A model generated the notes under the pieces. The model saw only the letters and a program-made list of their open reading frames with translations. It was not told the origin of the DNA and did not search any database. Below are positions 1 to 64,000 of a DNA stretch of 64,000 nt, piece by piece. Where the stretch lies: positions 1 to 64,000 of IMG/VR virus record IMGVR_UViG_3300036760_000522, one strand, 5' to 3'. The stretch comes from a virus. The translations under genes were made by a program, and so were the position numbers. Every line of letters begins with the position of its first letter. The first letter of the stretch is position 1.

Positions 1-90
1 CGGTAGGGGAGACCTACGATACTGGCCCCTTGTCGTCTGACGAGATTGCCTTGGACTGCGTTGTCAACTTCATGTTATAGTGAGGAGACA

Positions 91-429
91 ATGTCGACCC
101 CGAGACCGCTCCAGTGGCGTCGGCGCCTCACACAACACGGAATGTGTGAGGCGTGTCGAGCTATTTACGTCAAGCGGTGTGTCCGGCAAATCACCGAGCG
201 TGGTCTCGGACTCGAAAACCGTCTCGAGGTTCTTGAAGCGGTGCGCCGAGATCCGAAACTTGTTGCGTTGACGCCTCGTGGATTCTGTCTTTCGTACGAC
301 AGGGGACGCTCAGCGTTTGTCGGCGTCGGTAGCCTCTACAAGGAGGGCGGTTATTTGATGACGGTTCACGATCTAGAGCCCAGATGGTCTGCACGAACCA
401 AAGAGCCTGTTATGGAGTTCTGGCCCTGA
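91..429 (+). CDS. hypothetical protein
   Basis: 112-residue protein of unknown function. The ATG at 91 is preferred over an upstream ATG at 46 because a GAGGAG ribosome site lies 6 nt before it. The N-terminal part has a CEAC pair and a lone later Cys, and the middle is Arg-rich. No domain is recognised. It precedes another orphan on the same strand. Confidence 0.6.
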   Translation: MSTPRPLQWRRRLTQHGMCEACRAIYVKRCVRQITERGLGLENRLEVLEAVRRDPKLVALTPRGFCLSYDRGRSAFVGVGSLYKEGGYLMTVHDLEPRWSARTKEPVMEFWP

Positions 430-454
430 CACACTTTGTGCTATACTTCACCCC

Positions 455-832
455 GTGACACAAGCGGCTGCCATCCGAATCGCTGCCCGATACGTGGAGT
501 CTTTCCACGTCGAAGCCATGAGCAATCTGCTCCCTCGACGGACGGGGGTGCGGGGAGCTGTCATTTGGGTTTCTCCGGGTGAGTTCAGTGGCGTTGACGT
601 CCAACACGGTCCGAGGATCAAAGTCATGTTGGGTGAGAAGACCACGACAGAGGGCCTTCACGCGGCAGTATCTGTGACTCTCACAAATCCGCCGCGAGTC
701 CTAGGAGTCTTGCCAGGTAGAGTTCGAGGACAAGTTTTCGCATTCATCAACAAGAACCTAGACGTGCTCTTACGCCACTGGCGAGGTGAGCTGGATCCTG
801 GAGACGTTCTCGAACTCATCGAACGCGTCTGA
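455..832 (+). CDS. hypothetical protein, possibly leaderless mRNA
   Basis: 125 residues with a GTG start and no ribosome site. A TATACT hexamer at 442-447 would place transcription start at or next to the GTG, which suggests a leaderless message (inference). The C-terminal half (about residues 80-125), with a leucine-rich helix followed by a W and an acidic tail, vaguely recalls the end of DUF4160 proteins. That resemblance is weak and no function is assigned. It converges with the minus-strand PIN-like gene. Confidence 0.55.
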   Translation: MTQAAAIRIAARYVESFHVEAMSNLLPRRTGVRGAVIWVSPGEFSGVDVQHGPRIKVMLGEKTTTEGLHAAVSVTLTNPPRVLGVLPGRVRGQVFAFINKNLDVLLRHWRGELDPGDVLELIERV

Positions 833-834
833 AA

Positions 835-1275
835 CTAGTCTAGTAGGTCTTGGTATCGGTGTCGACCGTTTGGGTTCAGGACGACAATGAAACCGTGGCC
901 TTTCGACCACAGCTTGAAGTCCTTCAAAGCGGCGTTGATCAATGTTACGGTCTTGTTCTTCTTCGGGCTCGGCTCTGGATCAATGAACTTCAGCTTGTCG
1001 AGTGAGATGATGCCGTACTCGTACATCGAAGCGTCGCCTACGAAGTCCTTTGCGTTTTTGGTGATGATGATGTTCTTGGCAAGTCGCTCCTTGATGTGTT
1101 CGTCAGGCTCGCCGGGGCGAGGTTTGAGAACACGTAAGTTGGACGCCTGGAGAGCTGTCTCTAATGCGAGGACGTTCTCATCAAGCATGACGATCCCGCG
1201 GGACATGGAGATTCGCTTCGACGCATCTTTTTTGTAGGCATCGAGGATCCGGTCGATAGCTACGTCTCTGGACAT
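835..1275 (-). CDS. PIN-like (DUF5615-type) protein, copy 1
   Basis: 146 residues. A MLDEN motif near residue 30, a basic IITKNAKDF segment near residue 72 and an SLDKL segment match the layout of DUF5615 PIN-like proteins, whose acidic residues would bind metal in a nuclease-type fold. The family often appears in toxin-antitoxin pairs, but no adjacent antitoxin is seen here. A clear paralogue lies at 25784-26203 on the other strand, sharing the DEN motif, the K/N-x-KDF segment, the GI(I/V)SLDKL(K/S)FID segment and the LWSK...GF(I)(V/L)VL...NGRH end. Nuclease activity is inferred only. Confidence 0.75.
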   Translation of the reverse strand: MSRDVAIDRILDAYKKDASKRISMSRGIVMLDENVLALETALQASNLRVLKPRPGEPDEHIKERLAKNIIITKNAKDFVGDASMYEYGIISLDKLKFIDPEPSPKKNKTVTLINAALKDFKLWSKGHGFIVVLNPNGRHRYQDLLD

Positions 1276-1304
1276 AGCACATATTGTAACAGGGATTTAG
1301 TCGT

Positions 1305-1523
1305 ATGGCGACAGAAACAGAAGAAGCGGAAACCCGATACTTCCTCGACCAGGACAGTTCGTGTCACTGGTATTTGGTGCGGGCGGACAAACGCACGGAA
1401 TGGGAAGCCTGGAACGAACTCAACGAGGAAGACGAACGCGCCTGGGAACCGCCAGAGTTTGCGAAAAGACTCAGCGGAGGACCCATGGGCGTAACCTTCA
1501 CGGATCCTGTGGGTGTTGAATGA
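1305..1523 (+). CDS. small acidic hypothetical protein
   Basis: 72 residues, rich in Glu and Trp, with an ATG start after a short divergent intergenic region. It overlaps the next gene by 4 nt (ATGA), so the two are probably translated together. No domain recognised. Confidence 0.6.
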   Translation: MATETEEAETRYFLDQDSSCHWYLVRADKRTEWEAWNELNEEDERAWEPPEFAKRLSGGPMGVTFTDPVGVE

Positions 1524-1735
1524 CTTGGGGCGACCTCAAGGAAAAATTCGACACGCTACCACTGTCGACGAAGATCGTTGCCCAAGTCTGGATAGACGAC
1601 ATTGACGACGACAATTGGGACGGCTCGTTTGACGGGGCTTTCTACGACGAAACTGAGGAGACGCTCTACTTGGTGAAGCACGAAGAAGAGGCCGACGTGG
1701 TCGACGAACCAAACACTACCGGTAGCCGAGTTTGA
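1520..1735 (+). CDS. small acidic hypothetical protein
   Basis: 71 residues with an Asp-rich middle (IDDIDDDNWD). The start overlaps the stop of the preceding gene. Its last codons lie inside the first copy of a repeated intergenic motif (1728-1756), as also happens for the zinc-ribbon gene ending at 11354. Function unknown. Confidence 0.6.
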   Translation: MTWGDLKEKFDTLPLSTKIVAQVWIDDIDDDNWDGSFDGAFYDETEETLYLVKHEEEADVVDEPNTTGSRV

Positions 1736-1756
1736 ATCCGTCAGATGTTGAGAGGT
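1728..1756 (+). repeat. intergenic motif, copy 1
   Basis: 29-bp element with the core GTCAGATGTTGAGAG, repeated at 11347-11375 and 11420-11444. This copy starts in the last codons of one gene and ends just before the start of the RecA-like gene. It could be an operator or a promoter element. Confidence 0.7.
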
Positions 1757-1761
1757 AAGGT

Positions 1762-2409
1762 ATGACGCATCGGTTCTCATCAGGGGTGCCGTCGCTCGAC
1801 CGACGCTTGGGGGGCGGTTACCTGCCAGGAGTGGTCGAAGTCTACGGCTCACGAGGTAGTGGCAAGACAACCCTCGCGAGGCGGGCCCTAGCGGCAGCAG
1901 AGAAGGCCGGAGCCTCGGTTTCTTACTGGACTCCAGGGGTAACCAAAAAGCCTCCCAAAGGGCTCCTAGTCGAACATCACACGGAGCGGGACGTTGAGGA
2001 AGTTCTCAAGGGGATCCTGGAAGTGCTCAAACAACGAAAGCGGACGCTTGTCGTTCTCGATCCGCTTTCAAATTTGGTCTCCTTGGACACGGATCTCGTA
2101 TCAGGTGTCCGTCTGTTCGTGATCCACGCGCTCCCAAGACTCTGTCGAGCACTAGTTCGAACACAAAGCGTCTTGATCGTCACCTCGCCAGACAACCAGC
2201 GACACAGGGCGCTTCACTTCTACGCGACAACCTGTTTGCGCATCAGAGAGGACGCATCCCGAAAGTCCAGGAGCATCACAGTTACCAAGCATGTCGAAAT
2301 CGAGTGTGGTGCAGGGAGTGTTAATCGCCAGGCAAGCGTGCGTCGTCGACAAGCTTACGGCCGATCCCTTGAAGGATTCAGGGTCGGCTTCGGGCCAAGC
2401 TCAAAATGA
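1762..2409 (+). CDS. RecA/RadA-like ATPase
   Basis: 215 residues. The opening GVPSLDRRLGGG is typical of RecA-fold proteins. Walker A is GSRGSGKTT (residues 29-37) and a Walker B-like strand ends in LVVLD near residue 98. It is shorter than bacterial RecA (about 350 residues) and has a basic C-terminus. A role in recombination or single-strand DNA handling during phage replication is inferred. It lies upstream of the CRISPR-Cas genes but has no Cas signature. Confidence 0.8.
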   Translation: MTHRFSSGVPSLDRRLGGGYLPGVVEVYGSRGSGKTTLARRALAAAEKAGASVSYWTPGVTKKPPKGLLVEHHTERDVEEVLKGILEVLKQRKRTLVVLDPLSNLVSLDTDLVSGVRLFVIHALPRLCRALVRTQSVLIVTSPDNQRHRALHFYATTCLRIREDASRKSRSITVTKHVEIECGAGSVNRQASVRRRQAYGRSLEGFRVGFGPSSK

Positions 2410-2427
2410 ACCTTTGGGAAGAAGCGT

Positions 2428-2622
2428 GTGTCAAACGAAGTCAAGATCGACGTCTCGTTCGAAGCACACCAAGTGAGCTACGCGATCCAGTTAGCTGTCT
2501 CCGACATCAGGGATGAGATGTCGCGTCCAAGCGTGCTCTTCCGGCCGACACTGACGAAGGACGGAGACAAGTATTGTATGCACTGCGGCCTTTGTGTCGG
2601 GTTCGAGGGCGCAGGGCTGTGA
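2428..2622 (+). CDS. hypothetical protein with Cys pair
   Basis: 64 residues, GTG start preceded by a GGGAAGAAG purine run. The C-terminus has YCMHCGLC, a likely metal-binding knuckle. A shorter ORF in another frame begins at 2406 but looks less protein-like. Function unknown. Confidence 0.5.
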   Translation: MSNEVKIDVSFEAHQVSYAIQLAVSDIRDEMSRPSVLFRPTLTKDGDKYCMHCGLCVGFEGAGL

Positions 2623-2706
2623 TTTCACAAATCACGAAACCGGCACAAAACATGCTGTCAAAAATAATTGGTTGACACCGTTTGGTCTCGGGTTCATTGG
2701 AGCCCT

Positions 2707-3333
2707 GTGAAAAAACTGCGATATTCGAAAGCCTGGGAAATACGTGTCAGCGGAAATCACGCTCTTTATACCCGGGCGGATTTTCAAGCGGAGCGTGTCA
2801 GTTACGATACCCCTACGCCACCGGCTATGGCCGGGATGCTTGAATCGATCCTGTGGCGTCCAGGTTTCAACTGGCGTGTCAGTGAGATTCTCGTCCTGAA
2901 CCCAATTCAGTGGACCAACCTCACTCGAAACGAGGTCAAAGAGATCACGTTTAGTAAGGGCTACGTCGATCTGGATCAGCAACACACACAACGACGATCC
3001 AGAATCCTCGTCAACGTTGATTGGATCGTGAAAGCCAAACTCGTAACAAGCACGGAAACACCTATACCAGAACTCCGAAAAATGGAGGCAATGGCCGAAC
3101 GGTATTTGGCTAACGGGAAATGCAACCACAGACCGTTCTTGGGTTGTAGAGAGTTTCCAGCAAAGGTCCGTCTAGTGAATGGGTCCGAGACTCTACCAAG
3201 TCCGGTCGACATCACGCGGCAGTTGGGCAGGATGCCACACAGCTACCGTTGGGTTCAGGACGTTCGAGCTGAGGTTTTCATGTTCGATGCCGAACTGAAT
3301 CGTGGTCGGCTCGTCGTTCCGGAGGTCGCATGA
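2707..3333 (+). CDS. cas5c: Cas5 (type I-C, Cas5d/Cas5c)
   Basis: 208 residues. In type I-C systems Cas5 is both a Cascade subunit and the pre-crRNA endonuclease that cuts at the base of the repeat hairpin (family knowledge). Visible family features are the N-terminal GNHALYTR segment followed by VSYDTPTPP, the NPIQWTNLTRNEV strand, an RRSRILVNVDW segment near residue 95, and GCREFPAKV at about 146-154. The GTG at 2707 is chosen because it gives the usual Cas5 N-terminus and has GGAG 6 nt upstream. The open frame extends to a TTG at 2668. The stop overlaps the cas8c start (ATGA). There is no cas6, as expected for I-C. Confidence 0.92.
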   Translation: MKKLRYSKAWEIRVSGNHALYTRADFQAERVSYDTPTPPAMAGMLESILWRPGFNWRVSEILVLNPIQWTNLTRNEVKEITFSKGYVDLDQQHTQRRSRILVNVDWIVKAKLVTSTETPIPELRKMEAMAERYLANGKCNHRPFLGCREFPAKVRLVNGSETLPSPVDITRQLGRMPHSYRWVQDVRAEVFMFDAELNRGRLVVPEVA

Positions 3334-5024
3334 TCCTGGAAGCCCTTTGGGCCTACGCCCAAAAAGCACGTCTTGTTCCCAACGAGTACATGGCGCAAAC
3401 GGCGGGCCTCACTGTCGACCTAAACAAGCAAGGGGCCTTTCGAAGCGTCACCGCCAATAGGTTTTCAGTCGACGCCCCAACCCCCGTTCCTGCCAAACGG
3501 CCGGGTACGACACCTAAGCCATATCTGTTGGACCACGTTGGTTACGTGCTTGGATTGGGGACCGATCCGAACAAGCTAGCCCGGCGCAAAACACAACAGC
3601 GAGCCTACAAGGCATACGTTACTGACCTAGCAGAAACCGTCAAAAGTCTGCGACCGGTTGCCAAATTCTTGTCGGGACCTGTACCCAAGGAAATCAAGCA
3701 GCTGAAATGTGCGGATCACATCAAGGTGGCCTTCACCGTCAACGGCAAGTCGATCTACAAAGATTCAGGACTCAGAGCGCACTATCGCAGTCTGCGCAAG
3801 GAGACATCCCCTACGGAGACTTGTCGAATCACCGGCAAGCCTTGCACGCCAGGTTTTTTTCCACTCTTCAAAAACCTTCCAGGATCCAAAGGTTCAAACC
3901 TGATTACCTTCGAGGAGAAGGCGTGGCAATTTGACGGACGAGACTCTAGCAGGTGCTACCCGCTCTTGCGCGAGATTCGTGAGGGTGTTGCAGCTGCCTG
4001 GAACCATCTCACCGAACCAGCAGAAAAGGCGTTTTGGAATCGACGTTCAGCGTTCGTCCTTGAACGATCCAAAGGTACAGAAAAAGACGACAAGTCGAAG
4101 CCTTTGGCGATTTGGTGGACGTTAGCAGATGTTGATCTTAGTCCACTGCAACGCGTTGTGGAAGGACCTGTTTCCGGCAAGCCCTATCGGGAATTTATGG
4201 ATCAGGCTTTCCTCGATCTCTCAGCACTAGAGGTTGAGGGGGACCTATTTGTCTTGGTGGCACAATCGTACGACTCGTGTCCCGGACGTATTTCCGTTCT
4301 GGATTGGTTGGTCGTGCCCCTGAGAAAAGTCGCAAGCAACCTACGACAATTTCGAACTGAAACGGGCAATGCGACGCTGCGACGATTGTGTCGAAGCTCT
4401 CCGAGTTACCTAGTAAGTCAGGCCCTCTTGCGAGCCGCCTTGGTGGGAGAGGATTACCCGCCAGGTGTCATCCGAGAGCTGACTCGTCTAAACAACCAAC
4501 GTTGGCCGGATACTAACGGGCTAGCACCAGGACCTCTACTCACCGGCGTCACAGCCAAACTAATTGGAAAAGGAAATCACATGAACAACGGAAAAGATCT
4601 GGAAGAAGAAAGAGACAACCCATTCCACACGACGGACCCAAATTTTTGGGGCGGCTGTTTGGTAGCTCTGGGTAACCACCTACTGGCTGCTAATGGTGTT
4701 GGTGGGAACTTGGACGCACAACTTGACTCGATCAGCACTCAGCCAGGAAAATACTTTCCGAAGTTCGACGGCAAGGTCCGACGCGCGATCACACGACTCC
4801 GCAAGGCTCCGGTTGAGGAAAAACCCGAGATCCATACGGCCATCTCACACTACGACAGCTCGTACGTCAAGTTCGTACAGGACAGCAGCAAAGGCATCGT
4901 ACCACTGCGTTTGAGCGGCACAGAGTCTCTCGCTTTTCGACGTGGGTATGTCTTGCAGCAGCGAAGCCTAAGAGTCAACAAGGCCAAAACAGCGGAGAAA
5001 CCAGAGAAATTATCAGGGACATAA
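3330..5024 (+). CDS. cas8c: Cas8c (Csd1) large Cascade subunit
   Basis: 564 residues, close to the family's 550-620. The N-terminal alpha-rich Csd1 start, the DHVGYVLGLG segment near residue 70 and the overall order cas5-cas8c-cas7 identify it. In type I-C Cascade this subunit recognises the PAM and opens the target (family knowledge). It overlaps cas5 by 4 nt and is followed by cas7 after a short gap. A ribosome site plus ATG inside the 3' part (4581) probably yields a separate Cas11c small subunit, as shown for other I-C systems. Confidence 0.9.
   Translation: MILEALWAYAQKARLVPNEYMAQTAGLTVDLNKQGAFRSVTANRFSVDAPTPVPAKRPGTTPKPYLLDHVGYVLGLGTDPNKLARRKTQQRAYKAYVTDLAETVKSLRPVAKFLSGPVPKEIKQLKCADHIKVAFTVNGKSIYKDSGLRAHYRSLRKETSPTETCRITGKPCTPGFFPLFKNLPGSKGSNLITFEEKAWQFDGRDSSRCYPLLREIREGVAAAWNHLTEPAEKAFWNRRSAFVLERSKGTEKDDKSKPLAIWWTLADVDLSPLQRVVEGPVSGKPYREFMDQAFLDLSALEVEGDLFVLVAQSYDSCPGRISVLDWLVVPLRKVASNLRQFRTETGNATLRRLCRSSPSYLVSQALLRAALVGEDYPPGVIRELTRLNNQRWPDTNGLAPGPLLTGVTAKLIGKGNHMNNGKDLEEERDNPFHTTDPNFWGGCLVALGNHLLAANGVGGNLDAQLDSISTQPGKYFPKFDGKVRRAITRLRKAPVEEKPEIHTAISHYDSSYVKFVQDSSKGIVPLRLSGTESLAFRRGYVLQQRSLRVNKAKTAEKPEKLSGT
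4581..5024 (+). CDS. cas11c: Cas11c small subunit from internal start
   Basis: In-frame ATG inside cas8c, 7 nt after an AAAAGGA ribosome-binding sequence (4568-4574). It would make a 147-residue protein identical to the Cas8c C-terminal domain. In characterised type I-C loci the Cas11 subunits are made exactly this way, at about 120-150 residues. Seen: the site and the frame. Inferred: that it is used. No ribosome profiling is available. Confidence 0.6.
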   Translation: MNNGKDLEEERDNPFHTTDPNFWGGCLVALGNHLLAANGVGGNLDAQLDSISTQPGKYFPKFDGKVRRAITRLRKAPVEEKPEIHTAISHYDSSYVKFVQDSSKGIVPLRLSGTESLAFRRGYVLQQRSLRVNKAKTAEKPEKLSGT

Positions 5025-5069
5025 ATCGTCCTTGTCGGTAAAACAAAACCAACACGAATGGAAAATCAA

Positions 5070-5945
5070 ATGGCGACAGCTAAGAAAACAACACAGGTAC
5101 CCGCATTGGACGGGATCATCGTTCCAGAAACCGTCAACGCAAATCAAAACGGGGATCCAGATGACGGGGGCAATCCTCGTCGCAACGCCGTGACAGACAA
5201 AGGGCTCTGGTCACGTGAAAGCATCAATCGACGGATCCGGGATTACGTCTACGACGTTCACAAAGGTAAACCCGGGTTCGATTTGTTCATCAAACGAGGC
5301 AATGTCCACGAGACACTGATCCGGGAAGCGTACGTGAGTTCCGGAGCAGGAATCGACAAGGGCAGAGACTACGCTAAGGGCAACCTTGCGTTGTGTGAAA
5401 AGTATTTCGACGTGCGGTGGTTCGGACTTGTAGTCACCAAACCTGGTGACGGTGGGATCCGAGGGCCAATTTGCATAAATATTGGTGAATCTGTCTACCC
5501 TATAACGCACGAAGACATGGCGGGTACGAGACAAACTCGGACGAACGAAGAACGTGCCAAAACTGGCAGTCGGGAAATGTCCCACAAGCGGTTCATTCCG
5601 CACGCGGTTTTCACGATTACCTGGCACCTCGATCCGTTTTACGCACAACGAACCGGGTTCGACAAGAACGACTTGGAAATCTTCCTAGACGCGATTACAC
5701 GTGTCTTCAGGAACGATCACTCGTCTATGAGGGGGCGAATCAACCTCCGGTACTCGGTCGTGTTTGAGCACGAGGAGCCTACCCGCAATGCCGAGCCGTG
5801 TGATTTGTTCGAGCTCCTCAAAATCAAGGCAAAGGATCCGCATACGGCTTCGCAATGGTCGGACTACACCGTGACCTTACCGACGGCCAAAGATCTGCCC
5901 GCCGGTGTAACGATGAAAATCCTGCACGCAACGAAGGCTGCTTGA
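5070..5945 (+). CDS. cas7c: Cas7 (Csd2) backbone subunit
   Basis: About 291 residues. It forms the crRNA-covering backbone of Cascade (family knowledge). The N-terminal signature NANQNGDPDDGGNPRRN followed by VTDKGL is the Csd2/Cas7 RAMP motif, with SINRRIRDYV after it. An MSHKRFIPHAVF segment near residue 168 is also typical. An ATG at 5058 is in frame, but only 5070 has a purine site (GGA) at suitable distance. It is followed directly by a perfect hairpin, then the helicase gene. Confidence 0.92.
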   Translation: MATAKKTTQVPALDGIIVPETVNANQNGDPDDGGNPRRNAVTDKGLWSRESINRRIRDYVYDVHKGKPGFDLFIKRGNVHETLIREAYVSSGAGIDKGRDYAKGNLALCEKYFDVRWFGLVVTKPGDGGIRGPICINIGESVYPITHEDMAGTRQTRTNEERAKTGSREMSHKRFIPHAVFTITWHLDPFYAQRTGFDKNDLEIFLDAITRVFRNDHSSMRGRINLRYSVVFEHEEPTRNAEPCDLFELLKIKAKDPHTASQWSDYTVTLPTAKDLPAGVTMKILHATKAA

Positions 5946-5954
5946 ACCGCCCTT

Positions 5955-5989
5955 AGAGGACGAGTGCTGAACTTCAGCACTCGTCCTCT
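5955..5989 (+). terminator. perfect hairpin between cas7 and helicase
   Basis: 17-bp arms 5955-5971 and 5973-5989 (core AGTGCTGAAcTTCAGCACT), followed by ATTTCT. It would act as a terminator or attenuator, separating Cascade expression from the helicase, or as an mRNA-stabilising hairpin. Confidence 0.7.
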
Positions 5990-6011
5990 ATTTCTGATTG
6001 GAGTACGAATC

Positions 6012-8345
6012 ATGGAATTTCACGATTACCAAGCTGTTACCTTGGCCGACGCCTGTAACACAGATTGGAAATCTTACTACGTTTTGTGGGCAATGGCAGC
6101 CGGGAAAACGGCGTTTTGCCACGCTTACCTCAAGTGGGCTTTCGAGTGTGACGTCTATGACCACGCAGTAATCCTAACGCCCTACAAAACCACAAGGGAC
6201 GGATTCGTCACCCGTAAACTGGATGATGAGCGCCGCATCTTGTACGTCAGCGATCTGAAATACGACGTGAGAAAGGACCTGGTACGCCCGCTAGAATCGG
6301 ACTCAATCGCAGAGCTTCGTGAATACCTGCGCACACCAAAGCCTGGCTACGCTGTGGTAATTTGTGACGCCACAGCAAGAGCCTTCGTCCAAACGGGGGC
6401 TGACCAGAACGAACGCCTCATAGTAATTGGCGACGAGTGTCATGGCCATCAAGCCCCCGCGATGAGATCATGGGTAAACGCAATTCGAAGCCGCGGAGCA
6501 AAAACCATCAGTCTAACCGCAACACCCTATCGTCACGACAACGTCCCTGTATTGCCTCCACCAGGCACTAAGGGGGTTCGGTTGGGCCCAGTCCGCACGT
6601 ACACCGAGCAGGTACGGGACGGCCTGGCGCCCGACATCACGTTGAAGTGTATTCCTGTGGCCTGTGCAAACGCTATCAATGACGACGAACGCTTTCAGGA
6701 GATGGCTGCGGCAATCGTGGCTAATTGGTCACCAGATCGCAAAGCCATGGTTCAAATTACACCACGGGCTGCTGGTTGGAGCGGGCGCGAGGAGGACGAA
6801 CTGAACGAAGTCCAGAAAACTTTCTGCAACCAATTTCGATGTCGCATCATTGAAGCTCTCCAAAAGGCCAAGATCAGGTGCGTCGACATGACCGACTTTG
6901 AGGAGCACGACGGCTGTCCGCAGAACTATCAAGAGGTGTTACTCGCGGAACGTAAGGTCAGACATTTCAAGGACTCAAAGGTGGACGTCTTTATTGGGAT
7001 CAACAACATATCCCTAGGTGTTGATTGGACATTGTGTAACACAGTAATATCTACAGATTTTATGAGTTCCTTGTCTCGGATGGTTCAATTCAGTGGTCGA
7101 GGAGGTCGAAACAAAAAGGATTTCCTGTCATATCCGAATAGGTATCTAGACCAGATGGAGTTTTTGGTCTTGACACCTGTCAAGCGCGAAAACGAGGATG
7201 CTGTACGAATCCGGGAGATGGCTCGTCACGCCGTACTGCTGTCACTGACACTCTCTCAGTTGACACTTCCAGCAGGTTTGACAGGTTACACCGCCATCCA
7301 ACGGAGATTGCGTGAGATCCATGCCCCAAAGATTGCCACGGAGCTGCGAGACCACCTTGGAAGACGCGATCACTTGACTAAAGTCCACGCGAATACCGTC
7401 GTTGTCCTCTCTGATCAGTGGGGGCGAATCAAGGTAAAGAACCTCAGAGTATTACTCCTTCGACAACAACGGCAGCAGTATCCAGACGAGACCCCGGAGC
7501 AGAGACAACATGCTGTCGACGCGGCCATACAAGAGCTAGTGTCAGCTCAAGTGGATCCCGGACAGATCGAGAAAGCAGTAGCTTCTATCCCACTACAAGA
7601 AGGGACAACTCTCCGATACGTATTCGAGGAGTTGGTCAAGTGGTTCAACGACGAGTATATTGACGTTCGAATCAATCCGTTTCTCCGCAATGCAAGAGAA
7701 TTTGTTACTGAGTTCTACCCGGATACTTGCGACAATGTATTTCGCCGCCTCCGAGAGCTGCAACAAGAGGCTCTGGATCCGACAATCGTATGTGACTGGG
7801 CAATTGCCTTTTACAAAGAGCACGACAGATGGCCCGAGGCAGGCCCCATTCAGGAAGCACCGCACGTCTCCTGGGGGGATGTCAATCAAGCTCTCCTCCA
7901 CGGGACACGAGGGTTACCGCGGCTCCCCAACGGACTGTTGCAATTCCTCGGTGAATGGGCCCACAACCACAAACAGGTCCTCAGGGTGTTCTCGAGAGTC
8001 TTCCACGATATCCACCAGGACAACTCCACGGAGACGGAGTGGCGGCCTGTACTGAGCGCCCTAGGCATTCCAGGAACAGACAATATCCACGAAGCCTTTT
8101 TGCAATACGATCGTGCGCGATTGTCCTCCAGAGTCTACTTTGGTGAGCGGGAGCAAGCCGGATTCGAAGCAGCCATGTCCCACGTGGTGAAACACATTCA
8201 GCTGTTCCATTTCTTGCGGCTCTTCACGAAGGCTTTCTACAGTCGCCAGGGCTCGCATTGGAACTTCTGGTGGACAATTGCAGAAGCCCAGCGCCACGAC
8301 ACAGCTTTGACTATCAGACAACTCCGAAACCTTGCGAGCGGTTAG
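6012..8345 (+). CDS. SF2 DEAD/DEAH-type helicase in the Cas3 position
   Basis: 777 residues. Superfamily 2 motifs: Walker A AAGKT (29-33), DECH Walker B (141-144), LTATP motif III (168-172) and a QFSGRGGR motif VI in the second RecA domain. The C-terminal 350 residues are unassigned. There is no HD nuclease domain at either end and no Cas3-specific motif, so this is not a normal Cas3. A type I-C variant in huge phages with a helicase in place of Cas3 has been described (Al-Shayeb et al. 2020), and this locus fits it. The start at 6012 has GGAG 8 nt upstream. A terminator overlaps the stop codon. Unwinding at Cascade-bound targets is inference. An unrelated replication helicase is also possible. 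Confidence 0.85.
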   Translation: MEFHDYQAVTLADACNTDWKSYYVLWAMAAGKTAFCHAYLKWAFECDVYDHAVILTPYKTTRDGFVTRKLDDERRILYVSDLKYDVRKDLVRPLESDSIAELREYLRTPKPGYAVVICDATARAFVQTGADQNERLIVIGDECHGHQAPAMRSWVNAIRSRGAKTISLTATPYRHDNVPVLPPPGTKGVRLGPVRTYTEQVRDGLAPDITLKCIPVACANAINDDERFQEMAAAIVANWSPDRKAMVQITPRAAGWSGREEDELNEVQKTFCNQFRCRIIEALQKAKIRCVDMTDFEEHDGCPQNYQEVLLAERKVRHFKDSKVDVFIGINNISLGVDWTLCNTVISTDFMSSLSRMVQFSGRGGRNKKDFLSYPNRYLDQMEFLVLTPVKRENEDAVRIREMARHAVLLSLTLSQLTLPAGLTGYTAIQRRLREIHAPKIATELRDHLGRRDHLTKVHANTVVVLSDQWGRIKVKNLRVLLLRQQRQQYPDETPEQRQHAVDAAIQELVSAQVDPGQIEKAVASIPLQEGTTLRYVFEELVKWFNDEYIDVRINPFLRNAREFVTEFYPDTCDNVFRRLRELQQEALDPTIVCDWAIAFYKEHDRWPEAGPIQEAPHVSWGDVNQALLHGTRGLPRLPNGLLQFLGEWAHNHKQVLRVFSRVFHDIHQDNSTETEWRPVLSALGIPGTDNIHEAFLQYDRARLSSRVYFGEREQAGFEAAMSHVVKHIQLFHFLRLFTKAFYSRQGSHWNFWWTIAEAQRHDTALTIRQLRNLASG

Positions 8346-8378
8346 GTGCTGCGACTAGGTCCTTAACCGCTCGCAAGG
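8330..8378 (+). terminator. terminator at helicase end
   Basis: 15-bp arms 8330-8344 and 8364-8378 (CCTTGCGAGCGGTTA and complement) followed by the T-rich run cggctttgttcttt. It spans the helicase stop and would insulate the CRISPR leader from read-through. Confidence 0.75.
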
Positions 8379-8524
8379 CGGCTTTGTTCTTTGAAAACTC
8401 ACGACATTTTCACTTCCGTTCACCTGTAGATGGTGAACGGAAGGACGCCATTCTGTTCTCTGCAAGACAACCTCTCGCAATCCACACTGCAAAACCTCGA
8501 TAAAACAGTCTTTAGTGACGAAGG
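8379..8524 (+). promoter_or_regulatory. CRISPR leader with 12-bp hairpin
   Basis: AT-rich stretch between the helicase terminator and the first repeat. It contains a perfect 12-bp hairpin (arms 8413-8424 and 8432-8443, 7-nt loop) without a following T-run. It sits next to the identical, presumably newest, repeats, so it should carry the array promoter. I cannot point to clear -35 and -10 boxes. Confidence 0.5.
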
Positions 8525-10870
8525 GTCGAGACAGGGACCAAGGTCCCTGATGATTTCAACGACATCACCAGCGGCATGCTGCTCGCTGCCCCGGAGTCGA
8601 GACAGGGACCAAGGTCCCTGATGATTTCAACCAACGGACCGATCAAGACCTCTGGTAACGCCATCAGGTCGAGACAGGGACCAAGGTCCCTGATGATTTC
8701 AACGACCATGTTCGGAGAGGACGATGACGCTGTTCGCGGTCGAGACAGGGACCAAGGTCCCTGATGATTTCAACAACCCAGCCGGCGACGGTGGCGGCCC
8801 CGCCATGAACTGGTCGAGACAGGGACCAAGGTCCCTGATGATTTCAACACAATAACGCGGAGCAGATGAATGTCACAATTAGTTGGTCGAGACAGGGACC
8901 AAGGTCCCTGATGATTTCAACTCTGAGTTGAGTCCGCATATGTAGTCACCTACTTCGTGTCGAGACAGGGACCAAAGTCCCTGATGATTTCAACATGGAG
9001 GTCCTATGTTCGTTGATAACAATTGCACCGGGTCGAGACAGGGACCAAGGTCCCTGATGATTTCAACTCAGCGTGGCGACCAAGGAACGGACCTTACAGG
9101 TTGTCGAGACAGGGACCAAGGTCCCTGATGATTTCAACACTGGACGACCCCGCCGGCGCGCGACTCCACCATCAGTCGAGACAGGGACCAAGGTCCCTGA
9201 TGATTTCAACATGCCTGATCGCGTGCACGACTCCTCAGTAGGGGGATGTCGAGACAGGGACCAAGGTCCCTGATGATTTCAACGCGGCGAGCCGGCCCGG
9301 CGTCACGCGCCACAAGATCGATCAAAAACAGAGGCCTAAGCCTCTGATGATTTCAATATTGGAGCCCTAACCCACGCGATATACGAGATTCCATTGTCCA
9401 GCAAGCAGGGATGTGACAGGAGCCTTGGCTCCTGATGATTTCAACCCAGAGGCCCCTGGCGGTTTGGATGGACCCGAACTGACATGTGACAGGAGCCTTG
9501 GCTCCTGGTGATTCCAACAAGACAGGTGCTTAGGCACCTGATGATTTCAACGGAGTGCGCGTCGTTGCACAGCAGACCGAGGTGCTCGGATCGAAACAGG
9601 GACTCAGTCCCTGATGATTTCAACTTGTCCACCGGTGCATCCCAATGCACCGGTGCCGGAGCTTCAGCTCCTGTTTTTGACTCGTCAAGAACAGCGTTGA
9701 AGCACCTGATGGTTTCAATTCTTGTACCGATCCTGGCTTCACTAGAACGACAGCAGGACGTGACAGGAGCCTTGGCTCCTGGTGATTCCAACATGAGCGC
9801 CGCCTCGATGCGATCCTCAACGCCTTCAAAACGACAGGAGCTTCAAGGCTCCTGATGATTTCAACACACTGCACAGCGAGTCCTCGACAGCATTGGCATC
9901 GCCTCAAGACAGGGGCTACAAGACTCCTGATGATTTCAACACTCAACAACAGGTGGCAGAACGAGGCCTCTCGTATACAGGTGCTTAGGCACCTGATGAT
10001 TTCAACCAAAGCGCCCGGTCCATCGGGATGCACTGCGCCTTCAACTGGAACGGTGATTGTGTATGAAGCAAGAGCAAAAAAGCCCCTGGGGATTTCAATA
10101 TTGGTGCCCTATCGTGTTTGGTATGAAAAGTCTAGTCAGTAACAGGGGTTCAACCCCTGATGATTTCAACTCGTATCGATGGTATGTCGAACTTGAGCGG
10201 GCAAAATCAGGAGCTTAAGCTCCTGATGATTTCAACAAAGGCAAAGTCGATCGAGAGACTACTGTGCCAAAATCAGGGGATCAATCCCCTGATGATTTCA
10301 ACATCGACAAGCAGGGATTCACCGGAGCGTTGCTGGTTGTCGGTCCAGGGGCTAGGTCCCCTGATGATTTCAACGCGCAGACCATCGACGGCGTAATCGA
10401 AGAGCTCTCGGTCAGAGACAGGAGCTTCGGCTCCTTGGTGATTACAACAAATGCACACCGGCCGGTCTTGTCGGCGCCCCGTCAGTAGCAGGGGTTCAAC
10501 TCCCCTGATGATTTCAACCAGCCCGAAGCTCTAGAGGACGAACTCGCGGCGATGACAGGAAACAGGGACCTTGGTCCCTGATGATTTTAACGTTGAGAAA
10601 CCAGGGCTGTTCCTTCAGCTTGGCCTGTCGAAACAGGGACTCAGGTCCCTGATGATTTCAACATCAAAAGCTCAAAGGCTTGACGGACTTCGTGGGGATC
10701 GAAACAGGGACTCAGGTCCCTGATGATTTCAACCTCTACGGGATATCGGCCATCCGAGATCGCCAAAAAACAGGAGCTGAAGCTCCTGATGATTTCAACT
10801 ACCAATCGTGTTCGTCGAGAGCCCCCAAGATCGAAGACAGTCAGGGGCTTAGGCTCCTGATGATTTCAAT
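8525..10870 (+). CRISPR. CRISPR array, 34 repeats in two blocks
   Basis: Repeat of 36 nt beginning GTCGAGACAGGGACC and ending GATGATTTCAAC, with a 7-bp hairpin (AGGGACC/GGTCCCT). Repeats 1-11 start at 8525, 8596, 8668, 8739, 8813, 8886, 8959, 9032, 9103, 9175 and 9248 and are identical except one base in repeat 7. Spacers are 35-38 nt. From 9322 on, about 23 diverged repeats keep the hairpin and the 3' tag. Orientation, set by the leader and the 3' handle, is plus, the same as the cas genes. No cas1, cas2 or cas4 is in the window, so new spacers would need host machinery. Confidence 0.97.
9322..10870 (+). CRISPR. distal array block with diverged, covarying repeats
   Basis: About 23 repeats with 3' ends at 9357, 9445, 9518, 9551, 9624, 9681, 9719, 9792, 9865, 9940, 10006, 10099, 10170, 10236, 10302, 10374, 10448, 10518, 10591, 10662, 10733, 10799 and 10870. 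The 5' GTCGAGA is mostly lost and TGATGATTTCAAC is mostly kept. The stem changes on both sides together, for example AGAGGC/GCCTCT, AGGTGC/GCACCT, AGGAGC/GCTCCT, AGGGGAT/ATCCCCT. Some carry G-U pairs. Three (9681, 9719, 10099) are decayed. Two (9518 and 9551) have no spacer between them. Confidence 0.9.
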
Positions 10871-10985
10871 AGCACAGTGGACGGGCGCGACGCTGTTGGT
10901 GTACTATCTGGTCATCGGTATCTTGTCGAGATATTGTGCCTTTCGGCTGTGGCCAGATAGCTGACTTGGAGGAGGCCCCACGAAA

Positions 10986-11354
10986 ATGAACGAAGAAATC
11001 GATGCGATGTACTTACAGCACTGCCCTCATTGTGCGGGGGTGCATGTCGAACCCGTCCAACTTCCTGAGCCGCAAACGGCACGAAGACTTGCGTGCGGGA
11101 ATTGTCACTTCACGGCGGAAGAGGAACAATTTCGGGAGTACCAAAAGGCACGAATAAGGGAGTCCGAGCTACTGGCGCATTGCCGGGAGCAGTACGAGAC
11201 GTTGGTTCTTTTCGACAGAGTCGTCGATGTTGAGCCCTTACCTGCTGAGTGGTGTGAGGTGATCGACACATACCATCGCAAATGTGTCGCAGCTCGAGAG
11301 GAAGCTTTCTTCAGTAGCTTCGACAGTGCGATGTCGGTCCAGAATCGAGTTTGA
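10986..11354 (+). CDS. zinc-ribbon protein, family copy 1
   Basis: 122 residues. CPHC near residue 13 and CGNC near residue 37 form a zinc ribbon, followed by a long helical region. GGAGGAGG lies upstream of the ATG. Similar proteins (paired Cys knuckles, then an F-x-x-x-Q/W-x-A helix) are at 14266-14586 and 28544-28840, with a broken copy at 18066-18387. Nucleic-acid or protein binding is inferred. The gene ends inside a repeated intergenic motif. Confidence 0.65.
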   Translation: MNEEIDAMYLQHCPHCAGVHVEPVQLPEPQTARRLACGNCHFTAEEEQFREYQKARIRESELLAHCREQYETLVLFDRVVDVEPLPAEWCEVIDTYHRKCVAAREEAFFSSFDSAMSVQNRV

Positions 11355-11375
11355 ACCCGTCAGATGTTGAGAGGT
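11347..11375 (+). repeat. intergenic motif, copy 2
   Basis: Same 29-bp element as 1728-1756 (one base differs), again starting in the last codons of a gene that ends Arg-Val-stop. A third copy follows 45 bp downstream. Confidence 0.7.
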
Positions 11376-11419
11376 GTGAGTCACGACCGGAGGCCGCCTT
11401 GTTCGCTCGGGGTAGTTGT

Positions 11420-11449
11420 GTTTGAACCCGTCAGATGTTGAGAGAATAA
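11420..11449 (+). promoter_or_regulatory. intergenic motif copy 3, sigma70-like promoter
   Basis: Copy 3 of the motif with core GTCAGATGTTGAGAG. Here TTGAAC (11422-11427) and AATAAT (11445-11450) are 17 bp apart, a fair sigma70-type promoter. It lies upstream of the ribbon-helix-helix gene at 11494, which could bind the spacer sequence as operator (inference). Confidence 0.5.
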
Positions 11450-11493
11450 TCGCGCTCATGGTAACATTAGCGTTGCTTGCCCCCTAAACTACG

Positions 11494-11730
11494 ATGGCTA
11501 CGAAGTCTGTGACACTGCAAGTGAGACTCGACGCTCAATCTGTTGAGTTGCTCGACAGGGTCCGCCACGTCATGCGCCAGCGTGTAGGAGGGGCTGAGGT
11601 ACCAGAGTTCCCAAGATCCAGGGTCCACAGGCTGGCGCTGCTGAGAGGGTTGCAAAGCTTGTGTGACGAGTTCGGGATCAAAGCGGAGCGAAAGCAAAAA
11701 ATTGCTGGTGCCTTTCCTCGAAAAATCTGA
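11494..11730 (+). CDS. ribbon-helix-helix-like small protein
   Basis: 78 residues. An N-terminal beta strand (SVTLQVRLD) followed by two helices, with a conserved-looking LALLRGL segment, resembles MetJ/Arc/CopG regulators. There is no good ribosome site. It follows a sigma70-like promoter and is probably a phage repressor. Confidence 0.55.
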   Translation: MATKSVTLQVRLDAQSVELLDRVRHVMRQRVGGAEVPEFPRSRVHRLALLRGLQSLCDEFGIKAERKQKIAGAFPRKI

Positions 11731-11755
11731 GAACCTGTAGAGGGAGACAACAACC

Positions 11756-11911
11756 ATGAAATTCGCCCGCAGAAAATTAGTGCTTGGATTGCCGGCCTGG
11801 TTCGCAGTGAAGGCCCAACTTCCTGAGGAGACAGAGCTTGAGGATCCGCTAGACAACAAGGGTCAGTTGACCAAGGAAGACTTGCGACTGTTGGTTGAGG
11901 CCGGGTTGTGA
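11756..11911 (+). CDS. short hypothetical protein
   Basis: 51 residues, ATG with AGGGAGA 8 nt upstream. Basic N-terminus and acidic C-terminus. It overlaps the next reading frame by GTGA. Confidence 0.5.
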   Translation: MKFARRKLVLGLPAWFAVKAQLPEETELEDPLDNKGQLTKEDLRLLVEAGL

Positions 11912-12066
11912 CAAAGGTTGCTCGCAGTACTCCTTGCGCCTCTTGGTTGTGTCCCAACGGGTGACTTGAAGGAGGCCCAAGCACTCGTTACTACTTCATC
12001 ATCAATACCAAGCGGCCGAACCGGAAAGTGTCGGGACCTTTCCCGCTCAAAACGGCTAAGCAGTAA
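11908..12066 (+). pseudogene. small ORF with in-frame TGA
   Basis: GTG at 11908 overlaps the previous stop. The frame reads 18 residues ending in SWLCPNG, meets TGA at 11962-11964, then continues with protein-like sequence (LEGGPSTRYYFIINTK...) to TAA at 12066. No start codon fits the downstream half. It could be a recoded or read-through gene, a decayed gene, or a base error. Another such case lies at 13873-14073. Confidence 0.4.
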
Positions 12067-12081
12067 GGTTGGCACCGAAGT

Positions 12082-12477
12082 ATGATGCAGCCTAAGTTGT
12101 GGCCCGTCTCGTTCGATATTCCGTCAGGTGGCGAAACGTCTAGCCATCATTCGGGGAACCCTACGGGAGCCAAGCAGGATTTGAGGGCACAACCTCCTGT
12201 AGCGGTGGACGGGACACAACAAAGACTCGCGCCAGTACAGGGCGAGGACCGCAACGAGGACGGTTCAGCGCCTTCTCCTCGACCACGCGACGGTTGGGTT
12301 GTGAAGCCGGGTCGCATCTCGTGGTCCGAGCACCTGGAGGCATTTGAGGCGTATGCTGAGCAACATGGTCGAGAGCAAGGACCTGAGCGCATGGCTGAAC
12401 GTGGCGGATTCAGTTACTACGAGTTGCTAATGTTTCTTGGACATCAGCCCAAGACGTGGGAGCCTCGCAAGGGCTAA
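12082..12477 (+). CDS. hypothetical phage protein
   Basis: 131 residues: a low-complexity polar N-terminal half, then a compact C-terminal segment (GRISWSEHLEAFEAYA ... GGFSYYELLMFLGHQPKTW) of a type often seen in phage orphan proteins. Function unknown. Confidence 0.65.
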   Translation: MMQPKLWPVSFDIPSGGETSSHHSGNPTGAKQDLRAQPPVAVDGTQQRLAPVQGEDRNEDGSAPSPRPRDGWVVKPGRISWSEHLEAFEAYAEQHGREQGPERMAERGGFSYYELLMFLGHQPKTWEPRKG

Positions 12478-12514
12478 ACCTCCTCCTGCCAATTCAAGAC
12501 CTCGGAGAGAAGCT

Positions 12515-12757
12515 GTGACAAGGTGGCGAGTTTACGACTATCCGGCGTCCAAACAGGTGATTGTCAAGGAGGGCTTCAGCTGGCCGTGTTTCCTTTTCTG
12601 GCCAATCTGGGCATTGCTTGCACGGGTTTGGGTCGTCTTCAACCTGTGGGTGTTGTACGCAATGTTAAAGCCAGTATGGCTCGCGGTAAAAAACCGAAGC
12701 GTTCAAAGGTCTGTCGGAAAAGTTTTTGAACCACTTGGTGTCGCCAGCAGACCATGA
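12515..12757 (+). CDS. DUF2628-like membrane protein
   Basis: 80 residues from a GTG with GGAGAGA just upstream. A VYDYP opening, then VKEGFSWPCFLFWPIWAL and a second hydrophobic stretch, match the pattern of DUF2628 inner-membrane proteins. Two membrane segments predicted by eye. The role in a phage is unknown. Confidence 0.6.
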   Translation: MTRWRVYDYPASKQVIVKEGFSWPCFLFWPIWALLARVWVVFNLWVLYAMLKPVWLAVKNRSVQRSVGKVFEPLGVASRP

Positions 12758-12809
12758 GTACGTTGAACCCTCTGGTCTCTCCAACGGTGGCAGTATGCTA
12801 GGAGGTCTT

Positions 12810-12869
12810 ATGTTGTGGTGTCTTTTCGGAGTCCTCCTCATCGTAGTAGTCGTGGCGGCCTTCTTGTAG
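12810..12869 (+). CDS. possible 19-residue hydrophobic peptide
   Basis: ATG preceded by AGGAGG, then MLWCLFGVLLIVVVVAAFL, a single membrane helix. The ribosome site makes it plausible as a tiny membrane peptide, but length alone gives weak support. Confidence 0.35.
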   Translation: MLWCLFGVLLIVVVVAAFL

Positions 12870-13067
12870 TCACGTAGTCGTGGTTTTTCAAAAATTTGAC
12901 CGGGGCGAAATTTGAGAATCCGTACTATTTGTATCCCTTTCGTTTTCTGTTCGCGTATTGGATGTGCAAATTTGCACATCTTCATCAACCGCTAAGGATA
13001 ATCAAGCGGTTCTGGACCCACTCGAATTAGCGGCGGTGTTTGCGGAGCAGGCTTTGAAAGGTATTCA
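12870..13067. promoter_or_regulatory. non-coding stretch with palindromes
   Basis: The gap 12758-13067 holds only the tiny peptide above. It also contains a perfect 20-bp palindrome at 12961-12980 (GATGTGCAAATTTGCACATC), a small hairpin with AACCGCT/AGCGGTT arms around 12988-13013, and a degenerate match (13020-13048) to the bipartite promoter-like motif found at 16312, 17621, 18010 and 27414. Probably termination plus the promoter of the next gene. Confidence 0.45.
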
Positions 13068-13514
13068 ATGGAACAAATGACAACTGACGACATCAGAACC
13101 AAGGTCGTGGCTTCACTCGAGCTAATCGGGATCAAGTACAGCAAGGTCACGGTTTTGGATCTAGGCCTCCAGTGGGTCGTGGATTGTTTTGAGCAATTGA
13201 GCATACACCTCGAACACGACACACACTTGATTCAAGGAGTTATGATCCAAGCACCAAGAACGTTGCTGCTTCTTGGCGCCAACGGCTACTGGTATGTATT
13301 CGTGGAACGACATTCTCCTGAGGAAGCCCAACCTCATGAGACCTTTGCTGACGGATTTTACTGCGTCTCCGACAGTGAGGAAGGCGGGACACCTGATTGC
13401 CTCATGAGCGGTATTGTGGAAGTCGTGCGTGAGTTGGCCGAGCGTCGTCTTCCAACCACAGGAACGGACGGGCTGCGAACAGGACAGGGGAACGTGCCTG
13501 TGTTCAAGAGATAG
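13068..13514 (+). CDS. hypothetical protein
   Basis: 148 residues with GAAAGG upstream. Mixed alpha/beta composition with a hydrophobic strand pair around residues 60-80. No domain recognised. First gene of a tightly packed run of small genes to 14586. Confidence 0.6.
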   Translation: MEQMTTDDIRTKVVASLELIGIKYSKVTVLDLGLQWVVDCFEQLSIHLEHDTHLIQGVMIQAPRTLLLLGANGYWYVFVERHSPEEAQPHETFADGFYCVSDSEEGGTPDCLMSGIVEVVRELAERRLPTTGTDGLRTGQGNVPVFKR

Positions 13515-13712
13515 GTGACACACTTGTTCCTAGAGTTCTTGGAACGACACAGCATACCTGTAGTGGGCCTGCTGTGTATTGCCTTCCTCATCTGGATCAC
13601 CAGCGAGATAGGTGAAACCAAATCACAGATCGATACTGCTGTGAAAGACCTCGACGAAATCCGCGCACACGTGTTACGTATCAACGAGTGTTGTAAGGAG
13701 TGTGCTCAATGA
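13515..13712 (+). CDS. small membrane protein
   Basis: 65 residues, GTG start. One transmembrane helix (about residues 15-31), then a helical tail ending in CCKEC. Overlaps the next gene by ATGA. Topology (short N-terminus, helix, coiled tail) recalls small phage membrane or spanin-like proteins. Function inferred only. Confidence 0.55.
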   Translation: MTHLFLEFLERHSIPVVGLLCIAFLIWITSEIGETKSQIDTAVKDLDEIRAHVLRINECCKECAQ

Positions 13713-13876
13713 GCTCACCTGATCTTGAAAGGCGTATGGATGAGGTCATCGCACGACATCGTGCTGAGCATCGAGAGGCGCGAGAGAGATCCCTTGCCGT
13801 GTACGAAGCGTGTTACCTTGCTGCGATGAAAGACGTCATGGAGCGTGCCGCGAAGGAGTCGTTACAAGATGAGTGA
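13709..13876 (+). CDS. small helical protein, tandem paralogue A
   Basis: 55 residues. The segment DLERRM(D/A)EVIARHRAEHREARERS is nearly the same as in the gene at 14055-14264, so the two are a local duplication. Overlaps neighbours on both sides. Function unknown. Confidence 0.6.
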   Translation: MSSPDLERRMDEVIARHRAEHREARERSLAVYEACYLAAMKDVMERAAKESLQDE

Positions 13877-14073
13877 AGGAACAACAACACTCTTGGCTTG
13901 GGCTGTCTTACGCGAGTACAGCGTTGGCATCTGTGTGATTCTCCTCACCCCTGGGAATCGGTGCTTGGTTGGTCAGTGGTAGCCCGGATCAAACTCCACA
14001 GACTCTCAAGGCGCAGCAAGCACAGATCGAGGAACTCAAGATGGAGCTAAGCCGATGCCGGCGATCCCCGTGA
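13873..14073 (+). pseudogene. small membrane protein with in-frame TGA
   Basis: GTG at 13873 overlaps the previous stop. 21 residues (ending LSYASTALASV) run to TGA at 13936-13938, then the same frame continues as FSSPLGIGAWLVSG and a coiled coil (TLKAQQAQIEELKMELSR) to TGA 14071-14073. Together they form one natural membrane helix plus coiled coil. Read-through, decay or base error are all possible. An alternative 37-residue ORF at 13869-13982 in another frame is less convincing. Confidence 0.45.
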
Positions 14074-14264
14074 CGGGTCCTGACAACAACAGGCCAAGGC
14101 CGTCGGCTGATCTTGAGCGCCGTATGGCCGAAGTCATCGCACGCCACCGCGCTGAACACCGAGAAGCGAGGGAAAGATCAAAACTCATGTATGAAGCCGT
14201 GTGGCTTGCCGCGATGAAGGACCTCATGCTACGTGCAGCCGCAGCCGGTCGAGAGGACCCTTGA
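14055..14264 (+). CDS. small helical protein, tandem paralogue B
   Basis: 69 residues, paralogous to 13709-13876 over most of its length with a Pro-rich N-terminal extension. Ends 2 nt before the zinc-ribbon gene. Function unknown. Confidence 0.6.
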   Translation: MPAIPVTGPDNNRPRPSADLERRMAEVIARHRAEHREARERSKLMYEAVWLAAMKDLMLRAAAAGREDP

Positions 14265-14265
14265 A

Positions 14266-14586
14266 ATGGATTACAAGCAGCATTGCCCGAACCCCCTCTG
14301 CGGGCAGTCGGATTACATGTTCCTCCGACTGGATAATGTGTTCAGATGCTCGGACTGTGGACTGAGCCTCCCAGAACCGTCCTTCAGAGCCTTCCAGGCC
14401 CTCCAGGAAGCCCACGCCCTGCTTGCCAAGCAATACGAGCTATGCCTCAAGCGGGACCCCACCAACGTCGTCGTGGGGCTAGCAGCGTGTATCGCCACCC
14501 TGGACCAGGCAGCCGGGATGGCTGACGAGTACCGCGATCGCTGCAACGGTACTGTTCGTGTGGTGGGCGCAGAGGGCGGGTATTAG
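14266..14586 (+). CDS. zinc-ribbon protein, family copy 2
   Basis: 106 residues. HCPNPLC and CSDC knuckles in the first 30 residues, then an F-R-A-F-Q-A-L-Q helix. ATG at 14266 chosen for GAGAGGA upstream. Same layout as 10986-11354 and 28544-28840. Confidence 0.65.
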   Translation: MDYKQHCPNPLCGQSDYMFLRLDNVFRCSDCGLSLPEPSFRAFQALQEAHALLAKQYELCLKRDPTNVVVGLAACIATLDQAAGMADEYRDRCNGTVRVVGAEGGY

Positions 14587-14588
14587 GT

Positions 14589-14620
14589 GCCCGAGGGAAC
14601 AGTGTGAATGCCCCTCGGGC
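14589..14620 (+). terminator. hairpin after small-gene cluster
   Basis: Arms GCCCGAGGG (14589-14597) and CCCTCGGGC (14612-14620) just after the stop at 14586. No strong T-run, so an intrinsic terminator is likely but not certain. Confidence 0.5.
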
Positions 14621-14702
14621 GAAGGCCGACATCAAGCGTAGTCACACCCACCTCTTGGGGAGAGCCTTAGAGCCGTGTGTCACACCAGCTCCGACTACGG
14701 GC

Positions 14703-15230
14703 CTAACACGTCGTCGGAGCTTGCGTGTCTAGAGGCTTGTGCGTCGAGAGGCTTGTGCGTCGAGTGGCGACTTGGATCCGCCTTGAGTTCCTTGAACGCT
14801 TGCTGCCCCGACCTGAGCGTTTCACCTGTAGAGCTTCTTGCCCCTCGGTGACTTTCTCCTCGGTGACTTTCTCCTCAGTCCAATGCAAGCGTCCATCGTC
14901 GGAACAACATCTACACAGGTCACACCAGCTCAACCATTTGCCGTCGACATAAAGATTTCTTCGAATCGCAGGCGGATGACTGCATTTCTGTGTGACCTGG
15001 TGCGGCACTTCGACTAGTCGAAGTGGTTGGATTGGAACTGTCGTCACACCGCCACAAAACTCGATTTCGATTTCGCGAATAATCTCTCGAGTCCGAATTA
15101 GCCCGACTGCTCCAATGAGACGGCGCAAGTTTTGCAAATCCGTCAACGGAGGTATGGGGCTGTCAAGGTCCTTGACAGACGCTTGTGGGAAGGCTTCTTC
15201 GGCTTGTGGAGTTCCATTCGGCGGTTTCAT
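14703..15230 (-). CDS. hypothetical protein
   Basis: 175 residues. A middle segment with LSWCDLCRCC could bind metal. The C-terminus is Arg/Ser-rich. Its N-terminus carries ASVKDLDS, the same octapeptide as the next gene upstream, encoded on palindromic DNA. Start overlaps the stop of 15227-15619. Confidence 0.55.
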   Translation of the reverse strand: MKPPNGTPQAEEAFPQASVKDLDSPIPPLTDLQNLRRLIGAVGLIRTREIIREIEIEFCGGVTTVPIQPLRLVEVPHQVTQKCSHPPAIRRNLYVDGKWLSWCDLCRCCSDDGRLHWTEEKVTEEKVTEGQEALQVKRSGRGSKRSRNSRRIQVATRRTSLSTHKPLDTQAPTTC

Positions 15231-15619
15231 GTTGATGAGCTCCGTCCTTCAGGCCACGGTACTTCCGGCCAGTACACGACCTGACCGCGTCCTAGCTCGT
15301 CGTAGCTGAGACCTCGAAGTTGTTTCGCCATCGCAGCCACTTCCGCTGCTCCATTGAGAGAGGCTTGCGTGAGCACATCACACACGAAGGCCCAAATTGG
15401 AGTATCGCGATCGAGGGCAACCGAAACACACTGAACGCCGTACATGCCGCGACCTGAATAGGACCGCAGTTCATAGCCCGAGTCTTCTAACGCCTCGATG
15501 AAGGCCGCCTGTTCAAGTTGTAGTTCGGAAGAAGTGGCGTACTCAGCTTGGTACGAAGTGTCGACAGTCAGGCTGTCGAGGTCTTTGACAGAGGCCGGGG
15601 GTGTTCCTTGATTAGACAT
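15227..15619 (-). CDS. hypothetical protein
   Basis: 130 residues, shares the ASVKDLDS N-terminal motif with the downstream gene. Overlaps both neighbours by a few nt, so it belongs to one minus-strand operon running from 16303 to 14703. Function unknown. Confidence 0.6.
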   Translation of the reverse strand: MSNQGTPPASVKDLDSLTVDTSYQAEYATSSELQLEQAAFIEALEDSGYELRSYSGRGMYGVQCVSVALDRDTPIWAFVCDVLTQASLNGAAEVAAMAKQLRGLSYDELGRGQVVYWPEVPWPEGRSSST

Positions 15620-15908
15620 GGTTCAATTCCTCTGCGAGTACCTCTGTCAACATTTCGTCTACGAGCCTCTGGCTCAAAGCTGACTGGATCTTGTGCTCGG
15701 GGGTTTCGACCTCGACACAAATCTCGTAGCCGATCCATTCCGCACAGCAACCGAAGGGCGCTACGATCGTACGCACGGACTTGAGTAGGTCAACTACTTC
15801 ACGTCCGACACGAACCATCAATTGGGCGTCTCCTGAAGGCCCTGGTACGAGCTCTGTTGAGTCGTAGCCGGCCGCACATAGAGCCTCCTCAGCAGCTTCG
15901 AGACTCAT
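15612..15908 (-). CDS. hypothetical protein
   Basis: 98 residues, acidic, with a CC pair near the middle (FGCCAEW). Overlaps the genes on both sides. No domain recognised. Confidence 0.55.
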   Translation of the reverse strand: MSLEAAEEALCAAGYDSTELVPGPSGDAQLMVRVGREVVDLLKSVRTIVAPFGCCAEWIGYEICVEVETPEHKIQSALSQRLVDEMLTEVLAEELNHV

Positions 15909-16303
15909 GTTGATGCGTCTTCAAGAGCAAACTGCTCAATGATTGCGTCGGCGACACGGTTGCGATTGGCTTCGAGAATTTGAAACACCGCCTTGAGTGT
16001 GATGTAGTCCGGGCATTCCCGGATTAGGTTCTCGACACGAGACCGATACGCGTTGAGTCTGATACGTGTAAACTCCGCATCGCTGAAGCGACCACCAGCT
16101 TGTTGAAAATCTGCAAGTTCATAAAAGTCACTTTGTGTGCACTTGCCACTTTCAAGATAAAACTTGAGCCTGTGGCCGTCGATCACAAGGTGAACCGTGC
16201 GGCTCGTTACCCGAGTGACCTCCGCCACCACGTAGGGCAGGAAGGGATCCGAAACTCGCGCCCGGTGTTCGTCCATCAACTTGTCACCGATCTTGTGTTC
16301 CAT
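15905..16303 (-). CDS. hypothetical protein
   Basis: 132 residues. The ATG at 16303 is preferred because AGGAAGAG sits upstream and a bipartite promoter-like motif (16312-16340) ends just before it. No domain recognised. First gene of the 14703-16303 operon. Confidence 0.6.
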   Translation of the reverse strand: MEHKIGDKLMDEHRARVSDPFLPYVVAEVTRVTSRTVHLVIDGHRLKFYLESGKCTQSDFYELADFQQAGGRFSDAEFTRIRLNAYRSRVENLIRECPDYITLKAVFQILEANRNRVADAIIEQFALEDAST

Positions 16304-16311
16304 GTCTCTTC

Positions 16312-16340
16312 CTACGAATCTCGACGCCTCGAAATTGAAA
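16312..16340 (-). promoter_or_regulatory. bipartite promoter-like motif, copy C
   Basis: Read on the minus strand: TTTCAATTTC, 11 nt, ATTCGTAG, then the ribosome site. Same spacing as copies at 17621, 18010 and 27414. Confidence 0.6.
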
Positions 16341-16356
16341 ACCATTTAGGAGCGTT

Positions 16357-16623
16357 TCAAATGGCTCCCCTGCTGACGTTCCGTAGGCCTTGCTCTCGAA
16401 CCTCATCTTGTCCGAAAGACTCCTCCACGAGGGTCTTGAGTAGCTCGCTGTCCTCGACAAGCTCGACGTAGTCTTCGTGAAGCCACGCCACGGCCCTCCT
16501 GAGGTCTTCGTCGCGGGCGAGGTACTCGTAAGCCTTGAGTAGCTCCAAAGCCGCTCTCCGTCGCCCTGGGGCGTCGTCTACCTTCTTCCTGAGAAGACTC
16601 CTAGCAATGAGCGTCGCGTCCAT
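16357..16623 (-). CDS. hypothetical protein
   Basis: 88 residues, strongly helical and acidic in the C-terminal half. Starts 2 nt after the stop of the upstream gene, so co-transcribed. Function unknown. Confidence 0.55.
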   Translation of the reverse strand: MDATLIARSLLRKKVDDAPGRRRAALELLKAYEYLARDEDLRRAVAWLHEDYVELVEDSELLKTLVEESFGQDEVREQGLRNVSRGAI

Positions 16624-16625
16624 AG

Positions 16626-16964
16626 TCAGCTCTTCTCCTGGAACGACCCTAGAAGCCGAGTAAGCAGCTTTGGATCCTCTGAGGCTGTGACGCGGTCTAT
16701 CAACGCCCTCTTGAGCTTTGCGAGCCGGTAGACTTGGAACTCAGACTCGGTCAGCTCGTTCAGGGACACTGACCACATAGTGCTCGTGTCGCCGACAGGC
16801 TTCCCACTGTTCCGACCAAAAACGTAGCTCTCGCTGAGCTCAGCGATGAGCGTACCCGTGGCTCGCTTGATCACGATGTGGCGTTCATTCTGACGCACAA
16901 GTTCACAGAGCTCGATAGGTAACCCGTCCTTGCAGAGCACAATCCCCTTGGTCTCTTTTTTCAT
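16626..16964 (-). CDS. hypothetical protein
   Basis: 112 residues from the ATG at 16964 (AGGA upstream). A degenerate copy of the bipartite motif (16975-17003, ending in CCGTAG) precedes it. No domain recognised. Confidence 0.6.
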   Translation of the reverse strand: MKKETKGIVLCKDGLPIELCELVRQNERHIVIKRATGTLIAELSESYVFGRNSGKPVGDTSTMWSVSLNELTESEFQVYRLAKLKRALIDRVTASEDPKLLTRLLGSFQEKS

Positions 16965-16974
16965 GATGCTTGTC

Positions 16975-17003
16975 CTACGGTTTGAAGCTGCTCGGAATGG
17001 AAC
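16975..17003 (-). promoter_or_regulatory. bipartite promoter-like motif, degenerate copy D
   Basis: Minus strand GTTCCATTCC, 11 nt, AACCGTAG, directly upstream of the start at 16964. Keeps spacing but several bases differ. Confidence 0.4.
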
Positions 17004-17018
17004 GAAATCGGAAATCAC

Positions 17019-17312
17019 CTAGGCGATGCGCTTGACACCCTGTGTCGCTTTGAGCTCCGCTGCTGCGTCCATGAGGTCCCCGATATTCGCTACCTGTTGC
17101 AATCCTGCCGAAAAGCCTTCTTCCCAAAAGTGACGCGCGACGCGGTCCAGGGCGAATATCGCGGAGACATCCCCGTGGGGGTTACCAGGACTACAAATCC
17201 GTGAGTCGTATTTGTGCTCAGCCAAGAGGGCAGTGAGCATTATCGTGACTTCGTCACCTAGTGGTAGGCAGCGGGTTTCCCGTGGATGTCGATTGTTCTT
17301 TTTGGCGGTCAT
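17019..17312 (-). CDS. hypothetical protein
   Basis: 97 residues, ATG at 17312 with GGGAGGA upstream. A helical central segment around LDRVARHFWEEGF. Probably co-transcribed with 17317-17610. Function unknown. Confidence 0.6.
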   Translation of the reverse strand: MTAKKNNRHPRETRCLPLGDEVTIMLTALLAEHKYDSRICSPGNPHGDVSAIFALDRVARHFWEEGFSAGLQQVANIGDLMDAAAELKATQGVKRIA

Positions 17313-17316
17313 TGTT

Positions 17317-17610
17317 TCAGGTTCCTCCCTTGATCTTGTCATACTTTTTGGCACAGACAGGACACGTCGGTCGACTGTGAAGCCCAGCTAGACACTCGTC
17401 AGCCAAGTTGTCTAGAGGTTGCCTACATCCAGCTTCCATCCAAATCTCGTGATCGCGACGGAACACAAGATGTGTGAGGAAGTGACGTTTCCCTTCCCCG
17501 CTTTCGAGCTCGCATTTGAGCCCGCCACGATAGACGCCGGCTAGGACACCCACCGTGATTACATCCACGTACTCGATGTTGCGCTTCTTCGAGAGTTTGA
17601 ACGTTGCCAT
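17317..17610 (-). CDS. hypothetical protein with CPVC knuckle
   Basis: 97 residues, mostly beta, with a C-terminal CPVC pair and earlier single Cys residues. Preceded by a clear copy of the bipartite motif at 17621-17649. Function unknown. Confidence 0.6.
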   Translation of the reverse strand: MATFKLSKKRNIEYVDVITVGVLAGVYRGGLKCELESGEGKRHFLTHLVFRRDHEIWMEAGCRQPLDNLADECLAGLHSRPTCPVCAKKYDKIKGGT

Positions 17611-17620
17611 GTTACCCCTA

Positions 17621-17649
17621 CTACGAATCTCGTCGCTTCAAAATCGAGT
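17621..17649 (-). promoter_or_regulatory. bipartite promoter-like motif, copy B
   Basis: Minus strand ACTCGATTTT, 11 nt, ATTCGTAG, then TAGGGG and the ATG at 17610. Sequence further upstream (CCGAAATAGT) is also shared with copy A. Confidence 0.65.
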
Positions 17650-17723
17650 ACTATTTCGGATCATTTACCAGATTCTCACATTTTCCGTTTGCACCGGGGC
17701 TTACCTGCTAGAACTTCTTCTTG

Positions 17724-17767
17724 GTGAGGCTGTCGGTTCGTGACCCCCCTCTGTCCGACAGCCTCAC
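17724..17767 (-). terminator. hairpin terminator
   Basis: 13-bp arms GTGAGGCTGTCGG (17724-17736) and its complement (17755-17767), 18-nt loop, just after the end of the minus-strand gene at 17774. Confidence 0.65.
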
Positions 17768-17773
17768 TGCTTT

Positions 17774-18001
17774 TCAAGCAGGCAGCGTAGGAAGGTGCCC
17801 AATGCGGCGTTCCTCAGCTCTACGCAGTCCCTGAGCGCGTTTGCTCGTCGTCATGACCCAATCCGTGTAGGCGCTCCTTGGTACCCGAGGAGCCTTCAGA
17901 AGCTCGCTTGATGGGTTCCTGAGCGAGGTAGGGGGAAGAGAGTCGGGCTTACCGAATAGGTCGAGTATGAGCTCTTCGAAGGCTGTGAGTTCAGTTTGCA
18001 C
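17774..18001 (-). CDS. hypothetical protein
   Basis: 75 residues, GTG start one base inside an out-of-frame ATG. Preceded by a clear copy of the bipartite motif (18010-18038) and followed by a hairpin, so a single-gene transcription unit. Function unknown. Confidence 0.55.
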   Translation of the reverse strand: MQTELTAFEELILDLFGKPDSLPPTSLRNPSSELLKAPRVPRSAYTDWVMTTSKRAQGLRRAEERRIGHLPTLPA

Positions 18002-18009
18002 ATTTCTAC

Positions 18010-18038
18010 CTACGAATTGGGTCGGCTCGAAATCGAGT
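18010..18038 (-). promoter_or_regulatory. bipartite promoter-like motif, copy A
   Basis: Minus strand ACTCGATTTC, 11 nt, ATTCGTAG, then GTAGAAAT and the GTG at 18001. Same left box as copy E at 27414, which lies on the plus strand. Confidence 0.65.
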
Positions 18039-18065
18039 ACTATTTCGGGGACGTTCCCATTTGAT

Positions 18066-18387
18066 ATGGAAACGTCAGATCAAATCATATTCGCGGACCA
18101 CTGTCCTGCGTGCGCCTCAACATGGCTCCAAGTCTTTTGGGACACTCGATGGCAAACGAGGTGCACCAACGGAGACCTTCCGATGTTTTCAGAGGCAAAG
18201 GGAGTTGGTGGCTCTGCTGCTGCGCGACTGTCGAGAACGCGAAGACAACGCTGAGTGGAGGACCGAAGCCGGGCTCTTCGAGACGAAGTGTCGGACGAAA
18301 CGAGACGACGAACGGCTTCGGAGCGCGCTTCTCGCGTCAGCAGGATCTGTTGAAAGCGACGAGGATCCATCCATCACCAAACGATGA
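18066..18387 (+). pseudogene. frameshifted zinc-ribbon paralogue
   Basis: From ATG 18066 one frame gives HCPACASTWLQVFWDT and a second Cys near residue 33. Another frame then gives FRCFQRQRELVALLLRDC, which matches the F-R-A-F-Q helix of the zinc-ribbon proteins at 14266 and 10986. The frame change falls around 18165-18180. A broken copy or a base error. Confidence 0.4.
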
Positions 18388-18593
18388 TCTCGTCTTGGGC
18401 ACTTGTACTGAACGCAGTTGCCGATGTGTACAAGTCACATTGCAGAAGTGAAATCGAGATCGGAAACACGTGAAACACAGTGGTTTGCTCAATGAGATCA
18501 AACGTAGTGTCTTTTTTTCTTGACAAACGAGTGTTGCATACGTACTTCGGTGTTGATGGATCCGATCTGTCGAAAACAGCGGGTGTTCAGTGG
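18388..18593. other. non-coding gap with possible promoter
   Basis: No convincing gene between 18388 and 18870. This part holds a TTGACA box after a T-run (around 18515-18526). I see no clean -10 at 17 bp. The rest of the gap is made of two perfect hairpins and a 7-bp tandem repeat, listed separately. Confidence 0.4.
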
Positions 18594-18645
18594 GTTTTAT
18601 TTATCCAAGAGTTCAACACTCGTTGAACTCTTGGATAAATAAAAC
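18594..18645. terminator. perfect 24-bp hairpin, bidirectional
   Basis: Arms 18594-18617 and 18622-18645, 4-nt loop ACTC, ends GTTTTATTTATCC and complement. T-rich on one side and A-rich on the other, as expected for a two-way terminator. The stem is longer than needed for termination. Confidence 0.65.
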
Positions 18646-18766
18646 AGCTTGTTTTGGCTTCGCCTCTAGACTGCTTCGCTCCCACAACGAAATAAACCAG
18701 TTCAACCACACCACAAAAATGCTACCCAAGAGGCACACCTTAACCACTTTCGACTTCCCTTCTTTC

Positions 18767-18802
18767 GTCTTAAATGTTCGCCGATCGGCGAACATTTAAG
18801 AC
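18767..18802. repeat. perfect 36-bp palindrome
   Basis: GTCTTAAATGTTCGCC, GATC, then the complement. A second strong palindrome 120 bp after the first. It may be a terminator, a dimer-binding site or a replication or recombination structure. Confidence 0.65.
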
Positions 18803-18820
18803 CCCTAGGTCTCCCCTGGT

Positions 18821-18848
18821 GTCCTTAGTCCTTAGTCCTTAGTCCTTA
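18821..18848 (+). repeat. 7-bp tandem repeat, four copies
   Basis: GTCCTTA repeated four times without change, 22 bp before the start of the next gene. Copy number could vary by slippage and alter expression. Confidence 0.8.
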
Positions 18849-18870
18849 GAGGCACTTAGACAGCACCCTC

Positions 18871-19194
18871 ATGTCTGACCCACATACCCCCACACCAGAG
18901 TCTCCCCCTCTTCCCCCTGCCACCTCCATCGCAGCCGCTTGGGAACGCTACCGCGCCATGGTGTTGCCTGTGGTAGCGAGCGAGGTCCAGGTCGTCGAGA
19001 CCCGAAAGGCCTTCTACGCAGGGGCCATCATGCTGTTCAGGACCCTCATCTCCTCGCTTACGCCTGGCAAAGAAGCGACTGCCGCCGACATGGCCTTCCT
19101 GACCGCCATCGACAACGAGATTGTGGCGTTCGAAACCGAGCTCTACGCTCGCTTGGAAACGAGGCATTCTTCCTCACCACACAGCCTCTCCTGA
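18871..19194 (+). CDS. hypothetical phage protein
   Basis: 107 residues. A Pro-rich N-terminus, then VQVVETRKAFYAGA, a motif that recurs in small phage proteins of unknown role, and a helical C-terminus. Preceded by the 7-bp tandem repeat. Function unknown. Confidence 0.65.
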   Translation: MSDPHTPTPESPPLPPATSIAAAWERYRAMVLPVVASEVQVVETRKAFYAGAIMLFRTLISSLTPGKEATAADMAFLTAIDNEIVAFETELYARLETRHSSSPHSLS

Positions 19195-19381
19195 GACTTG
19201 GAGGCACAAGCCTGGCCTGTGGACCCTCCTAGTGGCTTAGCCCTTCTCAGGGCTTCCTGGGAGGCCCTAAGGTCCTCAAGACGGATTCGCAGCTCGCAGC
19301 TCTCAGGTCATCCTCATCAGGGCTGCTTCGAGCACCTCTTGGTAGTCCTTGGAAGGGGTCGCTGTCATCATGGGTGTGGCC

Positions 19382-19858
19382 TCACAGGCTCTCAAGGATG
19401 TCGTCCCAAAGGTCCTTCTCCTCGGATTGTGGTGCGTCGTTCTCTTCAATCTTCTGTTCCTCCACAGCCTCAGGCGATTCAGGCAGTACAGCCAACCCTT
19501 CTTCTACAGGTCGTTTCTCCTGACCGTCCGTCGCTTCTTCTGGCTTCTTACGAGTCTTTCTCGCACGACGTGGTGAGACGACAGTAGCAGTTCCTGGAAC
19601 GACTTCGAGTGTTGGTGAGACGACTGGGGGCGGTTTGCGCTGCCCTCGTTTCTCTTTCCGGTTCTTCGCACGTGACCTCACCTCTCTCAGAATAGCGTCG
19701 TAGGCGCCTTCCTTGGAGGATGCCATCAGCCCAATTCCGAGACTGAATGCCGCATTCCCTATCGTGTAGCGTGACGCCACGGGGTGCTCGTCTTCAAGCA
19801 CCTCTAGTTTTGCCAGCGTCTCCGACTGTATTCTGAGCGTAATCACTGTGTCGGCCAT
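19382..19858 (-). CDS. ribbon-helix-helix-like regulator with long tail
   Basis: 158 residues from ATG 19858, which has AGGAGAA upstream. The N-terminal MADTVITLRIQSETLAKLE and two following helices fit a ribbon-helix-helix DNA-binding fold. The C-terminal half is Lys/Glu/Pro-rich and disordered. A perfect palindrome (19942-19955) lies upstream between this gene and the divergent 20031 frame, a likely operator. Confidence 0.55.
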   Translation of the reverse strand: MADTVITLRIQSETLAKLEVLEDEHPVASRYTIGNAAFSLGIGLMASSKEGAYDAILREVRSRAKNRKEKRGQRKPPPVVSPTLEVVPGTATVVSPRRARKTRKKPEEATDGQEKRPVEEGLAVLPESPEAVEEQKIEENDAPQSEEKDLWDDILESL

Positions 19859-19941
19859 ACAATGCGTATTCTCCTGATGTACTTTGAGTACACAGACACC
19901 GGATGAAAACACGTCACGACGTGTGCACAGAATGTAACGCT

Positions 19942-19955
19942 TTGACACGTGTCAA
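19942..19955. promoter_or_regulatory. palindromic operator candidate
   Basis: TTGACACGTGTCAA, a perfect 14-bp palindrome in a divergent intergenic region upstream of a ribbon-helix-helix gene. Confidence 0.45.
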
Positions 19956-20030
19956 TTAAGTATTCAATTTCTACGCAGCACGCAACGTACTTTCTAGTAT
20001 GCTAGTAGTACAAAGTATACAGAGGAAGCG

Positions 20031-20347
20031 ATGACACCTTCTACAGCACGGGCGAGTCACTCTTACCGGCGCACTCGTCCTCGCCAGCAGCTTGGCGTCG
20101 GAACACGTTCCCCTGTCCTCCCCGGCGTTAGAACCGCAGCAACCGACGTCTTAGCGGGCAGGGCACAAAAGTCCTTGATGCGCTTCAACTCGAGGCCGAA
20201 AAACTCGTCGCTCTACTCAAGAGCCGCGAGATCGGTCTTTCCACTTGGTGGCTCTTCCTAGACACCCGTATCAAGAACACATGCGTTTGGCCATGGATAG
20301 AGCCGAAAAGGGCACAGGATGAAAAACACGAAAGGCCACCCCCTTGA
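20031..20347 (+). pseudogene. frame-disrupted small ORF
   Basis: ATG 20031 with AGAGGAAG upstream opens a 76-codon frame to 20261. A different frame, open from about 20135 to TGA 20345-20347, reads VLDALQLEAEKLVALLKSRE and WWLFLDTRIKN, which look like real protein but have no start codon. One frame change would join a start to this part. Confidence 0.35.
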
Positions 20348-20385
20348 GAGGGCGACCTTTTCGAGTCAAACAGGCTTTCGATTTT

Positions 20386-21168
20386 TTAATCGAAGAGACC
20401 TTTGGCACAGTACGCATGCACGTGCTGGTTGTCGATGTTGTTGACAAAACTCTTCATGTTCTTGCCGCAGTACCCTTGACAGGTCAACCAGCTCCAGGCG
20501 GCGAACCAGCCGTGTGTTCGCCAGCTGTTCTCTGGGACTGGATACACAGTGGTCTTGTTTCCGATTTTGATCGAGTAGTTGGACGTGCCCACCCCGCTAC
20601 AGACAAAGCCGCTATACTCGATGATGTCGTCCGCGTAAATCCAAGAGTAGCCAAAATCCATCAAGAAATACTGGTAGTCGAAATCAGCGGCTTGGCACTG
20701 TATCTGGCTTGAGAGCCAGGTAAAGTCACAGCAGCCATTCCCGCAAGCCGCTTTGTTTGCAACTTCGCCGGTTGCGCCGAACGCGTCACTCGGCTTAGCC
20801 AACTTGGATGGAGCAGCATCGGTCTGTACCGTTTGCAGATTCAGGCGATCTTGCAACGCTGCAAGATTGGCAGGGACCGCCTTGTCTGGCGCCAGACGTG
20901 TCCAGGCTTGCGTCAGTGTCTCGCCAGCAACACCCGCGTAGACAGGGTCGACGAAGGCTTGGCCTCTTTCAGTAATCAGGACTCCGCCTTCAGACGCGAA
21001 GTCGAGAAAATCTACGATATTGCCGTTCGGGAACTTCAGCGTAGCTATCACGCTCCCCGACGGAACAGCGACCGCTTGAGTTTCAGAATCCAGGGCAACT
21101 TCATCACCCCCACTGCACCCGACCAATACCAAACCAACCAACATTCTCACTATCGTGTTTTTTGTCAC
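20386..21168 (-). CDS. secreted Cys-rich lipoprotein
   Basis: 260 residues. GTG 21168 with GGAGG upstream gives a signal peptide ending in the lipobox LVGC (Cys18), so it should be lipid-anchored. The C-terminal part has at least eight Cys residues (ACGNGCCDF, QCQAAD, CSGVG, CQGYCGK, YCAKG), suggesting disulfides outside the cytoplasm. It looks like a host-derived protein of the type seen in Myxococcota. A possible role is surface change or superinfection exclusion. A small hairpin (TTCGATT arms) overlaps the stop. Confidence 0.7.
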   Translation of the reverse strand: MTKNTIVRMLVGLVLVGCSGGDEVALDSETQAVAVPSGSVIATLKFPNGNIVDFLDFASEGGVLITERGQAFVDPVYAGVAGETLTQAWTRLAPDKAVPANLAALQDRLNLQTVQTDAAPSKLAKPSDAFGATGEVANKAACGNGCCDFTWLSSQIQCQAADFDYQYFLMDFGYSWIYADDIIEYSGFVCSGVGTSNYSIKIGNKTTVYPVPENSWRTHGWFAAWSWLTCQGYCGKNMKSFVNNIDNQHVHAYCAKGLFD

Positions 21169-21424
21169 AATGGACCTCCGAGCGCGATTAACGCCCGGTT
21201 TGCCTGTTAGGTAAATATGGCCGAAAATGCCATGTCTCAAAATCACACAGATACGTATTCAAATCATGAATTCGACACGACTTCATGATGGTGTCATTTT
21301 GAGAAACACGAGAACCGCAGGCCTGCCCTCGGAAACCAGTTGTCTGCAACCTCTGCAACGAAGTACAACCACAGAGCTCCTGATTTCAGGACCGGCCCCC
21401 ACCCACAACAGCTTGTGAGCATAT

Positions 21425-21769
21425 ATGAAAGCGAAGACGAGAGTGAAAGCGACGAAAGGCGCAGCAGTTCCTGCGACGGACAGAACAGGCGGCTTTGACA
21501 TGGCCCTCTGCCTTCTCAAGTTAGGAGTCCTTGTCACGCGTCAGTCTTGGCGTGACGGGATCCGTGTCTATCTCGCGCCAAGAAAACCAACTCCGCTCTT
21601 CATTTACGACGATCCAGGAGGTAATAAATACAAGGCCGGTTGGACACCTTCGACTGACGACCTCTTAGCGCGAGATTGGGTCGTTCAGGATCCTTACGAG
21701 GACGTCGCTCCTAAAAAGAAGCGCAAGACCCCGACCGTCTCGTCTCGCACGTTGAGGAAGCCGCTTTAA
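21425..21769 (+). CDS. DUF2829 / Tad2-like protein
   Basis: 114 residues. GGFDMALCLLKLGVLVTRQSW, an IRVYLAP strand, a WTPSTDDLLARDW segment and a basic tail match DUF2829. One member, Tad2, binds the Thoeris signal molecule and blocks that defence (established for Tad2). Anti-Thoeris activity here is inference, since DUF2829 proteins are diverse. It ends 4 nt into the convergent gene 21766-22479. Confidence 0.75.
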   Translation: MKAKTRVKATKGAAVPATDRTGGFDMALCLLKLGVLVTRQSWRDGIRVYLAPRKPTPLFIYDDPGGNKYKAGWTPSTDDLLARDWVVQDPYEDVAPKKKRKTPTVSSRTLRKPL

Positions 21770-22479
21770 GCTCGCAATGGCTCGGCTAGATTCGCCGCAT
21801 CCCAGCCATGGAGCCACGCGTCAAGATGGCCCGTGATTCCGTTCCCGCCTTGTTGGACCAGTCTCATGGCGGACATCAGGTCCCGGTCTTGTGACGGGAC
21901 TCTCGGTTTCCCGACCTTGAAAGCGTCTTTTCCCATTTGACGCGCTTCTGAAGTCGACACAGCTTGTGACGTTGTGCTTTCTTCTGCCTGAGTGGGCTTG
22001 AAGGACCAAAGGACGCTCCCACCTGGGATCGATTGAATCATTGCGAGTCCGTTTCGAAGCAAGACCTTGAGTCCACCATCATCCACCGCGAACCGGGCCG
22101 CGTGGCTCGAGTACGCAAACTCGTGCAAGCCTTCTCGGTACCCGTAATCTGGTTTTGCAGGGCCCAAGGTCCGATGGAGCAGAGCGAGGAGTCGTTTTGG
22201 TGGCTTTGCCGCCCCGAGCTTGTACCGCTCAACGACTTTCGTAGTGGACGCTGTGTGAAGGAGTCGATTGCTGTTCATGGTATCCCCAAGCTCTTGTTGG
22301 ATGATTCCTTCCGCGTGGTCGAAGCTCGGCTTACGCGACTTTATCTCGTGTTCCTTGCCATCCAATGTCAAAAACCACGTCTTGTCTCGCTTGTGTAGCA
22401 CTGCCCGGCCGAAGAGGCCTTCGTACCCGCCCCCAGGTGTCGGCTTCCAGGTCCAGGCTAGCTTCGACGTGGCCTCCAT
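21766..22479 (-). CDS. hypothetical protein with RMF-like C-terminus
   Basis: 237 residues. The N-terminal third is a WKPTPGGGYEGLFG beta segment. The last 60 residues have the spacing G-x-x-A-F-x-x-G ... R-x-P ... W-x-x-G-W-D-A-A, as in ribosome modulation factor-like domains of phage proteins. Possible ribosome binding is inferred weakly. Confidence 0.55.
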   Translation of the reverse strand: MEATSKLAWTWKPTPGGGYEGLFGRAVLHKRDKTWFLTLDGKEHEIKSRKPSFDHAEGIIQQELGDTMNSNRLLHTASTTKVVERYKLGAAKPPKRLLALLHRTLGPAKPDYGYREGLHEFAYSSHAARFAVDDGGLKVLLRNGLAMIQSIPGGSVLWSFKPTQAEESTTSQAVSTSEARQMGKDAFKVGKPRVPSQDRDLMSAMRLVQQGGNGITGHLDAWLHGWDAANLAEPLRA

Positions 22480-22480
22480 G

Positions 22481-22702
22481 CTACTTGGTGTTTCCCATCA
22501 AAGGGACAATACTTGCTGGTTGGGCGCCTGGATGTCTGCGGTGACCGACGACGAGCACGACGCCGCCTACGCATTCGAGGCTCTCTGGTATCACGCCTGT
22601 GAGACTGATACTTGAGTGAGTCTGTCCGCGGAACGGATCAGGCGTATAGACAGTGACTCGCACGCAGTAGCTTTTCTGGTGTTTCCGTAGCATCGTCGCC
22701 AT
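22481..22702 (-). CDS. hypothetical protein
   Basis: 73 residues, ATG with GAAGGAA upstream. The N-terminal YCVRVTVYTP strand is protein-like. The rest is Val/Gly-rich and less certain. It lies 1 nt before the RMF-like gene, fitting one operon. Confidence 0.45.
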   Translation of the reverse strand: MATMLRKHQKSYCVRVTVYTPDPFRGQTHSSISLTGVIPESLECVGGVVLVVGHRRHPGAQPASIVPLMGNTK

Positions 22703-22715
22703 GTGGTTTTTTCCT

Positions 22716-23102
22716 TCACGCCTCCACTTGTGGCTCAGTCACTGAATCGCCGTCACGTAAAGGCCAAAGCAACTCACCCTTGCGCAGCAAGGCCCATTCC
22801 GTGTCTGTTAGGGGCCGAAAGCTCCCTCGTGGTTCGCAGTGCCCTCCACTTGTATCTTCAACTCCATCGACGTAGTCTGGAAAGAAAATGTATTTGCCTG
22901 TCCAAATTGACAAGCCCGGTGGTGCATCCTCTAGACCAAGATCCTCCAGGTTGCTCAGTGAGGCGTCTTCGATTTCGCGGGTGATCCCAGGGCCGGTGTA
23001 CTGGAGTACGGTCCCACTCCGTGAGCCATTTGCGATGAGGGCGTGGGACAGTTCGACTCCTCGGTCGCCTGCTCTGACTTCTTCCGGTTGTCCGTGTGCC
23101 AT
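22716..23102 (-). CDS. hypothetical protein
   Basis: 128 residues from ATG 23102 (a longer frame begins at 23159 but overlaps the divergent gene's ribosome site). Contains LRKGELLWPLRDGD near the end. Function unknown. Upstream of the 22481 and 21766 genes on the same strand. Confidence 0.5.
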   Translation of the reverse strand: MAHGQPEEVRAGDRGVELSHALIANGSRSGTVLQYTGPGITREIEDASLSNLEDLGLEDAPPGLSIWTGKYIFFPDYVDGVEDTSGGHCEPRGSFRPLTDTEWALLRKGELLWPLRDGDSVTEPQVEA

Positions 23103-23148
23103 ATAGTCTTTTGTTCCGCTGTAAGATGATGAGGAGAGAGAAATCATC

Positions 23149-23367
23149 ATGCCGTTCAAGGATAAAGTTGGGTCTACCGATCACGTCGAGGCATCTCTGT
23201 CTACGTACACGCCTCCTGAGTTCCCCTGCCCGAATTGCGGGAAGGCCACGAAAGACGACAACACGGATGAAACGAGGGAGGCTGGCCAAAACATCAGAAT
23301 TTGCTCTTCCCGTGTGTGCCGTTCGCAATCTGACTTCGCGTCAGGCTCCGGCGTTCTAGTCTCCTGA
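23149..23367 (+). CDS. small zinc-ribbon protein
   Basis: 72 residues with GAGGAGAGAG upstream. CPNCGK (residues 27-32) and CSSRVC near residue 53 form a zinc ribbon. Its end overlaps the convergent SprT-like gene by 12 nt. Function unknown. Confidence 0.6.
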   Translation: MPFKDKVGSTDHVEASLSTYTPPEFPCPNCGKATKDDNTDETREAGQNIRICSSRVCRSQSDFASGSGVLVS

Positions 23368-24447
23368 GTGCGCTGGCAGCAATCTGGGTCCGCTTTCTAC
23401 CGGCCCTTGCTTGACACCGCGGTGCAGCACAATCTCACGTCCACGGGCAGCACCTGCATCGTGTATCGACCCACTGGTTAGATTGAACTTGCGACCAGTG
23501 TGTCGGTCGGGGTTGCGCTTTTCGTAGTAGTCCCGAACGGCTTTTTCCCCTACCCAAACGAGTCCTTCTTGCTGACAAACCTTTTTCTCGTCGTCGAGCT
23601 TGTCGAGAAAGCCTGACATCACGCCGGCTCGGAACTCACGCCTAAAGCGATTAGATCGCAGGCCCTCACCCTGCCTGTACTTGAACCACAACCGGTTCGC
23701 AGTGCGGTTGAGAAAAGTGTGCACGTAGGAGGCTAGCTCCAAGTTGTCGTCTAATCCACAGACCTCGAGAACGCGTCCTTGCTTACCTTCCGCAATGCGC
23801 CAGATGTAGATCCAGATACAGGCAACGAAGAAATGTCGTGACAAGATACAGCTGAGCAACTTGTCCGCTTCCGTGGTCCGTAAGCTTGGTTTGCCGAGAT
23901 GTCGAAAGCCGTAATGACTCGTCGTGACATCCAACACGTTTTCGATATTGTACTTCAGCATTAGCCGTTGCGCCGTTTTCATGGCTATCTCGGCCTCGTG
24001 TTGGTTGGCGCTCTTCGCTAGTGCTAAAAGACCGGCTATCTTTTGCAGGACAGCTGGACGCTCACCATTGCTCTTGGCTTGAGGCAATCCAGATGCTCGT
24101 CCGTCAAAGCCTCGCTCTTGACAGACCTTTTGGAACAAGTCTCCGTGAGGTAGCGCGTCGTCGGCTTTGAGGACTTCGTGAACGTACTGGTGCGCCATCT
24201 CGTGCTTCAAGACTTCGATGACAGCCCCCCACTCGGACGTGAACAAGAACCCGCGTGTGATTTCGACACACCGCGCACTCGGAACCCACCGACCCAAGGT
24301 CTTGGCGGCGTCGGTTAGTTGGAAAGCGCAGGCCTTCAACTGATTTGCGAAGAAATTGTGGTTGATCGATCGGTACTCGCGATACAAGGCGCGAACCGCG
24401 GCACTCTCTAGTTCGTTGGAGAGCTTCGCGTGTCCGGGGTTCAACAT
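23356..24447 (-). CDS. SprT-like / DUF2786 metallopeptidase
   Basis: 363 residues. The zinc-protease motif HEMAH is at 82-86 in an N-terminal SprT-like domain. A DUF2786 helical segment follows (KIAGLLALAKSANQHEAEIA, then QRLMLKYNI, about 133-170), then a long C-terminal helical domain. SprT/Spartan proteins cut DNA-protein crosslinks (family knowledge). The joint SprT-DUF2786 layout is known in phages and plasmids. Substrate here unknown. Confidence 0.8.
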   Translation of the reverse strand: MLNPGHAKLSNELESAAVRALYREYRSINHNFFANQLKACAFQLTDAAKTLGRWVPSARCVEITRGFLFTSEWGAVIEVLKHEMAHQYVHEVLKADDALPHGDLFQKVCQERGFDGRASGLPQAKSNGERPAVLQKIAGLLALAKSANQHEAEIAMKTAQRLMLKYNIENVLDVTTSHYGFRHLGKPSLRTTEADKLLSCILSRHFFVACIWIYIWRIAEGKQGRVLEVCGLDDNLELASYVHTFLNRTANRLWFKYRQGEGLRSNRFRREFRAGVMSGFLDKLDDEKKVCQQEGLVWVGEKAVRDYYEKRNPDRHTGRKFNLTSGSIHDAGAARGREIVLHRGVKQGPVESGPRLLPAHSGD

Positions 24448-24540
24448 GATGTCCGTGGCTATTGCCGATTCCGGAAAGTTCGGCGCTTTGGTGGAAAGTG
24501 GAAACTAGTGTATAGAAGGCAAGCGGAGGAATCAAACGCG

Positions 24541-25752
24541 ATGTTGGAATGGTTGGTGTCGTTAACGGCGAATCCGGTATTTGGTGGTTTTCTTGGAGGG
24601 GCAGTTGTCGCTGGTGGCCTCTGGCTCCTACGCAACATTCCAGGTCAAGCAGCTAACTTCATACTTTGGCGGTTTGGAGCTTCGTTGATGGTCTTTAGCG
24701 AGGACGCGGCTTTCGAGCGTATGAACGAGTGGCTCAGCTCTCTTGAATACACCAAGAGGTGCCGCCGGCTGCGGCTCACGACAACCTACGACGAGGATAC
24801 CAGAACGGAGCAAGAAGTTGTAGCCCCAGGTATCGGCTCACATCTGTTTTGGTATCGAAACAGACCGATTCTCGTGAAGCGTTCCATCCCTGACAAGGGC
24901 GGACTCGGCAGCTGGAAGCGGTTCGAGGACATTGAAATCAAATCGTTTGGCTCGCCGAACCTGCTGAGGGATCTTGTACAAGACGTGAAGCTCGCGCGTC
25001 AGGAGCGGAACTCGAGAACCATCAACGTGTACCTTTATCGACACCGTTGGAGGCTGGCTGCGCGGAAACCGAAACGGGAACTCGACACAGTAATCTTGGA
25101 GGAGACAACCAAGAAATTGATTGTCTCGGATGCCGAATGGTTCATTGCGTCGCGGCGTCGTTATGACGAACTCGGACTGCCTTACCGTCGTGGTTACCTC
25201 TTTGAGGGCCCGCCAGGATGCGGTAAAACAACTCTTGCCATGGCGCTAGCCAGCCATTTGACGCGTCCGATTTACGCGCTCAATCTTGGCAGTGTCGTCA
25301 ACGACGACATGTTGATCGACGCTGTTTGCGAAGTGCCAGAGCATGCCATTCTCTTACTTGAAGACATCGACGCGACAGAAGCCAGCGTCATGCGACGGCC
25401 CGCAGAGGAGACCAAGGCACCTGTGCAACAACCGCCACCCGGAGCAATGTTTGTAGCTCGTCTGCGGAAACAGATAGAGGACAGCAAGGCTATCGCCGTT
25501 GTTTTAGCGTTCGAGTCCTGGCTTAGAAGCGCACCAATAGGCACACCACGAAGCGCTATACCGGATGATTTGTCTACAGATCCGTTGCGTGAGGAGGGAC
25601 TATTCGTCACTGTCGAAACGCCCAACAAATGTGAAGGCAGATTTGCCAAGATCCGACGTGACGAAAGTGGGAAACCCAGTCTCGACGAATGGGAGTATTT
25701 CACAGGAACCCACGGACGCTTCGTACGGCTACTCCCGCCCATTTGGCAGTGA
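24541..25752 (+). CDS. BCS1-like AAA ATPase, truncated and fused
   Basis: 403 residues from ATG 24541 (GGAGG upstream). One N-terminal membrane helix (about 14-32), a BCS1-type middle domain, Walker A GPPGCGKTT near 223 and Walker B LLLEDIDA near 272. After Walker B the usual sensor and arginine-finger part is missing. Instead, from about residue 300 there is a different segment (MFVARLRKQIEDSKAIAVV ... LVRLLPP) that resembles the end of unrelated bacterial orphan proteins. ATP hydrolysis is doubtful. It looks like a deletion fusion that has kept its frame. Confidence 0.7.
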   Translation: MLEWLVSLTANPVFGGFLGGAVVAGGLWLLRNIPGQAANFILWRFGASLMVFSEDAAFERMNEWLSSLEYTKRCRRLRLTTTYDEDTRTEQEVVAPGIGSHLFWYRNRPILVKRSIPDKGGLGSWKRFEDIEIKSFGSPNLLRDLVQDVKLARQERNSRTINVYLYRHRWRLAARKPKRELDTVILEETTKKLIVSDAEWFIASRRRYDELGLPYRRGYLFEGPPGCGKTTLAMALASHLTRPIYALNLGSVVNDDMLIDAVCEVPEHAILLLEDIDATEASVMRRPAEETKAPVQQPPPGAMFVARLRKQIEDSKAIAVVLAFESWLRSAPIGTPRSAIPDDLSTDPLREEGLFVTVETPNKCEGRFAKIRRDESGKPSLDEWEYFTGTHGRFVRLLPPIWQ

Positions 25753-25783
25753 GGTGTTCTCGTGCTAGAGTCTCTGTGATCAT

Positions 25784-26203
25784 ATGAAACCACAAGAACG
25801 CGTCGCGCAACGCTTCCAGCGTGAAGCGATGGCCAGGGGCACGCTTGTCGTGGACGAGAATGTCCAGGCGCTTGCAGCAGCTTTGAAGGACGCCAATATT
25901 CGTGTGATCATTCCGCCAAGCGGCATGCCTGATGAGCAGATCAAGCCAGCTCTCTTGTCAAACCGGATCATTGTGACACGGAACTCGAAAGACTTTGTAC
26001 ATGATGCTAGTGTTTACGATTGTGGCATCGTGTCTCTTGACAAGTTGAGCTTCATCGATGCGTCCCCGAACTACGAGACGAACAAAACAGCTCAGCTCAT
26101 CTCGCGCGCGATCAAGGACTACGATTTGTGGTCGAAGCGCAGCGGCTTTATCTTGGTCCTACACGACAACGGTCGACACGTTTTGCGGCCGTTGACTGTC
26201 TGA
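25784..26203 (+). CDS. PIN-like (DUF5615-type) protein, copy 2
   Basis: 139 residues, VVDEN near residue 25, IIVTRNSKDF near residue 66, then IVSLDKLSFID. Clearly paralogous to 835-1275, but placed after the AAA gene instead of among small orphans. Possible metal-dependent nuclease. No antitoxin seen next to it. Confidence 0.75.
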   Translation: MKPQERVAQRFQREAMARGTLVVDENVQALAAALKDANIRVIIPPSGMPDEQIKPALLSNRIIVTRNSKDFVHDASVYDCGIVSLDKLSFIDASPNYETNKTAQLISRAIKDYDLWSKRSGFILVLHDNGRHVLRPLTV

Positions 26204-26204
26204 T

Positions 26205-26711
26205 TTACGGTTGGCGAGGATCCTGGGGAGGAACATCCTCTTGGCCACCCAACACTTCGGTAGCACCTCCGATTCGGAGACCTCTTCCGTACCAAGCCTC
26301 GCGCCGTCTCGAGGCAATGTTCCACGCTTCGAGACACTTGGACAAGAACTCCGCTAGGATGAAGTCTGGCGTGTCCGATCCGTTTTCCTGACAATGCCTG
26401 TTTATTAGGCATTCCAGATCACGTTCAAATGCTGTTTGGGGTTCCGCTGGTTCAACTGGAGGAGTTGTGTGGGAAGGTCTCGCCACCGTTGGCTCGGGGT
26501 TGGATTGTTCTATCAAGCGGTTTGGATCGTCACTGTGCGATCTCTCTTCAGGTTCCATTTCCTCAGACGTGAAAGACCACAAGTACCACTGGCGCCGACA
26601 TTCGGAACAGTTGACCGTGCGGAAATAATCGGGGTCGTTCATGACAACCCAATTGGGTACGTCGTGGCCTCCGCAGAGCGCTTTACCGTGCCGCAAAATG
26701 TGAATCGTCAT
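26205..26711 (-). CDS. phage protein with TPDFILA domain
   Basis: 168 residues. The N-terminal VNCSECRRQW part with earlier Cys/His may bind zinc. A Pro-rich linker follows. The C-terminal segment RDLECLINRHCQENGSDTPD, then FILAEFLSKCLEAW and RREAWYGR, is a small domain common in phage proteins of unknown function. Role unknown. Confidence 0.65.
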   Translation of the reverse strand: MTIHILRHGKALCGGHDVPNWVVMNDPDYFRTVNCSECRRQWYLWSFTSEEMEPEERSHSDDPNRLIEQSNPEPTVARPSHTTPPVEPAEPQTAFERDLECLINRHCQENGSDTPDFILAEFLSKCLEAWNIASRRREAWYGRGLRIGGATEVLGGQEDVPPQDPRQP

Positions 26712-26726
26712 GTTCCCGACCGTTTT

Positions 26727-27020
26727 CTACTGTGAATGTTTGGTTTTGGAAAGGGCAATGTTCAATGCGTTAAGGATCGCGTCACCAATTTCTTCTACTG
26801 AGCCTTCACCATCAACCGTCACGATTGAGTTGCCTGGAAAAACATCAGGCAAAGCTTGGTAGAAACTGACGAGCCTGCGCTGTAGTGTTTCGTATTCGAA
26901 GAGCTCCGACTTTCCGCCACGGATAGCTCTTCGCTCACGCGCTGTTTTCACCGACGTTACGACTACGATGGTGAGGTCTGGCTTCGGAACACTTTGGTTT
27001 AATTTCTCGACCCATGTCAC
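26727..27020 (-). CDS. tmk: dTMP kinase, C-terminal part
   Basis: 97 residues. PDLTIVVVTS followed by R-x-x-RGGKSELFEYE is the lid and adenine-side region of thymidylate kinases. It starts at a GTG that overlaps the TGA of the N-terminal ORF (GTGA, 27020-27017). Together the two make one kinase of about 220 residues, the normal size. Two subunits by reinitiation, a frame change, or a base error are possible. Confidence 0.7.
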   Translation of the reverse strand: MTWVEKLNQSVPKPDLTIVVVTSVKTARERRAIRGGKSELFEYETLQRRLVSFYQALPDVFPGNSIVTVDGEGSVEEIGDAILNALNIALSKTKHSQ

Positions 27021-27391
27021 GAGGTCTGTGTAGCGAGAGGGTCAGAGAGGCTTTGGTAACCAATGGAACTCCAAACCGCTCTGTCGCTGACAACAATCTT
27101 TCCGTCTTTGACCGCGGGTTCGATGACCGACTTGTAGTGGTCTCTCCGGTCTGCTGCAAAGAGCAGTGACATGGTTTCGATGTCGTGACAGGCTTCTGAC
27201 TCCCGAGTCAAGATCTTGCGGATCAGCTGTCCAATAGGCCGGCTCCTTTGGGGCTCTTCAGTCGACACGACTTTGTGGCCCTCGTTCCGGAGGTGGACGA
27301 CTAATCGGTCTCGTTGTGTCGTCGTTCCTGATCCGTCGACACCTTCGAGTGCGATGTGGTATCCCTTCTTAGCTGTTCGCGGTGAAGTCAT
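27017..27391 (-). CDS. tmk: dTMP kinase, N-terminal part
   Basis: 124 residues from ATG 27391. Thymidylate kinase phosphorylates dTMP for phage DNA synthesis. ALEGVDGSGTTTQ (14-26) is the P-loop with Thr replacing the usual Lys, a variant I recall in some kinases of this family. VVSDRAVWSSIGYQS is the DRY-type substrate motif. The frame stops at TGA 27019-27017, exactly where WVEKLNQ should follow in the other frame. Confidence 0.75.
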   Translation of the reverse strand: MTSPRTAKKGYHIALEGVDGSGTTTQRDRLVVHLRNEGHKVVSTEEPQRSRPIGQLIRKILTRESEACHDIETMSLLFAADRRDHYKSVIEPAVKDGKIVVSDRAVWSSIGYQSLSDPLATQTS

Positions 27392-27413
27392 TTTGGTACG
27401 TGACACCGATTCT

Positions 27414-27442
27414 ACTCGATTTCTGGGGTCCGTGATTCGTAG
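27414..27442 (+). promoter_or_regulatory. bipartite promoter-like motif, copy E
   Basis: Plus strand ACTCGATTTC, 11 nt, ATTCGTAG, ending 8 nt before the ATG at 27451. This copy shows the motif works in either genome orientation relative to the minus-strand cluster, so it tracks gene starts and not a fixed strand. Confidence 0.65.
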
Positions 27443-27450
27443 TAGCTGGC

Positions 27451-27540
27451 ATGACGGACTTGCACGAGGGGTATCTTGACGGTCTTTACGGCCGAGACCC
27501 AAATCAGTGCGATCTGTTCTTCGACACCCACGAATGTTGA
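27451..27540 (+). CDS. short ORF, 29 residues
   Basis: Begins just after promoter motif copy E and ends 16 nt before the next gene. Sequence is polar with GYLDGLYGRDPNQC. Probably a real small phage protein or a leader peptide. Confidence 0.5.
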   Translation: MTDLHEGYLDGLYGRDPNQCDLFFDTHEC

Positions 27541-27556
27541 GTCTGGAGGATCCCCG

Positions 27557-28342
27557 ATGAAGTTTACTACTGTCTCAACCACTAGTCACAAGAGAGTGAC
27601 GAAAGGCAAAACGCGGAACTTCAGCGCAACTCTGCTTGCGTCAGTTGAGAGCGCGTTCTTCCACTCGGCAGCTTATGGGAAACCTAAGCGCCCTGTCTAC
27701 CTGTCGCTCGCGGGGACCGGTTACACGATGCGTGCGATCCAAGCCAACTTGGGTCTCGGCAGTCACCTCTACGATGAGCGTGGCGATTCAGCTTTCGAGG
27801 TTCTGAAGTCCGAGAAGTTCGTGTCGGCTTTTCAAATCGAGCCGGAAGGTACGATCCTGTCCTTACATCACCCAGACTTGTTCCGGCTTGACCCTGGTTT
27901 CGTCGACCCGGAAGGAATCCAGTTCTTGATCTTGTTGCCGACCTACCTCAAAGGAGAGCCCACGTCTGACTCAGTCTCGCACGTGAAGCGCGTCTTTCCA
28001 GGTGTCGAAGAGTCAGACATTTTGAGCTTGAGGGCTCTAGCTCCATACTTCGCCGCGTACTTGGATCGTCGAACACGGTTTCCGCTGGTCGTCGATGAGC
28101 GGTTTTACCTACAACTGCTTGTGGCGTCTCTGGGAGAGGGGTTCGCGTCTCTGGCGGACAGCGACAACTTGTATTCTCGGAGCAGTGATAAGTTTGGTGT
28201 GCACCCGGGCCACGGCTTCGTCGCACAAGGACTCAATACGATGGGTTTCGAGCCCGCGCTTTCCTTCCGGGCAGGTCACGAGAATTTTGGTGTTTTCTTG
28301 TCCGAGGAAGTCCGGAAGTACTTCGACGCAGTGGGGGTGTGA
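27557..28342 (+). CDS. hypothetical phage protein
   Basis: 261 residues from ATG 27557 (GGAGGATCC upstream). An upstream extension to 27476 is open but overlaps the small ORF. Mixed alpha/beta protein with a GYTMRAIQANLGLG segment. No domain recognised. First of five tightly linked genes reaching the methylase-helicase. Confidence 0.6.
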   Translation: MKFTTVSTTSHKRVTKGKTRNFSATLLASVESAFFHSAAYGKPKRPVYLSLAGTGYTMRAIQANLGLGSHLYDERGDSAFEVLKSEKFVSAFQIEPEGTILSLHHPDLFRLDPGFVDPEGIQFLILLPTYLKGEPTSDSVSHVKRVFPGVEESDILSLRALAPYFAAYLDRRTRFPLVVDERFYLQLLVASLGEGFASLADSDNLYSRSSDKFGVHPGHGFVAQGLNTMGFEPALSFRAGHENFGVFLSEEVRKYFDAVGV

Positions 28343-28343
28343 A

Positions 28344-28544
28344 ATGTCGGAAAGCGACCTTGAAATTGCAGCCGCGTACACACGTCTCTTGCATGAGCCG
28401 GCCGTCGCTAAAGTGATGTTGACAGACTACGAATTCAAGATGGTATGTGAAGCACCGATCGTCTACGAGAAATTTGGTGGATTCACTTGGAAGCAACGCC
28501 GTTTGCTGAGGGAGATCGGCAAGAAGCTTGGAGTATTGTTGTGA
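28344..28544 (+). CDS. small helical protein
   Basis: 66 residues, ATG 1 nt after the previous stop. C-terminal WKQRRLLREIGKKLGVL is basic and helical. Overlaps the next start (TGATG). Function unknown. Confidence 0.55.
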   Translation: MSESDLEIAAAYTRLLHEPAVAKVMLTDYEFKMVCEAPIVYEKFGGFTWKQRRLLREIGKKLGVLL

Positions 28545-28840
28545 TGATCGATTGCACGAAACACTGTCCGTGTTGCGGTAGTGTCAAATACTACTCGCCA
28601 GGAGAACCGAGACCGATCTTTCAAGGCTACACGTGTTGTTCAAAAGTCGACGAATGTGGGTTCAGTTCGAACGAGGTCGTCTGGCGTCGATGGCAGGCTT
28701 TGCGGGTGAGTCAGGCTGCTTGGGCGGTTGCTGTGACCCCCGAATTCTGTCCATCTCCCTCGCGGACTTGGACAGTAGCGGCGGCCAGATCGTACTATTA
28801 CTTGAACGCGGCAACGCAAACAGCAGAGGATGAAAAATGA
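28544..28840 (+). CDS. zinc-ribbon protein, family copy 3
   Basis: 98 residues. HCPCCG and CCSKVDECGF knuckles, then a W-R-R-W-Q-A-L helix. Same layout as 10986-11354 and 14266-14586. Overlaps the next gene by ATGA. Confidence 0.65.
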   Translation: MIDCTKHCPCCGSVKYYSPGEPRPIFQGYTCCSKVDECGFSSNEVVWRRWQALRVSQAAWAVAVTPEFCPSPSRTWTVAAARSYYYLNAATQTAEDEK

Positions 28841-29049
28841 GCCAAACAATCACGCATGAGCTTTTCGCCGATCAACGCAGATGTGGCCTATTTACGCTGC
28901 CAGTCGACATTGAGCCGACCGCGGAGCAGATCGACGAGCTAGCCGGGTACGGCATGACGATCGAGGGCGGGATCGTATATTGTGAGGGCGTTGACGCGCA
29001 CATCCTGTCGCGCCGCGCTCGCGAGGCCCGTGTGGTGCTCGGGACATAG
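28837..29049 (+). CDS. hypothetical protein
   Basis: 70 residues, helical C-terminus (LSRRAREARVV). Overlapped at its 3' end by the NUMOD gene's open frame. Function unknown. Confidence 0.5.
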   Translation: MSQTITHELFADQRRCGLFTLPVDIEPTAEQIDELAGYGMTIEGGIVYCEGVDAHILSRRAREARVVLGT

Positions 29050-29704
29050 TGCTGAGTGTCGGGCTGCTCAAGCAATACGTACTAAGCAACGGGATACCGG
29101 CAAGAAACACAGTCTTGAATCTAGGTCCAACATGTCGAAGGGACAGTTAAAGCGGGCTGCGGACCTGCGACGTCAAGGAATCAAAGTACGAAGACCTTCA
29201 GTGTCGCCTGAAACTTTGAAGAAAATGTCTTTAGCTCAAACTAGTAAGGTTGTTTCTGTTGAGGCGAGAGAAAATATGAGAGCTGCGGCTTTCCGTGCCG
29301 CTACTCCTGAACGTCGACAGATGTTGGCGGAGGTAGTCAGCCGACGTTCTGAGGATTGGAAAATTTGGTTTGCACAGAATCAAAAAGGTGTGCCGAAGTC
29401 CCTTGATCATCGGCTCAAGATTGCAGCTGCTAAGCTAGGTGTTCCAAGATCAGAAGAGACTAAACGGAAACTTTCTGAAGCGAACACAGGTAAGGGGCTA
29501 TACAAGAGTCTGGCGGATATTGACCAAGCGATTTTGTGTTACTTTAAGTCAACGGGTCGACGTCCAGTTGCACACAGTTCGCTCGATTGGGGGAAGGCGT
29601 GCGGTTGGTTACGGGCTCATCAAGACACGACGCTTGCAAAGAGATGTGACGCACTAGGCCTTCCTAGAAGAGCCACAAAACGTGTTGTTCCGGAAGGGAT
29701 TTGA
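28982..29704 (+). CDS. NUMOD3-repeat protein, homing-endonuclease-like
   Basis: Up to 240 residues, start uncertain (GTG 28982 or ATG 29131). Several repeats of the S-x-E-x-R/K-x-K-M/L-S type (SLESRSNMSKGQ, SPETLKKMSLAQ, RSEETKRKLSEANTGK) are NUMOD3 DNA-binding modules, usual in GIY-YIG and HNH homing enzymes. I see no catalytic GIY-YIG or HNH motif. It may be a nuclease remnant or bind DNA only. It ends 3 nt before the intein-bearing helicase. Confidence 0.6.
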   Translation: MRALTRTSCRAALARPVWCSGHSAECRAAQAIRTKQRDTGKKHSLESRSNMSKGQLKRAADLRRQGIKVRRPSVSPETLKKMSLAQTSKVVSVEARENMRAAAFRAATPERRQMLAEVVSRRSEDWKIWFAQNQKGVPKSLDHRLKIAAAKLGVPRSEETKRKLSEANTGKGLYKSLADIDQAILCYFKSTGRRPVAHSSLDWGKACGWLRAHQDTTLAKRCDALGLPRRATKRVVPEGI

Positions 29705-29707
29705 GGG

Positions 29708-32700
29708 GTGGCACGGTTAAATTCAACAGCAATAGCGGGGTATTACCCGACTCCGGAACATCTAATTCCGAGGATTGCGAAACACCTTCGTGTGATTGAG
29801 TCCGATCAATGGTCGGGGGCGTGCGCTAGGTGGATGGATCCGTGCGCAGGTGATGGGGCTCTGATTTGTGATCTCGTTACTCGAGTGATGGATCAACCGG
29901 GCAAGGCAGGGCTCTACCTTTGTGAGCTTGAGAAGGAACGCGCTGAACGTTGCAAGGCCAAAGTCTATGAACTGTTCGGCTGGAAAGCTCAACAACAAGT
30001 TTTGCACGGGGACGCCTTTCACACGACTTTTGATGACGGTGACTGTGAAATCCTCTATCTGAATCCGCCGTATGATTTCGATCCGAAACACGTCCGTTTG
30101 GAGCAGAAGTTCCTTTCACGCTTCACGCAAGCGTTGCGACTCGACGGCGTGCTCGTCTTTGTTGTCCCGCATTATGCGCTTTCGGCTAGCGCTGAGCTTC
30201 TGGCCAAGGAGTACAAGGATCTCGTTTGTCTGAGATTTCCCGATCCTGACTACGCCACCTTCAAACAAGTTGTTGTGTTCGCCAGACGGTCGCGTCGTTT
30301 CGAACCGGATCCTGTGGTCGTTGCTCGCGTTCAAGCGTGGGCAGACTCAGTGGAGGGACTGCCCATTCTGGGGGAGACGTCGGCAGTCTACGAAGTCAAA
30401 GGGACGATGTACACAACAACGTGGAAGGTCCAAGAGTTGGATCTGCACGCTCTTGTCGCTAAGGCCCGCCCGTGGCACCAGACGACCCGTGAAGGGCTTC
30501 TTCCAGTTCCCCACACTCTGCCAACGACTCCCCCAGAGTCGCTCCTCTGGAGGCGTTACACGCTGGCTACTCCCCCTAGACCGGCGCACATCGCGAGCGG
30601 CCTCGCTACGGGTCTTTTCAACGGGCTTCGGATCAAGCCCGACACTGACACATCCGGGCTACCCGACCTCTTGGTCAAGGGGACTTTCGAACGAGAGTTC
30701 GTGCCTGTCGAGGATCGGCTTGACGCGGACGGCGTAATCATCGGCGCCGTGGAAGTTGAACGACCTCGGTTAAGTGTGACCTGCCTCAACCTGACAACGG
30801 GCACCTACCAGGAGTTGGGGACGCCTGGGAACCCTACGCTTGGTGACCTCTTGGCGAACTATCGCCAAAGCCTCATGGCTCAGATGCGACACCAATGCCC
30901 AGTCTTGTACGACCCGCAGGATCCCCCTGTTGTCACACTCAAGCCTGTCAGGCGGAAGCTGTACAAAGCTCAGGAGCACTCAGCCAAAGCGATCTTGAAA
31001 TTGCTTGAGCAACGCGAGACGAACCGATCAGCTATTTTGCTTGGCGAAATCGGCAGCGGCAAGTGTCTAGGTTTGGGCACCCTCGTGCTCAAATATGATG
31101 GGACACGCACACCTGTGGAGAGTATTCGTAAGGGGGATTTGTTGATGGGGCCCGACAGCAAGCCTCGCAAGGTTTTGAATACGACTAAAGGGACGGGTTC
31201 TCTTTACAAAGTTGTACCTGTTACTGGGGATTCTTGGATCTGCAATGACGCGCACATTCTGACTCTCGTACACACGATGAGTGATGAGATTTTTGACATA
31301 CCGTTAGCGCGTTATCGCAGTGGCCGCAGACTCAATTTGCGCTTGCGAAATGGACAGACTTCGCGAAGAACTACACATCCTGTTGAAGAGTTCAAGCAGT
31401 TCTTCCCGGAAAACGGAGTTGATTTTCCGGCTCAGGTAGTCACACCATTAGTTGATCCTTACTTTTTAGGTGTGTGGTATGGCGACGGGACTAAATTTAG
31501 TCTAAACGGGGTCAGTCGTTCTGTCGAAGTCACAACGGCGGACCAGGAGATCTTGTCGCTGTTGTCTACGATAGCCTCACAGTACAACTTGAAAGTCAGA
31601 GCCCGTAAAAATTCCAATCCCGACAATAAGGCGACCACTTACGCGCTCACTGTTGGGAACAGAGTCACAAAGAAGCCGTGGGCACACACGAGGGGTAACA
31701 GACCTAATCAACTTCTGCGACAGTTACAGGTATTGTACAAGGACGGGTTCCATCTGCCGCAAGAATATTTGACAGGCAGCCGTGAAGTGCGGAGAGCGTT
31801 TCTTGCGGGGCTGTTGGACTCAGACGGGTATCGGAACGGCCCTGGCGTTTTCGATTTCATTCAAAAGAAGCGAGAGTGGTCCGAAGACGTTTGCTTCTTA
31901 GCTCGTTCTCTAGGTATCAGGGCCACACTACGGAAGACAAGAAAATCCGCTTACCGTGGCGTTGCGGGTGACGTGTACTGGCGGGTCACCATGAGTGGGG
32001 ACTTTTCTGATTTGCCTTTACGTATTCCTCGTAAGCAAGGGCCAATGAGAGCTGCGGTGCGAAAGAATCGAGCCGGGGAGCCGAGTTACCGTCGCACGAA
32101 ACATGTAAGCCGCACGGGCATTCGTATTGGATCGATTGGCCTGGGTGAGTACGCAGGCTTCGAATTGAGTGGTGATGGACGGTTTTTACTAGGGGACTTC
32201 ACAGTCACACACAATACGAGCACGGTTTTAGCTGTCGCAAAAACGATCGCCAAAACTGTGTTCGTCATGTGTCCTCCGCACTTGCTCGACACGTGGAAGA
32301 ACGAGATCAAAGCGAACGTGCCGGAAGCACGTGTGCGTGTTTTGAAGACGATCGACAGTGTGAACCGTTTCGCTGAGGTCGTTGTTGAAAAGCCTCAGCT
32401 CACGATTGCGATCGTGTCGCGTGAGAGTGCCAAACTTGGCCACGGTTGGGAAGGTGTGGGCTCTGCATGTCCCAAGTGTGGCGCTGCAACGCCTGATACA
32501 GATTTAGCTCGGAAGCGCGCTCATTGCGAAGCTGTCGAAGTTCGTGCAGAGGACAGTCTCGCAAAGATGGCTGTTTCACTGGCTGCAACATTGTCTCGAT
32601 ACGCACCTAACCACTCAACGGTTCGAGCCTTGTTGAAGGGGCGTCATTGGTCACGGATTTTGACACATCGTGTAGCCAAAGCGAGTCCGCCTGCTTGGAG

Positions 32701-34519
32701 TGGTATTGAGCTGGAATCACTGACTGAGATTTTTGATCAGATTTTGATCAACCCCTCGGAGGACGGAATTCGTCTCTTTTTTAGGCTCTTGGCTGCGATC
32801 AAAAATCCAGCGGAGATCATACCGGATTTGGTGCGAAAGACTAAGGCGTGTATTGAAGCAAGCCCATATGCTTACCGCTTGGATTCTGTGGAGCGTGTGT
32901 TGGGGCTTTTCCTGCCACCAAACTCCGACCTTCAACGCTTTCTCGGTTTCAAGTTTTGGGATCACGATTTGGAGGCTATCGTGTCGACTGGTGTGTCGAC
33001 CGTTGGTGGTCGCCTTTGTTGGGCTGGGGGCACTCTCTTTTGTGATGACCGTCAAACAGGCTCTGTCGAGGCTGCCCTTGCGCTGCTTGACGAATTGATG
33101 TCTCAAGGCAAATTCACCATGTCCGATCCGTGTGGTGAGCCGTTGTTTGGTGCGTCAGCTCCGCGTCGTTATTCGTTGTCGAAGTATGTCGTCAGACATC
33201 ATCCGGATCTTTTCGATCTATTGATCCTAGACGAAGGGCACGAATACAGTAAAGCGGATACGGCCCAAGGATCGGCCGCACACAAGCTGATACAGCTTGG
33301 GATCCCGACCATTTTGATGACAGGGTCCCTCATGAACGGCTACGCACGAAGTCTGTTCATGAACCTGTGGAGTCTGTCGCCTGAGTTTCGACGCGAGTTC
33401 AATCGAAGCGACTTGCCACGGTTCGTGGATCGTTACGGTTACCGCAAGCGACTGATTGTCGAGGAGCAGGGGGAAGTTGTTGCCTACGGCTCTGTGTCGG
33501 ATCGTGTCGTGCGTGGAATCAAAATGCTCGGTGACGCACCAGGGGTCTTGCCGCTTCTCCTGTTCCGTCACCTCTTGCCGATCAGTGTGACGTTACACAA
33601 ATCGGACCTCGCTCTTGAGTTACCACGCTCAGAACTTCGACAGGTGCTCATTGATCCTGATCCTGCGACGAAGGCAAAGTACGACTTGTTGGTGCAAAGC
33701 CTCATGTCACAAATTAAAAAGGATCAGTTCGATGAGAAGCGCTCCGGGAAGCTCTTTGGTGCTCTAGCTGAGATCCCGAGCTACCTAGATCGCGCCACGT
33801 CGGACACAGGGAACACAGATTACGGGGACTACGAGATCCGATACCCTGCGAGCATTGGCGCTGAACTGGTTGCGTCAGCGCCAGCAATACCCGAGAGCGC
33901 CCGTCTCACCAAAGAAACTTGGCTGCTTGATACAGTTCAACAAGAACTCGACGAAGGGCGTCGAGTTCTTGTATTCTCGTGGCACACGTGCTTGTTACCG
34001 CGTCTTGCTCGGATCCTGTCCGAACACATCATGGAGCCCGTCCAGGTCCTTTACGCGGACAAGGTTCCGACCGGGAAACGTCAGCAGTGGATCGACACCA
34101 AGGTTGTCAAGAGGGACGTCCGCGTCATGGTCGCGAACCCGCTGACGGTACAAACAGGGCTCAACAATTTGGTACACTTCGCGACAGAGATCTGGCACGA
34201 GAACCCTGCGTGCAACCCGCTCATTTTCCGCCAGGCCATCGGTCGAGTGGATCGGATTAATCAGACCCTTGAGACCAGGATCCTGGTCCCTGTGTACCGA
34301 GGCACGATGCAAGAGACCGTCTACGATCTTTTGCTGCATAAGGTCGCCACGTCGACAGCCACCGATGGTGTGGACCCCTCAGCAGCGCTCATGGCGGTTG
34401 GTGGCGTCGAGGAAAACTATTCGGCGGGGCTCAGCCTCGGACGGGAGTTGTGGTCGGCGTGGACGCGGGGTGCCGGCGCGTCTCTAGTTCAAGCGCAGCG
34501 CGAAAAGCGGTCTGCTTGA
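29708..34519 (+). CDS. methylase-like / SNF2-type helicase with intein
   Basis: 1603 codons, about 1219 residues after intein removal. The N-terminal domain has DPCAGDG and NPPY (119-122), the S-adenosylmethionine and catalytic motifs of N6-adenine methylases. The second part is an SF2/SNF2-type ATPase: GEIGSGK Walker A (interrupted by the intein), DEGH near 1177, and a FRQAIGRVDRIN motif VI near the end. A CPKC pair sits between. Such fused methylase-helicases occur in large mobile elements and phages. Substrate unknown. GTG start, ribosome site GGAAGGG about 12 nt upstream. Confidence 0.8.
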   Translation: MARLNSTAIAGYYPTPEHLIPRIAKHLRVIESDQWSGACARWMDPCAGDGALICDLVTRVMDQPGKAGLYLCELEKERAERCKAKVYELFGWKAQQQVLHGDAFHTTFDDGDCEILYLNPPYDFDPKHVRLEQKFLSRFTQALRLDGVLVFVVPHYALSASAELLAKEYKDLVCLRFPDPDYATFKQVVVFARRSRRFEPDPVVVARVQAWADSVEGLPILGETSAVYEVKGTMYTTTWKVQELDLHALVAKARPWHQTTREGLLPVPHTLPTTPPESLLWRRYTLATPPRPAHIASGLATGLFNGLRIKPDTDTSGLPDLLVKGTFEREFVPVEDRLDADGVIIGAVEVERPRLSVTCLNLTTGTYQELGTPGNPTLGDLLANYRQSLMAQMRHQCPVLYDPQDPPVVTLKPVRRKLYKAQEHSAKAILKLLEQRETNRSAILLGEIGSGKCLGLGTLVLKYDGTRTPVESIRKGDLLMGPDSKPRKVLNTTKGTGSLYKVVPVTGDSWICNDAHILTLVHTMSDEIFDIPLARYRSGRRLNLRLRNGQTSRRTTHPVEEFKQFFPENGVDFPAQVVTPLVDPYFLGVWYGDGTKFSLNGVSRSVEVTTADQEILSLLSTIASQYNLKVRARKNSNPDNKATTYALTVGNRVTKKPWAHTRGNRPNQLLRQLQVLYKDGFHLPQEYLTGSREVRRAFLAGLLDSDGYRNGPGVFDFIQKKREWSEDVCFLARSLGIRATLRKTRKSAYRGVAGDVYWRVTMSGDFSDLPLRIPRKQGPMRAAVRKNRAGEPSYRRTKHVSRTGIRIGSIGLGEYAGFELSGDGRFLLGDFTVTHNTSTVLAVAKTIAKTVFVMCPPHLLDTWKNEIKANVPEARVRVLKTIDSVNRFAEVVVEKPQLTIAIVSRESAKLGHGWEGVGSACPKCGAATPDTDLARKRAHCEAVEVRAEDSLAKMAVSLAATLSRYAPNHSTVRALLKGRHWSRILTHRVAKASPPAWSGIELESLTEIFDQILINPSEDGIRLFFRLLAAIKNPAEIIPDLVRKTKACIEASPYAYRLDSVERVLGLFLPPNSDLQRFLGFKFWDHDLEAIVSTGVSTVGGRLCWAGGTLFCDDRQTGSVEAALALLDELMSQGKFTMSDPCGEPLFGASAPRRYSLSKYVVRHHPDLFDLLILDEGHEYSKADTAQGSAAHKLIQLGIPTILMTGSLMNGYARSLFMNLWSLSPEFRREFNRSDLPRFVDRYGYRKRLIVEEQGEVVAYGSVSDRVVRGIKMLGDAPGVLPLLLFRHLLPISVTLHKSDLALELPRSELRQVLIDPDPATKAKYDLLVQSLMSQIKKDQFDEKRSGKLFGALAEIPSYLDRATSDTGNTDYGDYEIRYPASIGAELVASAPAIPESARLTKETWLLDTVQQELDEGRRVLVFSWHTCLLPRLARILSEHIMEPVQVLYADKVPTGKRQQWIDTKVVKRDVRVMVANPLTVQTGLNNLVHFATEIWHENPACNPLIFRQAIGRVDRINQTLETRILVPVYRGTMQETVYDLLLHKVATSTATDGVDPSAALMAVGGVEENYSAGLSLGRELWSAWTRGAGASLVQAQREKRSA
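31064..32215 (+). mobile_element. LAGLIDADG intein in Walker A motif
   Basis: 384 codons. Starts with Cys directly after GEIGSGK (block A: CLGLGTLV) and ends VTHN before Thr (+1). Two LAGLIDADG motifs (YFLGVWYGDG and FLAGLLDSDG) mark a homing endonuclease. Splicing restores GSGKTST. All splice residues are present, so it should be active. Confidence 0.93.
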
Positions 34520-34733
34520 GCTCCCCTGGCGTGAACCCGTGTTCGGAGGCTAGAGCCATAAGGCAGTGAACAGCGGAGCGGAAAGCAGGGTCATCTTTCA
34601 TCCGTTGATCCGTGTCTCGGTAGTAGTTGCGGCTTCTCAACGAAGGCGCAATGTATCCATTACCTTCAATTATGAGGCACTGAGCACACTTTTCTCCCAA
34701 GATTGCAGGGCATCCACAGGTCTCACAGTTCAC
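34431..34733 (-). CDS. small zinc-knuckle phage protein
   Basis: 100 residues. N-terminal CETCGC and CAQC knuckles. C-terminal FRSAVHCLMALASEHGFTPG followed by ELKQTAF is a small helical module seen in phage orphans. Its 3' end overlaps the helicase gene by 89 nt in the convergent direction, more than usual. Confidence 0.55.
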   Translation of the reverse strand: MNCETCGCPAILGEKCAQCLIIEGNGYIAPSLRSRNYYRDTDQRMKDDPAFRSAVHCLMALASEHGFTPGELKQTAFRAALELETRRHPASTPTTTPVRG

Positions 34734-34804
34734 GGTTCAGTCTCCAGATATGGTCGGAACAACGCCACAACTGCCACGTGACGTTCAATTTGTGATGACT
34801 CGTT

Positions 34805-35149
34805 TCATGTTTGTGCAGAAGCGACAGCATGCACAACTTCGAGTAGCGACGCAACAGATTCGTTTTTGGAAACCGTCAAGCCTTCGATCACAGGTATTTC
34901 GGTCCCTGTGTAGAAAATGAATCTGGCAGCGAGTTCAGGGTTGCTCGCCTTGACACGGTCACGGAGCTCGAGACCAGTGAGCCCCGGCATATCAACGTCG
35001 CTCACGACGACGTCGTAAGGAGACCCGTTCAATTCAAGCTCAGCTTCAAGACCGTTGGTACAGCTCGTCACATCGTAATGAGGGCTCAGAATCCTAACAA
35101 TGGTCCGTGTTACCATAGGGTCATCCTCGGCGATCAGGACGCGTTTCAT
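34805..35149 (-). CDS. stand-alone response-regulator receiver domain
   Basis: 114 residues, all of it a CheY-type receiver: EDD (8-10), SDVDMPG with phosphoacceptor Asp51, Thr81 and Lys95. No output domain. Key residues are intact, so it could take phosphate from a host histidine kinase. Receiver-only proteins are unusual in phages. Confidence 0.88.
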   Translation of the reverse strand: MKRVLIAEDDPMVTRTIVRILSPHYDVTSCTNGLEAELELNGSPYDVVVSDVDMPGLTGLELRDRVKASNPELAARFIFYTGTEIPVIEGLTVSKNESVASLLEVVHAVASAQT

Positions 35150-35203
35150 GATCTCAAACGGTTTCCTTGATTAGGTTGTTGATAAGAAATTTTGGCGTCT
35201 TAT

Positions 35204-35821
35204 CTAAGAGACCCCCGCATCAGAGGTCAAGTCGAATCGTGATCTCCGTAGAATCTCTTGCGCAACTGGGGCATAACTTTTCCTGTGTATGTGACACGGC
35301 CCAAGGGCACGTAATGCCCTTGCATGGTCCTCCGTTCCGTAGCCCACATTCTTTTCGAAGGTGTAACCAGGATAAGTTGCCGCGAGGGCTCGCATGATAC
35401 GGTCTCTTGTGACTTTGGCGAACACGCTGGCAATTGAGACCGCAGGCACTGTGTCATCGGCTTTGGGGATCCATTCGACGTTAAGATGTGCGAGTAAAAT
35501 CCGTGACGTAGGACTCACCACACCATCGAGGACGATCCGACTTTGAGGCTCAAGACTGTGTAGATGGAGAACGACGTCAGCGTGCGCCTTGCCTAAAGCG
35601 AATGCTATTCCAGCTCGATCAATCTCAGTGGATTCTACCAGGACTGTGTAGTGTTGGATCTTGTTGCGGTAGAGTTCGTAGATTGTCTCTCGTTCTTTTG
35701 GGGTCATCTTTTTGGAGTCTCGGACTCCAATGGCGCGCCAATCGTCAGACACGATGGCTCCGACGACACATAGAGGCCCGGCCCAGCTACCAAGTCCACA
35801 CTCGTCGACGCCGATGATCAT
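35204..35821 (-). CDS. rnhB: ribonuclease HII
   Basis: 205 residues, normal length. GVDECGLGSWAGP (4-16) with catalytic Asp-Glu, DSKKM near 35, VLDG near 97 and SIASVFAKVTRD with a later Asp match RNase HII. It removes ribonucleotides or RNA primers from DNA during phage replication. Placed just downstream of three membrane-protein genes on the same strand. Confidence 0.92.
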   Translation of the reverse strand: MIIGVDECGLGSWAGPLCVVGAIVSDDWRAIGVRDSKKMTPKERETIYELYRNKIQHYTVLVESTEIDRAGIAFALGKAHADVVLHLHSLEPQSRIVLDGVVSPTSRILLAHLNVEWIPKADDTVPAVSIASVFAKVTRDRIMRALAATYPGYTFEKNVGYGTEDHARALRALGPCHIHRKSYAPVAQEILRRSRFDLTSDAGVS

Positions 35822-35824
35822 TTC

Positions 35825-36418
35825 TCAGTACGTTGCTCTGGGCGTGTTGGGTGACGGAGACGCTTTGAGTTGATACGTCGGCTTTGAAACCGCAGGCTGT
35901 TCCGGCACTACGGCCTCCTTTGCCTGCGGTTTAGGCTTTGGATCGTCGTCGGTGCTGGGAGGTACCTCTTCTTTTGCGGTCAAGTCTAGAATGCCCTCTT
36001 TGGTTACGAGCTTGGGCCCCGTCTCGTCGACCGTGATTTTTGGTTGTGTCTCGACGACGGCTTGTGTCGCCTGTGTCGATTTCTCAATACGAGCTTGAGC
36101 CCTGGAAAGATCCTCGTGTTTCTCGAGGAGTTCGTGGAGCTGACTCTTGATAGTGAAAACTTGTCCTACTGCAATGACGAGTGATACTAGACACAATATG
36201 AGCACTCCCGTGACCACCACCAACATGCTGGTGGCACGCCCGAATTTGAGCACCAAGGTTAGCAGGACGTTGGTGACCGCGTCCAATCCTGCGACGAACT
36301 TGTCAGCTGCTTTCACTGACGATCTGGCCGAGATCGGCTCTTCATCATCGTCAGTGACGTAATTCACTTTGATCGCTTCGATCGACTCTATCGAAGACGG
36401 CTTGAATTTCTCGGTCAC
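35825..36418 (-). CDS. membrane protein with coiled coil
   Basis: 197 residues. One transmembrane helix (about 62-85), then a coiled coil and a Lys/Pro/Glu-rich C-terminal tail. Overlaps the next upstream gene by ATGA. The three membrane or coiled genes here (35825-36961) lie close to the endolysin and could be lysis-related. Inference only. Confidence 0.6.
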   Translation of the reverse strand: MTEKFKPSSIESIEAIKVNYVTDDDEEPISARSSVKAADKFVAGLDAVTNVLLTLVLKFGRATSMLVVVTGVLILCLVSLVIAVGQVFTIKSQLHELLEKHEDLSRAQARIEKSTQATQAVVETQPKITVDETGPKLVTKEGILDLTAKEEVPPSTDDDPKPKPQAKEAVVPEQPAVSKPTYQLKASPSPNTPRATY

Positions 36419-36621
36419 GATCCAGACCTTTCTACTTTGAGTGCAGGTAGGCGTCGTGCTGTAGACCGGATTAGACGCTCTCGAGCCTCGCGCATTTCAG
36501 CCGTTGCTTGTTGCAACGTTTGCTGACTCAATAATGCTTCTTGCAGTTGTGAGCGAAATTCACTGTCAACGGCTTTTCGCTCTTCCTTTTTGGGGCGTCT
36601 CCAGAAAGAAAACCAACTCAT
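36415..36621 (-). CDS. small coiled-coil protein
   Basis: 68 residues. ATG 36621 has a near-perfect AGGAGGTGA ribosome site. Basic N-terminus (WFSFWRRPKKEE), then a long helix. Translationally linked to 35825-36418. Confidence 0.6.
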   Translation of the reverse strand: MSWFSFWRRPKKEERKAVDSEFRSQLQEALLSQQTLQQATAEMREARERLIRSTARRLPALKVERSGS

Positions 36622-36625
36622 TTGC

Positions 36626-36961
36626 TCACCTCCTCTGTGGAAGTTGGCTGATCGCATTTCGAACTTGAATAAGCTCGTTCCTGAGTGTGTCAATTGCCCG
36701 CTCTTGGGCGCCGAGTACACCCTTGACTTCCGCTACCATGCCGGCTGTACTTCTGGCGGTCTCCACCGTCAAGTCAGCTGATGCTTTGGTGTGGTTCTGG
36801 AGCACGTCTGTCATGCTTCGCTGGTCTGACAGCTGGGCGTCCTTAGCCTTCATGAGCGCCCGGAACAGGACTACAACAGCTGCGAGCAGTAGAACGCAGA
36901 AAGCTCCGAGCACGCCTCGTTCGAGGAGCACGTTGAGGCTCTGAGTGCTGGCTTCGGTCAT
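36626..36961 (-). CDS. membrane-anchored coiled-coil protein
   Basis: 111 residues. One transmembrane helix (about 16-36), followed by a long helical domain. Shape like a holin accessory or spanin-type protein, without proof. Confidence 0.6.
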   Translation of the reverse strand: MTEASTQSLNVLLERGVLGAFCVLLLAAVVVLFRALMKAKDAQLSDQRSMTDVLQNHTKASADLTVETARSTAGMVAEVKGVLGAQERAIDTLRNELIQVRNAISQLPQRR

Positions 36962-36985
36962 CTTGCTGTAGTAACGGCCTTACTG

Positions 36986-37159
36986 ATGTGCGACTTTACA
37001 GAGTCCCCGTTCCCGCCCGAAGTGTTGAACCTTCACTACCGTCTCCAAAATGCTGAGACACCGGAAGAGCAAGCGGCTCTGATAGAGGAGCTTGCAGAGT
37101 TGTCATCGATATGTACATGGAGGAGAATGAACTCACTTGGACTGAAACAGCTGTTTTAG
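36986..37159 (+). CDS. small hypothetical protein
   Basis: 57 residues, protein-like helical sequence (LHYRLQNAETPEEQAALIEE). Lies in the gap between divergent and convergent genes and overlaps the next stop by 4 nt. Weak ribosome site. Confidence 0.45.
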   Translation: MCDFTESPFPPEVLNLHYRLQNAETPEEQAALIEELAELSSICTWRRMNSLGLKQLF

Positions 37160-38040
37160 ACGCGTCGTCCAACTAGGTCACGATATCGGGCGGCGACTCG
37201 TTTCTTGAGCGCATCGATTCGCAAAGGATACGTGATACAGCAGCGTTGGTCCCGCTCGTCGCCAGCACCAAGATGGATTTCGTGTACGCCCCATTCGACT
37301 GGAGTGCTCAGGACTTGATCTGAAAATGACCCCTCGGTATAGCCGAGTGTGACGTGTGGTTTGTATTCTGGGAACTTCTTGCTGTATGCGATCCTGTAGT
37401 GGTCGAGTACGACGCACAGTCTTTCTTGCAGATAATGGATCTCTGGAGAATGAATACGACAGATTACAGGCGTCAAGCCGGAGTCATTTTTTGGAAACGT
37501 CGTGATCTCGTTAACTCTCACAGTGAATGGGGGAGTCGTGCTGACAACGTCGTATGCGGCTACCATGGCTTGCGCCACAGTCTCTAGAGGTACATCGTCT
37601 CCTAGGTAAACGAGCGTGATGTGTTTCCACTCCTCAACGTCGAGTTCGACGTTGGGCAGTGAAAGACCAGAGGTCAGCAGGCGCTCAGTTTCGTGTGGGA
37701 GTTTCGTGTAAAACAAAGCCATGAACGTTTCTCTTCCTCTGTTGTACCGAGAAGCTTCGATTGGTTTCCGGCTCTTCCACCTGCCACCGAAGCCTTTGTA
37801 TTGTTTGACAGCCCACGCGGATCCCTTCTGGCTAGGCCAACGACGGAAGCCTCGTCCGTGATTGGGAGCGTGGATGGTGCGTGGTCCTTTTGGTCCTGCA
37901 CGGGTCATTTCTCGACGATCACCTCGAGCAACAGCAAGAACTCGTTCCCAAAGAATGCTGTCCGTTGGTTCCCACTCGTCTGTGAAACCCGGCTTTGAAG
38001 GCGCGTTCTGTGCAGCCGTTGGTGTTAGAGCGTTAATCAC
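37156..38040 (-). CDS. 2H phosphoesterase with phage N-terminal domain
   Basis: 294 residues. Residues about 20-100 form a domain with WAVKQYKGFGG seen in phage proteins of unknown role. Residues 107-290 are a 2H phosphoesterase: HIT (140-142) and HVT (229-231) are the paired H-x-T catalytic motifs. This superfamily includes RNA ligase-like enzymes and the anti-CBASS phage enzyme Acb1. Which it is cannot be told. An internal ATG (37722) has AGAGGAAGAG upstream, so a separate 188-residue enzyme may also be made. Confidence 0.75.
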   Translation of the reverse strand: MINALTPTAAQNAPSKPGFTDEWEPTDSILWERVLAVARGDRREMTRAGPKGPRTIHAPNHGRGFRRWPSQKGSAWAVKQYKGFGGRWKSRKPIEASRYNRGRETFMALFYTKLPHETERLLTSGLSLPNVELDVEEWKHITLVYLGDDVPLETVAQAMVAAYDVVSTTPPFTVRVNEITTFPKNDSGLTPVICRIHSPEIHYLQERLCVVLDHYRIAYSKKFPEYKPHVTLGYTEGSFSDQVLSTPVEWGVHEIHLGAGDERDQRCCITYPLRIDALKKRVAARYRDLVGRRV

Positions 38041-38072
38041 GTGGCGCTAATCGAGGAAGGACATAAACGGAA

Positions 38073-39212
38073 ATGACAACACCGGCGAACATCCAGTGGG
38101 GATCCTACAAGGAATTTGAAGGTCCGTTCTTTCGCGGAACACAAAAGTTCAAACTTCCGGACAACCCAACTGAGAGCCAACGAGTCGTGGGCGTCATTAC
38201 TGCAACCGAAGGCGGTTCGTACGACGCAATGAACCTGTACGACAGATGTATCATCAGCACAGGTTTACTGCAATGGTGTGAGGCGAATTATTTCCTTACC
38301 AGTAGTTTGCTCGGAGCTATTCTTCAAAAACAATCCTCATTGATGTCACATCTTCAGCCCGCGTTAGACGCTAGTAATGCGACCTTCCGCTTGAAGTCAG
38401 GCGACAAGTGGAGGTTTTACATTGGCAAGACCGATCCGGAAGAAGTCGACACGTTGCCTGAGCAACAGCGACTGTTCTTGTTGAACAGCGATGGGCACCT
38501 CGGTACGTGGGACGATGCTTCCAAGCAACATGCGAAATTGTGGGCGTCGTGTGTGGCAAACTTGCTTGCAGAGCCTGCGGCTCAAGCCATCCAAATTGAC
38601 TACACAGCCGCGCGAGTGCGGATGTTTGCCAGCACACAGGCCAAAGAGATCCTATTCAACGACCCGACTCCTTCGGAGAGTTGGTGTGGGGCGATGCGAG
38701 CTGGTTACTTGAGCTTTGCGGCGAACCTTCCAGCGGTCGCCAGCCGACACTTGATCAAGGCTGTAAGTGCGACGACGGCTACGAAGTGGAGCCCTGACTG
38801 GTGTTGTGCAGTCTTCCGCGAACTGACGTTCGGCCCGGGGATCGCGATCTACCCTCACCGATACAAGGCTATTCGTCCGGTTGTGGAGCAGCTCTATTCG
38901 GTTGACTTGCCGGACATGGCAGAAGATCTCAAGAACTGGAAGTCCGGGTTAGCCCAGACTGCTGACCTGTCTGAGGGAGCTCCTGACTTTACGGAGCCTC
39001 GAGAGATCCAACGACTTCTCATCGCATTAAAGTACGACCTCGGTCCTTCTGGGGCGGATGGAGTCTTTGGTAAGAAATCCAGAGAGGCCCTCAGCACCTT
39101 TCAGCGACTCAACGGGCTCACAGCGGACGGTATGCCCGGCTCTAATACCAGAGTCAAGCTCATCGCGTCGTGGGGCAAACTGAGCGCGGAAGAACTCGCT
39201 GTCGGACTGTAA
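38073..39212 (+). CDS. endolysin, lysozyme-like with PG-binding domain
   Basis: 379 residues. The N-terminal domain has ITATEGGSYDAMN with a candidate catalytic Glu and an STGLLQW segment, like phage muramidase or transglycosylase domains. The C-terminal 60 residues (EIQRLLIALKYDLGPSGADG, then VFGKKSREALSTFQ) are a PG_binding_1 repeat. It should cut peptidoglycan at lysis. No signal peptide, so export needs a holin. Confidence 0.85.
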   Translation: MTTPANIQWGSYKEFEGPFFRGTQKFKLPDNPTESQRVVGVITATEGGSYDAMNLYDRCIISTGLLQWCEANYFLTSSLLGAILQKQSSLMSHLQPALDASNATFRLKSGDKWRFYIGKTDPEEVDTLPEQQRLFLLNSDGHLGTWDDASKQHAKLWASCVANLLAEPAAQAIQIDYTAARVRMFASTQAKEILFNDPTPSESWCGAMRAGYLSFAANLPAVASRHLIKAVSATTATKWSPDWCCAVFRELTFGPGIAIYPHRYKAIRPVVEQLYSVDLPDMAEDLKNWKSGLAQTADLSEGAPDFTEPREIQRLLIALKYDLGPSGADGVFGKKSREALSTFQRLNGLTADGMPGSNTRVKLIASWGKLSAEELAVGL

Positions 39213-39220
39213 GTTGTCCA

Positions 39221-39251
39221 CAGATCACTCACAACTTATGTGAGTGATCTG
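39221..39251. terminator. hairpin between convergent genes
   Basis: 12-bp arms CAGATCACTCAC and complement, 7-nt loop. It lies between the endolysin stop and the end of the minus-strand gene, serving both. Confidence 0.65.
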
Positions 39252-39936
39252 ACTCAAATGGTTCACGTCTAGCAGTCTTGTCTGCGGCGAGCTGTGTCAC
39301 TACGTCCGCGTCGAGAAACGTTGGCTTGTGGTCATACCACCAACGACGTTCGGTGGTCATGCGATTTCGGCTTGCTGCAATCCCGTCAGTACAGTTACCT
39401 GCGGCGTAGACGCTCAACCGATTCTCGAATGGACTCTTACGGCATGTCGCGAAACTGGATCTCAAAATTCTCAAGCCGATTTCAAAGCAGAGCTTGCGGT
39501 CTTCGAGTAGTTCAGGACCGGTATACCCTGCGTGGATTTCTTCTGGAGGATCTCCCCACTTCGGTTGACGATTGTGTACTGCGTTCCAAGGACGTGTCCG
39601 GTCCTTGTCGATTTTGATCTGCATCAAACACCAGGACTTGCCGTCGTCTCCGCGACCGTACTTGCCTAGACCGTAGTCAACCTGTCGATGGAACTCACTC
39701 TCGTGCTTCATGACCGCCAACATCACACTCAGTGTGCGTGCACGTCCTTGGGACCCACGAAAAAGTGGTTTTGTGATCGGATCGTAAACAAATTCGACCA
39801 AGTCTTCGACGATCGAATCGTAGCGCGCTTGCGCCACTTCGACAGCTTCACGGCCTTCTGGCGCAACGGTGTGGAGCCCTGGTGGCGACGTGTTGACGAT
39901 GAACGCCAGGATCCAGATTTTCACTAATTCAAGCAT
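39229..39936 (-). CDS. exported transglycosylase-like protein
   Basis: 235 residues. N-terminal hydrophobic segment (about 1-18) that may be a signal or anchor. MKHESEF (76-82) followed by a SWCLMQI segment resembles the Glu and Gly/Gln-Ile motifs of lytic transglycosylases. Probably a second cell-wall enzyme for entry or lysis. Divergent from 39996. Confidence 0.6.
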   Translation of the reverse strand: MLELVKIWILAFIVNTSPPGLHTVAPEGREAVEVAQARYDSIVEDLVEFVYDPITKPLFRGSQGRARTLSVMLAVMKHESEFHRQVDYGLGKYGRGDDGKSWCLMQIKIDKDRTRPWNAVHNRQPKWGDPPEEIHAGYTGPELLEDRKLCFEIGLRILRSSFATCRKSPFENRLSVYAAGNCTDGIAASRNRMTTERRWWYDHKPTFLDADVVTQLAADKTARREPFESDHSHKL

Positions 39937-39995
39937 GTTCTCTCCATTCGGTGTTTGTAGATTACTCGATTACTCTCTCTTCTTTGTGGAACACC

Positions 39996-40460
39996 ATGCC
40001 TTCACTTGCTAGGTTTCATTACTCGCTGTTACGCCAGCACCCTACACCAGATCAATTGAAGCTTTACGCTTCATTTCCCGAGTACAGAGGATTTTCCAAC
40101 ACCAAGAAGAACCGCGAGTTGTTTGTGTCCGCTTTTGTTACAGGTCTTTGGTTGACGCGTCACTGGGATCGCAGGAAAGCAGAATTTCGGCTTGTGGTGT
40201 TCGCAGTGCCCGAACACCACATGAGCTGGGCCACCGATTCGTTGGGCCAGCTCATTCGGTGCATCAAAAAAGTGAGATCGAAACGACCGTTGTATAAGAG
40301 ACGTCGTGGTGACCAGAACTTGCAAAACTCTTTGTCACACCTGTTGATCGGGAGCAACGTCTACTTTGCCACTAGTGAGCCTCCTTTCTGGGTTGCATTC
40401 GGATTTTCAAGTACGGCCCCGGCTCCAAAGTGGCTCAAGCACGCTTTGTTGAAACTGTGA
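39996..40460 (+). CDS. hypothetical protein
   Basis: 154 residues from ATG 39996 (an upstream start at 39951 is possible). Basic, with VVFAVPEHHMSW and KRPLYKRRRG segments. Overlaps the next gene by GTGA. Function unknown. Confidence 0.5.
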   Translation: MPSLARFHYSLLRQHPTPDQLKLYASFPEYRGFSNTKKNRELFVSAFVTGLWLTRHWDRRKAEFRLVVFAVPEHHMSWATDSLGQLIRCIKKVRSKRPLYKRRRGDQNLQNSLSHLLIGSNVYFATSEPPFWVAFGFSSTAPAPKWLKHALLKL

Positions 40461-41155
40461 CACACACAAGCTTGCGCGTTCTTGTCGAACAATGGCGTGA
40501 GGGGATTGGACGTGAAGGTTTTTGTCCATTCCTCGTAGTGCCTGCTTACGCTGTCCCATCGACGGCGATTGTTCTAGGCGACTGGTTAAGCTGCGGCTTA
40601 GTGAGTCGCTTTGCTACTTGTGTCTTACATGAGGACTTCGTTCGAGACCTCTCCCAATTGGATGAGACGTCAGTTGTCGACGACTTCCGAGATCTCGTCG
40701 ACCAGGGGGAGATTTACGGAGACGCCTTCAGATTTCTGTGGGAAATCAAATGCGAGCTTGCCGAGCAAAAGCCTGTCGACTCCTTGGTTCGAAACCTGTT
40801 GCAGTGGGCGTCTGGAAATATGACGAATCACGACGCTTTGTCTGCATTGGGGATCACCACGTTACCGACTACTGTCGTCGATCGCTTGGATGTTTTGTTT
40901 TTCCTGATCGGCCTTGGACAGCGCCATCGGCTTCTGCCGGCGTTGGTCGTAACTATTCCTGATGTGGTCCAAGCTCTGGAACATGAACAATCACACAATG
41001 AGTTGTTGATCTTCTGTACGTTGACAGAGCGTTGGGCCCGGTTGGGCGTAGCTGTTGGTGGTGTGTTGTCGACGGATGTGTTGTTGAGTCGAGACCTGAC
41101 AGATCGTTTGGCACCTTACGTAGCGCCCCAGCATCAGTCGATGACTGTGCACTGA
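40457..41155 (+). CDS. hypothetical protein
   Basis: 232 residues from GTG 40457. Helical, leucine-rich, no domain recognised. Sits between two orphans and Dam in one plus-strand operon. Confidence 0.55.
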   Translation: MTHTSLRVLVEQWREGIGREGFCPFLVVPAYAVPSTAIVLGDWLSCGLVSRFATCVLHEDFVRDLSQLDETSVVDDFRDLVDQGEIYGDAFRFLWEIKCELAEQKPVDSLVRNLLQWASGNMTNHDALSALGITTLPTTVVDRLDVLFFLIGLGQRHRLLPALVVTIPDVVQALEHEQSHNELLIFCTLTERWARLGVAVGGVLSTDVLLSRDLTDRLAPYVAPQHQSMTVH

Positions 41156-41172
41156 CGGTGTTTGAAGCCTCC

Positions 41173-42027
41173 ATGGCTCATCCATTTCTGAAATGGGTTG
41201 GGGGCAAGCGCCAACTGCTGCCGATCCTCCTCACGTACGTACCCGAGCAAGTTGAAGGCACGTACTACGAACCATTCATTGGGGGAGGTGCTTTGTTCTG
41301 GTCCTTGGTGAGCAGTGGTCGGATCAAGAAGGCCGTGATCAGTGATGTCAACGACGAGCTCGTTACCGCCTACAACATCGTACGATCGAAGCCCGACGAG
41401 TTGATACGCCTTCTGCAAAGCTGGCCACACACGTCAGATTTCTTCTACGAGCTTCGAGCAAACACAGACGCAAATGATCCTGTGTTTCGTACGGCTCGGA
41501 TGATCTATCTCAATAAGACAGGCTTCAACGGGCTTTACCGCGTCAATCGCTCAGGGCAGTTCAACGTTCCTTTCGGCAAGTACGCGAACCCGAAGATCTG
41601 CGATGACAAGAATTTGTTGGCTTGCAGCAAAGCACTACAAGACTGTCGAATCGAGGTTCGAGACTTTGAAGAGTCGGTCAGCGACGCCGCAGAGGGAGAC
41701 TTCGTCTACTTCGACCCTCCGTATGTGCCAGTCACTGCGACGAGCAACTTCACGAGCTACACGGACAAAGGGTTTGATGTTGACGATCAAGCCCGCGTAG
41801 CGAGTGTGGCGCAGCGGCTCGTTAGTCGAGGTGTTCAGGTCCTTGCATCCAACTCGGACATGCCGGCTGTCCATAGCTTATACTCCAGCTTTCATCGCAC
41901 CTCAGTACCAGCACGACGTAACCTGAATTCCAAAGCGGATGCGAGAGGCCCTGTGGCCGAGCTGGTGATCTCATCGCACTTTTCAACGCCTACGCTAAGC
42001 GATCAGTTTCTGGCGATGTGCCCTTGA
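41173..42027 (+). CDS. dam: Dam-like DNA adenine methyltransferase
   Basis: 284 residues. FLKWVGGKRQLLP (N-terminal motif I), YYEPFIGGGALFW, FNGLYRVN and the catalytic FDPPYVP identify a D12-class N6-adenine methylase, often GATC-specific. Phage Dam enzymes protect DNA from restriction or regulate packaging. ATG 41173 preferred, the open frame extends upstream into the previous gene. Confidence 0.9.
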   Translation: MAHPFLKWVGGKRQLLPILLTYVPEQVEGTYYEPFIGGGALFWSLVSSGRIKKAVISDVNDELVTAYNIVRSKPDELIRLLQSWPHTSDFFYELRANTDANDPVFRTARMIYLNKTGFNGLYRVNRSGQFNVPFGKYANPKICDDKNLLACSKALQDCRIEVRDFEESVSDAAEGDFVYFDPPYVPVTATSNFTSYTDKGFDVDDQARVASVAQRLVSRGVQVLASNSDMPAVHSLYSSFHRTSVPARRNLNSKADARGPVAELVISSHFSTPTLSDQFLAMCP

Positions 42028-42064
42028 CTAGACTCGTGGAAAACACTAAACGCCGCATCACGCT

Positions 42065-42412
42065 ATGGAGCTGCTGCTGCGACGGTCTGTCGGTACTGAG
42101 GTTGCGTACGAGGTTGACGAGAACTGTCACTTGGACTTGGTAGGCGTTTTCGGAAACCGTTATGTCCCGCACGTACAGTGTGTCGTGTTAGGAGACGTCT
42201 CAATTGAAGACGACTTGGAGATTTTCAGAGCTGCCCCCAAACGACTTGCGGCCCTGGTTGAGTTGTTGACCGGCTTGCCGGTTCTTGAGTTCGATGGCGT
42301 CACGATTCGGGGACCTGATAATTTCGGTATTCGCCTAGACCGTGAGGCGTTTGCGAGAGGAAGAAGCACGCCTCCTCAAAGCGTAAGACAGACGTCAACG
42401 GTAGAGAATTGA
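42065..42412 (+). CDS. hypothetical protein
   Basis: 115 residues. Mostly beta N-terminal half, helical middle. Its end overlaps the convergent fibre gene by 18 nt. Function unknown. Confidence 0.5.
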   Translation: MELLLRRSVGTEVAYEVDENCHLDLVGVFGNRYVPHVQCVVLGDVSIEDDLEIFRAAPKRLAALVELLTGLPVLEFDGVTIRGPDNFGIRLDREAFARGRSTPPQSVRQTSTVEN

Positions 42413-43972
42413 TCTATCGTACGTAACTGATATTCCAGTGCTGTCCTCGGTCTCTAGGGCATCGCTTTTTAGTACTTCTTGTGCGAACAAAACGTCTGTG
42501 AAAGCCTCATCTTCTGTGTTGAGTGCGTCCGCCGAGGCTTCGACTTCGTACCAGAAGTCTATGTGGAGACCGTCGCCTGCGTAAATCGTGTCGTAAACTT
42601 CGACCGCCGAGGCTTCGACTTCGTACCAGAAGTCTATGTGGAGACCGTCGCCTGCGTAAATCGTGTCGTAAACTTCGACCTCAATTTCGGTGACGGACAC
42701 AAAGAACGAAGCCCTAATGTAGTAGGTGTCGGAAACATGCGACGTGCTGATGTCGACGGTGTCCAGAAGAACGCGATCGTGTGTGAGACTGACGCCGCAC
42801 GTGTCACCAACACTGATCGTGTTGTCGATGTCGATCACACTCTCAGTGCCCGCTAGCGCACTGGTAATCTGATCCGCTACGGTTACAACGTCTTCAACTT
42901 TTCGATCACTTTGGCTCTCGATTACGACCAGTTCTGTGTGGCTGATACTGTCTTGGTTTTCTCGGCTGTAGGCTGTGTCAGCAGAAGTTGTGTCGCTTGC
43001 AGTGATCTCGTCGGTGATCGATCTGAAGTGTTCCAGGGAGACGTAATCTGTGATTGAAACTTCGTCGTTCAAGAACAGTGTTTCGACTACGGTTGTGTCG
43101 ACTAGCACCAATTCGTCAGACAGCGCTACGAACGTCTCACGTGAAATCGTGAAGCCGTCCAAGACACCTATGGTGTCTTGGACGACTCGATCGACAACAA
43201 CGTCAAATGTGGTCTGATCGGTTACTGTGAGCGCATCGTTCGTTTCCCGTAGATGTTCGGCGGATCGATCCGAGCTGTCTGTTGTTGAGAGACCATCTTG
43301 CAGGTTTAGGGACAGGTACAAACTCCGTAGAGTTTGGTCGCTGAAGTCTAAGGAATCCGTGACAATAGTCGCCAGATACAAGCTGAGGGCAGCTTGGTCC
43401 GTGAAGCTCGCCGTGTCTGTGTTCGTGACTTGCAGTGAGAGACTGGTTTGTGTTTGGTCAGTTGTGTTGAACGCATCTTCAGCAAGAACAGAGTAGACGA
43501 CCACGAGGTTGATCGTGATTTGATCACTTAGCACCAAAGAATCAGAAGCACTTGAGGTAACAGATAGATCGACGTTTGACTGATCTGTCAGGTCAACGAC
43601 TTCTTGGAGTACTCGGACGAAACTGCCTTCTGTGTTTAGGTTGTCTGTGAGCGCCAGGACTTCAGACAAAAGACGATCGGCTGCCAGGTCACGAGCGACA
43701 GTGTCTGCGCTGACAACTGTGTCTGTAGTCGACCGATCAAGTGTGGCGTTTGAGACCCCACTGTCCGTGACGGATAGTGTGTCGGTAGCTGATCGATCGT
43801 AGGTAAATTCGTTGGATACTTGGTCCGTCAGTGCGACAGTTTCATTGACGGAGACATCCAAAGCTGTGGCGGACGTCGATGATGTGTCAGGTAGAAGGCC
43901 GAGTTCCGCCGCAGCCCCGTCCCATAATTGGGACGAAGGCAACCCAATGTCGAATAGGCCGATGGCTGACAT
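42395..43972 (-). CDS. acidic repeat virion protein
   Basis: 525 residues. A short N-terminal region (LFDIGLPSSQLWDG), then about 20 tandem units with L-x-V-T-D-Q / D-T-x-S-x-T-D motifs and Y-x-R-S junctions, as in 51944 and 52539. Near the C-terminus two exact 25-residue units carry a 75-bp DNA duplication. Likely a fibre or fibre-like virion part. The repeats are Asp-rich and could bind Ca2+ (inference). Confidence 0.7.
   Translation of the reverse strand: MSAIGLFDIGLPSSQLWDGAAAELGLLPDTSSTSATALDVSVNETVALTDQVSNEFTYDRSATDTLSVTDSGVSNATLDRSTTDTVVSADTVARDLAADRLLSEVLALTDNLNTEGSFVRVLQEVVDLTDQSNVDLSVTSSASDSLVLSDQITINLVVVYSVLAEDAFNTTDQTQTSLSLQVTNTDTASFTDQAALSLYLATIVTDSLDFSDQTLRSLYLSLNLQDGLSTTDSSDRSAEHLRETNDALTVTDQTTFDVVVDRVVQDTIGVLDGFTISRETFVALSDELVLVDTTVVETLFLNDEVSITDYVSLEHFRSITDEITASDTTSADTAYSRENQDSISHTELVVIESQSDRKVEDVVTVADQITSALAGTESVIDIDNTISVGDTCGVSLTHDRVLLDTVDISTSHVSDTYYIRASFFVSVTEIEVEVYDTIYAGDGLHIDFWYEVEASAVEVYDTIYAGDGLHIDFWYEVEASADALNTEDEAFTDVLFAQEVLKSDALETEDSTGISVTYDRSILYR
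42529..42678 (-). repeat. 75-bp exact tandem duplication
   Basis: Two identical 75-bp copies (42529-42603 and 42604-42678) inside the repeat gene, coding VEVYDTIYAGDGLHIDFWYE and five more residues twice. Identity suggests recent slippage or recombination. Confidence 0.9.
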
Positions 43973-43975
43973 TAC

Positions 43976-44770
43976 TCAGTCCTCAGCAAATTGAAGACAA
44001 GCTTGCAGGACCCCGCTGGCGGTTGTCTGAGCGCAAACAGCCCAGAACAAGCAAGCATCACTTTGGACGTCTGGGATTTGCTCTAGATCTAAGAGAGCAT
44101 CCAGAAGTCGAGGGGCGGAGCCGTACGCCAGAATTGGAAGAGCCACCAACGGTTTGAAAATCGTGATTCCGAAGTTCCCCGCTATTCCCGTCGTCGCTAA
44201 GACAGTGGCAGACGCAACTGCTTGGACGGCTGTGTCCCCCTGCTGTAGTGTAAATGGGATAAGACGCCCGACTTCTCGGTTGTTGGTGGCGCCGAACACA
44301 GAAGCCAGTGTCGTGCGTCCAGTTGTGCCAGCTTGATTTGTATAGCTGGCTGTGATGGTCGTAGCAGTAGTCCCGATGATCGTGTAGATTTCGTAAGCGG
44401 CTATTGCACCTGTTGTGTAACGAGTCAACGCAGCTGTCGGAAGGTTGGTTGTTTGAGCCGTCGTAGTAGTGCCTGAGAGACCACCTTGATGGGAAAGCCG
44501 ATCACACAAGACCAACATGCCCCCACTTGCGAGCGACAACACGTACTCGAGAACACGCAACGTTGTGGCCGAGTTGCCTTGTTCTAGAGCACCCGTTGTT
44601 GCATTGGTAGGAACAGCTGCCGTCGTCGGTGCAGCCCCTGCCAGTGGAGCTGTTGCCCAAAGCGAGTACCACTGCCCTGCGACTGTCGTCAGCGAGTTTT
44701 TGGTAGTGTGTCGACTCTGATACGGTGCTTGACGTTTGGTCGTGTATGTTGAGAAGTCCGTAATCGCCAT
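43976..44770 (-). CDS. virion protein, paralogue A
   Basis: 264 residues. Ala/Thr-rich beta protein. Shares GGLSGTTTTAQT, GD(T)(A/G)VQAVAS and TTG(I/T)AGNFG(I/V)(T/S) segments with the next gene, so the two are tandem paralogues. Such paired proteins lie near tail genes in huge phages. Exact position in the virion unknown. Confidence 0.7.
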   Translation of the reverse strand: MAITDFSTYTTKRQAPYQSRHTTKNSLTTVAGQWYSLWATAPLAGAAPTTAAVPTNATTGALEQGNSATTLRVLEYVLSLASGGMLVLCDRLSHQGGLSGTTTTAQTTNLPTAALTRYTTGAIAAYEIYTIIGTTATTITASYTNQAGTTGRTTLASVFGATNNREVGRLIPFTLQQGDTAVQAVASATVLATTGIAGNFGITIFKPLVALPILAYGSAPRLLDALLDLEQIPDVQSDACLFWAVCAQTTASGVLQACLQFAED

Positions 44771-44771
44771 C

Positions 44772-45611
44772 TCAGCGCTCGCTCATGTTGAGTCCGTACA
44801 TGATTTGCGGCACGGTCGTCGTGTTGGCCAACCAGGCGAACGCGAGACACGCGTTGGTCAGGACTTCTGAGAAGCCCCCCGATCTGGCTAGTTGTAGGAT
44901 CCCTCCTACGCCCAAAACTGAAATTGGAATCGCGTACAATGGGCGAACGATCGATACTCCAAAGTTGCCAGCTGTTCCTGTCGTCGCCAGAACTGTGACG
45001 CTTGCCACAGCTTGAACTCCAGTGTCGCCGGCCGCCAACGTCAGGGGAATGATTCGTTGGGCTTCGTTGAGACCTGTTCCCCCGATTGCCACAGCTTGCG
45101 AAGTGACTCCGCTGGTTCCTCCCTGATCTGTGTAACTGGCTGTGACGGTTGTAGCAGTGCCGCCGATGGCAGTGTAGATTTCGACGAAAATTTGGTTACC
45201 GACGCTAGCCGTGCTCGTGTAGCGAGTCAGGGATCCACCAACGGTTTGTGCGGTTGTAGTAGTGCCTGACAGTCCTCCGATGTGGAGCAGTCGATCGTAG
45301 AGGATGAGAGTACCGGCCGCGTTTGCCGTCGCCCAACCACCCGTCAACCACTTCTGTCTACCGCCCCCAGGGTTCGTTTGCTTGAGGGCTCCGTCAGTAG
45401 CGTTGGTGGGCACTGAAACGGCTCCTGGGGCCACTCCGTGGGCAGGACTGCCGTTGTATTGCCAGAGGGAAGTCAGCCTCCCGGCAACTGGTGCTTGGGC
45501 AGCAGCGGCTCCGACGCGGTTGTCTTTCCAGCCAATGATCGCTTCAGGCGTACCGGAGTTTCCTCCAGTTGCTCGATTTACAAGTTCTGACAGATCGGCA
45601 AATGCTGACAT
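44772..45611 (-). CDS. virion protein, paralogue B
   Basis: 279 residues, paralogue of 43976-44770 (shared segments given there). First gene of the minus-strand virion set, divergent from the large fibre gene at 45828 across a region with a perfect palindrome. Confidence 0.7.
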   Translation of the reverse strand: MSAFADLSELVNRATGGNSGTPEAIIGWKDNRVGAAAAQAPVAGRLTSLWQYNGSPAHGVAPGAVSVPTNATDGALKQTNPGGGRQKWLTGGWATANAAGTLILYDRLLHIGGLSGTTTTAQTVGGSLTRYTSTASVGNQIFVEIYTAIGGTATTVTASYTDQGGTSGVTSQAVAIGGTGLNEAQRIIPLTLAAGDTGVQAVASVTVLATTGTAGNFGVSIVRPLYAIPISVLGVGGILQLARSGGFSEVLTNACLAFAWLANTTTVPQIMYGLNMSER

Positions 45612-45668
45612 CTAGCGGTGTGGTCCCCTCCGACAATCCGGAGTTAATAAGCGGAAATCATTACGGAT

Positions 45669-45686
45669 ATGACTCATATGAGTCAT
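45669..45686. promoter_or_regulatory. 18-bp palindrome in divergent promoter region
   Basis: ATGACTCATATGAGTCAT is perfectly symmetric and lies between the divergent virion genes. Nearby GCGGACC is directly repeated. A likely regulator site for late genes, unproven. Confidence 0.5.
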
Positions 45687-45827
45687 GTTTGGAACTTTTC
45701 TCAGATCCAAGACAATAGCTATTGATTCCAATAAAGAACCCTGTACGTATCCTAGAGCCGCGGACCGCGGACCAAAACGGGGAAATCCCGAAGAGCTTAA
45801 AACCCTTTTGAATTTTCCTTGGTTGCG

Positions 45828-48800
45828 ATGGCAACACTCGGGGTTCTGACAGTTGATTCGATTGTCGTCACCGACTCCTTGTCGGTGTGGTTGAAGGACG
45901 TTGTCGTTGGGGATGCGGTTTCGATTGCGGATACCGTTCAGCCTTGGCTGAAAGACGTTGTCCTCGCCGATACCATTTCGATCCCTGACATCGCGCTAGC
46001 AGCGTCTAGGATTTCAGCCCTCATCAAGTTTGCGCAAGGGGCGAATGTTGGTGTCGGCGGCGAAGCGTTTGTCGTTGCGACTGGAACAGCTGTCACGATC
46101 ACCAACTACGACAATACCCTTGTCGCGAGTTGGCAGATCGATTTGTATTACACGCCGCAAGGAAGTTCCGTCGAGCGGGCCGTACCTCACACCTTTAACA
46201 ACAGTAGCAGCACGCCTTCGGCCAGCGTCACGCCGGATGTCTCGGGCTCCTATCGCGTCCAGCTGACGGTTTGGGATACTGCCGGCAGGATTGGGGCCTC
46301 TAGCGTCGACATCCGCGTATTCGCTGTTCGTGAAGCTGGCCCACTAGCTTGGATCCGACCACCTGCACAAATCTACCCACTGTCGTTGCCTACGCCGGAA
46401 AGCAGTAGACCCAACGCAAAGCCGGAAGAACTGAATTTCGGTAACCAGCCGTACGGCTGGTCTGGTGCCCAGAACCAGGGTTTGATGGATGATATCCTTC
46501 GTCGCATTTCGGCGGAAGACTCAGTCTCTACGATCCTTTGGGTAGATGCCGGCACGGCTCTGTCGACAGCGTCTCAAGACGGAAGCATCGAGAAACCGTA
46601 CGCGACGGTTCAACAAGCGATCGATCATGGTGCCGCAAGTGCCTTAGTGAGCTGGCACATACAAGTCGCGTTTGGGGACTACTCGTCCCAAAGTCTGACG
46701 ATTCCGCAAGAGAAAGACTTTGTCATTGAGGGTCGTATCCGACGCGGCTTGATGACTTTGGGGTCTGTGACGTGGACGGTCACCGGAAACCAAACGTCTA
46801 GACTTGCGTTTCGACGTGTCATCGTCGGAAGCCTCAGTATCGCCGATGGTGCGGCGCCCGCAACGGATGCTGTCTTGTCGTTCGTCGATTCTCAGGCAGG
46901 TTCCATTACGACGCTTGGGACCAGTATTACGACAGTTGTTCTGGCGGGTGTCTCGCTGGCTAGTTTCGATGTGATCGCGACGCCTAACGTTGCCAGCATT
47001 GTAACAGGACCAGTCAACCTCCTTGGAACGCTGCTCGCACAAAACACACAGTTCCAGGCGACATGTACGTTACTGTCCGTCACAACCTTGTTGGCCGATG
47101 GCTCATCGTTTGAGCAAGACATCCGCGTTTCCAACACGGTTAGCCAGCTGCAAGCGTGCGTTTGGACAGCGAACGGGTTCGACATTGAGTTCACAGGCTC
47201 GGCTGGCATGTTCCACATGGATTCGAGCACGCTCGATTCCTTCCTTGATCACGCCGGCACGATTACGAACGGCAATGTCAGCTCGGACTACCAAGATTTG
47301 TCGGTTACTGGCTTCATCTCAGGTGGTGTTGTTCGTCGCGTTTCTGGACTCACGCTTTCGATCGCAGCAGGTTTCGGTAGTACGGTCCTTGGTACCTCTG
47401 CGACATATGTTGGTTGGATGGCAACGACAATTGCGGCTCCAACCAACACTAGTTTTCAGGTTTATGTCGATTCGACTGGTACGATCTTTTGTGGGACAGG
47501 ATCAGATCCAGAACAACACATCATCCTGTCCAAGGGATATGCGGACGGTTCGGACGTTATCGTCCTCAGTCGCTACGATCTCACAATTCGCCAACTGATT
47601 GCCAAACGTTTAGAATACGCCCGGGATGTCGTCGGACCTGTCACCGTCTCAGGGGTCGCAGCATCGATTTACTCCACACCGTCTCGCCAAGTCTCAGTTT
47701 CATCTGGTACATTTTACGTTGACCAGACACGTCTCACTGCCACGGCCTCAACCCCCATTACCTTCCGGTATTGGTACCGCAATGGCAGTGGTGGTTGGAC
47801 GACGATTGCCAATCAAATTCAGGTCGACAATGCACAGTATGACGACGGGGACGGAACGCGGGCGGCGATTCCAGCTTCGGCGTGGAAAAAAGACCTCTTG
47901 TTCGTTTCCGTGTCGGATGACGGCACTGAATACCATGTTGTTTACGGACAGGAGACATTTTCAACTCAAGGACTAGCAGAAGCAGGTGCCAATCCATTGC
48001 CGCCTGACCAAGTCCTACGAAGTGCTCTGCGAGTCGCGGGCATTGTCCTTCAACTCTCCGGCAATATCGCTAGCGTTGTCGACGCACGCCCATTCCTAGG
48101 GCAGCTCTCCACAGGCTCGACGAGCACGACCGACCACGGTTTGTTGTCTGGGTTGGGAGACGACGACCACACACAATACCTACTCACCAACGGTTCTCGT
48201 GCCATGTCGGGCGGTCTCGACATGGGCGCGAATGCCATCAGCAACGTTGGCACCGTAGACGGGGTCGATGTTTCTGCTCACGCGTCTCGACACAATCCGG
48301 GTGGAGCTGACGCTCTCGCTACTGCCACGGCAGCAACTGTTACAGATTCGACGAATGCGGAGGGATCCGCTACTTCCTACGCTCGATCTGATCACACACA
48401 TTCTCACGGTACCCGTGGCGGTGGGACGCTGCATGCGGCTGTTACGACATCGGTCGACGGCTTCATGTCTGCCGCGGACAAGGCCTTATTGGATTTGTTG
48501 GTCCCCGCCAGCAAGCGGCCGGTTCGGGCCGCTACCACAGCCAACATCACGTTGTCCGGAACTCAGACGGTCGACGGCGTTTCTCTGGTAGCAGGGAACC
48601 GTTGTTTGGTTAAGGACCAGTCTACTGGTGCAAACAACGGTATTTACAATGTTGCCTCTGGTTCGTGGACACGGACAATAGATTTCGACGTAGACGCAGA
48701 AGTTCGTGGTGGCCTATTGGTGCCGATTTCGGAAGGCACGGTGAACGGCGACCGTGTCGCGATGTTGACAACTAACGATCCCATCACAGTTGGGTCGACA

Positions 48801-49607
48801 ACGCTCACGTTTGCAATGACGCAGGTCCCCCCGCTGACTTCAACGGCTCCTGCTGATGTCACGAAAGCAGCCGCCGCAGTTGGCACTTCGACGTTAGCCG
48901 CTCGACAAGACCACAAGCACGACGTCACCACAGCTACAGTCCAGACGCTTACGGACTCAACGAACGCAGAAGGAACAGCGACTTCTTTAGCTCGGTCTGA
49001 TCACACACATTCACACGGCACCCGCGGTGGTGGAACCCTTCACGCCGATGCGACGACTTCCGTGTCAGGATTCTTGTCAGGGGCGGACAAGACCAAGCTC
49101 GACAACATGTTTTTCGGTCAGCGGCAGTTTGGTGGCGCTGACTTTGACGATCCGAACAGCTCGAACTGGACGATCAATGCAGCAGCTGCGTTGGCTGCGG
49201 ACTCAAGCAATGCGGGCCTAGTTGTCCGGAGATTTGATGACACAACGGAAGAGGGTGTGGGGTTTGACGTCTACCTGCCTGTTGGATCTACCAACATCAT
49301 ATTTCGTTTCGTTTCTAGAGCACAGACGGCTCCAGGATCCACACAAACAGTTCGACCTGTCCTGTACGTCCGGGAGATCCCAGACAACGCAGCGGTGGAA
49401 GCCTGGTCTAGCGCGACGTTGATGACAACGATTAGCATCCCCAACAATGCCAACTTTCAGTACGATTCACAAACGATCGCCTTGTCTACGTTGAGTCTCG
49501 TTGCTGGCCGTGTCGCACAGTTTGAGCTCACACGTCGAGGAACCGACGGCAGCGACTCCTTGTCGGGTGACTGGGTGCTTCAGACGTTGGTTGTTGAGTT
49601 CACTTAA
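45828..49607 (+). CDS. large tail fibre / tailspike-like protein
   Basis: 1259 residues. The N-terminal 60 residues carry two D-x-V-S-I-x-D-x-x-x-x-W-L-K-D units like the acidic repeat family. Then a PKD- or Ig-like domain, and DGSIEKPYATVQQAIDHG near 248, the usual start of a pectate-lyase-like beta-helix. The C-terminal third has repeated GxHxH segments (SDHTHSHGTRGGGTLHA twice) and a DHGLLSGLGDDDHTQYL fibre motif. Probably binds host surface. The weak ribosome site leaves TTG 45819 possible. Confidence 0.8.
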   Translation: MATLGVLTVDSIVVTDSLSVWLKDVVVGDAVSIADTVQPWLKDVVLADTISIPDIALAASRISALIKFAQGANVGVGGEAFVVATGTAVTITNYDNTLVASWQIDLYYTPQGSSVERAVPHTFNNSSSTPSASVTPDVSGSYRVQLTVWDTAGRIGASSVDIRVFAVREAGPLAWIRPPAQIYPLSLPTPESSRPNAKPEELNFGNQPYGWSGAQNQGLMDDILRRISAEDSVSTILWVDAGTALSTASQDGSIEKPYATVQQAIDHGAASALVSWHIQVAFGDYSSQSLTIPQEKDFVIEGRIRRGLMTLGSVTWTVTGNQTSRLAFRRVIVGSLSIADGAAPATDAVLSFVDSQAGSITTLGTSITTVVLAGVSLASFDVIATPNVASIVTGPVNLLGTLLAQNTQFQATCTLLSVTTLLADGSSFEQDIRVSNTVSQLQACVWTANGFDIEFTGSAGMFHMDSSTLDSFLDHAGTITNGNVSSDYQDLSVTGFISGGVVRRVSGLTLSIAAGFGSTVLGTSATYVGWMATTIAAPTNTSFQVYVDSTGTIFCGTGSDPEQHIILSKGYADGSDVIVLSRYDLTIRQLIAKRLEYARDVVGPVTVSGVAASIYSTPSRQVSVSSGTFYVDQTRLTATASTPITFRYWYRNGSGGWTTIANQIQVDNAQYDDGDGTRAAIPASAWKKDLLFVSVSDDGTEYHVVYGQETFSTQGLAEAGANPLPPDQVLRSALRVAGIVLQLSGNIASVVDARPFLGQLSTGSTSTTDHGLLSGLGDDDHTQYLLTNGSRAMSGGLDMGANAISNVGTVDGVDVSAHASRHNPGGADALATATAATVTDSTNAEGSATSYARSDHTHSHGTRGGGTLHAAVTTSVDGFMSAADKALLDLLVPASKRPVRAATTANITLSGTQTVDGVSLVAGNRCLVKDQSTGANNGIYNVASGSWTRTIDFDVDAEVRGGLLVPISEGTVNGDRVAMLTTNDPITVGSTTLTFAMTQVPPLTSTAPADVTKAAAAVGTSTLAARQDHKHDVTTATVQTLTDSTNAEGTATSLARSDHTHSHGTRGGGTLHADATTSVSGFLSGADKTKLDNMFFGQRQFGGADFDDPNSSNWTINAAAALAADSSNAGLVVRRFDDTTEEGVGFDVYLPVGSTNIIFRFVSRAQTAPGSTQTVRPVLYVREIPDNAAVEAWSSATLMTTISIPNNANFQYDSQTIALSTLSLVAGRVAQFELTRRGTDGSDSLSGDWVLQTLVVEFT

Positions 49608-49616
49608 GGGGGAACA

Positions 49617-50318
49617 ATGGCTATTGATTTTGAGGCTGGAAACACCGATAACTTTTTGCTTAGCGCATCAATCTCTACATTTCAAAACGTGAGTGGTGCG
49701 ACACTCATGTGCTGGTATCTTGGAGAGAGCCTGGCCAACACTGAGGACTACATCGTACATTTCTCGACAACGAACAATATACAGTCACGCTGCGGTATTG
49801 GCCGACGAAGCGGTTTATTTCGCGCAAGCGCGCGAAGGTTAGACGGGGATTTGGTCACCAATTTAGATGGGGCAACTAGCCCGTCAAATGGTGTGTTGTA
49901 TCACTTAGCAGTTACATACAATTTCACAGGTCAATCACTTATACTTTACGTGAATGGGGCACAAGATGGCTCAGCAGCACCTTCGTCTTGGACGGGAAAC
50001 ACGAGCAACACCGCGGGGACAGGCCGGATAGGTACAAGGGCTGACGGATCGGCAACCAACGATATGGATGGCGTCTTGGAAGACGTTCGTGCGTATAACC
50101 GTGCTCTTTCCGCTGAAGAAGTCAATACCATTTACCAAGCCCGGGGACGTGACAAGATAGTAAACGGATTGTTGCATAGGTATAAAATGATCGAGGGGTC
50201 CCCCGGTTCTGCTGCAAGCACAATCGTGGATATTGGATCTTTGAAAATAGACGGTTCTGCGTCTGGAACACCAGCCTACGTTACATCGTTGATAGCCAAT
50301 CGACATCGTCGAGGGTAG
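49617..50318 (+). CDS. LamG/concanavalin-like virion protein
   Basis: 233 residues, GGGGGA before the ATG. A laminin-G-like jelly roll: FHLA-type strand HLAVTYNFTGQSLILYVNGA, then GRIGTRADG and DGVLEDVRAYNRALSAEEV, the common end motif of these domains. Likely sugar-binding on the virion surface. Confidence 0.8.
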   Translation: MAIDFEAGNTDNFLLSASISTFQNVSGATLMCWYLGESLANTEDYIVHFSTTNNIQSRCGIGRRSGLFRASARRLDGDLVTNLDGATSPSNGVLYHLAVTYNFTGQSLILYVNGAQDGSAAPSSWTGNTSNTAGTGRIGTRADGSATNDMDGVLEDVRAYNRALSAEEVNTIYQARGRDKIVNGLLHRYKMIEGSPGSAASTIVDIGSLKIDGSASGTPAYVTSLIANRHRRG

Positions 50319-50323
50319 GGAAC

Positions 50324-51043
50324 ATGGGAACAGTTCTTCATCGAGTTACACTTGAGCTGCTTGAGAGTGTCAACACACCTGATTTCAATCCAGGTCTTTA
50401 TCTGGTCAATCCAGATCTCAGCGCAGTTATTGGACAGCCAAAAAAGTATTGGAAAGTTGTCGGATCGAATGTCGTACTAAAAACTCTGCCTGAGCAGGCT
50501 ACTGCCGATAAGCAGGAATTACCTGCGACCAAGAGACAGTTGTTAGACGCTGTTGATTCCAAATCCGAAGCTTTGATCACTGACGGTCCGGGTCTCGAGC
50601 ACCCAATTGGTAGCGGGAAATTCATCAGCATGAGCATGGGGGCGCAGCTCAAGTGGATCGGTTGGCAGGACATCGCAGACGACTGGACTTCGTTGGGTCT
50701 TCCTTATCCGTTTCGAGTTCGTACCCGTTATGATGATGACTTCATCGAGATCCAGAATGCTGCTGAAGTGAAGGCTGTACTTGGCGAGATGGCACAGTTG
50801 ATAGCTAAGATTTTGACTGAAGCGGAGTACGTCAAGGCGGCTATTGTGAAGGCTACAACACTGACTGACGCTGAGTCCGCTGCTGACAAGTATTTGGAAG
50901 CGACCACCCATCAGTTGCTCTTGTCTGACCTCGTCGACATGACCGATGACGTGGCAGTAGTCCTAGAGGTTCTATTTGATGCGATTGAGATCACAGATCT
51001 CGTAACGAATTTGCTCACGAATTTGCTCACGATTCAAATTTGA
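50324..51043 (+). CDS. virion-associated protein
   Basis: 239 residues, ATG with AGGGAA upstream. The N-terminal half reads like phage tail-fibre accessory proteins (YLVNPDLSAV). The C-terminus has DLVDMTDDVAVVLEV and IEITDLV, remnants of the acidic repeat. Function unclear. Confidence 0.6.
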   Translation: MGTVLHRVTLELLESVNTPDFNPGLYLVNPDLSAVIGQPKKYWKVVGSNVVLKTLPEQATADKQELPATKRQLLDAVDSKSEALITDGPGLEHPIGSGKFISMSMGAQLKWIGWQDIADDWTSLGLPYPFRVRTRYDDDFIEIQNAAEVKAVLGEMAQLIAKILTEAEYVKAAIVKATTLTDAESAADKYLEATTHQLLLSDLVDMTDDVAVVLEVLFDAIEITDLVTNLLTNLLTIQI

Positions 51044-51068
51044 GCGGTTGGGGAAGGTCTGGTGCGTA

Positions 51069-51932
51069 GTGAAAGCCTTAGTGCTCAGTGGTGGAGGGTC
51101 GAAGGGGGCGTATGAGGTCGGAGCGATCTACCATCTGTGTGTAGTCGCTGCTCGAACCTATGACGTGATTTGTGGAGTTTCTGTAGGCGCTCTGAACGGC
51201 GCTTTTTTGGCCCAGTGGAAAGCTGGGGATGAAACCACAGGAGCTATGAAGCTCGACGACTTCTGGGCGACCATCAACCAGTCCAAAGTCTACAAGGCTT
51301 GGTTCGGTGGATACTTGGCGGCCCTGTGGAAACCGAGTCTTTACAATTCCAAGCCACTGCATGATTTGGTGCACAATAATTTGGACGCTGAGGCTGTTCG
51401 TCGCAGTGGTAAGCTCCTGCGTGTTGGAGCAGTTGACCTCAACACAGGTGAATATAGGCTGTTTGACGAACGACATCCAAAGCTTTGGGACGCAGTCCTA
51501 GCAAGCGCTGCCTATCCCGCGATTCTGTCTCCCGTAAAATTGGAATCGGGCCTTTGGATTGATGGAGGCGCGCGAGACATCACACCTCTTGGTGCTGCGA
51601 TACAACTAGGTGCAACAGATATCGACGTTGTCATGGCCTCTCCGTCGGCTGTGAAGCCTAGGAAAGCCCAAGGCATGAACGCGATCGACATTGCTTTTCG
51701 GGCTATCGACATTTTGACGGACGAGGTCAATCGAGGAGACCTGGCCAAGGCGCAGCTCTACAATCAACTGGTTGAGAGCGACCAACGCCCTGACAAGCGT
51801 TACGTGAAACTCACGGTCATCAGGCCGGATACCGAACTCACCAGCAATTCGTTTGACTTCTCTCCGAGCCTCCTCGCTTCGATGCGGAAGCGAGGTTACG
51901 AGGACGCAGATCGTGCCTTGTCCCGTGCTTGA
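51069..51932 (+). CDS. patatin-like phospholipase
   Basis: 287 residues. GGGSKGAYEVG (8-18) is the oxyanion-hole motif, GVSVG (36-40) holds nucleophile Ser38, and DGG later gives the catalytic Asp. Complete patatin dyad, so it should be an active lipid acyl hydrolase. Lies between virion genes with close spacing (12 nt to the next gene), suggesting a role in entry, lysis or membrane change. GTG 51069 with GGAAGG upstream is preferred over TTG 51048. Confidence 0.85.
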   Translation: MKALVLSGGGSKGAYEVGAIYHLCVVAARTYDVICGVSVGALNGAFLAQWKAGDETTGAMKLDDFWATINQSKVYKAWFGGYLAALWKPSLYNSKPLHDLVHNNLDAEAVRRSGKLLRVGAVDLNTGEYRLFDERHPKLWDAVLASAAYPAILSPVKLESGLWIDGGARDITPLGAAIQLGATDIDVVMASPSAVKPRKAQGMNAIDIAFRAIDILTDEVNRGDLAKAQLYNQLVESDQRPDKRYVKLTVIRPDTELTSNSFDFSPSLLASMRKRGYEDADRALSRA

Positions 51933-51943
51933 CTGGCTAGCGT

Positions 51944-52537
51944 ATGAGTGCATTTGGCAGCGCCCACTGGGGGAGGAACTGGGGCGACGGAGGCTCTGCG
52001 GATGAGCTTGTCGAAATCACAGCGCAAGATTCCGTTTCGGTCACAGACCAGCTGCTCGCGCTCGACGTCGAAATCAACGACCTCGATGAAGCGTTTGAGA
52101 TGGAGGACGACGTCCTCTCAGAGATCCAGACGTTCTTGGTTCAAGTCAACGACACGATCTCGGTCAGTGACGAGCCGTCTACAGCGATAGACTACACACG
52201 ACTCGTTGAAGACGGAGTTTCTACTACAGATACTGTTACGGTTATTTTTGTCTTTGTGTTTGACCGTGGAGTTCAAGACGCTGTCGACGTAACGGATCAA
52301 ACAACTGTAGAGACATTTACCAATTCAATCGAGGTCCTCACTGCTTTAGACGCAGTGGACATTGTTGACGTTGTAGCGTTTGTGACTGGGGGAACGACCA
52401 GCGTGCTGATCTTGGAAGATCAGCTGGTCGTCTTTCGATCCGACTACATGAGAAGAGACCGATCCGTGGCGGGGTCCTCCACACTCACTACAACCTTCAC
52501 TGAAACCATTTTGACCTACTACGAGGCGGCGGAATAG
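51944..52537 (+). CDS. acidic repeat virion protein, short
   Basis: 197 residues. N-terminal AHWGRNWGDGGSADE, then about six units of the acidic repeat (SVTDQ, SVSDE, DVTDQ). C-terminal region unrelated. Two bases before the giant repeat fibre. Likely a small fibre or connector. Confidence 0.65.
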   Translation: MSAFGSAHWGRNWGDGGSADELVEITAQDSVSVTDQLLALDVEINDLDEAFEMEDDVLSEIQTFLVQVNDTISVSDEPSTAIDYTRLVEDGVSTTDTVTVIFVFVFDRGVQDAVDVTDQTTVETFTNSIEVLTALDAVDIVDVVAFVTGGTTSVLILEDQLVVFRSDYMRRDRSVAGSSTLTTTFTETILTYYEAAE

Positions 52538-52538
52538 C

Positions 52539-55500
52539 ATGTCCTCGCCTAGTTTTCTTGATGTCTCGGCCCACGTAACCGGTACGACAGGAACGACACG
52601 TACTCCGGACGCGTCGGGGTTTGGACTGGCCGCCGACAACATCCTGTGGTGCTACGTCAATTTACGATTCAGTGGTTGCTCTACGGCCACTGTTACGATG
52701 CCGGCCGCACAGAACTGGAGCCTAGCCAGCGACCAGTCACGGGGCACTAACGCACGGTCGTTGCTCTATTGGAGGCGGTGGGGAGACGGGACCGACGATA
52801 CAACCCCTACCGTAACGGTCACCACAGGCGGGCTCTGGGGCGCCACCCTGGCGGCTTGGACGGGATGCAAGGAGACAGGAAACCCCTACGACGCCGTCAC
52901 AGAGGACCAGGAAACCACAGCTTCGACTACGATGACAGCCCAAGGGGCTACTTCTGACGGTATCGATCGGACTTCGACACGTTGGTTCTTTTCCCCTGAT
53001 GACAACAACCACGGCTCGCCGAGTGAGGGTACCCTCGCGTTTGGAGGTACGAGCTACCAAAACTCCTCTGGCGTCGGATATTCGACATCCTGCTCCTACT
53101 TGACGGGGGAGGTCTCTGGCGACGTTGGTACGGCCACCATGACCCAGGGCTCGAACGGCCCTGATACCTACAACTGGCACACGATCGTTCTTGCACCAAG
53201 TACCTACGATCCGTCGATTAGCGACGACACGATTTCGACGACAGACAGCGTCGCTGTTTCGATCGACTATGGTCGAAGTTCTTCAGACACGATTTCCGTA
53301 ACGGACTCCGTTGCTGTTTCACCGACGTTCGGACGCGCAGTTTCTGATGCGATTTCGGTCGTTACGGATCTCACAGTTGAACTGCTCACAACAACTATCA
53401 CTTACGACGTTACGGTTTCTGACGCGATCTCAGTCACGGACCAGTTGTTGGTCGAGACTGCTTTCCCAGAAGACGCGATTTCGGTCACAGATACAACAAC
53501 TACCAGTTTGGACTATGGGCGTTCTGCCAGTGACTCAATAGACATTGTCGACGAAACCGAGATTATGACAGCCAATCTGGATGTCATGGTCGAGGACACG
53601 ATCTCAGTCACCGACACAATTTCGATTGACTTGGTTTACGCCCGCACTGCCGACGACACAGTATCCGTCACAGATCAAACTTCTGTTGACTTGGTCTACG
53701 CTCGCGAGGCAAACGACGCGATTTCGGTTACCGAGGACACTCTTGCCGAGACCGCGTTCCCTCAAGATACGATTTCGGTCACGGACCAGTTCGCAGTTGA
53801 ACTGTCGTTTGATCGTTCAGCATCAGACACAATCGTAACGACAGATCAGATTCTCACGTCGGTCGAGTTTGACCGCTCAGCATCAGACGCGATTTCGACC
53901 ACAGATGAGACCTCGATTGCATTTGAGCGTGAAGCCAACGACACAGTTTCCGTAACTGATACGTCCACGACAAACGTCGAATACGAGCGTTTGGTTTCAG
54001 ACGCTGTTTCAATTGCAGATCAGACAACAACGGAACTCACGTTCAATCGTACGGCTTCCGATTCGATTGTGGCCACGGACACGACGACCGCGGAGCTTGA
54101 AAGCGGGGAGGTCGTAGGGATCGATGACGACATCGATGTAGACGTCGTCTACGGCAGGATCGTCAGTGACGTTGTTCCAGTAACTGACGATCTATCGGTT
54201 ACGACTTTCTACGACCGCACACTCTCGGATGTTGTCTCAGTAGCGGACCAGACACTGATCGAGACTGTCTTTCCAGAAGACTCGATTTCGATCGTTGACG
54301 CTGTCGCCGTGGGCTTCGTATTTGATCGGCTTCTTTCGGATGCAGTTTCCGTCACTGACACGACGCAGGTCAACGTTGAATTTGATCGGACCCTTGCTGA
54401 TACAGTTTCGGTCGTTGACGCAATCATTGTAGGGATCCAATTCGACAGGTTCGCGGATGAGGCAATCTCTGTCGCTGATTCAACGGCTATAACTGTCGAT
54501 CGGAGCCCGTCCGACACTGTATCGGTTACAGATGAGACCGCTGTCGCCGCCGACTATAGCCGGACACTCGTCGATGTGATCACGGTTGCAGATCAAGTCA
54601 CGTCCTCAGTCGAGTACGATCGCGTCGCAAGTGACACGATTTCTGCTGCCGACACGACGGCTGTCACTCTCACTTTCACGAGAACGGCTTCTGACACGGT
54701 TTCGGTTGCCGACCAGACAATGGTCGAAACCAGCTTTGACGCTGATGTCATCGACATCACGGACACTGTTGCGACAGCGGTTGACTACCAACGAACGCTC
54801 AGTGACACGATTTCAGTCAGTGATCAAACGACTGTCGAGAACGCGTTCCCAGAGGACACAATCTCCGTCACTGACGCAACGGTCGTCGACTTAGCCTACA
54901 ATCGCAAACCTGCGGACACGATCTCGACGACTGATAAGGCGTCTTGGTTCTTCTACTTGGGACTCAGTGATGCCGTTCTCGACAGTGACGTTGCTTACAC
55001 ATCGCTCACGTACGAGAAATCTGCGGCGGACACGATCTCGGTTACTGACCAAGCAACAGCGTCGCGGGAGTTGGGTCGCGTTGTTAGTGATACGATTTCA
55101 GTATCTGATACAACGACTATTGATCTCTATCGGATCATTTCCGTCACAGCTTCAGACACAGTCACTGTCGTCGACCAGACCACACCGGCAACCAGTTACG
55201 TTCGGAGTGCTCAAGACACGGTTTCAACGGCCGATACCGTAGCTGCTGGTCTCGAGTTCACACGCTCCGCCTCCGACACGATTTCAGTCACTGACACGTC
55301 GGCGACTTCAGTCAGCTTCTCGAGGACCGCCACCGACGCAATCGTTGTCACCGACACACTGACAGCGGAAACCAACTACGTTCGAACTGTCCAAGACACG
55401 ATTTCGATCACGGATCAAGTCGTTCGCAGCATTTCATTCGATCGTTCGGCTTCAGATGCGATCTCTGTCGCTGACGCAGCGACTGTCGCCCTCACGCTTG

Positions 55501-56552
55501 GCCGAACTGCCAGCGATATTGTCTCGACGACCGATACGTCAGCAACAGCTCTCGATTACTCGAGGCTTGTTCAAGACGGAGTAGCACTCACCGACGTACT
55601 TCTCGCAGCAACACAGTACTCACGCGACGCCAACGACACGATTTCGATCGTAGACACGGTAGCAGTCGACAGGACCCGTGAAGTATCGGCGTCCGATACG
55701 ATCTCTGTCACTGACGCCGTGGCTACGGAATCTGTGTTTGGACGGACCGTCAGCGACACGATTTCGATCACTGACGAGCTTTCCACGGTCACGAACTACG
55801 TTCGGTTTGCTGATGACGCGATCAGCGTCGTCGACACAGTTACACGTGGGCTTGAAGCTGGGGTCTTTGCCCAAGACACGATCGACGTAACGGACGAAGT
55901 CACGAAGATCGTCACGTTTGAGAGGATCCTTACCGAGGTCCTGACTGTCACCGACGAGCTTCTTACCGTCACGAGCTACGTCCGGTTCGCGGATGACGCT
56001 TTCACGATTACAGACCAAGCCACATCCTCAGTCGAGCAGGACCGGTCGGCTGACGACACAATGTCGGCCACAGACGATGTCGGCATTGCCGTCGATTACG
56101 TTCGGTTCGTAGACGACAGTCCACCAGTTTTCGACGACGTCATCGTCCGGACTTTCGATTTCAGTCTACGAAATCAACCCCCGACAACCACGATCCTGCC
56201 GCCTGTACCCACGGTATTCCGTTACCTACAACGCCTTGTCAATGGGAATCTGGTCTTGACACTAAGAGACCGTCAAGGCCCTTTCACGCCAGCGATTTTG
56301 TACTACTGCCTCTACAGAGTCACCAACTCAGGCGGACGGATACTTGTCGGAGCGCGTCACATCCCCAACACAGCAGGAGTTGGAGTCTTCTATGTCGTCG
56401 CACGCGCCGGAGAGCAACAGCAACCAGGTAATTGGTTAATCAGATGGGAGTACCAGAAGACACGTAATTCCCAAGTACGTATCGTGGAGCAAGCATTTCA
56501 AGTCGTAGCCGGAACCGTCGCGAACCCTGTGCAGAAGTTTGGTTGGGAGTGA
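52539..56552 (+). CDS. giant acidic repeat fibre
   Basis: 1337 residues. Residues 1-225: a Gly/Thr-rich domain like phage tail jelly-roll parts (WCYVNLRFSG, WSLASDQSRG). Residues about 226-1205: tandem 20-residue units with consensus ASDTISVTD-x-x-x-x-x-x-x-Y-x-R, over 40 copies. Residues about 1206-1337: a beta domain (YYCLYRV, NWLIRWEYQK, EQAFQVV) whose order matches the 57118 protein. The repeats probably form a long rod or solenoid. Asp-rich, so Ca2+ binding is possible. Confidence 0.8.
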   Translation: MSSPSFLDVSAHVTGTTGTTRTPDASGFGLAADNILWCYVNLRFSGCSTATVTMPAAQNWSLASDQSRGTNARSLLYWRRWGDGTDDTTPTVTVTTGGLWGATLAAWTGCKETGNPYDAVTEDQETTASTTMTAQGATSDGIDRTSTRWFFSPDDNNHGSPSEGTLAFGGTSYQNSSGVGYSTSCSYLTGEVSGDVGTATMTQGSNGPDTYNWHTIVLAPSTYDPSISDDTISTTDSVAVSIDYGRSSSDTISVTDSVAVSPTFGRAVSDAISVVTDLTVELLTTTITYDVTVSDAISVTDQLLVETAFPEDAISVTDTTTTSLDYGRSASDSIDIVDETEIMTANLDVMVEDTISVTDTISIDLVYARTADDTVSVTDQTSVDLVYAREANDAISVTEDTLAETAFPQDTISVTDQFAVELSFDRSASDTIVTTDQILTSVEFDRSASDAISTTDETSIAFEREANDTVSVTDTSTTNVEYERLVSDAVSIADQTTTELTFNRTASDSIVATDTTTAELESGEVVGIDDDIDVDVVYGRIVSDVVPVTDDLSVTTFYDRTLSDVVSVADQTLIETVFPEDSISIVDAVAVGFVFDRLLSDAVSVTDTTQVNVEFDRTLADTVSVVDAIIVGIQFDRFADEAISVADSTAITVDRSPSDTVSVTDETAVAADYSRTLVDVITVADQVTSSVEYDRVASDTISAADTTAVTLTFTRTASDTVSVADQTMVETSFDADVIDITDTVATAVDYQRTLSDTISVSDQTTVENAFPEDTISVTDATVVDLAYNRKPADTISTTDKASWFFYLGLSDAVLDSDVAYTSLTYEKSAADTISVTDQATASRELGRVVSDTISVSDTTTIDLYRIISVTASDTVTVVDQTTPATSYVRSAQDTVSTADTVAAGLEFTRSASDTISVTDTSATSVSFSRTATDAIVVTDTLTAETNYVRTVQDTISITDQVVRSISFDRSASDAISVADAATVALTLGRTASDIVSTTDTSATALDYSRLVQDGVALTDVLLAATQYSRDANDTISIVDTVAVDRTREVSASDTISVTDAVATESVFGRTVSDTISITDELSTVTNYVRFADDAISVVDTVTRGLEAGVFAQDTIDVTDEVTKIVTFERILTEVLTVTDELLTVTSYVRFADDAFTITDQATSSVEQDRSADDTMSATDDVGIAVDYVRFVDDSPPVFDDVIVRTFDFSLRNQPPTTTILPPVPTVFRYLQRLVNGNLVLTLRDRQGPFTPAILYYCLYRVTNSGGRILVGARHIPNTAGVGVFYVVARAGEQQQPGNWLIRWEYQKTRNSQVRIVEQAFQVVAGTVANPVQKFGWE
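53216..56155 (+). repeat. coding repeat, 60-bp period
   Basis: DNA period about 60 bp coding the 20-residue unit. Cores such as GACACGATTTCGGTCACGGA recur with many silent changes, so the units are old rather than freshly amplified. Recombination between units could change fibre length. Confidence 0.85.
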
Positions 56553-56554
56553 CA

Positions 56555-56932
56555 ATGCAGAAATTGCTGGAAAAGCTTCGCGCGTTTGAGGCGTCAACTA
56601 CTTCGGAACTTTGGATTACACGTTACGCAATGCGTGTGATCTGTCCTTCTTGTGCGGACAAGATGGCGTCTCTCGGGATCCGCAGTGTCCGGGCCTCAGT
56701 GTTATTTGGTGAGGAGCGCCTAGCTGCTGCTGCCTTGGACCGTACTGTCACAGCCGCTTGGGGCACGTTGCCGAAGGGGTGGACCAATAAGTCGGTCAAG
56801 AAGTTTTGGGAGTCGTTGACAGGGGATAGAAAGCACAAGATCACAGCCTGCATGAAGGCCCTCAAAGGAAAGCCTGGGATCGACGATCCTGGAGCCTTTT
56901 GTGCTAGCCTGAAGCGGAAACTCGAGGACTAA
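56555..56932 (+). CDS. hypothetical phage protein
   Basis: 125 residues. CPSCADKM near residue 30, then a C-terminal module WTNKSVKKFWESLTGDRKHK plus DDPGAFCASLKRKLE that recurs in large phages. Function unknown. Two nt after the fibre gene. Confidence 0.65.
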   Translation: MQKLLEKLRAFEASTTSELWITRYAMRVICPSCADKMASLGIRSVRASVLFGEERLAAAALDRTVTAAWGTLPKGWTNKSVKKFWESLTGDRKHKITACMKALKGKPGIDDPGAFCASLKRKLED

Positions 56933-56936
56933 AGCA

Positions 56937-57113
56937 ATGGGCCACTACACGTATGATCGTCGAACCGCGGCGACAACAGACCCAGATTGGGAAGCACTCG
57001 AAAACGACCTGGAGCTCAATCTTGGCGACTTGCGTAAAGCAGGTGGAAGACACGGGACTCCGGGAATTGCGACTGAAGCCAACACTGTCAAAGTGACTCG
57101 TTCCGGACGTTAA
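56937..57113 (+). CDS. small hypothetical protein
   Basis: 58 residues, polar, with a DWEALENDLELNLGDLRKAG helix and a Gly/Thr-rich end. Tightly spaced between virion genes. Function unknown. Confidence 0.55.
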   Translation: MGHYTYDRRTAATTDPDWEALENDLELNLGDLRKAGGRHGTPGIATEANTVKVTRSGR

Positions 57114-57117
57114 GTGT

Positions 57118-57885
57118 ATGTCAGGCGTCGCGTACTTTCGAGGGCAGCAGTTAGGGATCGACGACCTCGACCTATGCCTTGAAACGTCGTCAGGCCGACC
57201 TGTCAACGCGGCTGAGATTAGCTACGCTCTCTACGACTTCACGACTGGGCAAGAGGCTTTGCTCGGGATCCCACGACGGACACCGGTCAACGATGTCGTA
57301 GGACACTACTACGCCAGCCTCATCATTCCTCTCGACGCGAACATTGGTTGCTATCGGATCCGGTGGACCTTTCGTGAACTCATCGGCGGAGCCGTTAATC
57401 AAGTGGTCCAAGAGTTCAATGTCATCGACAAGGTGGCTCCTGAAACGACCATCTACACATGTTGTGAAGCCGAGTTGATTCGCAGCTTGCGGTACAGAAC
57501 CCGCGACCTGCGCCCGGATCGCAATTATCACTTCAGACCTCCGGCGCACGAAGAAACCATCCGACAGTTCAATCGTGTGTTTGGTTACATCTGGGAAGAT
57601 GATGAGCTACGAGAATTTTTGAGCCAGGCACTCGACATGGTGTCGGCTGCTCCGCCACGTACACCGATTCCGAACTGCGACATCTTGGCTAGAACCTATC
57701 CCGAATGGCGTTCACTCGTGGTGACAGGCGCCATGATGCATGCGATCTTTGCGTTGATGCTGAATTGGATTTCTGACGAATTCTCAGTTGTAGGGAGCAC
57801 ATTGGTTCGTGTTACGCTTCCGGATGGGCAGGTACTAGACTTGGCAATCAAAGAGCTGCACGACATTCTCCATGAGGATTTGTGA
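57118..57885 (+). CDS. virion protein N-terminal part plus N-intein
   Basis: 255 residues. Residues 1-222 are the N-extein: a beta domain similar in order to the end of the giant fibre, then a helical part ending NWISDEF. Residues 223-255 (SVVGSTLVRVTLPDG..., 33 aa) look like a very short N-intein with Ser1, similar in size to the 25-residue N-half of atypically split inteins such as AceL-TerL. The partner begins at 58847. The stop overlaps the endonuclease start (TGATG). Confidence 0.8.
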   Translation: MSGVAYFRGQQLGIDDLDLCLETSSGRPVNAAEISYALYDFTTGQEALLGIPRRTPVNDVVGHYYASLIIPLDANIGCYRIRWTFRELIGGAVNQVVQEFNVIDKVAPETTIYTCCEAELIRSLRYRTRDLRPDRNYHFRPPAHEETIRQFNRVFGYIWEDDELREFLSQALDMVSAAPPRTPIPNCDILARTYPEWRSLVVTGAMMHAIFALMLNWISDEFSVVGSTLVRVTLPDGQVLDLAIKELHDILHEDL

Positions 57886-59251
57886 TGTCGTCTGGGTTGT
57901 CTAAACGGCAAGTGGCTCGTCAGTACGGACTCAATTTACACACAGTTGATATACTCTTGAAAAGAAATGTGCTGTCAATTCAAGCGGGTTGTTCACGACT
58001 TCGGCCCAAGCTTGTTGGTTTGGAAAAATTAGTTGAAGGAGAGCATTACATTGTGTGCTTGGAGTGTGGAGCATTCCAAGGAGCGATCATGTCCAAGCAT
58101 CTTCAAGCTTGTTCTGGGACCACGTACGCCGCCTACTTGTGTAGATATCCTGACACTCCTACGATGTCTGTTTTGACTGCTGCCAGCAAAGCCAAAACAG
58201 ACAGTCAGAAACGGTGTCAGTCCTTGACTTTGAAAGCGAGATTCAAGACAAAATCTGGTGATATTACCCGACGACAAATCTCAGAGGCGTCACGTCGATT
58301 ACATGATTCCGGATATCGTGAACGTGCCGCACGACACCTTCGTGTGTTGAATTCCCAACCAGAGCAGAGAGCAGCCCGGTCCGCAGAATCTAAGGCTAGG
58401 TGGGATTCAGGGGAGCAGGGATCTGTAAACAAGAGGTGGAGAACGAAGCATAGAGGTGAGATGCTTGCACTGGCTGCCAACGCACGTCGACATATTGGAC
58501 GGAAGCTAACCAAAATACACAAGGCTGCCAAAGACGCCATGCACGCCTCGGGACTTTCAGGGTTTGTCACTGAATACGAGGTGGGGTACTACTCTATAGA
58601 TGAGGCCCGTCCTGACCTCCGATTAGCCGTAGAGATTGACGGTTGTTACTGGCACGGTTGTCTTGTATGTGGTTTTTCCGGGATGGACAATACTCGGTCC
58701 TACGATAGACGTAAAACCACTTACCTGCGCAATCGCGGGTGGACCATTCTTCATCTTCGCGAGCACGAGATTAAGGACAATCTCAACGAGTGTGTGCGTC
58801 GTGTAGGTCGTATGGTTGAACAATTGTCTGCTAGAGAGGTTGCAGCATGAACATTGAAACTCGGAAAGCGATACAAGATGCTTTCCGCATAGGTCAGCTT
58901 CGTGTTCAAACTGTGGAACCGTCAACTGGTCATGTAAATCTGTGTGTTGTATCTGACGTGTTGCGCCACGAAACGGCACATAAAGATAATGTACGTGTGG
59001 TACTCAATGACGGCCGGACAGTTACGTCAACGATCGATCATTCATTGTTCTCCAGACACGACAGCAAGATTTCCCCTATTCAAGCTGGGTCTCTCAAATC
59101 CGGAGATACTGTCGCTACAGTGTCTGGAGGATCTTTAGAATGGTCGGAGGTGGCCAATGTCGATCGACAACCACCTGAGAAACACACGTACGACTTGTCG
59201 GTTCCGGGCCCAGAGAACTTCGTACTTTCGAACGGTATCCTTGCACACAAC
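57784..59251 (+). mobile_element. split-intein cassette with homing endonuclease
   Basis: N-intein (57784-57882, 33 aa), a complete endonuclease gene (57885-58850) and C-intein (58847-59251, 135 aa) ending LAHN before Ser. The joins are translation-coupled (TGATG and ATGA). Such fractured genes, with a nuclease gene between split-intein halves, are known. Splicing in trans would join 222 and 75 residues into a 297-residue protein. Confidence 0.82.
57885..58850 (+). CDS. Vsr-like homing endonuclease
   Basis: 321 residues. N-terminal helix-turn-helix (SKRQVARQYGLNLHTVDILL), then a C2HC-like finger (CLECGAFQGAIMSKHLQAC) of the type used by intron and intein nucleases. A basic middle follows. 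The C-terminal Vsr/PD-(D/E)XK-like core is LAVEIDGCYWHGC ... YLRNRGWTILHLREHEIKDN. Acid and base residues are present. It probably cuts the intein-free allele of the virion gene. Confidence 0.82.
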   Translation: MSSGLSKRQVARQYGLNLHTVDILLKRNVLSIQAGCSRLRPKLVGLEKLVEGEHYIVCLECGAFQGAIMSKHLQACSGTTYAAYLCRYPDTPTMSVLTAASKAKTDSQKRCQSLTLKARFKTKSGDITRRQISEASRRLHDSGYRERAARHLRVLNSQPEQRAARSAESKARWDSGEQGSVNKRWRTKHRGEMLALAANARRHIGRKLTKIHKAAKDAMHASGLSGFVTEYEVGYYSIDEARPDLRLAVEIDGCYWHGCLVCGFSGMDNTRSYDRRKTTYLRNRGWTILHLREHEIKDNLNECVRRVGRMVEQLSAREVAA

Positions 59252-59479
59252 TCGTACTCGATAGGGGGTGTCTCCCTCGATATTGAGAAGTCGAGCAAGT
59301 ACGAGTCTGCTTACCAGGCGATCAAGGATCAGTTCAACGAACAACTTGAAAAGGCCAAGGCGACAGTGAAGATCGTCAAGGGGCTACAGCAACCGAGATT
59401 CGGCATCGGGATCCGATCCAGCTTCGGTCCTATGGTTTCAGCTGGTGCCCTCACTCCTTCAAAATTTGTTGGATTTTAG
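58847..59479 (+). CDS. C-intein plus virion protein C-terminal part
   Basis: 210 residues. Residues 1-135 form a long C-intein: a Hint-fold part with TSTIDHSLFSRH (block B), LKSGDTVAT, and YDLSVPGPENFVLSNGILAHN (blocks F and G). Extein residues 136-210 (SYSIGGVSLDIEKSSKYES...) give the C-terminal part of the virion protein, ending SKFVGF. Key splice residues His134-Asn135 and Ser+1 are present. Confidence 0.82.
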   Translation: MNIETRKAIQDAFRIGQLRVQTVEPSTGHVNLCVVSDVLRHETAHKDNVRVVLNDGRTVTSTIDHSLFSRHDSKISPIQAGSLKSGDTVATVSGGSLEWSEVANVDRQPPEKHTYDLSVPGPENFVLSNGILAHNSYSIGGVSLDIEKSSKYESAYQAIKDQFNEQLEKAKATVKIVKGLQQPRFGIGIRSSFGPMVSAGALTPSKFVGF

Positions 59480-59499
59480 ATTCGGTGTTTCTTAAGCCT

Positions 59500-59808
59500 A
59501 TGTCTGAAGCAGTTGAAACCCAGAAACCCACCCAACTCACACCGAACGATCCTGTGGATCCAGAGCAGCTGGACCTATTTCGGCAGCTCGCCGAGTCACG
59601 TGCACGATTGTCAGACACTCTTTTGTCCCTGGAGCTGGAGAAGATCCAGATCCTCGGTGCAGCTCGCCAGATAGAGGCACAACAAGGCAAACTCATGGCG
59701 AGGTGCCTGACAGAGCGAGGACTGGCGCCTAATACTGCCGTGAGTATCGACCCGAAGACAGGCGTGTTGACTGTCATACAACAAGAACCTGAGATGCCCT
59801 CCAGTTGA
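59500..59808 (+). CDS. small coiled-coil virion-region protein
   Basis: 102 residues. A Thr/Pro-rich start, a long helical core (about 20-70), and a beta C-terminus (VSIDPKTGVLTVIQQE). Function unknown. Confidence 0.6.
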   Translation: MSEAVETQKPTQLTPNDPVDPEQLDLFRQLAESRARLSDTLLSLELEKIQILGAARQIEAQQGKLMARCLTERGLAPNTAVSIDPKTGVLTVIQQEPEMPSS

Positions 59809-59821
59809 GAGAGGCGCTACG

Positions 59822-60094
59822 TTGATCTATGTGGATCAGTTGATGAGCGGCACTGTAGATGGTTGTCGTGCAACGCAGTGGTGCCATCTCATTGCTGATA
59901 CCGACGAAGAGCTACACAGTTTTGCTAAACAGATAGGTATGAAACATGTGTGGTTCCAAGATGCGCCGCCGGCCAGTTTTCCCCATTACGATTTGACGGC
60001 ACGACGACGTACAGTCGCTGTCAGGCTGGGTGCCACAGAATTAGCGCGACGCGAATTCTCGGCTAAGATGAAGCAGATCCGTCAAACTTGGTGA
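59822..60094 (+). CDS. DUF4031 protein
   Basis: 90 residues, TTG start with GAGAGG upstream. CHLIADTDEELHSFAKQIGM, then WFQ and HYDLTARRRTVAVRLGA match DUF4031, a small domain of unknown role common in phages and actinobacteria. Confidence 0.75.
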   Translation: MIYVDQLMSGTVDGCRATQWCHLIADTDEELHSFAKQIGMKHVWFQDAPPASFPHYDLTARRRTVAVRLGATELARREFSAKMKQIRQTW

Positions 60095-60100
60095 TTTTCA

Positions 60101-62737
60101 ATGCCGTACGCTTCCCAACGAGATCGTGATCCCTCACTACTCGAACTTGAGGTTACGCCGTGGCCAGCCCCGCCACTCAATCTGTTTCTGACGAGCGGTT
60201 ACAAGCCTGGGGTTTTCGATCTTGTTTGGACGGATCCTTCTCAGCTGACACTGAATTCCAGATTCATTCTGGTCGGGGTCAACATTTATCGATCCTTCGA
60301 TTCTGAGTTTGGACCCTACGACCGTATCAACGAGTTCCCCATCGGTTCAACGTTCTGGCGAGACCAGACCGACAATGTCCTGATCTTGGACGAACCAGTT
60401 ACTGACGATCGTTGGCTTCTTCGAGGCCCTTGTACAGGCTCTGAGCTGGATGCTCCTAGGTATGTGTTCCGAACGCTTAGGTGCCCCCTGGTGCAGCCCG
60501 GGTCGCAAGCCCTACCAGCGAACATCCGGGACGTGGAAGTCCGCGTCAATGGCGTTGTGGCCCGTCTCAGTCGCGTCATTGGACCAACTGGTGAAATCGA
60601 GGTCGATCCAAATTCCTACCCCAACGTAGCTCTCCAAAAGCGGGACCCTGGGATCATTCCGGATCCTGGAACAACAGTCACAGTCTCCTACACCTACGAC
60701 AGATCGTTGCTTCGAACCGATCTCTTACAGCGGGTCTTTTACCGGGCGACGACCGTTGGCTATTTGGTTGACCTCAATTGTGCAACTGAGGTCACGCCAA
60801 TCCTACGTGAGACACCTCTAGAGCGTGCTGCGGTAACGAGCAGCGTCGAGGTCGAGAAGATTGATTGGATCTGGCGCGAGGCAGTTCGTCGCAATCGGTG
60901 GATTCTGGATCAAGGCGGCGAACGCGTCAAAGTGTTCATTCGGAAGCATGTGGGTGAGATTTGTGGTTGCACACAAACGACAACTCATAAACAACCGTTG
61001 AACGATTGTCATGTCTGTTTTGCACCGCAAACTTTGGTGCGCACTGATACCGGATACAAACCCATTAACACAGTAGCTGTGGGTGATCATGTTTTGTCTT
61101 CGAGCGGCCAGTATAGCCGTGTGACACGTGTGTTCGAAACCCCCTTTACAGGCGACTTGTTGGCAATCAGGTCCGCAGTTTCAACCAATGCGATTTTGAC
61201 TACTTTGAATCATCCTTTTTACACCTTGGTTGGACACCACGGTGTTGTCCAGTGCCGCCCGACGACTTGCCACATGATTTTGGACCGTGATAACGTTCTC
61301 TACAGTATTCAAGGACAAGGTACGGGGGTACGACAACTCCCTAGTGGGCGTTGGTGGGCGAGAGCTGGTGCTGGAACTAGAGGAAAACGTATAAGTTTGG
61401 GTACATTTTCTACTGAAGAGGAAGCCAAACAAGTTGTTCAATCCTATCGTCTGCGTCACAAGAAAGCCCACTCTTTGGAGTGGCTTCGAGCTGAGGATTT
61501 GGACGAGGATGATTGGCTTGTCGCACAATATCCGAGAACCGTCAGGGACTTGACCTATGTGGAGATCCCTCTATGTTTTCAAAAAACATCCCAATTTGGT
61601 CCAGATCGTCAAGGTGTTACACGATTTGATGTCGATGAAGAATTTCTGTGGGTTGTCGGATTGTACTTAGCTGAAGGATCTGCCGGTGGTCGCAGTATCA
61701 CCTTTGCTCTTCACGCGGATGAAGTAGACTACCAAAGTAGAGTCAAACGGTTTTTTGATCAACGTGGGTACACAGCCTCTATTAGAGTCGATAGTGGCGA
61801 CGGTCTAGGAGCCGTCGTGGTAGTCAACGGTTCACATTTATCAGAGTGGTTCCCTGTTTGGTTGGGTAGACACTGCGATAAAAAGCGGATACCAGAAGAG
61901 TTGATGTGTTTGCCTCCGAAAAAACAACAGTGGTTGCTTCAAGGGATCTACGATGGCGACGGATGGAAAAACGGTACTGAAGTAACACAGACTTCCGAAT
62001 TACTGGCTCTGCAATTGTCGGAGGTTCTACACCGCATTGGGAAACGGCCTTTAATACGACAACAACGTAGCAAGGCGTTGACACCTAAAGGCAATCCACG
62101 CAAATTGGCCTACTGTGTGAATTGGGAGGGTTCAGAGTTTACCAATGCCAGTCGAAAAGGTCGGTGGTCTTTCGAAGGACAGGAACTGTCTAGGATCAAG
62201 GGGATCACAAAAGTTCCATACGAAGGACCAGTATACAATTTGGAGGTCGAAGGGGATCACACGTATGTTGTGCAGGGTGTAGTGGTGCACAATTGTTACG
62301 GCACCTCAATAGTTGGTGGGTACGAAGGACCGTTCGATGTCGTCATGGCCCCCGACGACGCTGAACGAAAGCATTCACAACGTGACACGGGACGTACGAT
62401 CGAACATGGGTACGAGGTTTGGACGGGTCCTAGTCCACTCCTCAGTCAACGTGACTTTGTCGTCAAGATCACAGGGGACCGCTACAGCGTAGGTGCTGTC
62501 CGAATGCCGACGAATCGCGGCATGGTGCTCCAACAACACTTCATGTTGGGGCATTTGGACGAGAAAGACATCAGGTATCGTGTTCCGATCGATCTCTGCA
62601 ATCACGTGGTGTCTAGGTATGTAGACCGGTTGGTTCCTCCTCTCAACTCACCTGCACAAATAACGGACAAGTCAAACATACCTAGTGAGCGTCAGATTCG
62701 TGGCCGCACTATTACGTGGGAAAATATCGTCTGGTGA
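60101..62737 (+). CDS. virion structural protein with intein
   Basis: 878 codons, about 452 residues after splicing. The N-terminal part is a fibronectin-type or baseplate-like beta domain (LVWTDPSQL, VGVNIYRSFD). After splicing, EICGCTQ ... NDCHV joins CYGTSIVGGYEGPFDV, a likely zinc site typical of huge-phage structural proteins. The intein divides the two Cys of this site. Confidence 0.78.
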   Translation: MPYASQRDRDPSLLELEVTPWPAPPLNLFLTSGYKPGVFDLVWTDPSQLTLNSRFILVGVNIYRSFDSEFGPYDRINEFPIGSTFWRDQTDNVLILDEPVTDDRWLLRGPCTGSELDAPRYVFRTLRCPLVQPGSQALPANIRDVEVRVNGVVARLSRVIGPTGEIEVDPNSYPNVALQKRDPGIIPDPGTTVTVSYTYDRSLLRTDLLQRVFYRATTVGYLVDLNCATEVTPILRETPLERAAVTSSVEVEKIDWIWREAVRRNRWILDQGGERVKVFIRKHVGEICGCTQTTTHKQPLNDCHVCFAPQTLVRTDTGYKPINTVAVGDHVLSSSGQYSRVTRVFETPFTGDLLAIRSAVSTNAILTTLNHPFYTLVGHHGVVQCRPTTCHMILDRDNVLYSIQGQGTGVRQLPSGRWWARAGAGTRGKRISLGTFSTEEEAKQVVQSYRLRHKKAHSLEWLRAEDLDEDDWLVAQYPRTVRDLTYVEIPLCFQKTSQFGPDRQGVTRFDVDEEFLWVVGLYLAEGSAGGRSITFALHADEVDYQSRVKRFFDQRGYTASIRVDSGDGLGAVVVVNGSHLSEWFPVWLGRHCDKKRIPEELMCLPPKKQQWLLQGIYDGDGWKNGTEVTQTSELLALQLSEVLHRIGKRPLIRQQRSKALTPKGNPRKLAYCVNWEGSEFTNASRKGRWSFEGQELSRIKGITKVPYEGPVYNLEVEGDHTYVVQGVVVHNCYGTSIVGGYEGPFDVVMAPDDAERKHSQRDTGRTIEHGYEVWTGPSPLLSQRDFVVKITGDRYSVGAVRMPTNRGMVLQQHFMLGHLDEKDIRYRVPIDLCNHVVSRYVDRLVPPLNSPAQITDKSNIPSERQIRGRTITWENIVW
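61016..62293 (+). mobile_element. LAGLIDADG intein with AP2-like insert
   Basis: 426 codons. Starts CFAPQTLVRTDTGYKPI (block A) and ends VVHN before Cys. LAGLIDADG motifs are VVGLYLAEGS and LLQGIYDGDG. Between the Hint N-part and these, GVRQLPSGRWWARAGAG and RISLGTFSTEEEAKQVV form an AP2-type DNA-binding module. Splice residues intact. Confidence 0.92.
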
Positions 62738-62738
62738 C

Positions 62739-63218
62739 ATGATCTCTCCTCCACAATTTCGAATCAACGTGAAGTCGTTGCTACCCAAGCGACGGAAGGT
62801 CGAACCACGACGTGTGTTGCGAGAAGCCCAGAAGGAGATCCTCCGACAGCTTCGACGGGAGATCCAGGACACTGCATTCTCGACTCGAGCCAAGCGGGCC
62901 TTGAGTCAGGGAATGACGACTCGGATCGGAAACCGAAGTCTCAAGGTTATTGCGAAGCATCCTGCCTTCTTCCCGCTTCTACGTGGACAGAAGAGCGAAC
63001 AGATGACTTGGCTTACGAAAGCGAAACGGCCTATCCCGATCATCCTAGATGATGGTACTCTGATTTTCCGGAATGCGACTCCTCGAAGCATGCAAAACGG
63101 TAGTTGGATCCATCCTGGGCGTTCTCCGACGACCGTCATCGAACGGGCACGAAAGAAGACCCGAGAGATCATTCAACGACGCGTCGTGGAGTCTTTGCGG
63201 AAGGGTCTCGGAGTTTGA
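62739..63218 (+). CDS. basic virion protein
   Basis: 159 residues from ATG 62739, 1 nt after the previous stop. Very basic. W-I-H-P-G-R-S near residue 128 and a C-terminal helix resemble small tail-completion proteins, not firmly. Confidence 0.55.
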   Translation: MISPPQFRINVKSLLPKRRKVEPRRVLREAQKEILRQLRREIQDTAFSTRAKRALSQGMTTRIGNRSLKVIAKHPAFFPLLRGQKSEQMTWLTKAKRPIPIILDDGTLIFRNATPRSMQNGSWIHPGRSPTTVIERARKKTREIIQRRVVESLRKGLGV

Positions 63219-63219
63219 C

Positions 63220-63780
63220 ATGTCGGACGGAGGAATCACTGTTTCGAAGACAACGACGGGGGCCTTTCTAATACAAGATATCCGTGTTTATGTCGAACAC
63301 GGCAAGGCGACTTTTATACCGGCTGACAAGGTTGTGTCGTCACGGGACCTGCACCGGGCTCTCTCAGACAAACAGCTCTTTCACTTGACGAGCAGCATGT
63401 TGCAACAACAGGCACAAGATCCTCGAGTAGCTGATCTGACTCGTACAAATGAGGATCTGCGACGTCAACTCGCCGAGCAGCAAGGCCAATGGCAACGGTC
63501 TGTAGAATCGTTGGAGAAGAAATTGGACAACGTCTTGGTAGCGGTGTCTCAACAACCGAAGGTCATTACCGTTCAGGCACCTGCGGCTGAGACAGCAGTA
63601 AAGATCGATTGGGAATTGAAGGAAGGAGCTAACGATATCGTGGACGAGACTGGAACATACGTTCCGAATATCCGGGCCAAAGCGGACAGTGTGAATGTGA
63701 CTGTGACCCCCAAGACCGAAGAAGTCTCTATTGAAGAGACTGCCAAACGCTTGCGACACACTCGCCGCAAACCCTTATGA
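63220..63780 (+). CDS. hypothetical coiled-coil virion protein
   Basis: 186 residues from ATG 63220. N-terminal beta part, a coiled coil (about 75-110), and a beta C-terminus with a basic end. Function unknown. Confidence 0.6.
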   Translation: MSDGGITVSKTTTGAFLIQDIRVYVEHGKATFIPADKVVSSRDLHRALSDKQLFHLTSSMLQQQAQDPRVADLTRTNEDLRRQLAEQQGQWQRSVESLEKKLDNVLVAVSQQPKVITVQAPAAETAVKIDWELKEGANDIVDETGTYVPNIRAKADSVNVTVTPKTEEVSIEETAKRLRHTRRKPL

Positions 63781-63793
63781 ATAGTCGTGTGGT

Positions 63794-64000
63794 ATGGACC
63801 CCGTTTGGCAAGCTGTTTGGCACGATCCGACTTCTTATGACGCCCTGATTCACGGGCCGCCTTACTTGCCAACGCAAAAGCTGAGCAGCGAAGACCGATC
63901 TGAGGTTCGAGCTTTTGCTCGAAAGACTGCGGACGATCTGCGTTACGTTACTTCAGGCACCACACTATTCGGTCTTCTGGCTTGGTTGCACGCAATGAGC
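63794..64000 (+). CDS. partial gene running off the window
   Basis: At least 69 codons open to the window end. Begins MDPVWQAVWHDPTSYDALIH. The GTG at 63787 is also possible. The 3' part is outside the window. Function unknown. Confidence 0.55.
   Translation, partial: MDPVWQAVWHDPTSYDALIHGPPYLPTQKLSSEDRSEVRAFARKTADDLRYVTSGTTLFGLLAWLHAMS

What the first reader, a model, noticed from the sequence alone, without database searches (positions are those of the whole stretch)
9322..10870. CRISPR repeats whose hairpins covary
The distal 23 repeats differ from the first 11 and from each other mainly in the stem, and most changes are paired on both arms (AGAGGC/GCCTCT, AGGTGC/GCACCT, AGGAGC/GCTCCT, AGGGGAT/ATCCCCT, AGGGACC/GGTCCCT), some using G-U pairs or a TTCG loop. 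The 3' tag TGATGATTTCAAC is kept. Random decay would not keep pairing, so structure and handle are probably under selection, as expected if Cas5 still cuts these repeats. Sequence diversity may also stop loss of spacers by recombination between repeats. I know of no description of a single array with so many covarying stems.
Basis: partly seen in the sequence, partly recalled or inferred. Interest (0 to 1): 0.93.

Follow-up and report, generated by a model that had tools for sequence, protein, structure and literature searches.

The report
Phage CRISPR array with covarying hairpins
A large virus of bacteria carries its own CRISPR array in which the older repeats have drifted apart in sequence yet nearly all still fold into the same small RNA hairpin, a sign that the cutting of this RNA has stayed under selection although the virus lacks the known genes for adding new repeats.

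Summary
The window lies in a 301,550-base virus record and carries a type I-C-like effector operon (cas5, cas8c, cas7, plus a helicase without an HD nuclease), followed by an array at 8525-10870. There are 33 repeats: 11 near-identical leader-proximal ones and 22 diverged distal ones, not 23. The apparent 34th, at 9658-9678, is an inverted half copy. Against the leader stem, 31 distal stem positions changed on both arms and 9 on one. Covariation exceeds 500 of 500 letter shuffles and a tree-based null (P about 0.001 or less). Every fully Watson-Crick stem is one base-pair replacement away from an unobserved consensus, AGGGGC/GCCCCT. Handle divergence is 5% per site, stem 27%, 5' flank near saturation. 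No Cas1, Cas2 or Cas3-HD was found in the record. Eleven comparison arrays are nearly uniform. One other Cas1-less phage array (L164) is equally diverse and keeps its hairpin, but does not covary. Best explanation: in-array drift under selection for Cas5-type processing, without the homogenising effect of adaptation. Main rival: assembly from related phage arrays. The effector type is known from huge phages, and compensatory changes are known between organisms. Many covarying stems inside one array appears undescribed.

The parts
2668..3333 (+). cas5 (Cas5c/Cas5d family), putative pre-crRNA endonuclease
   Evidence: NCBIfam TIGR01876 111 bits, above cut-off; PDB type I-C Cas5 chains E 1e-29
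3330..5024 (+). cas8c/csd1, divergent
   Evidence: Pfam PF09709 E 9e-20; PADLOC Cas8c E 3e-23
5058..5945 (+). cas7/csd2, about 33% identical to the best bacterial I-C Cas7
   Evidence: Pfam PF05107 E 5e-56; tblastn
5964..8345 (+). SF2-type helicase without an HD domain, in the place of Cas3
   Evidence: Helicase_C only; no Cas3_HD match anywhere in the record
8346..8524 (+). presumed leader of the array, with a terminator-like hairpin at 8367-8381
   Evidence: position between helicase and first repeat. No sigma-70-like promoter seen on this strand
8525..9283 (+). 11 leader-proximal repeats of 36 nt (GTCGAGACAGGGACCAAGGTCCCTGATGATTTCAAC), one with a single change at 8959, spacers 35-38 nt
9322..10870 (+). 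22 diverged distal repeats with paired stem changes and a conserved 3' handle; most spacers 30-39 nt
9483..9551 (+). two repeats directly abutting, spacer of length 0
9658..9678 (-). inverted half copy of a repeat without handle, inside a 59-nt 'spacer'; terminator-like on the + strand
   Evidence: 21/21 identical to 10766-10786 in reverse complement
9684..9719 (+). repeat with broken stem, preceded by the 59-nt spacer
10064..10099 (+). repeat with broken stem and a handle with 3 changes, preceded by a 57-nt spacer; its 3' arm is the consensus GCCCCT
10835..10870 (+). last repeat; stem AGGGGC/GCTCCT with a G-U pair, a step between the consensus and AGGAGC/GCTCCT

Best explanation
This is the array of a phage-encoded type I-C variant that has effector genes but no adaptation genes in this record. 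Normally each new repeat is a copy of the leader-proximal repeat, which keeps an array uniform (established knowledge). Here the 11 leader-proximal repeats look like one recent burst, supplied perhaps by a host adaptation complex or by recombination (inferred). The 22 distal repeats are old and have drifted one by one. Selection has acted on what a Cas5d-type nuclease needs: a paired 7-bp hairpin of about constant stability with a fixed base (CAGG/CCTG), and the 11-13-nt single-stranded 3' tag that becomes the crRNA 5' handle. Upper-stem pairs can then be replaced, partly through G-U steps, as long as both arms agree, while the unneeded 5' flank runs close to saturation. Shown: the pairing, the conservation gradient, the intermediates, the missing genes. 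Inferred: Cas5 is the selecting agent, distal crRNAs are made and used, and divergence happened in place.
For: Covariation beyond 500 shuffles, beyond arm permutation and beyond a tree-based null (0.325 vs 0.110 +/- 0.05; P <= 0.001 also for distinct cores). 31 paired against 9 one-armed departures from the leader stem. Gradient of divergence: handle 4.9% per site, stem 27%, 5' flank 36-77%. All six fully Watson-Crick stems are single-pair replacements of one consensus; G-U intermediates sit at 10835, 9905 and in the off-array copy; energy of the 18 hairpins taken as intact is -10.7 +/- 0.7 kcal/mol, against an s.d. of 1.8 for random stems of similar G-C content. Cas5d-type protein adjacent; Cas5d cuts type I-C repeats to leave an 11-nt handle (PMC5965380). 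No Cas1, Cas2 or Cas3-HD found in the record. Eleven other I-C arrays are nearly uniform; another Cas1-less phage array, L164, also has about 45 diversified repeats with the hairpin kept.
Against: If the spacers were useless, selection on distal repeats should have stopped; no spacer target was found. Identical unusual repeats lie apart (9483 and 9757; 9516 and 9971), which simple in-place drift does not predict. L164 is diverse without excess covariation, so covariation is not an automatic outcome. The number of independent paired events is small: by parsimony about 4-6 at one pair, 3-4 at another, 1 each at two more, and the tree rests on 39 columns. The covariation could have arisen in other arrays before import.
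Confidence: 0.58

Rival explanations
1. Mosaic array: repeat-spacer units came by recombination from arrays of closely related phages, each with its own stem variant. Compensatory evolution took place between lineages; this array collected the results.
For: Stem types alternate along the array instead of grading. The same unusual repeat recurs apart (9483/9757, 9516/9971). Abutting repeats, an inverted half repeat and 52-59-nt 'spacers' mark rearrangement. The start of spacer 12 (after 9322) and of spacer 22 (after 10064) agree in 11 of 12 bases though their stems differ.
Against: No related array found in IMG/VR or GTDB genomes, though very near records may be hidden. All stems are one-pair neighbours of one consensus. 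G-U and mismatched intermediates are present.
Confidence: 0.27
2. Palindrome-templated mutation: during replication the polymerase switches template inside the imperfect inverted repeat and copies one arm onto the other, so both arms change together without selection on RNA.
For: Most stems are perfect DNA palindromes, some extending through the loop (10201: ATCAGGAGCTTAAGCTCCTGAT). Such mutagenesis at quasi-palindromes is known in bacteria and phages (general knowledge, not checked here).
Against: Does not explain the conserved handle or the near-constant hairpin energy. G-T pairs occur in stems (9905, 10835) and often at the innermost pair (9 of 24 distinct repeats). L164 has a similar palindrome without the effect.
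Confidence: 0.08
3. Units were captured from different bacterial host arrays.
For: Phage arrays can share repeats with host arrays (PMC7162821).
Against: No genome of 84,980 species has two copies of the handle at array spacing in a CRISPR array (the two hits are a coding repeat and a tandem hairpin repeat). Stems differ by single pairs, not by whole repeat families.
Confidence: 0.04
4. Ordinary decay of the old end of an array; the pairing is chance or shared ancestry.
For: Trailer-end repeats often vary (PMC8047081); two distal repeats are indeed broken.
Against: Shuffle, permutation and tree-based nulls all reject it.
Confidence: 0.03

Closest known systems
Huge-phage type I-C variant with helicase instead of Cas3 (Al-Shayeb et al. 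2020, PMC7162821)
   Same: Phage genome over 200 kb; Cas5d-like, Cas7 and Cas8c-like effector genes; no Cas1 or Cas2; helicase in place of Cas3
   Different: The passages read describe no diversified or covarying repeats, though they note degeneration of old-end phage spacers. Whether this phage also has CasPhi (Cas12j) was not tested
Compensatory base changes among CRISPR repeats of different organisms (Kunin et al. 2007, PMC1896005)
   Same: Stem substitutions paired on both arms, G-U pairs, relaxed loops
   Different: There the comparison is between organisms, and repeats are stated to be generally identical within an array; here it is inside one array
Terminal-repeat polymorphism at the trailer end (reviewed in PMC8047081)
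   Same: Distal repeats differ; this may protect against loss by recombination
   Different: Usually one or a few end repeats, often with disrupted symmetry; here 22 repeats with symmetry mostly kept
Array of L164 (IMGVR_UViG_3300024054_000362, 221 kb, no Cas1)
   Same: About 45 diversified repeats with conserved handle and kept hairpin
   Different: No covariation beyond shuffles or the tree null

Membership tests
Type I-C CRISPR-Cas | Cas5c/Cas5d, Cas7/Csd2 and Cas8c/Csd1 encoded together | tested here: met
   cas7 and cas8c fall below the NCBIfam curated cut-offs, cas5 is above
Type I-C CRISPR-Cas | Cas3 helicase-nuclease with HD domain | tested here: not met
   helicase without HD at 5964-8345; no Cas3_HD in the record
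Type I-C CRISPR-Cas | Adaptation genes cas1, cas2 (and cas4) | tested here: not met
   no Cas1 or Cas2 found; Cas4 not tested; the record is linear and may be incomplete
Type I-C CRISPR-Cas | Hairpin repeat with an 11-nt handle released by Cas5d | not testable with these tools
   hairpin and conserved 3' tag present; cleavage needs an experiment
Huge-phage type I-C variant (Al-Shayeb 2020) | No Cas1/Cas2, helicase instead of Cas3, Cas5d-like protein, genome over 200 kb | tested here: met
   description
Huge-phage type I-C variant (Al-Shayeb 2020) | Second system with CasPhi (Cas12j) | not tested
   no model at hand; no obvious candidate ORF in the window
Array of uniform repeats (typical CRISPR array) | Repeats near-identical within the array apart from the end | tested here: not met
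   22 of 33 repeats diverged, whereas 11 comparison arrays are uniform
Dispersed mobile palindromic element | Many copies scattered over the genome | tested here: not met
   covariance model finds the array and one off-array copy only

The most novel reading that the evidence does not exclude
In huge phages without adaptation genes, CRISPR arrays become fixed sets of guide RNAs in which every repeat evolves on its own along a neutral network set by Cas5 (stem paired, stability constant, handle fixed). The resulting sequence diversity locks the array against recombinational loss, so that the array behaves like a set of separate small-RNA genes instead of a turning-over memory.
Probability: 0.3. 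Interest if true: 0.75.

Novelty: new variant of a known kind. Interest (0 to 1): 0.6.

Why it matters
An array with about twenty naturally varied, paired repeats is a ready-made experiment on what a Cas5d nuclease requires, and a sign that old phage-borne guides stay in use. It also offers a way to ask what happens to a CRISPR array when the copying step that keeps repeats alike is absent. Non-identical but working repeats would be useful in building multi-guide arrays that do not recombine.

Tried and rejected
Search for further arrays with this handle in IMG/VR and GTDB genomes: only chance or unrelated matches. Close relatives by Cas7, Cas5 and helicase: none; near records may be hidden by the tool. 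Spacer targets in INPHARED phages and in the own genome: none. Dispersed mobile hairpin: rejected, one off-array copy only. Standard leader-copy history with frozen old repeats: rejected because stem types alternate back and forth along the array. A coding reading of the repeats (frame ...TGxxxPDDFN...): the frame is not kept through the array. L164 as a second covarying array: hairpin kept but no excess covariation.

Full report
What is there. The window is the start of a 301,550-base IMG/VR virus record. A type I-C-like effector operon on the + strand, cas5 (2668-3333), cas8c (3330-5024) and cas7 (5058-5945), is followed by a helicase without HD domain (5964-8345) and then by a CRISPR array at 8525-10870. 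No Cas1, Cas2 or Cas3-HD match was found in the record, while the control genomes rang. Huge phages with a type I-C variant lacking Cas1 and Cas2, with a helicase instead of Cas3 and a Cas5d-like protein, are already described (PMC7162821), so the effector type is known.

The repeats. There are 33 repeats in register. Eleven leader-proximal ones share one sequence, with a single change at 8959. The 22 distal ones vary in the 5' flank, upper stem and loop. Two distal stems are broken (9684, 10064); both follow abnormally long spacers (59 and 57 nt). One pair of repeats abuts (9483/9516).

Is the covariation real? On 24 distinct repeats the covariation score is 0.356 against 0.201 +/- 0.025 for shuffles (0/500), with 92% of cells paired; sliding the partner by one column drops this to 48-52%. 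Measured against the leader stem, 31 distal stem positions changed on both arms and 9 on one. A tree-based null in the manner of R-scape (FastTree tree, parsimony counts of substitutions per site and branch, independent sites) gives 0.110 +/- 0.05 against an observed 0.325. P is below 0.0005 for all 24 repeats, 0.0005 for the distal ones and 0.001 for distinct cores. Caveats: the tree rests on 39 columns, and parsimony places about 4-6 substitutions per arm at one pair, 3-4 at another and 1 each at two more, so the independent paired events number perhaps ten, not thirty.

Shape of the variation. All six fully Watson-Crick stem types (GGAC, GAGC, GTGC, AGGC, GGGT, GGGA in the four variable positions) are one pair away from a consensus stem AGGGGC/GCCCCT that no repeat shows intact. 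Each has exactly one A-U pair in the variable part. The 18 hairpins taken as intact have energies of -10.7 +/- 0.7 kcal/mol, against an s.d. of 1.8 for random stems of similar G-C content; the consensus stem itself would be -12.9 to -14.0. These 18 are not independent of each other, so the narrow spread is suggestive only. G-U steps are visible at 10835, 9905 and in the off-array copy. The base of the stem (CAGG/CCTG) is nearly fixed. Divergence from the leader repeat is 4.9% per site in the handle, 27% in the stem and 36-77% in the 5' flank. This is the profile expected if hairpin and 3' tag matter and the rest does not. Cas5d of type I-C cuts the repeat to leave an 11-nt 5' handle (PMC5965380), which would here be ATGATTTCAAC.

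Comparison. A Cas7 alignment brought in 26 viral I-C loci. Arrays in L133, L136, L137, L138, L142, L143, L147, L156, L157, L160 and L161 are nearly uniform. L145 (618 kb, with a distant relative of this helicase) has a few one-sided changes that keep pairing through G-U. The last repeats of L152 have changed stems with the handle kept. L164 (221 kb; no Cas1) has about 45 strongly diversified repeats with the hairpin kept (82% of cells paired, P 0.003), but its covariation equals the null (0.167 vs 0.171, P 0.5). So diversification of repeats in a Cas1-less phage array recurs, while paired replacement is, among the arrays examined, particular to the present one.

Explanation. The most likely course is that a phage array without its own adaptation genes no longer has its repeats renewed by copying. 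Distal repeats then drift separately, while the need to be cut by the Cas5d-type protein removes variants that do not pair or that change the handle. The first 11 identical repeats point to a recent addition of units by other means. The weak point is that such selection requires distal guides to be of use, and no spacer target was found. The main rival is that units were collected by recombination from arrays of related phages. Alternating stem types, separated copies of one unusual repeat (9483/9757, 9516/9971) and rearrangement scars favour it; the absence of any related array in the collections leaves it unsupported, not excluded. Both readings have selection for structure in common; they differ on where it acted. 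Palindrome-templated mutation could add paired changes, but explains neither the handle nor the near-constant stability.

What is known. Compensatory changes between repeats of different organisms are known since Kunin et al. [quoted passage not shown] Variable terminal repeats, and their possible role against array collapse, are reviewed in PMC8047081. Literature searches of the held library for within-array compensatory change found no description; the library lacks most subscription papers.

Noticed in passing
L131:10021-10056 (record position 298020-298055, minus strand): A single complete 36-nt repeat copy outside the array (GTCAAGACAGGGGTCGACGCCCCTGATGATTTCAAC) lies in frame inside a 209-aa ORF (L131:9523-10152, minus) that carries an HExxH motif (HEMGH); it reads VKTGVDAPDDFN. 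If transcribed, Cas5 might cut this mRNA. No homologue of the protein was found.
   Followed up: partly
window:9655-9690: The inverted half repeat followed by TTTTT resembles an intrinsic terminator on the + strand and could stop transcription into the distal units.
   Followed up: partly
window:9358-9369 and 10100-10111: Spacers 12 and 22 begin alike (ATTGG[A/T]GCCCTA; the only mismatch is at position 6, the position left unpaired in type I crRNA by general knowledge) although their repeats have different stems.
   Followed up: partly
window:8200-11000: Terminator-like hits are over-represented around the array (8 found, 2.4 expected), mostly on the minus strand, because repeat hairpins are followed there by T runs of the complemented 5' flank.
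   Followed up: no
L164:2738-6215: A 221-kb phage record has an array of about 45 highly diverse repeats with hairpin and handle kept, next to what looks like a shortened Cas7 reading frame.
   Followed up: partly
L152:12168-12317: The last three repeats of this viral I-C array have quite different stems but the same handle GTGGATTGAAAC.
   Followed up: no
window:29708-34519 and 60101-62737: Two large ORFs look intein-containing: a helicase/methylase-like protein and a structural-looking protein with intein/HNH-type family matches.
   Followed up: no
window:42395-43972 and 52539-56552: Long repetitive ORFs of 'SISDTVxVTD'-type repeats, probably phage surface proteins.
   Followed up: no
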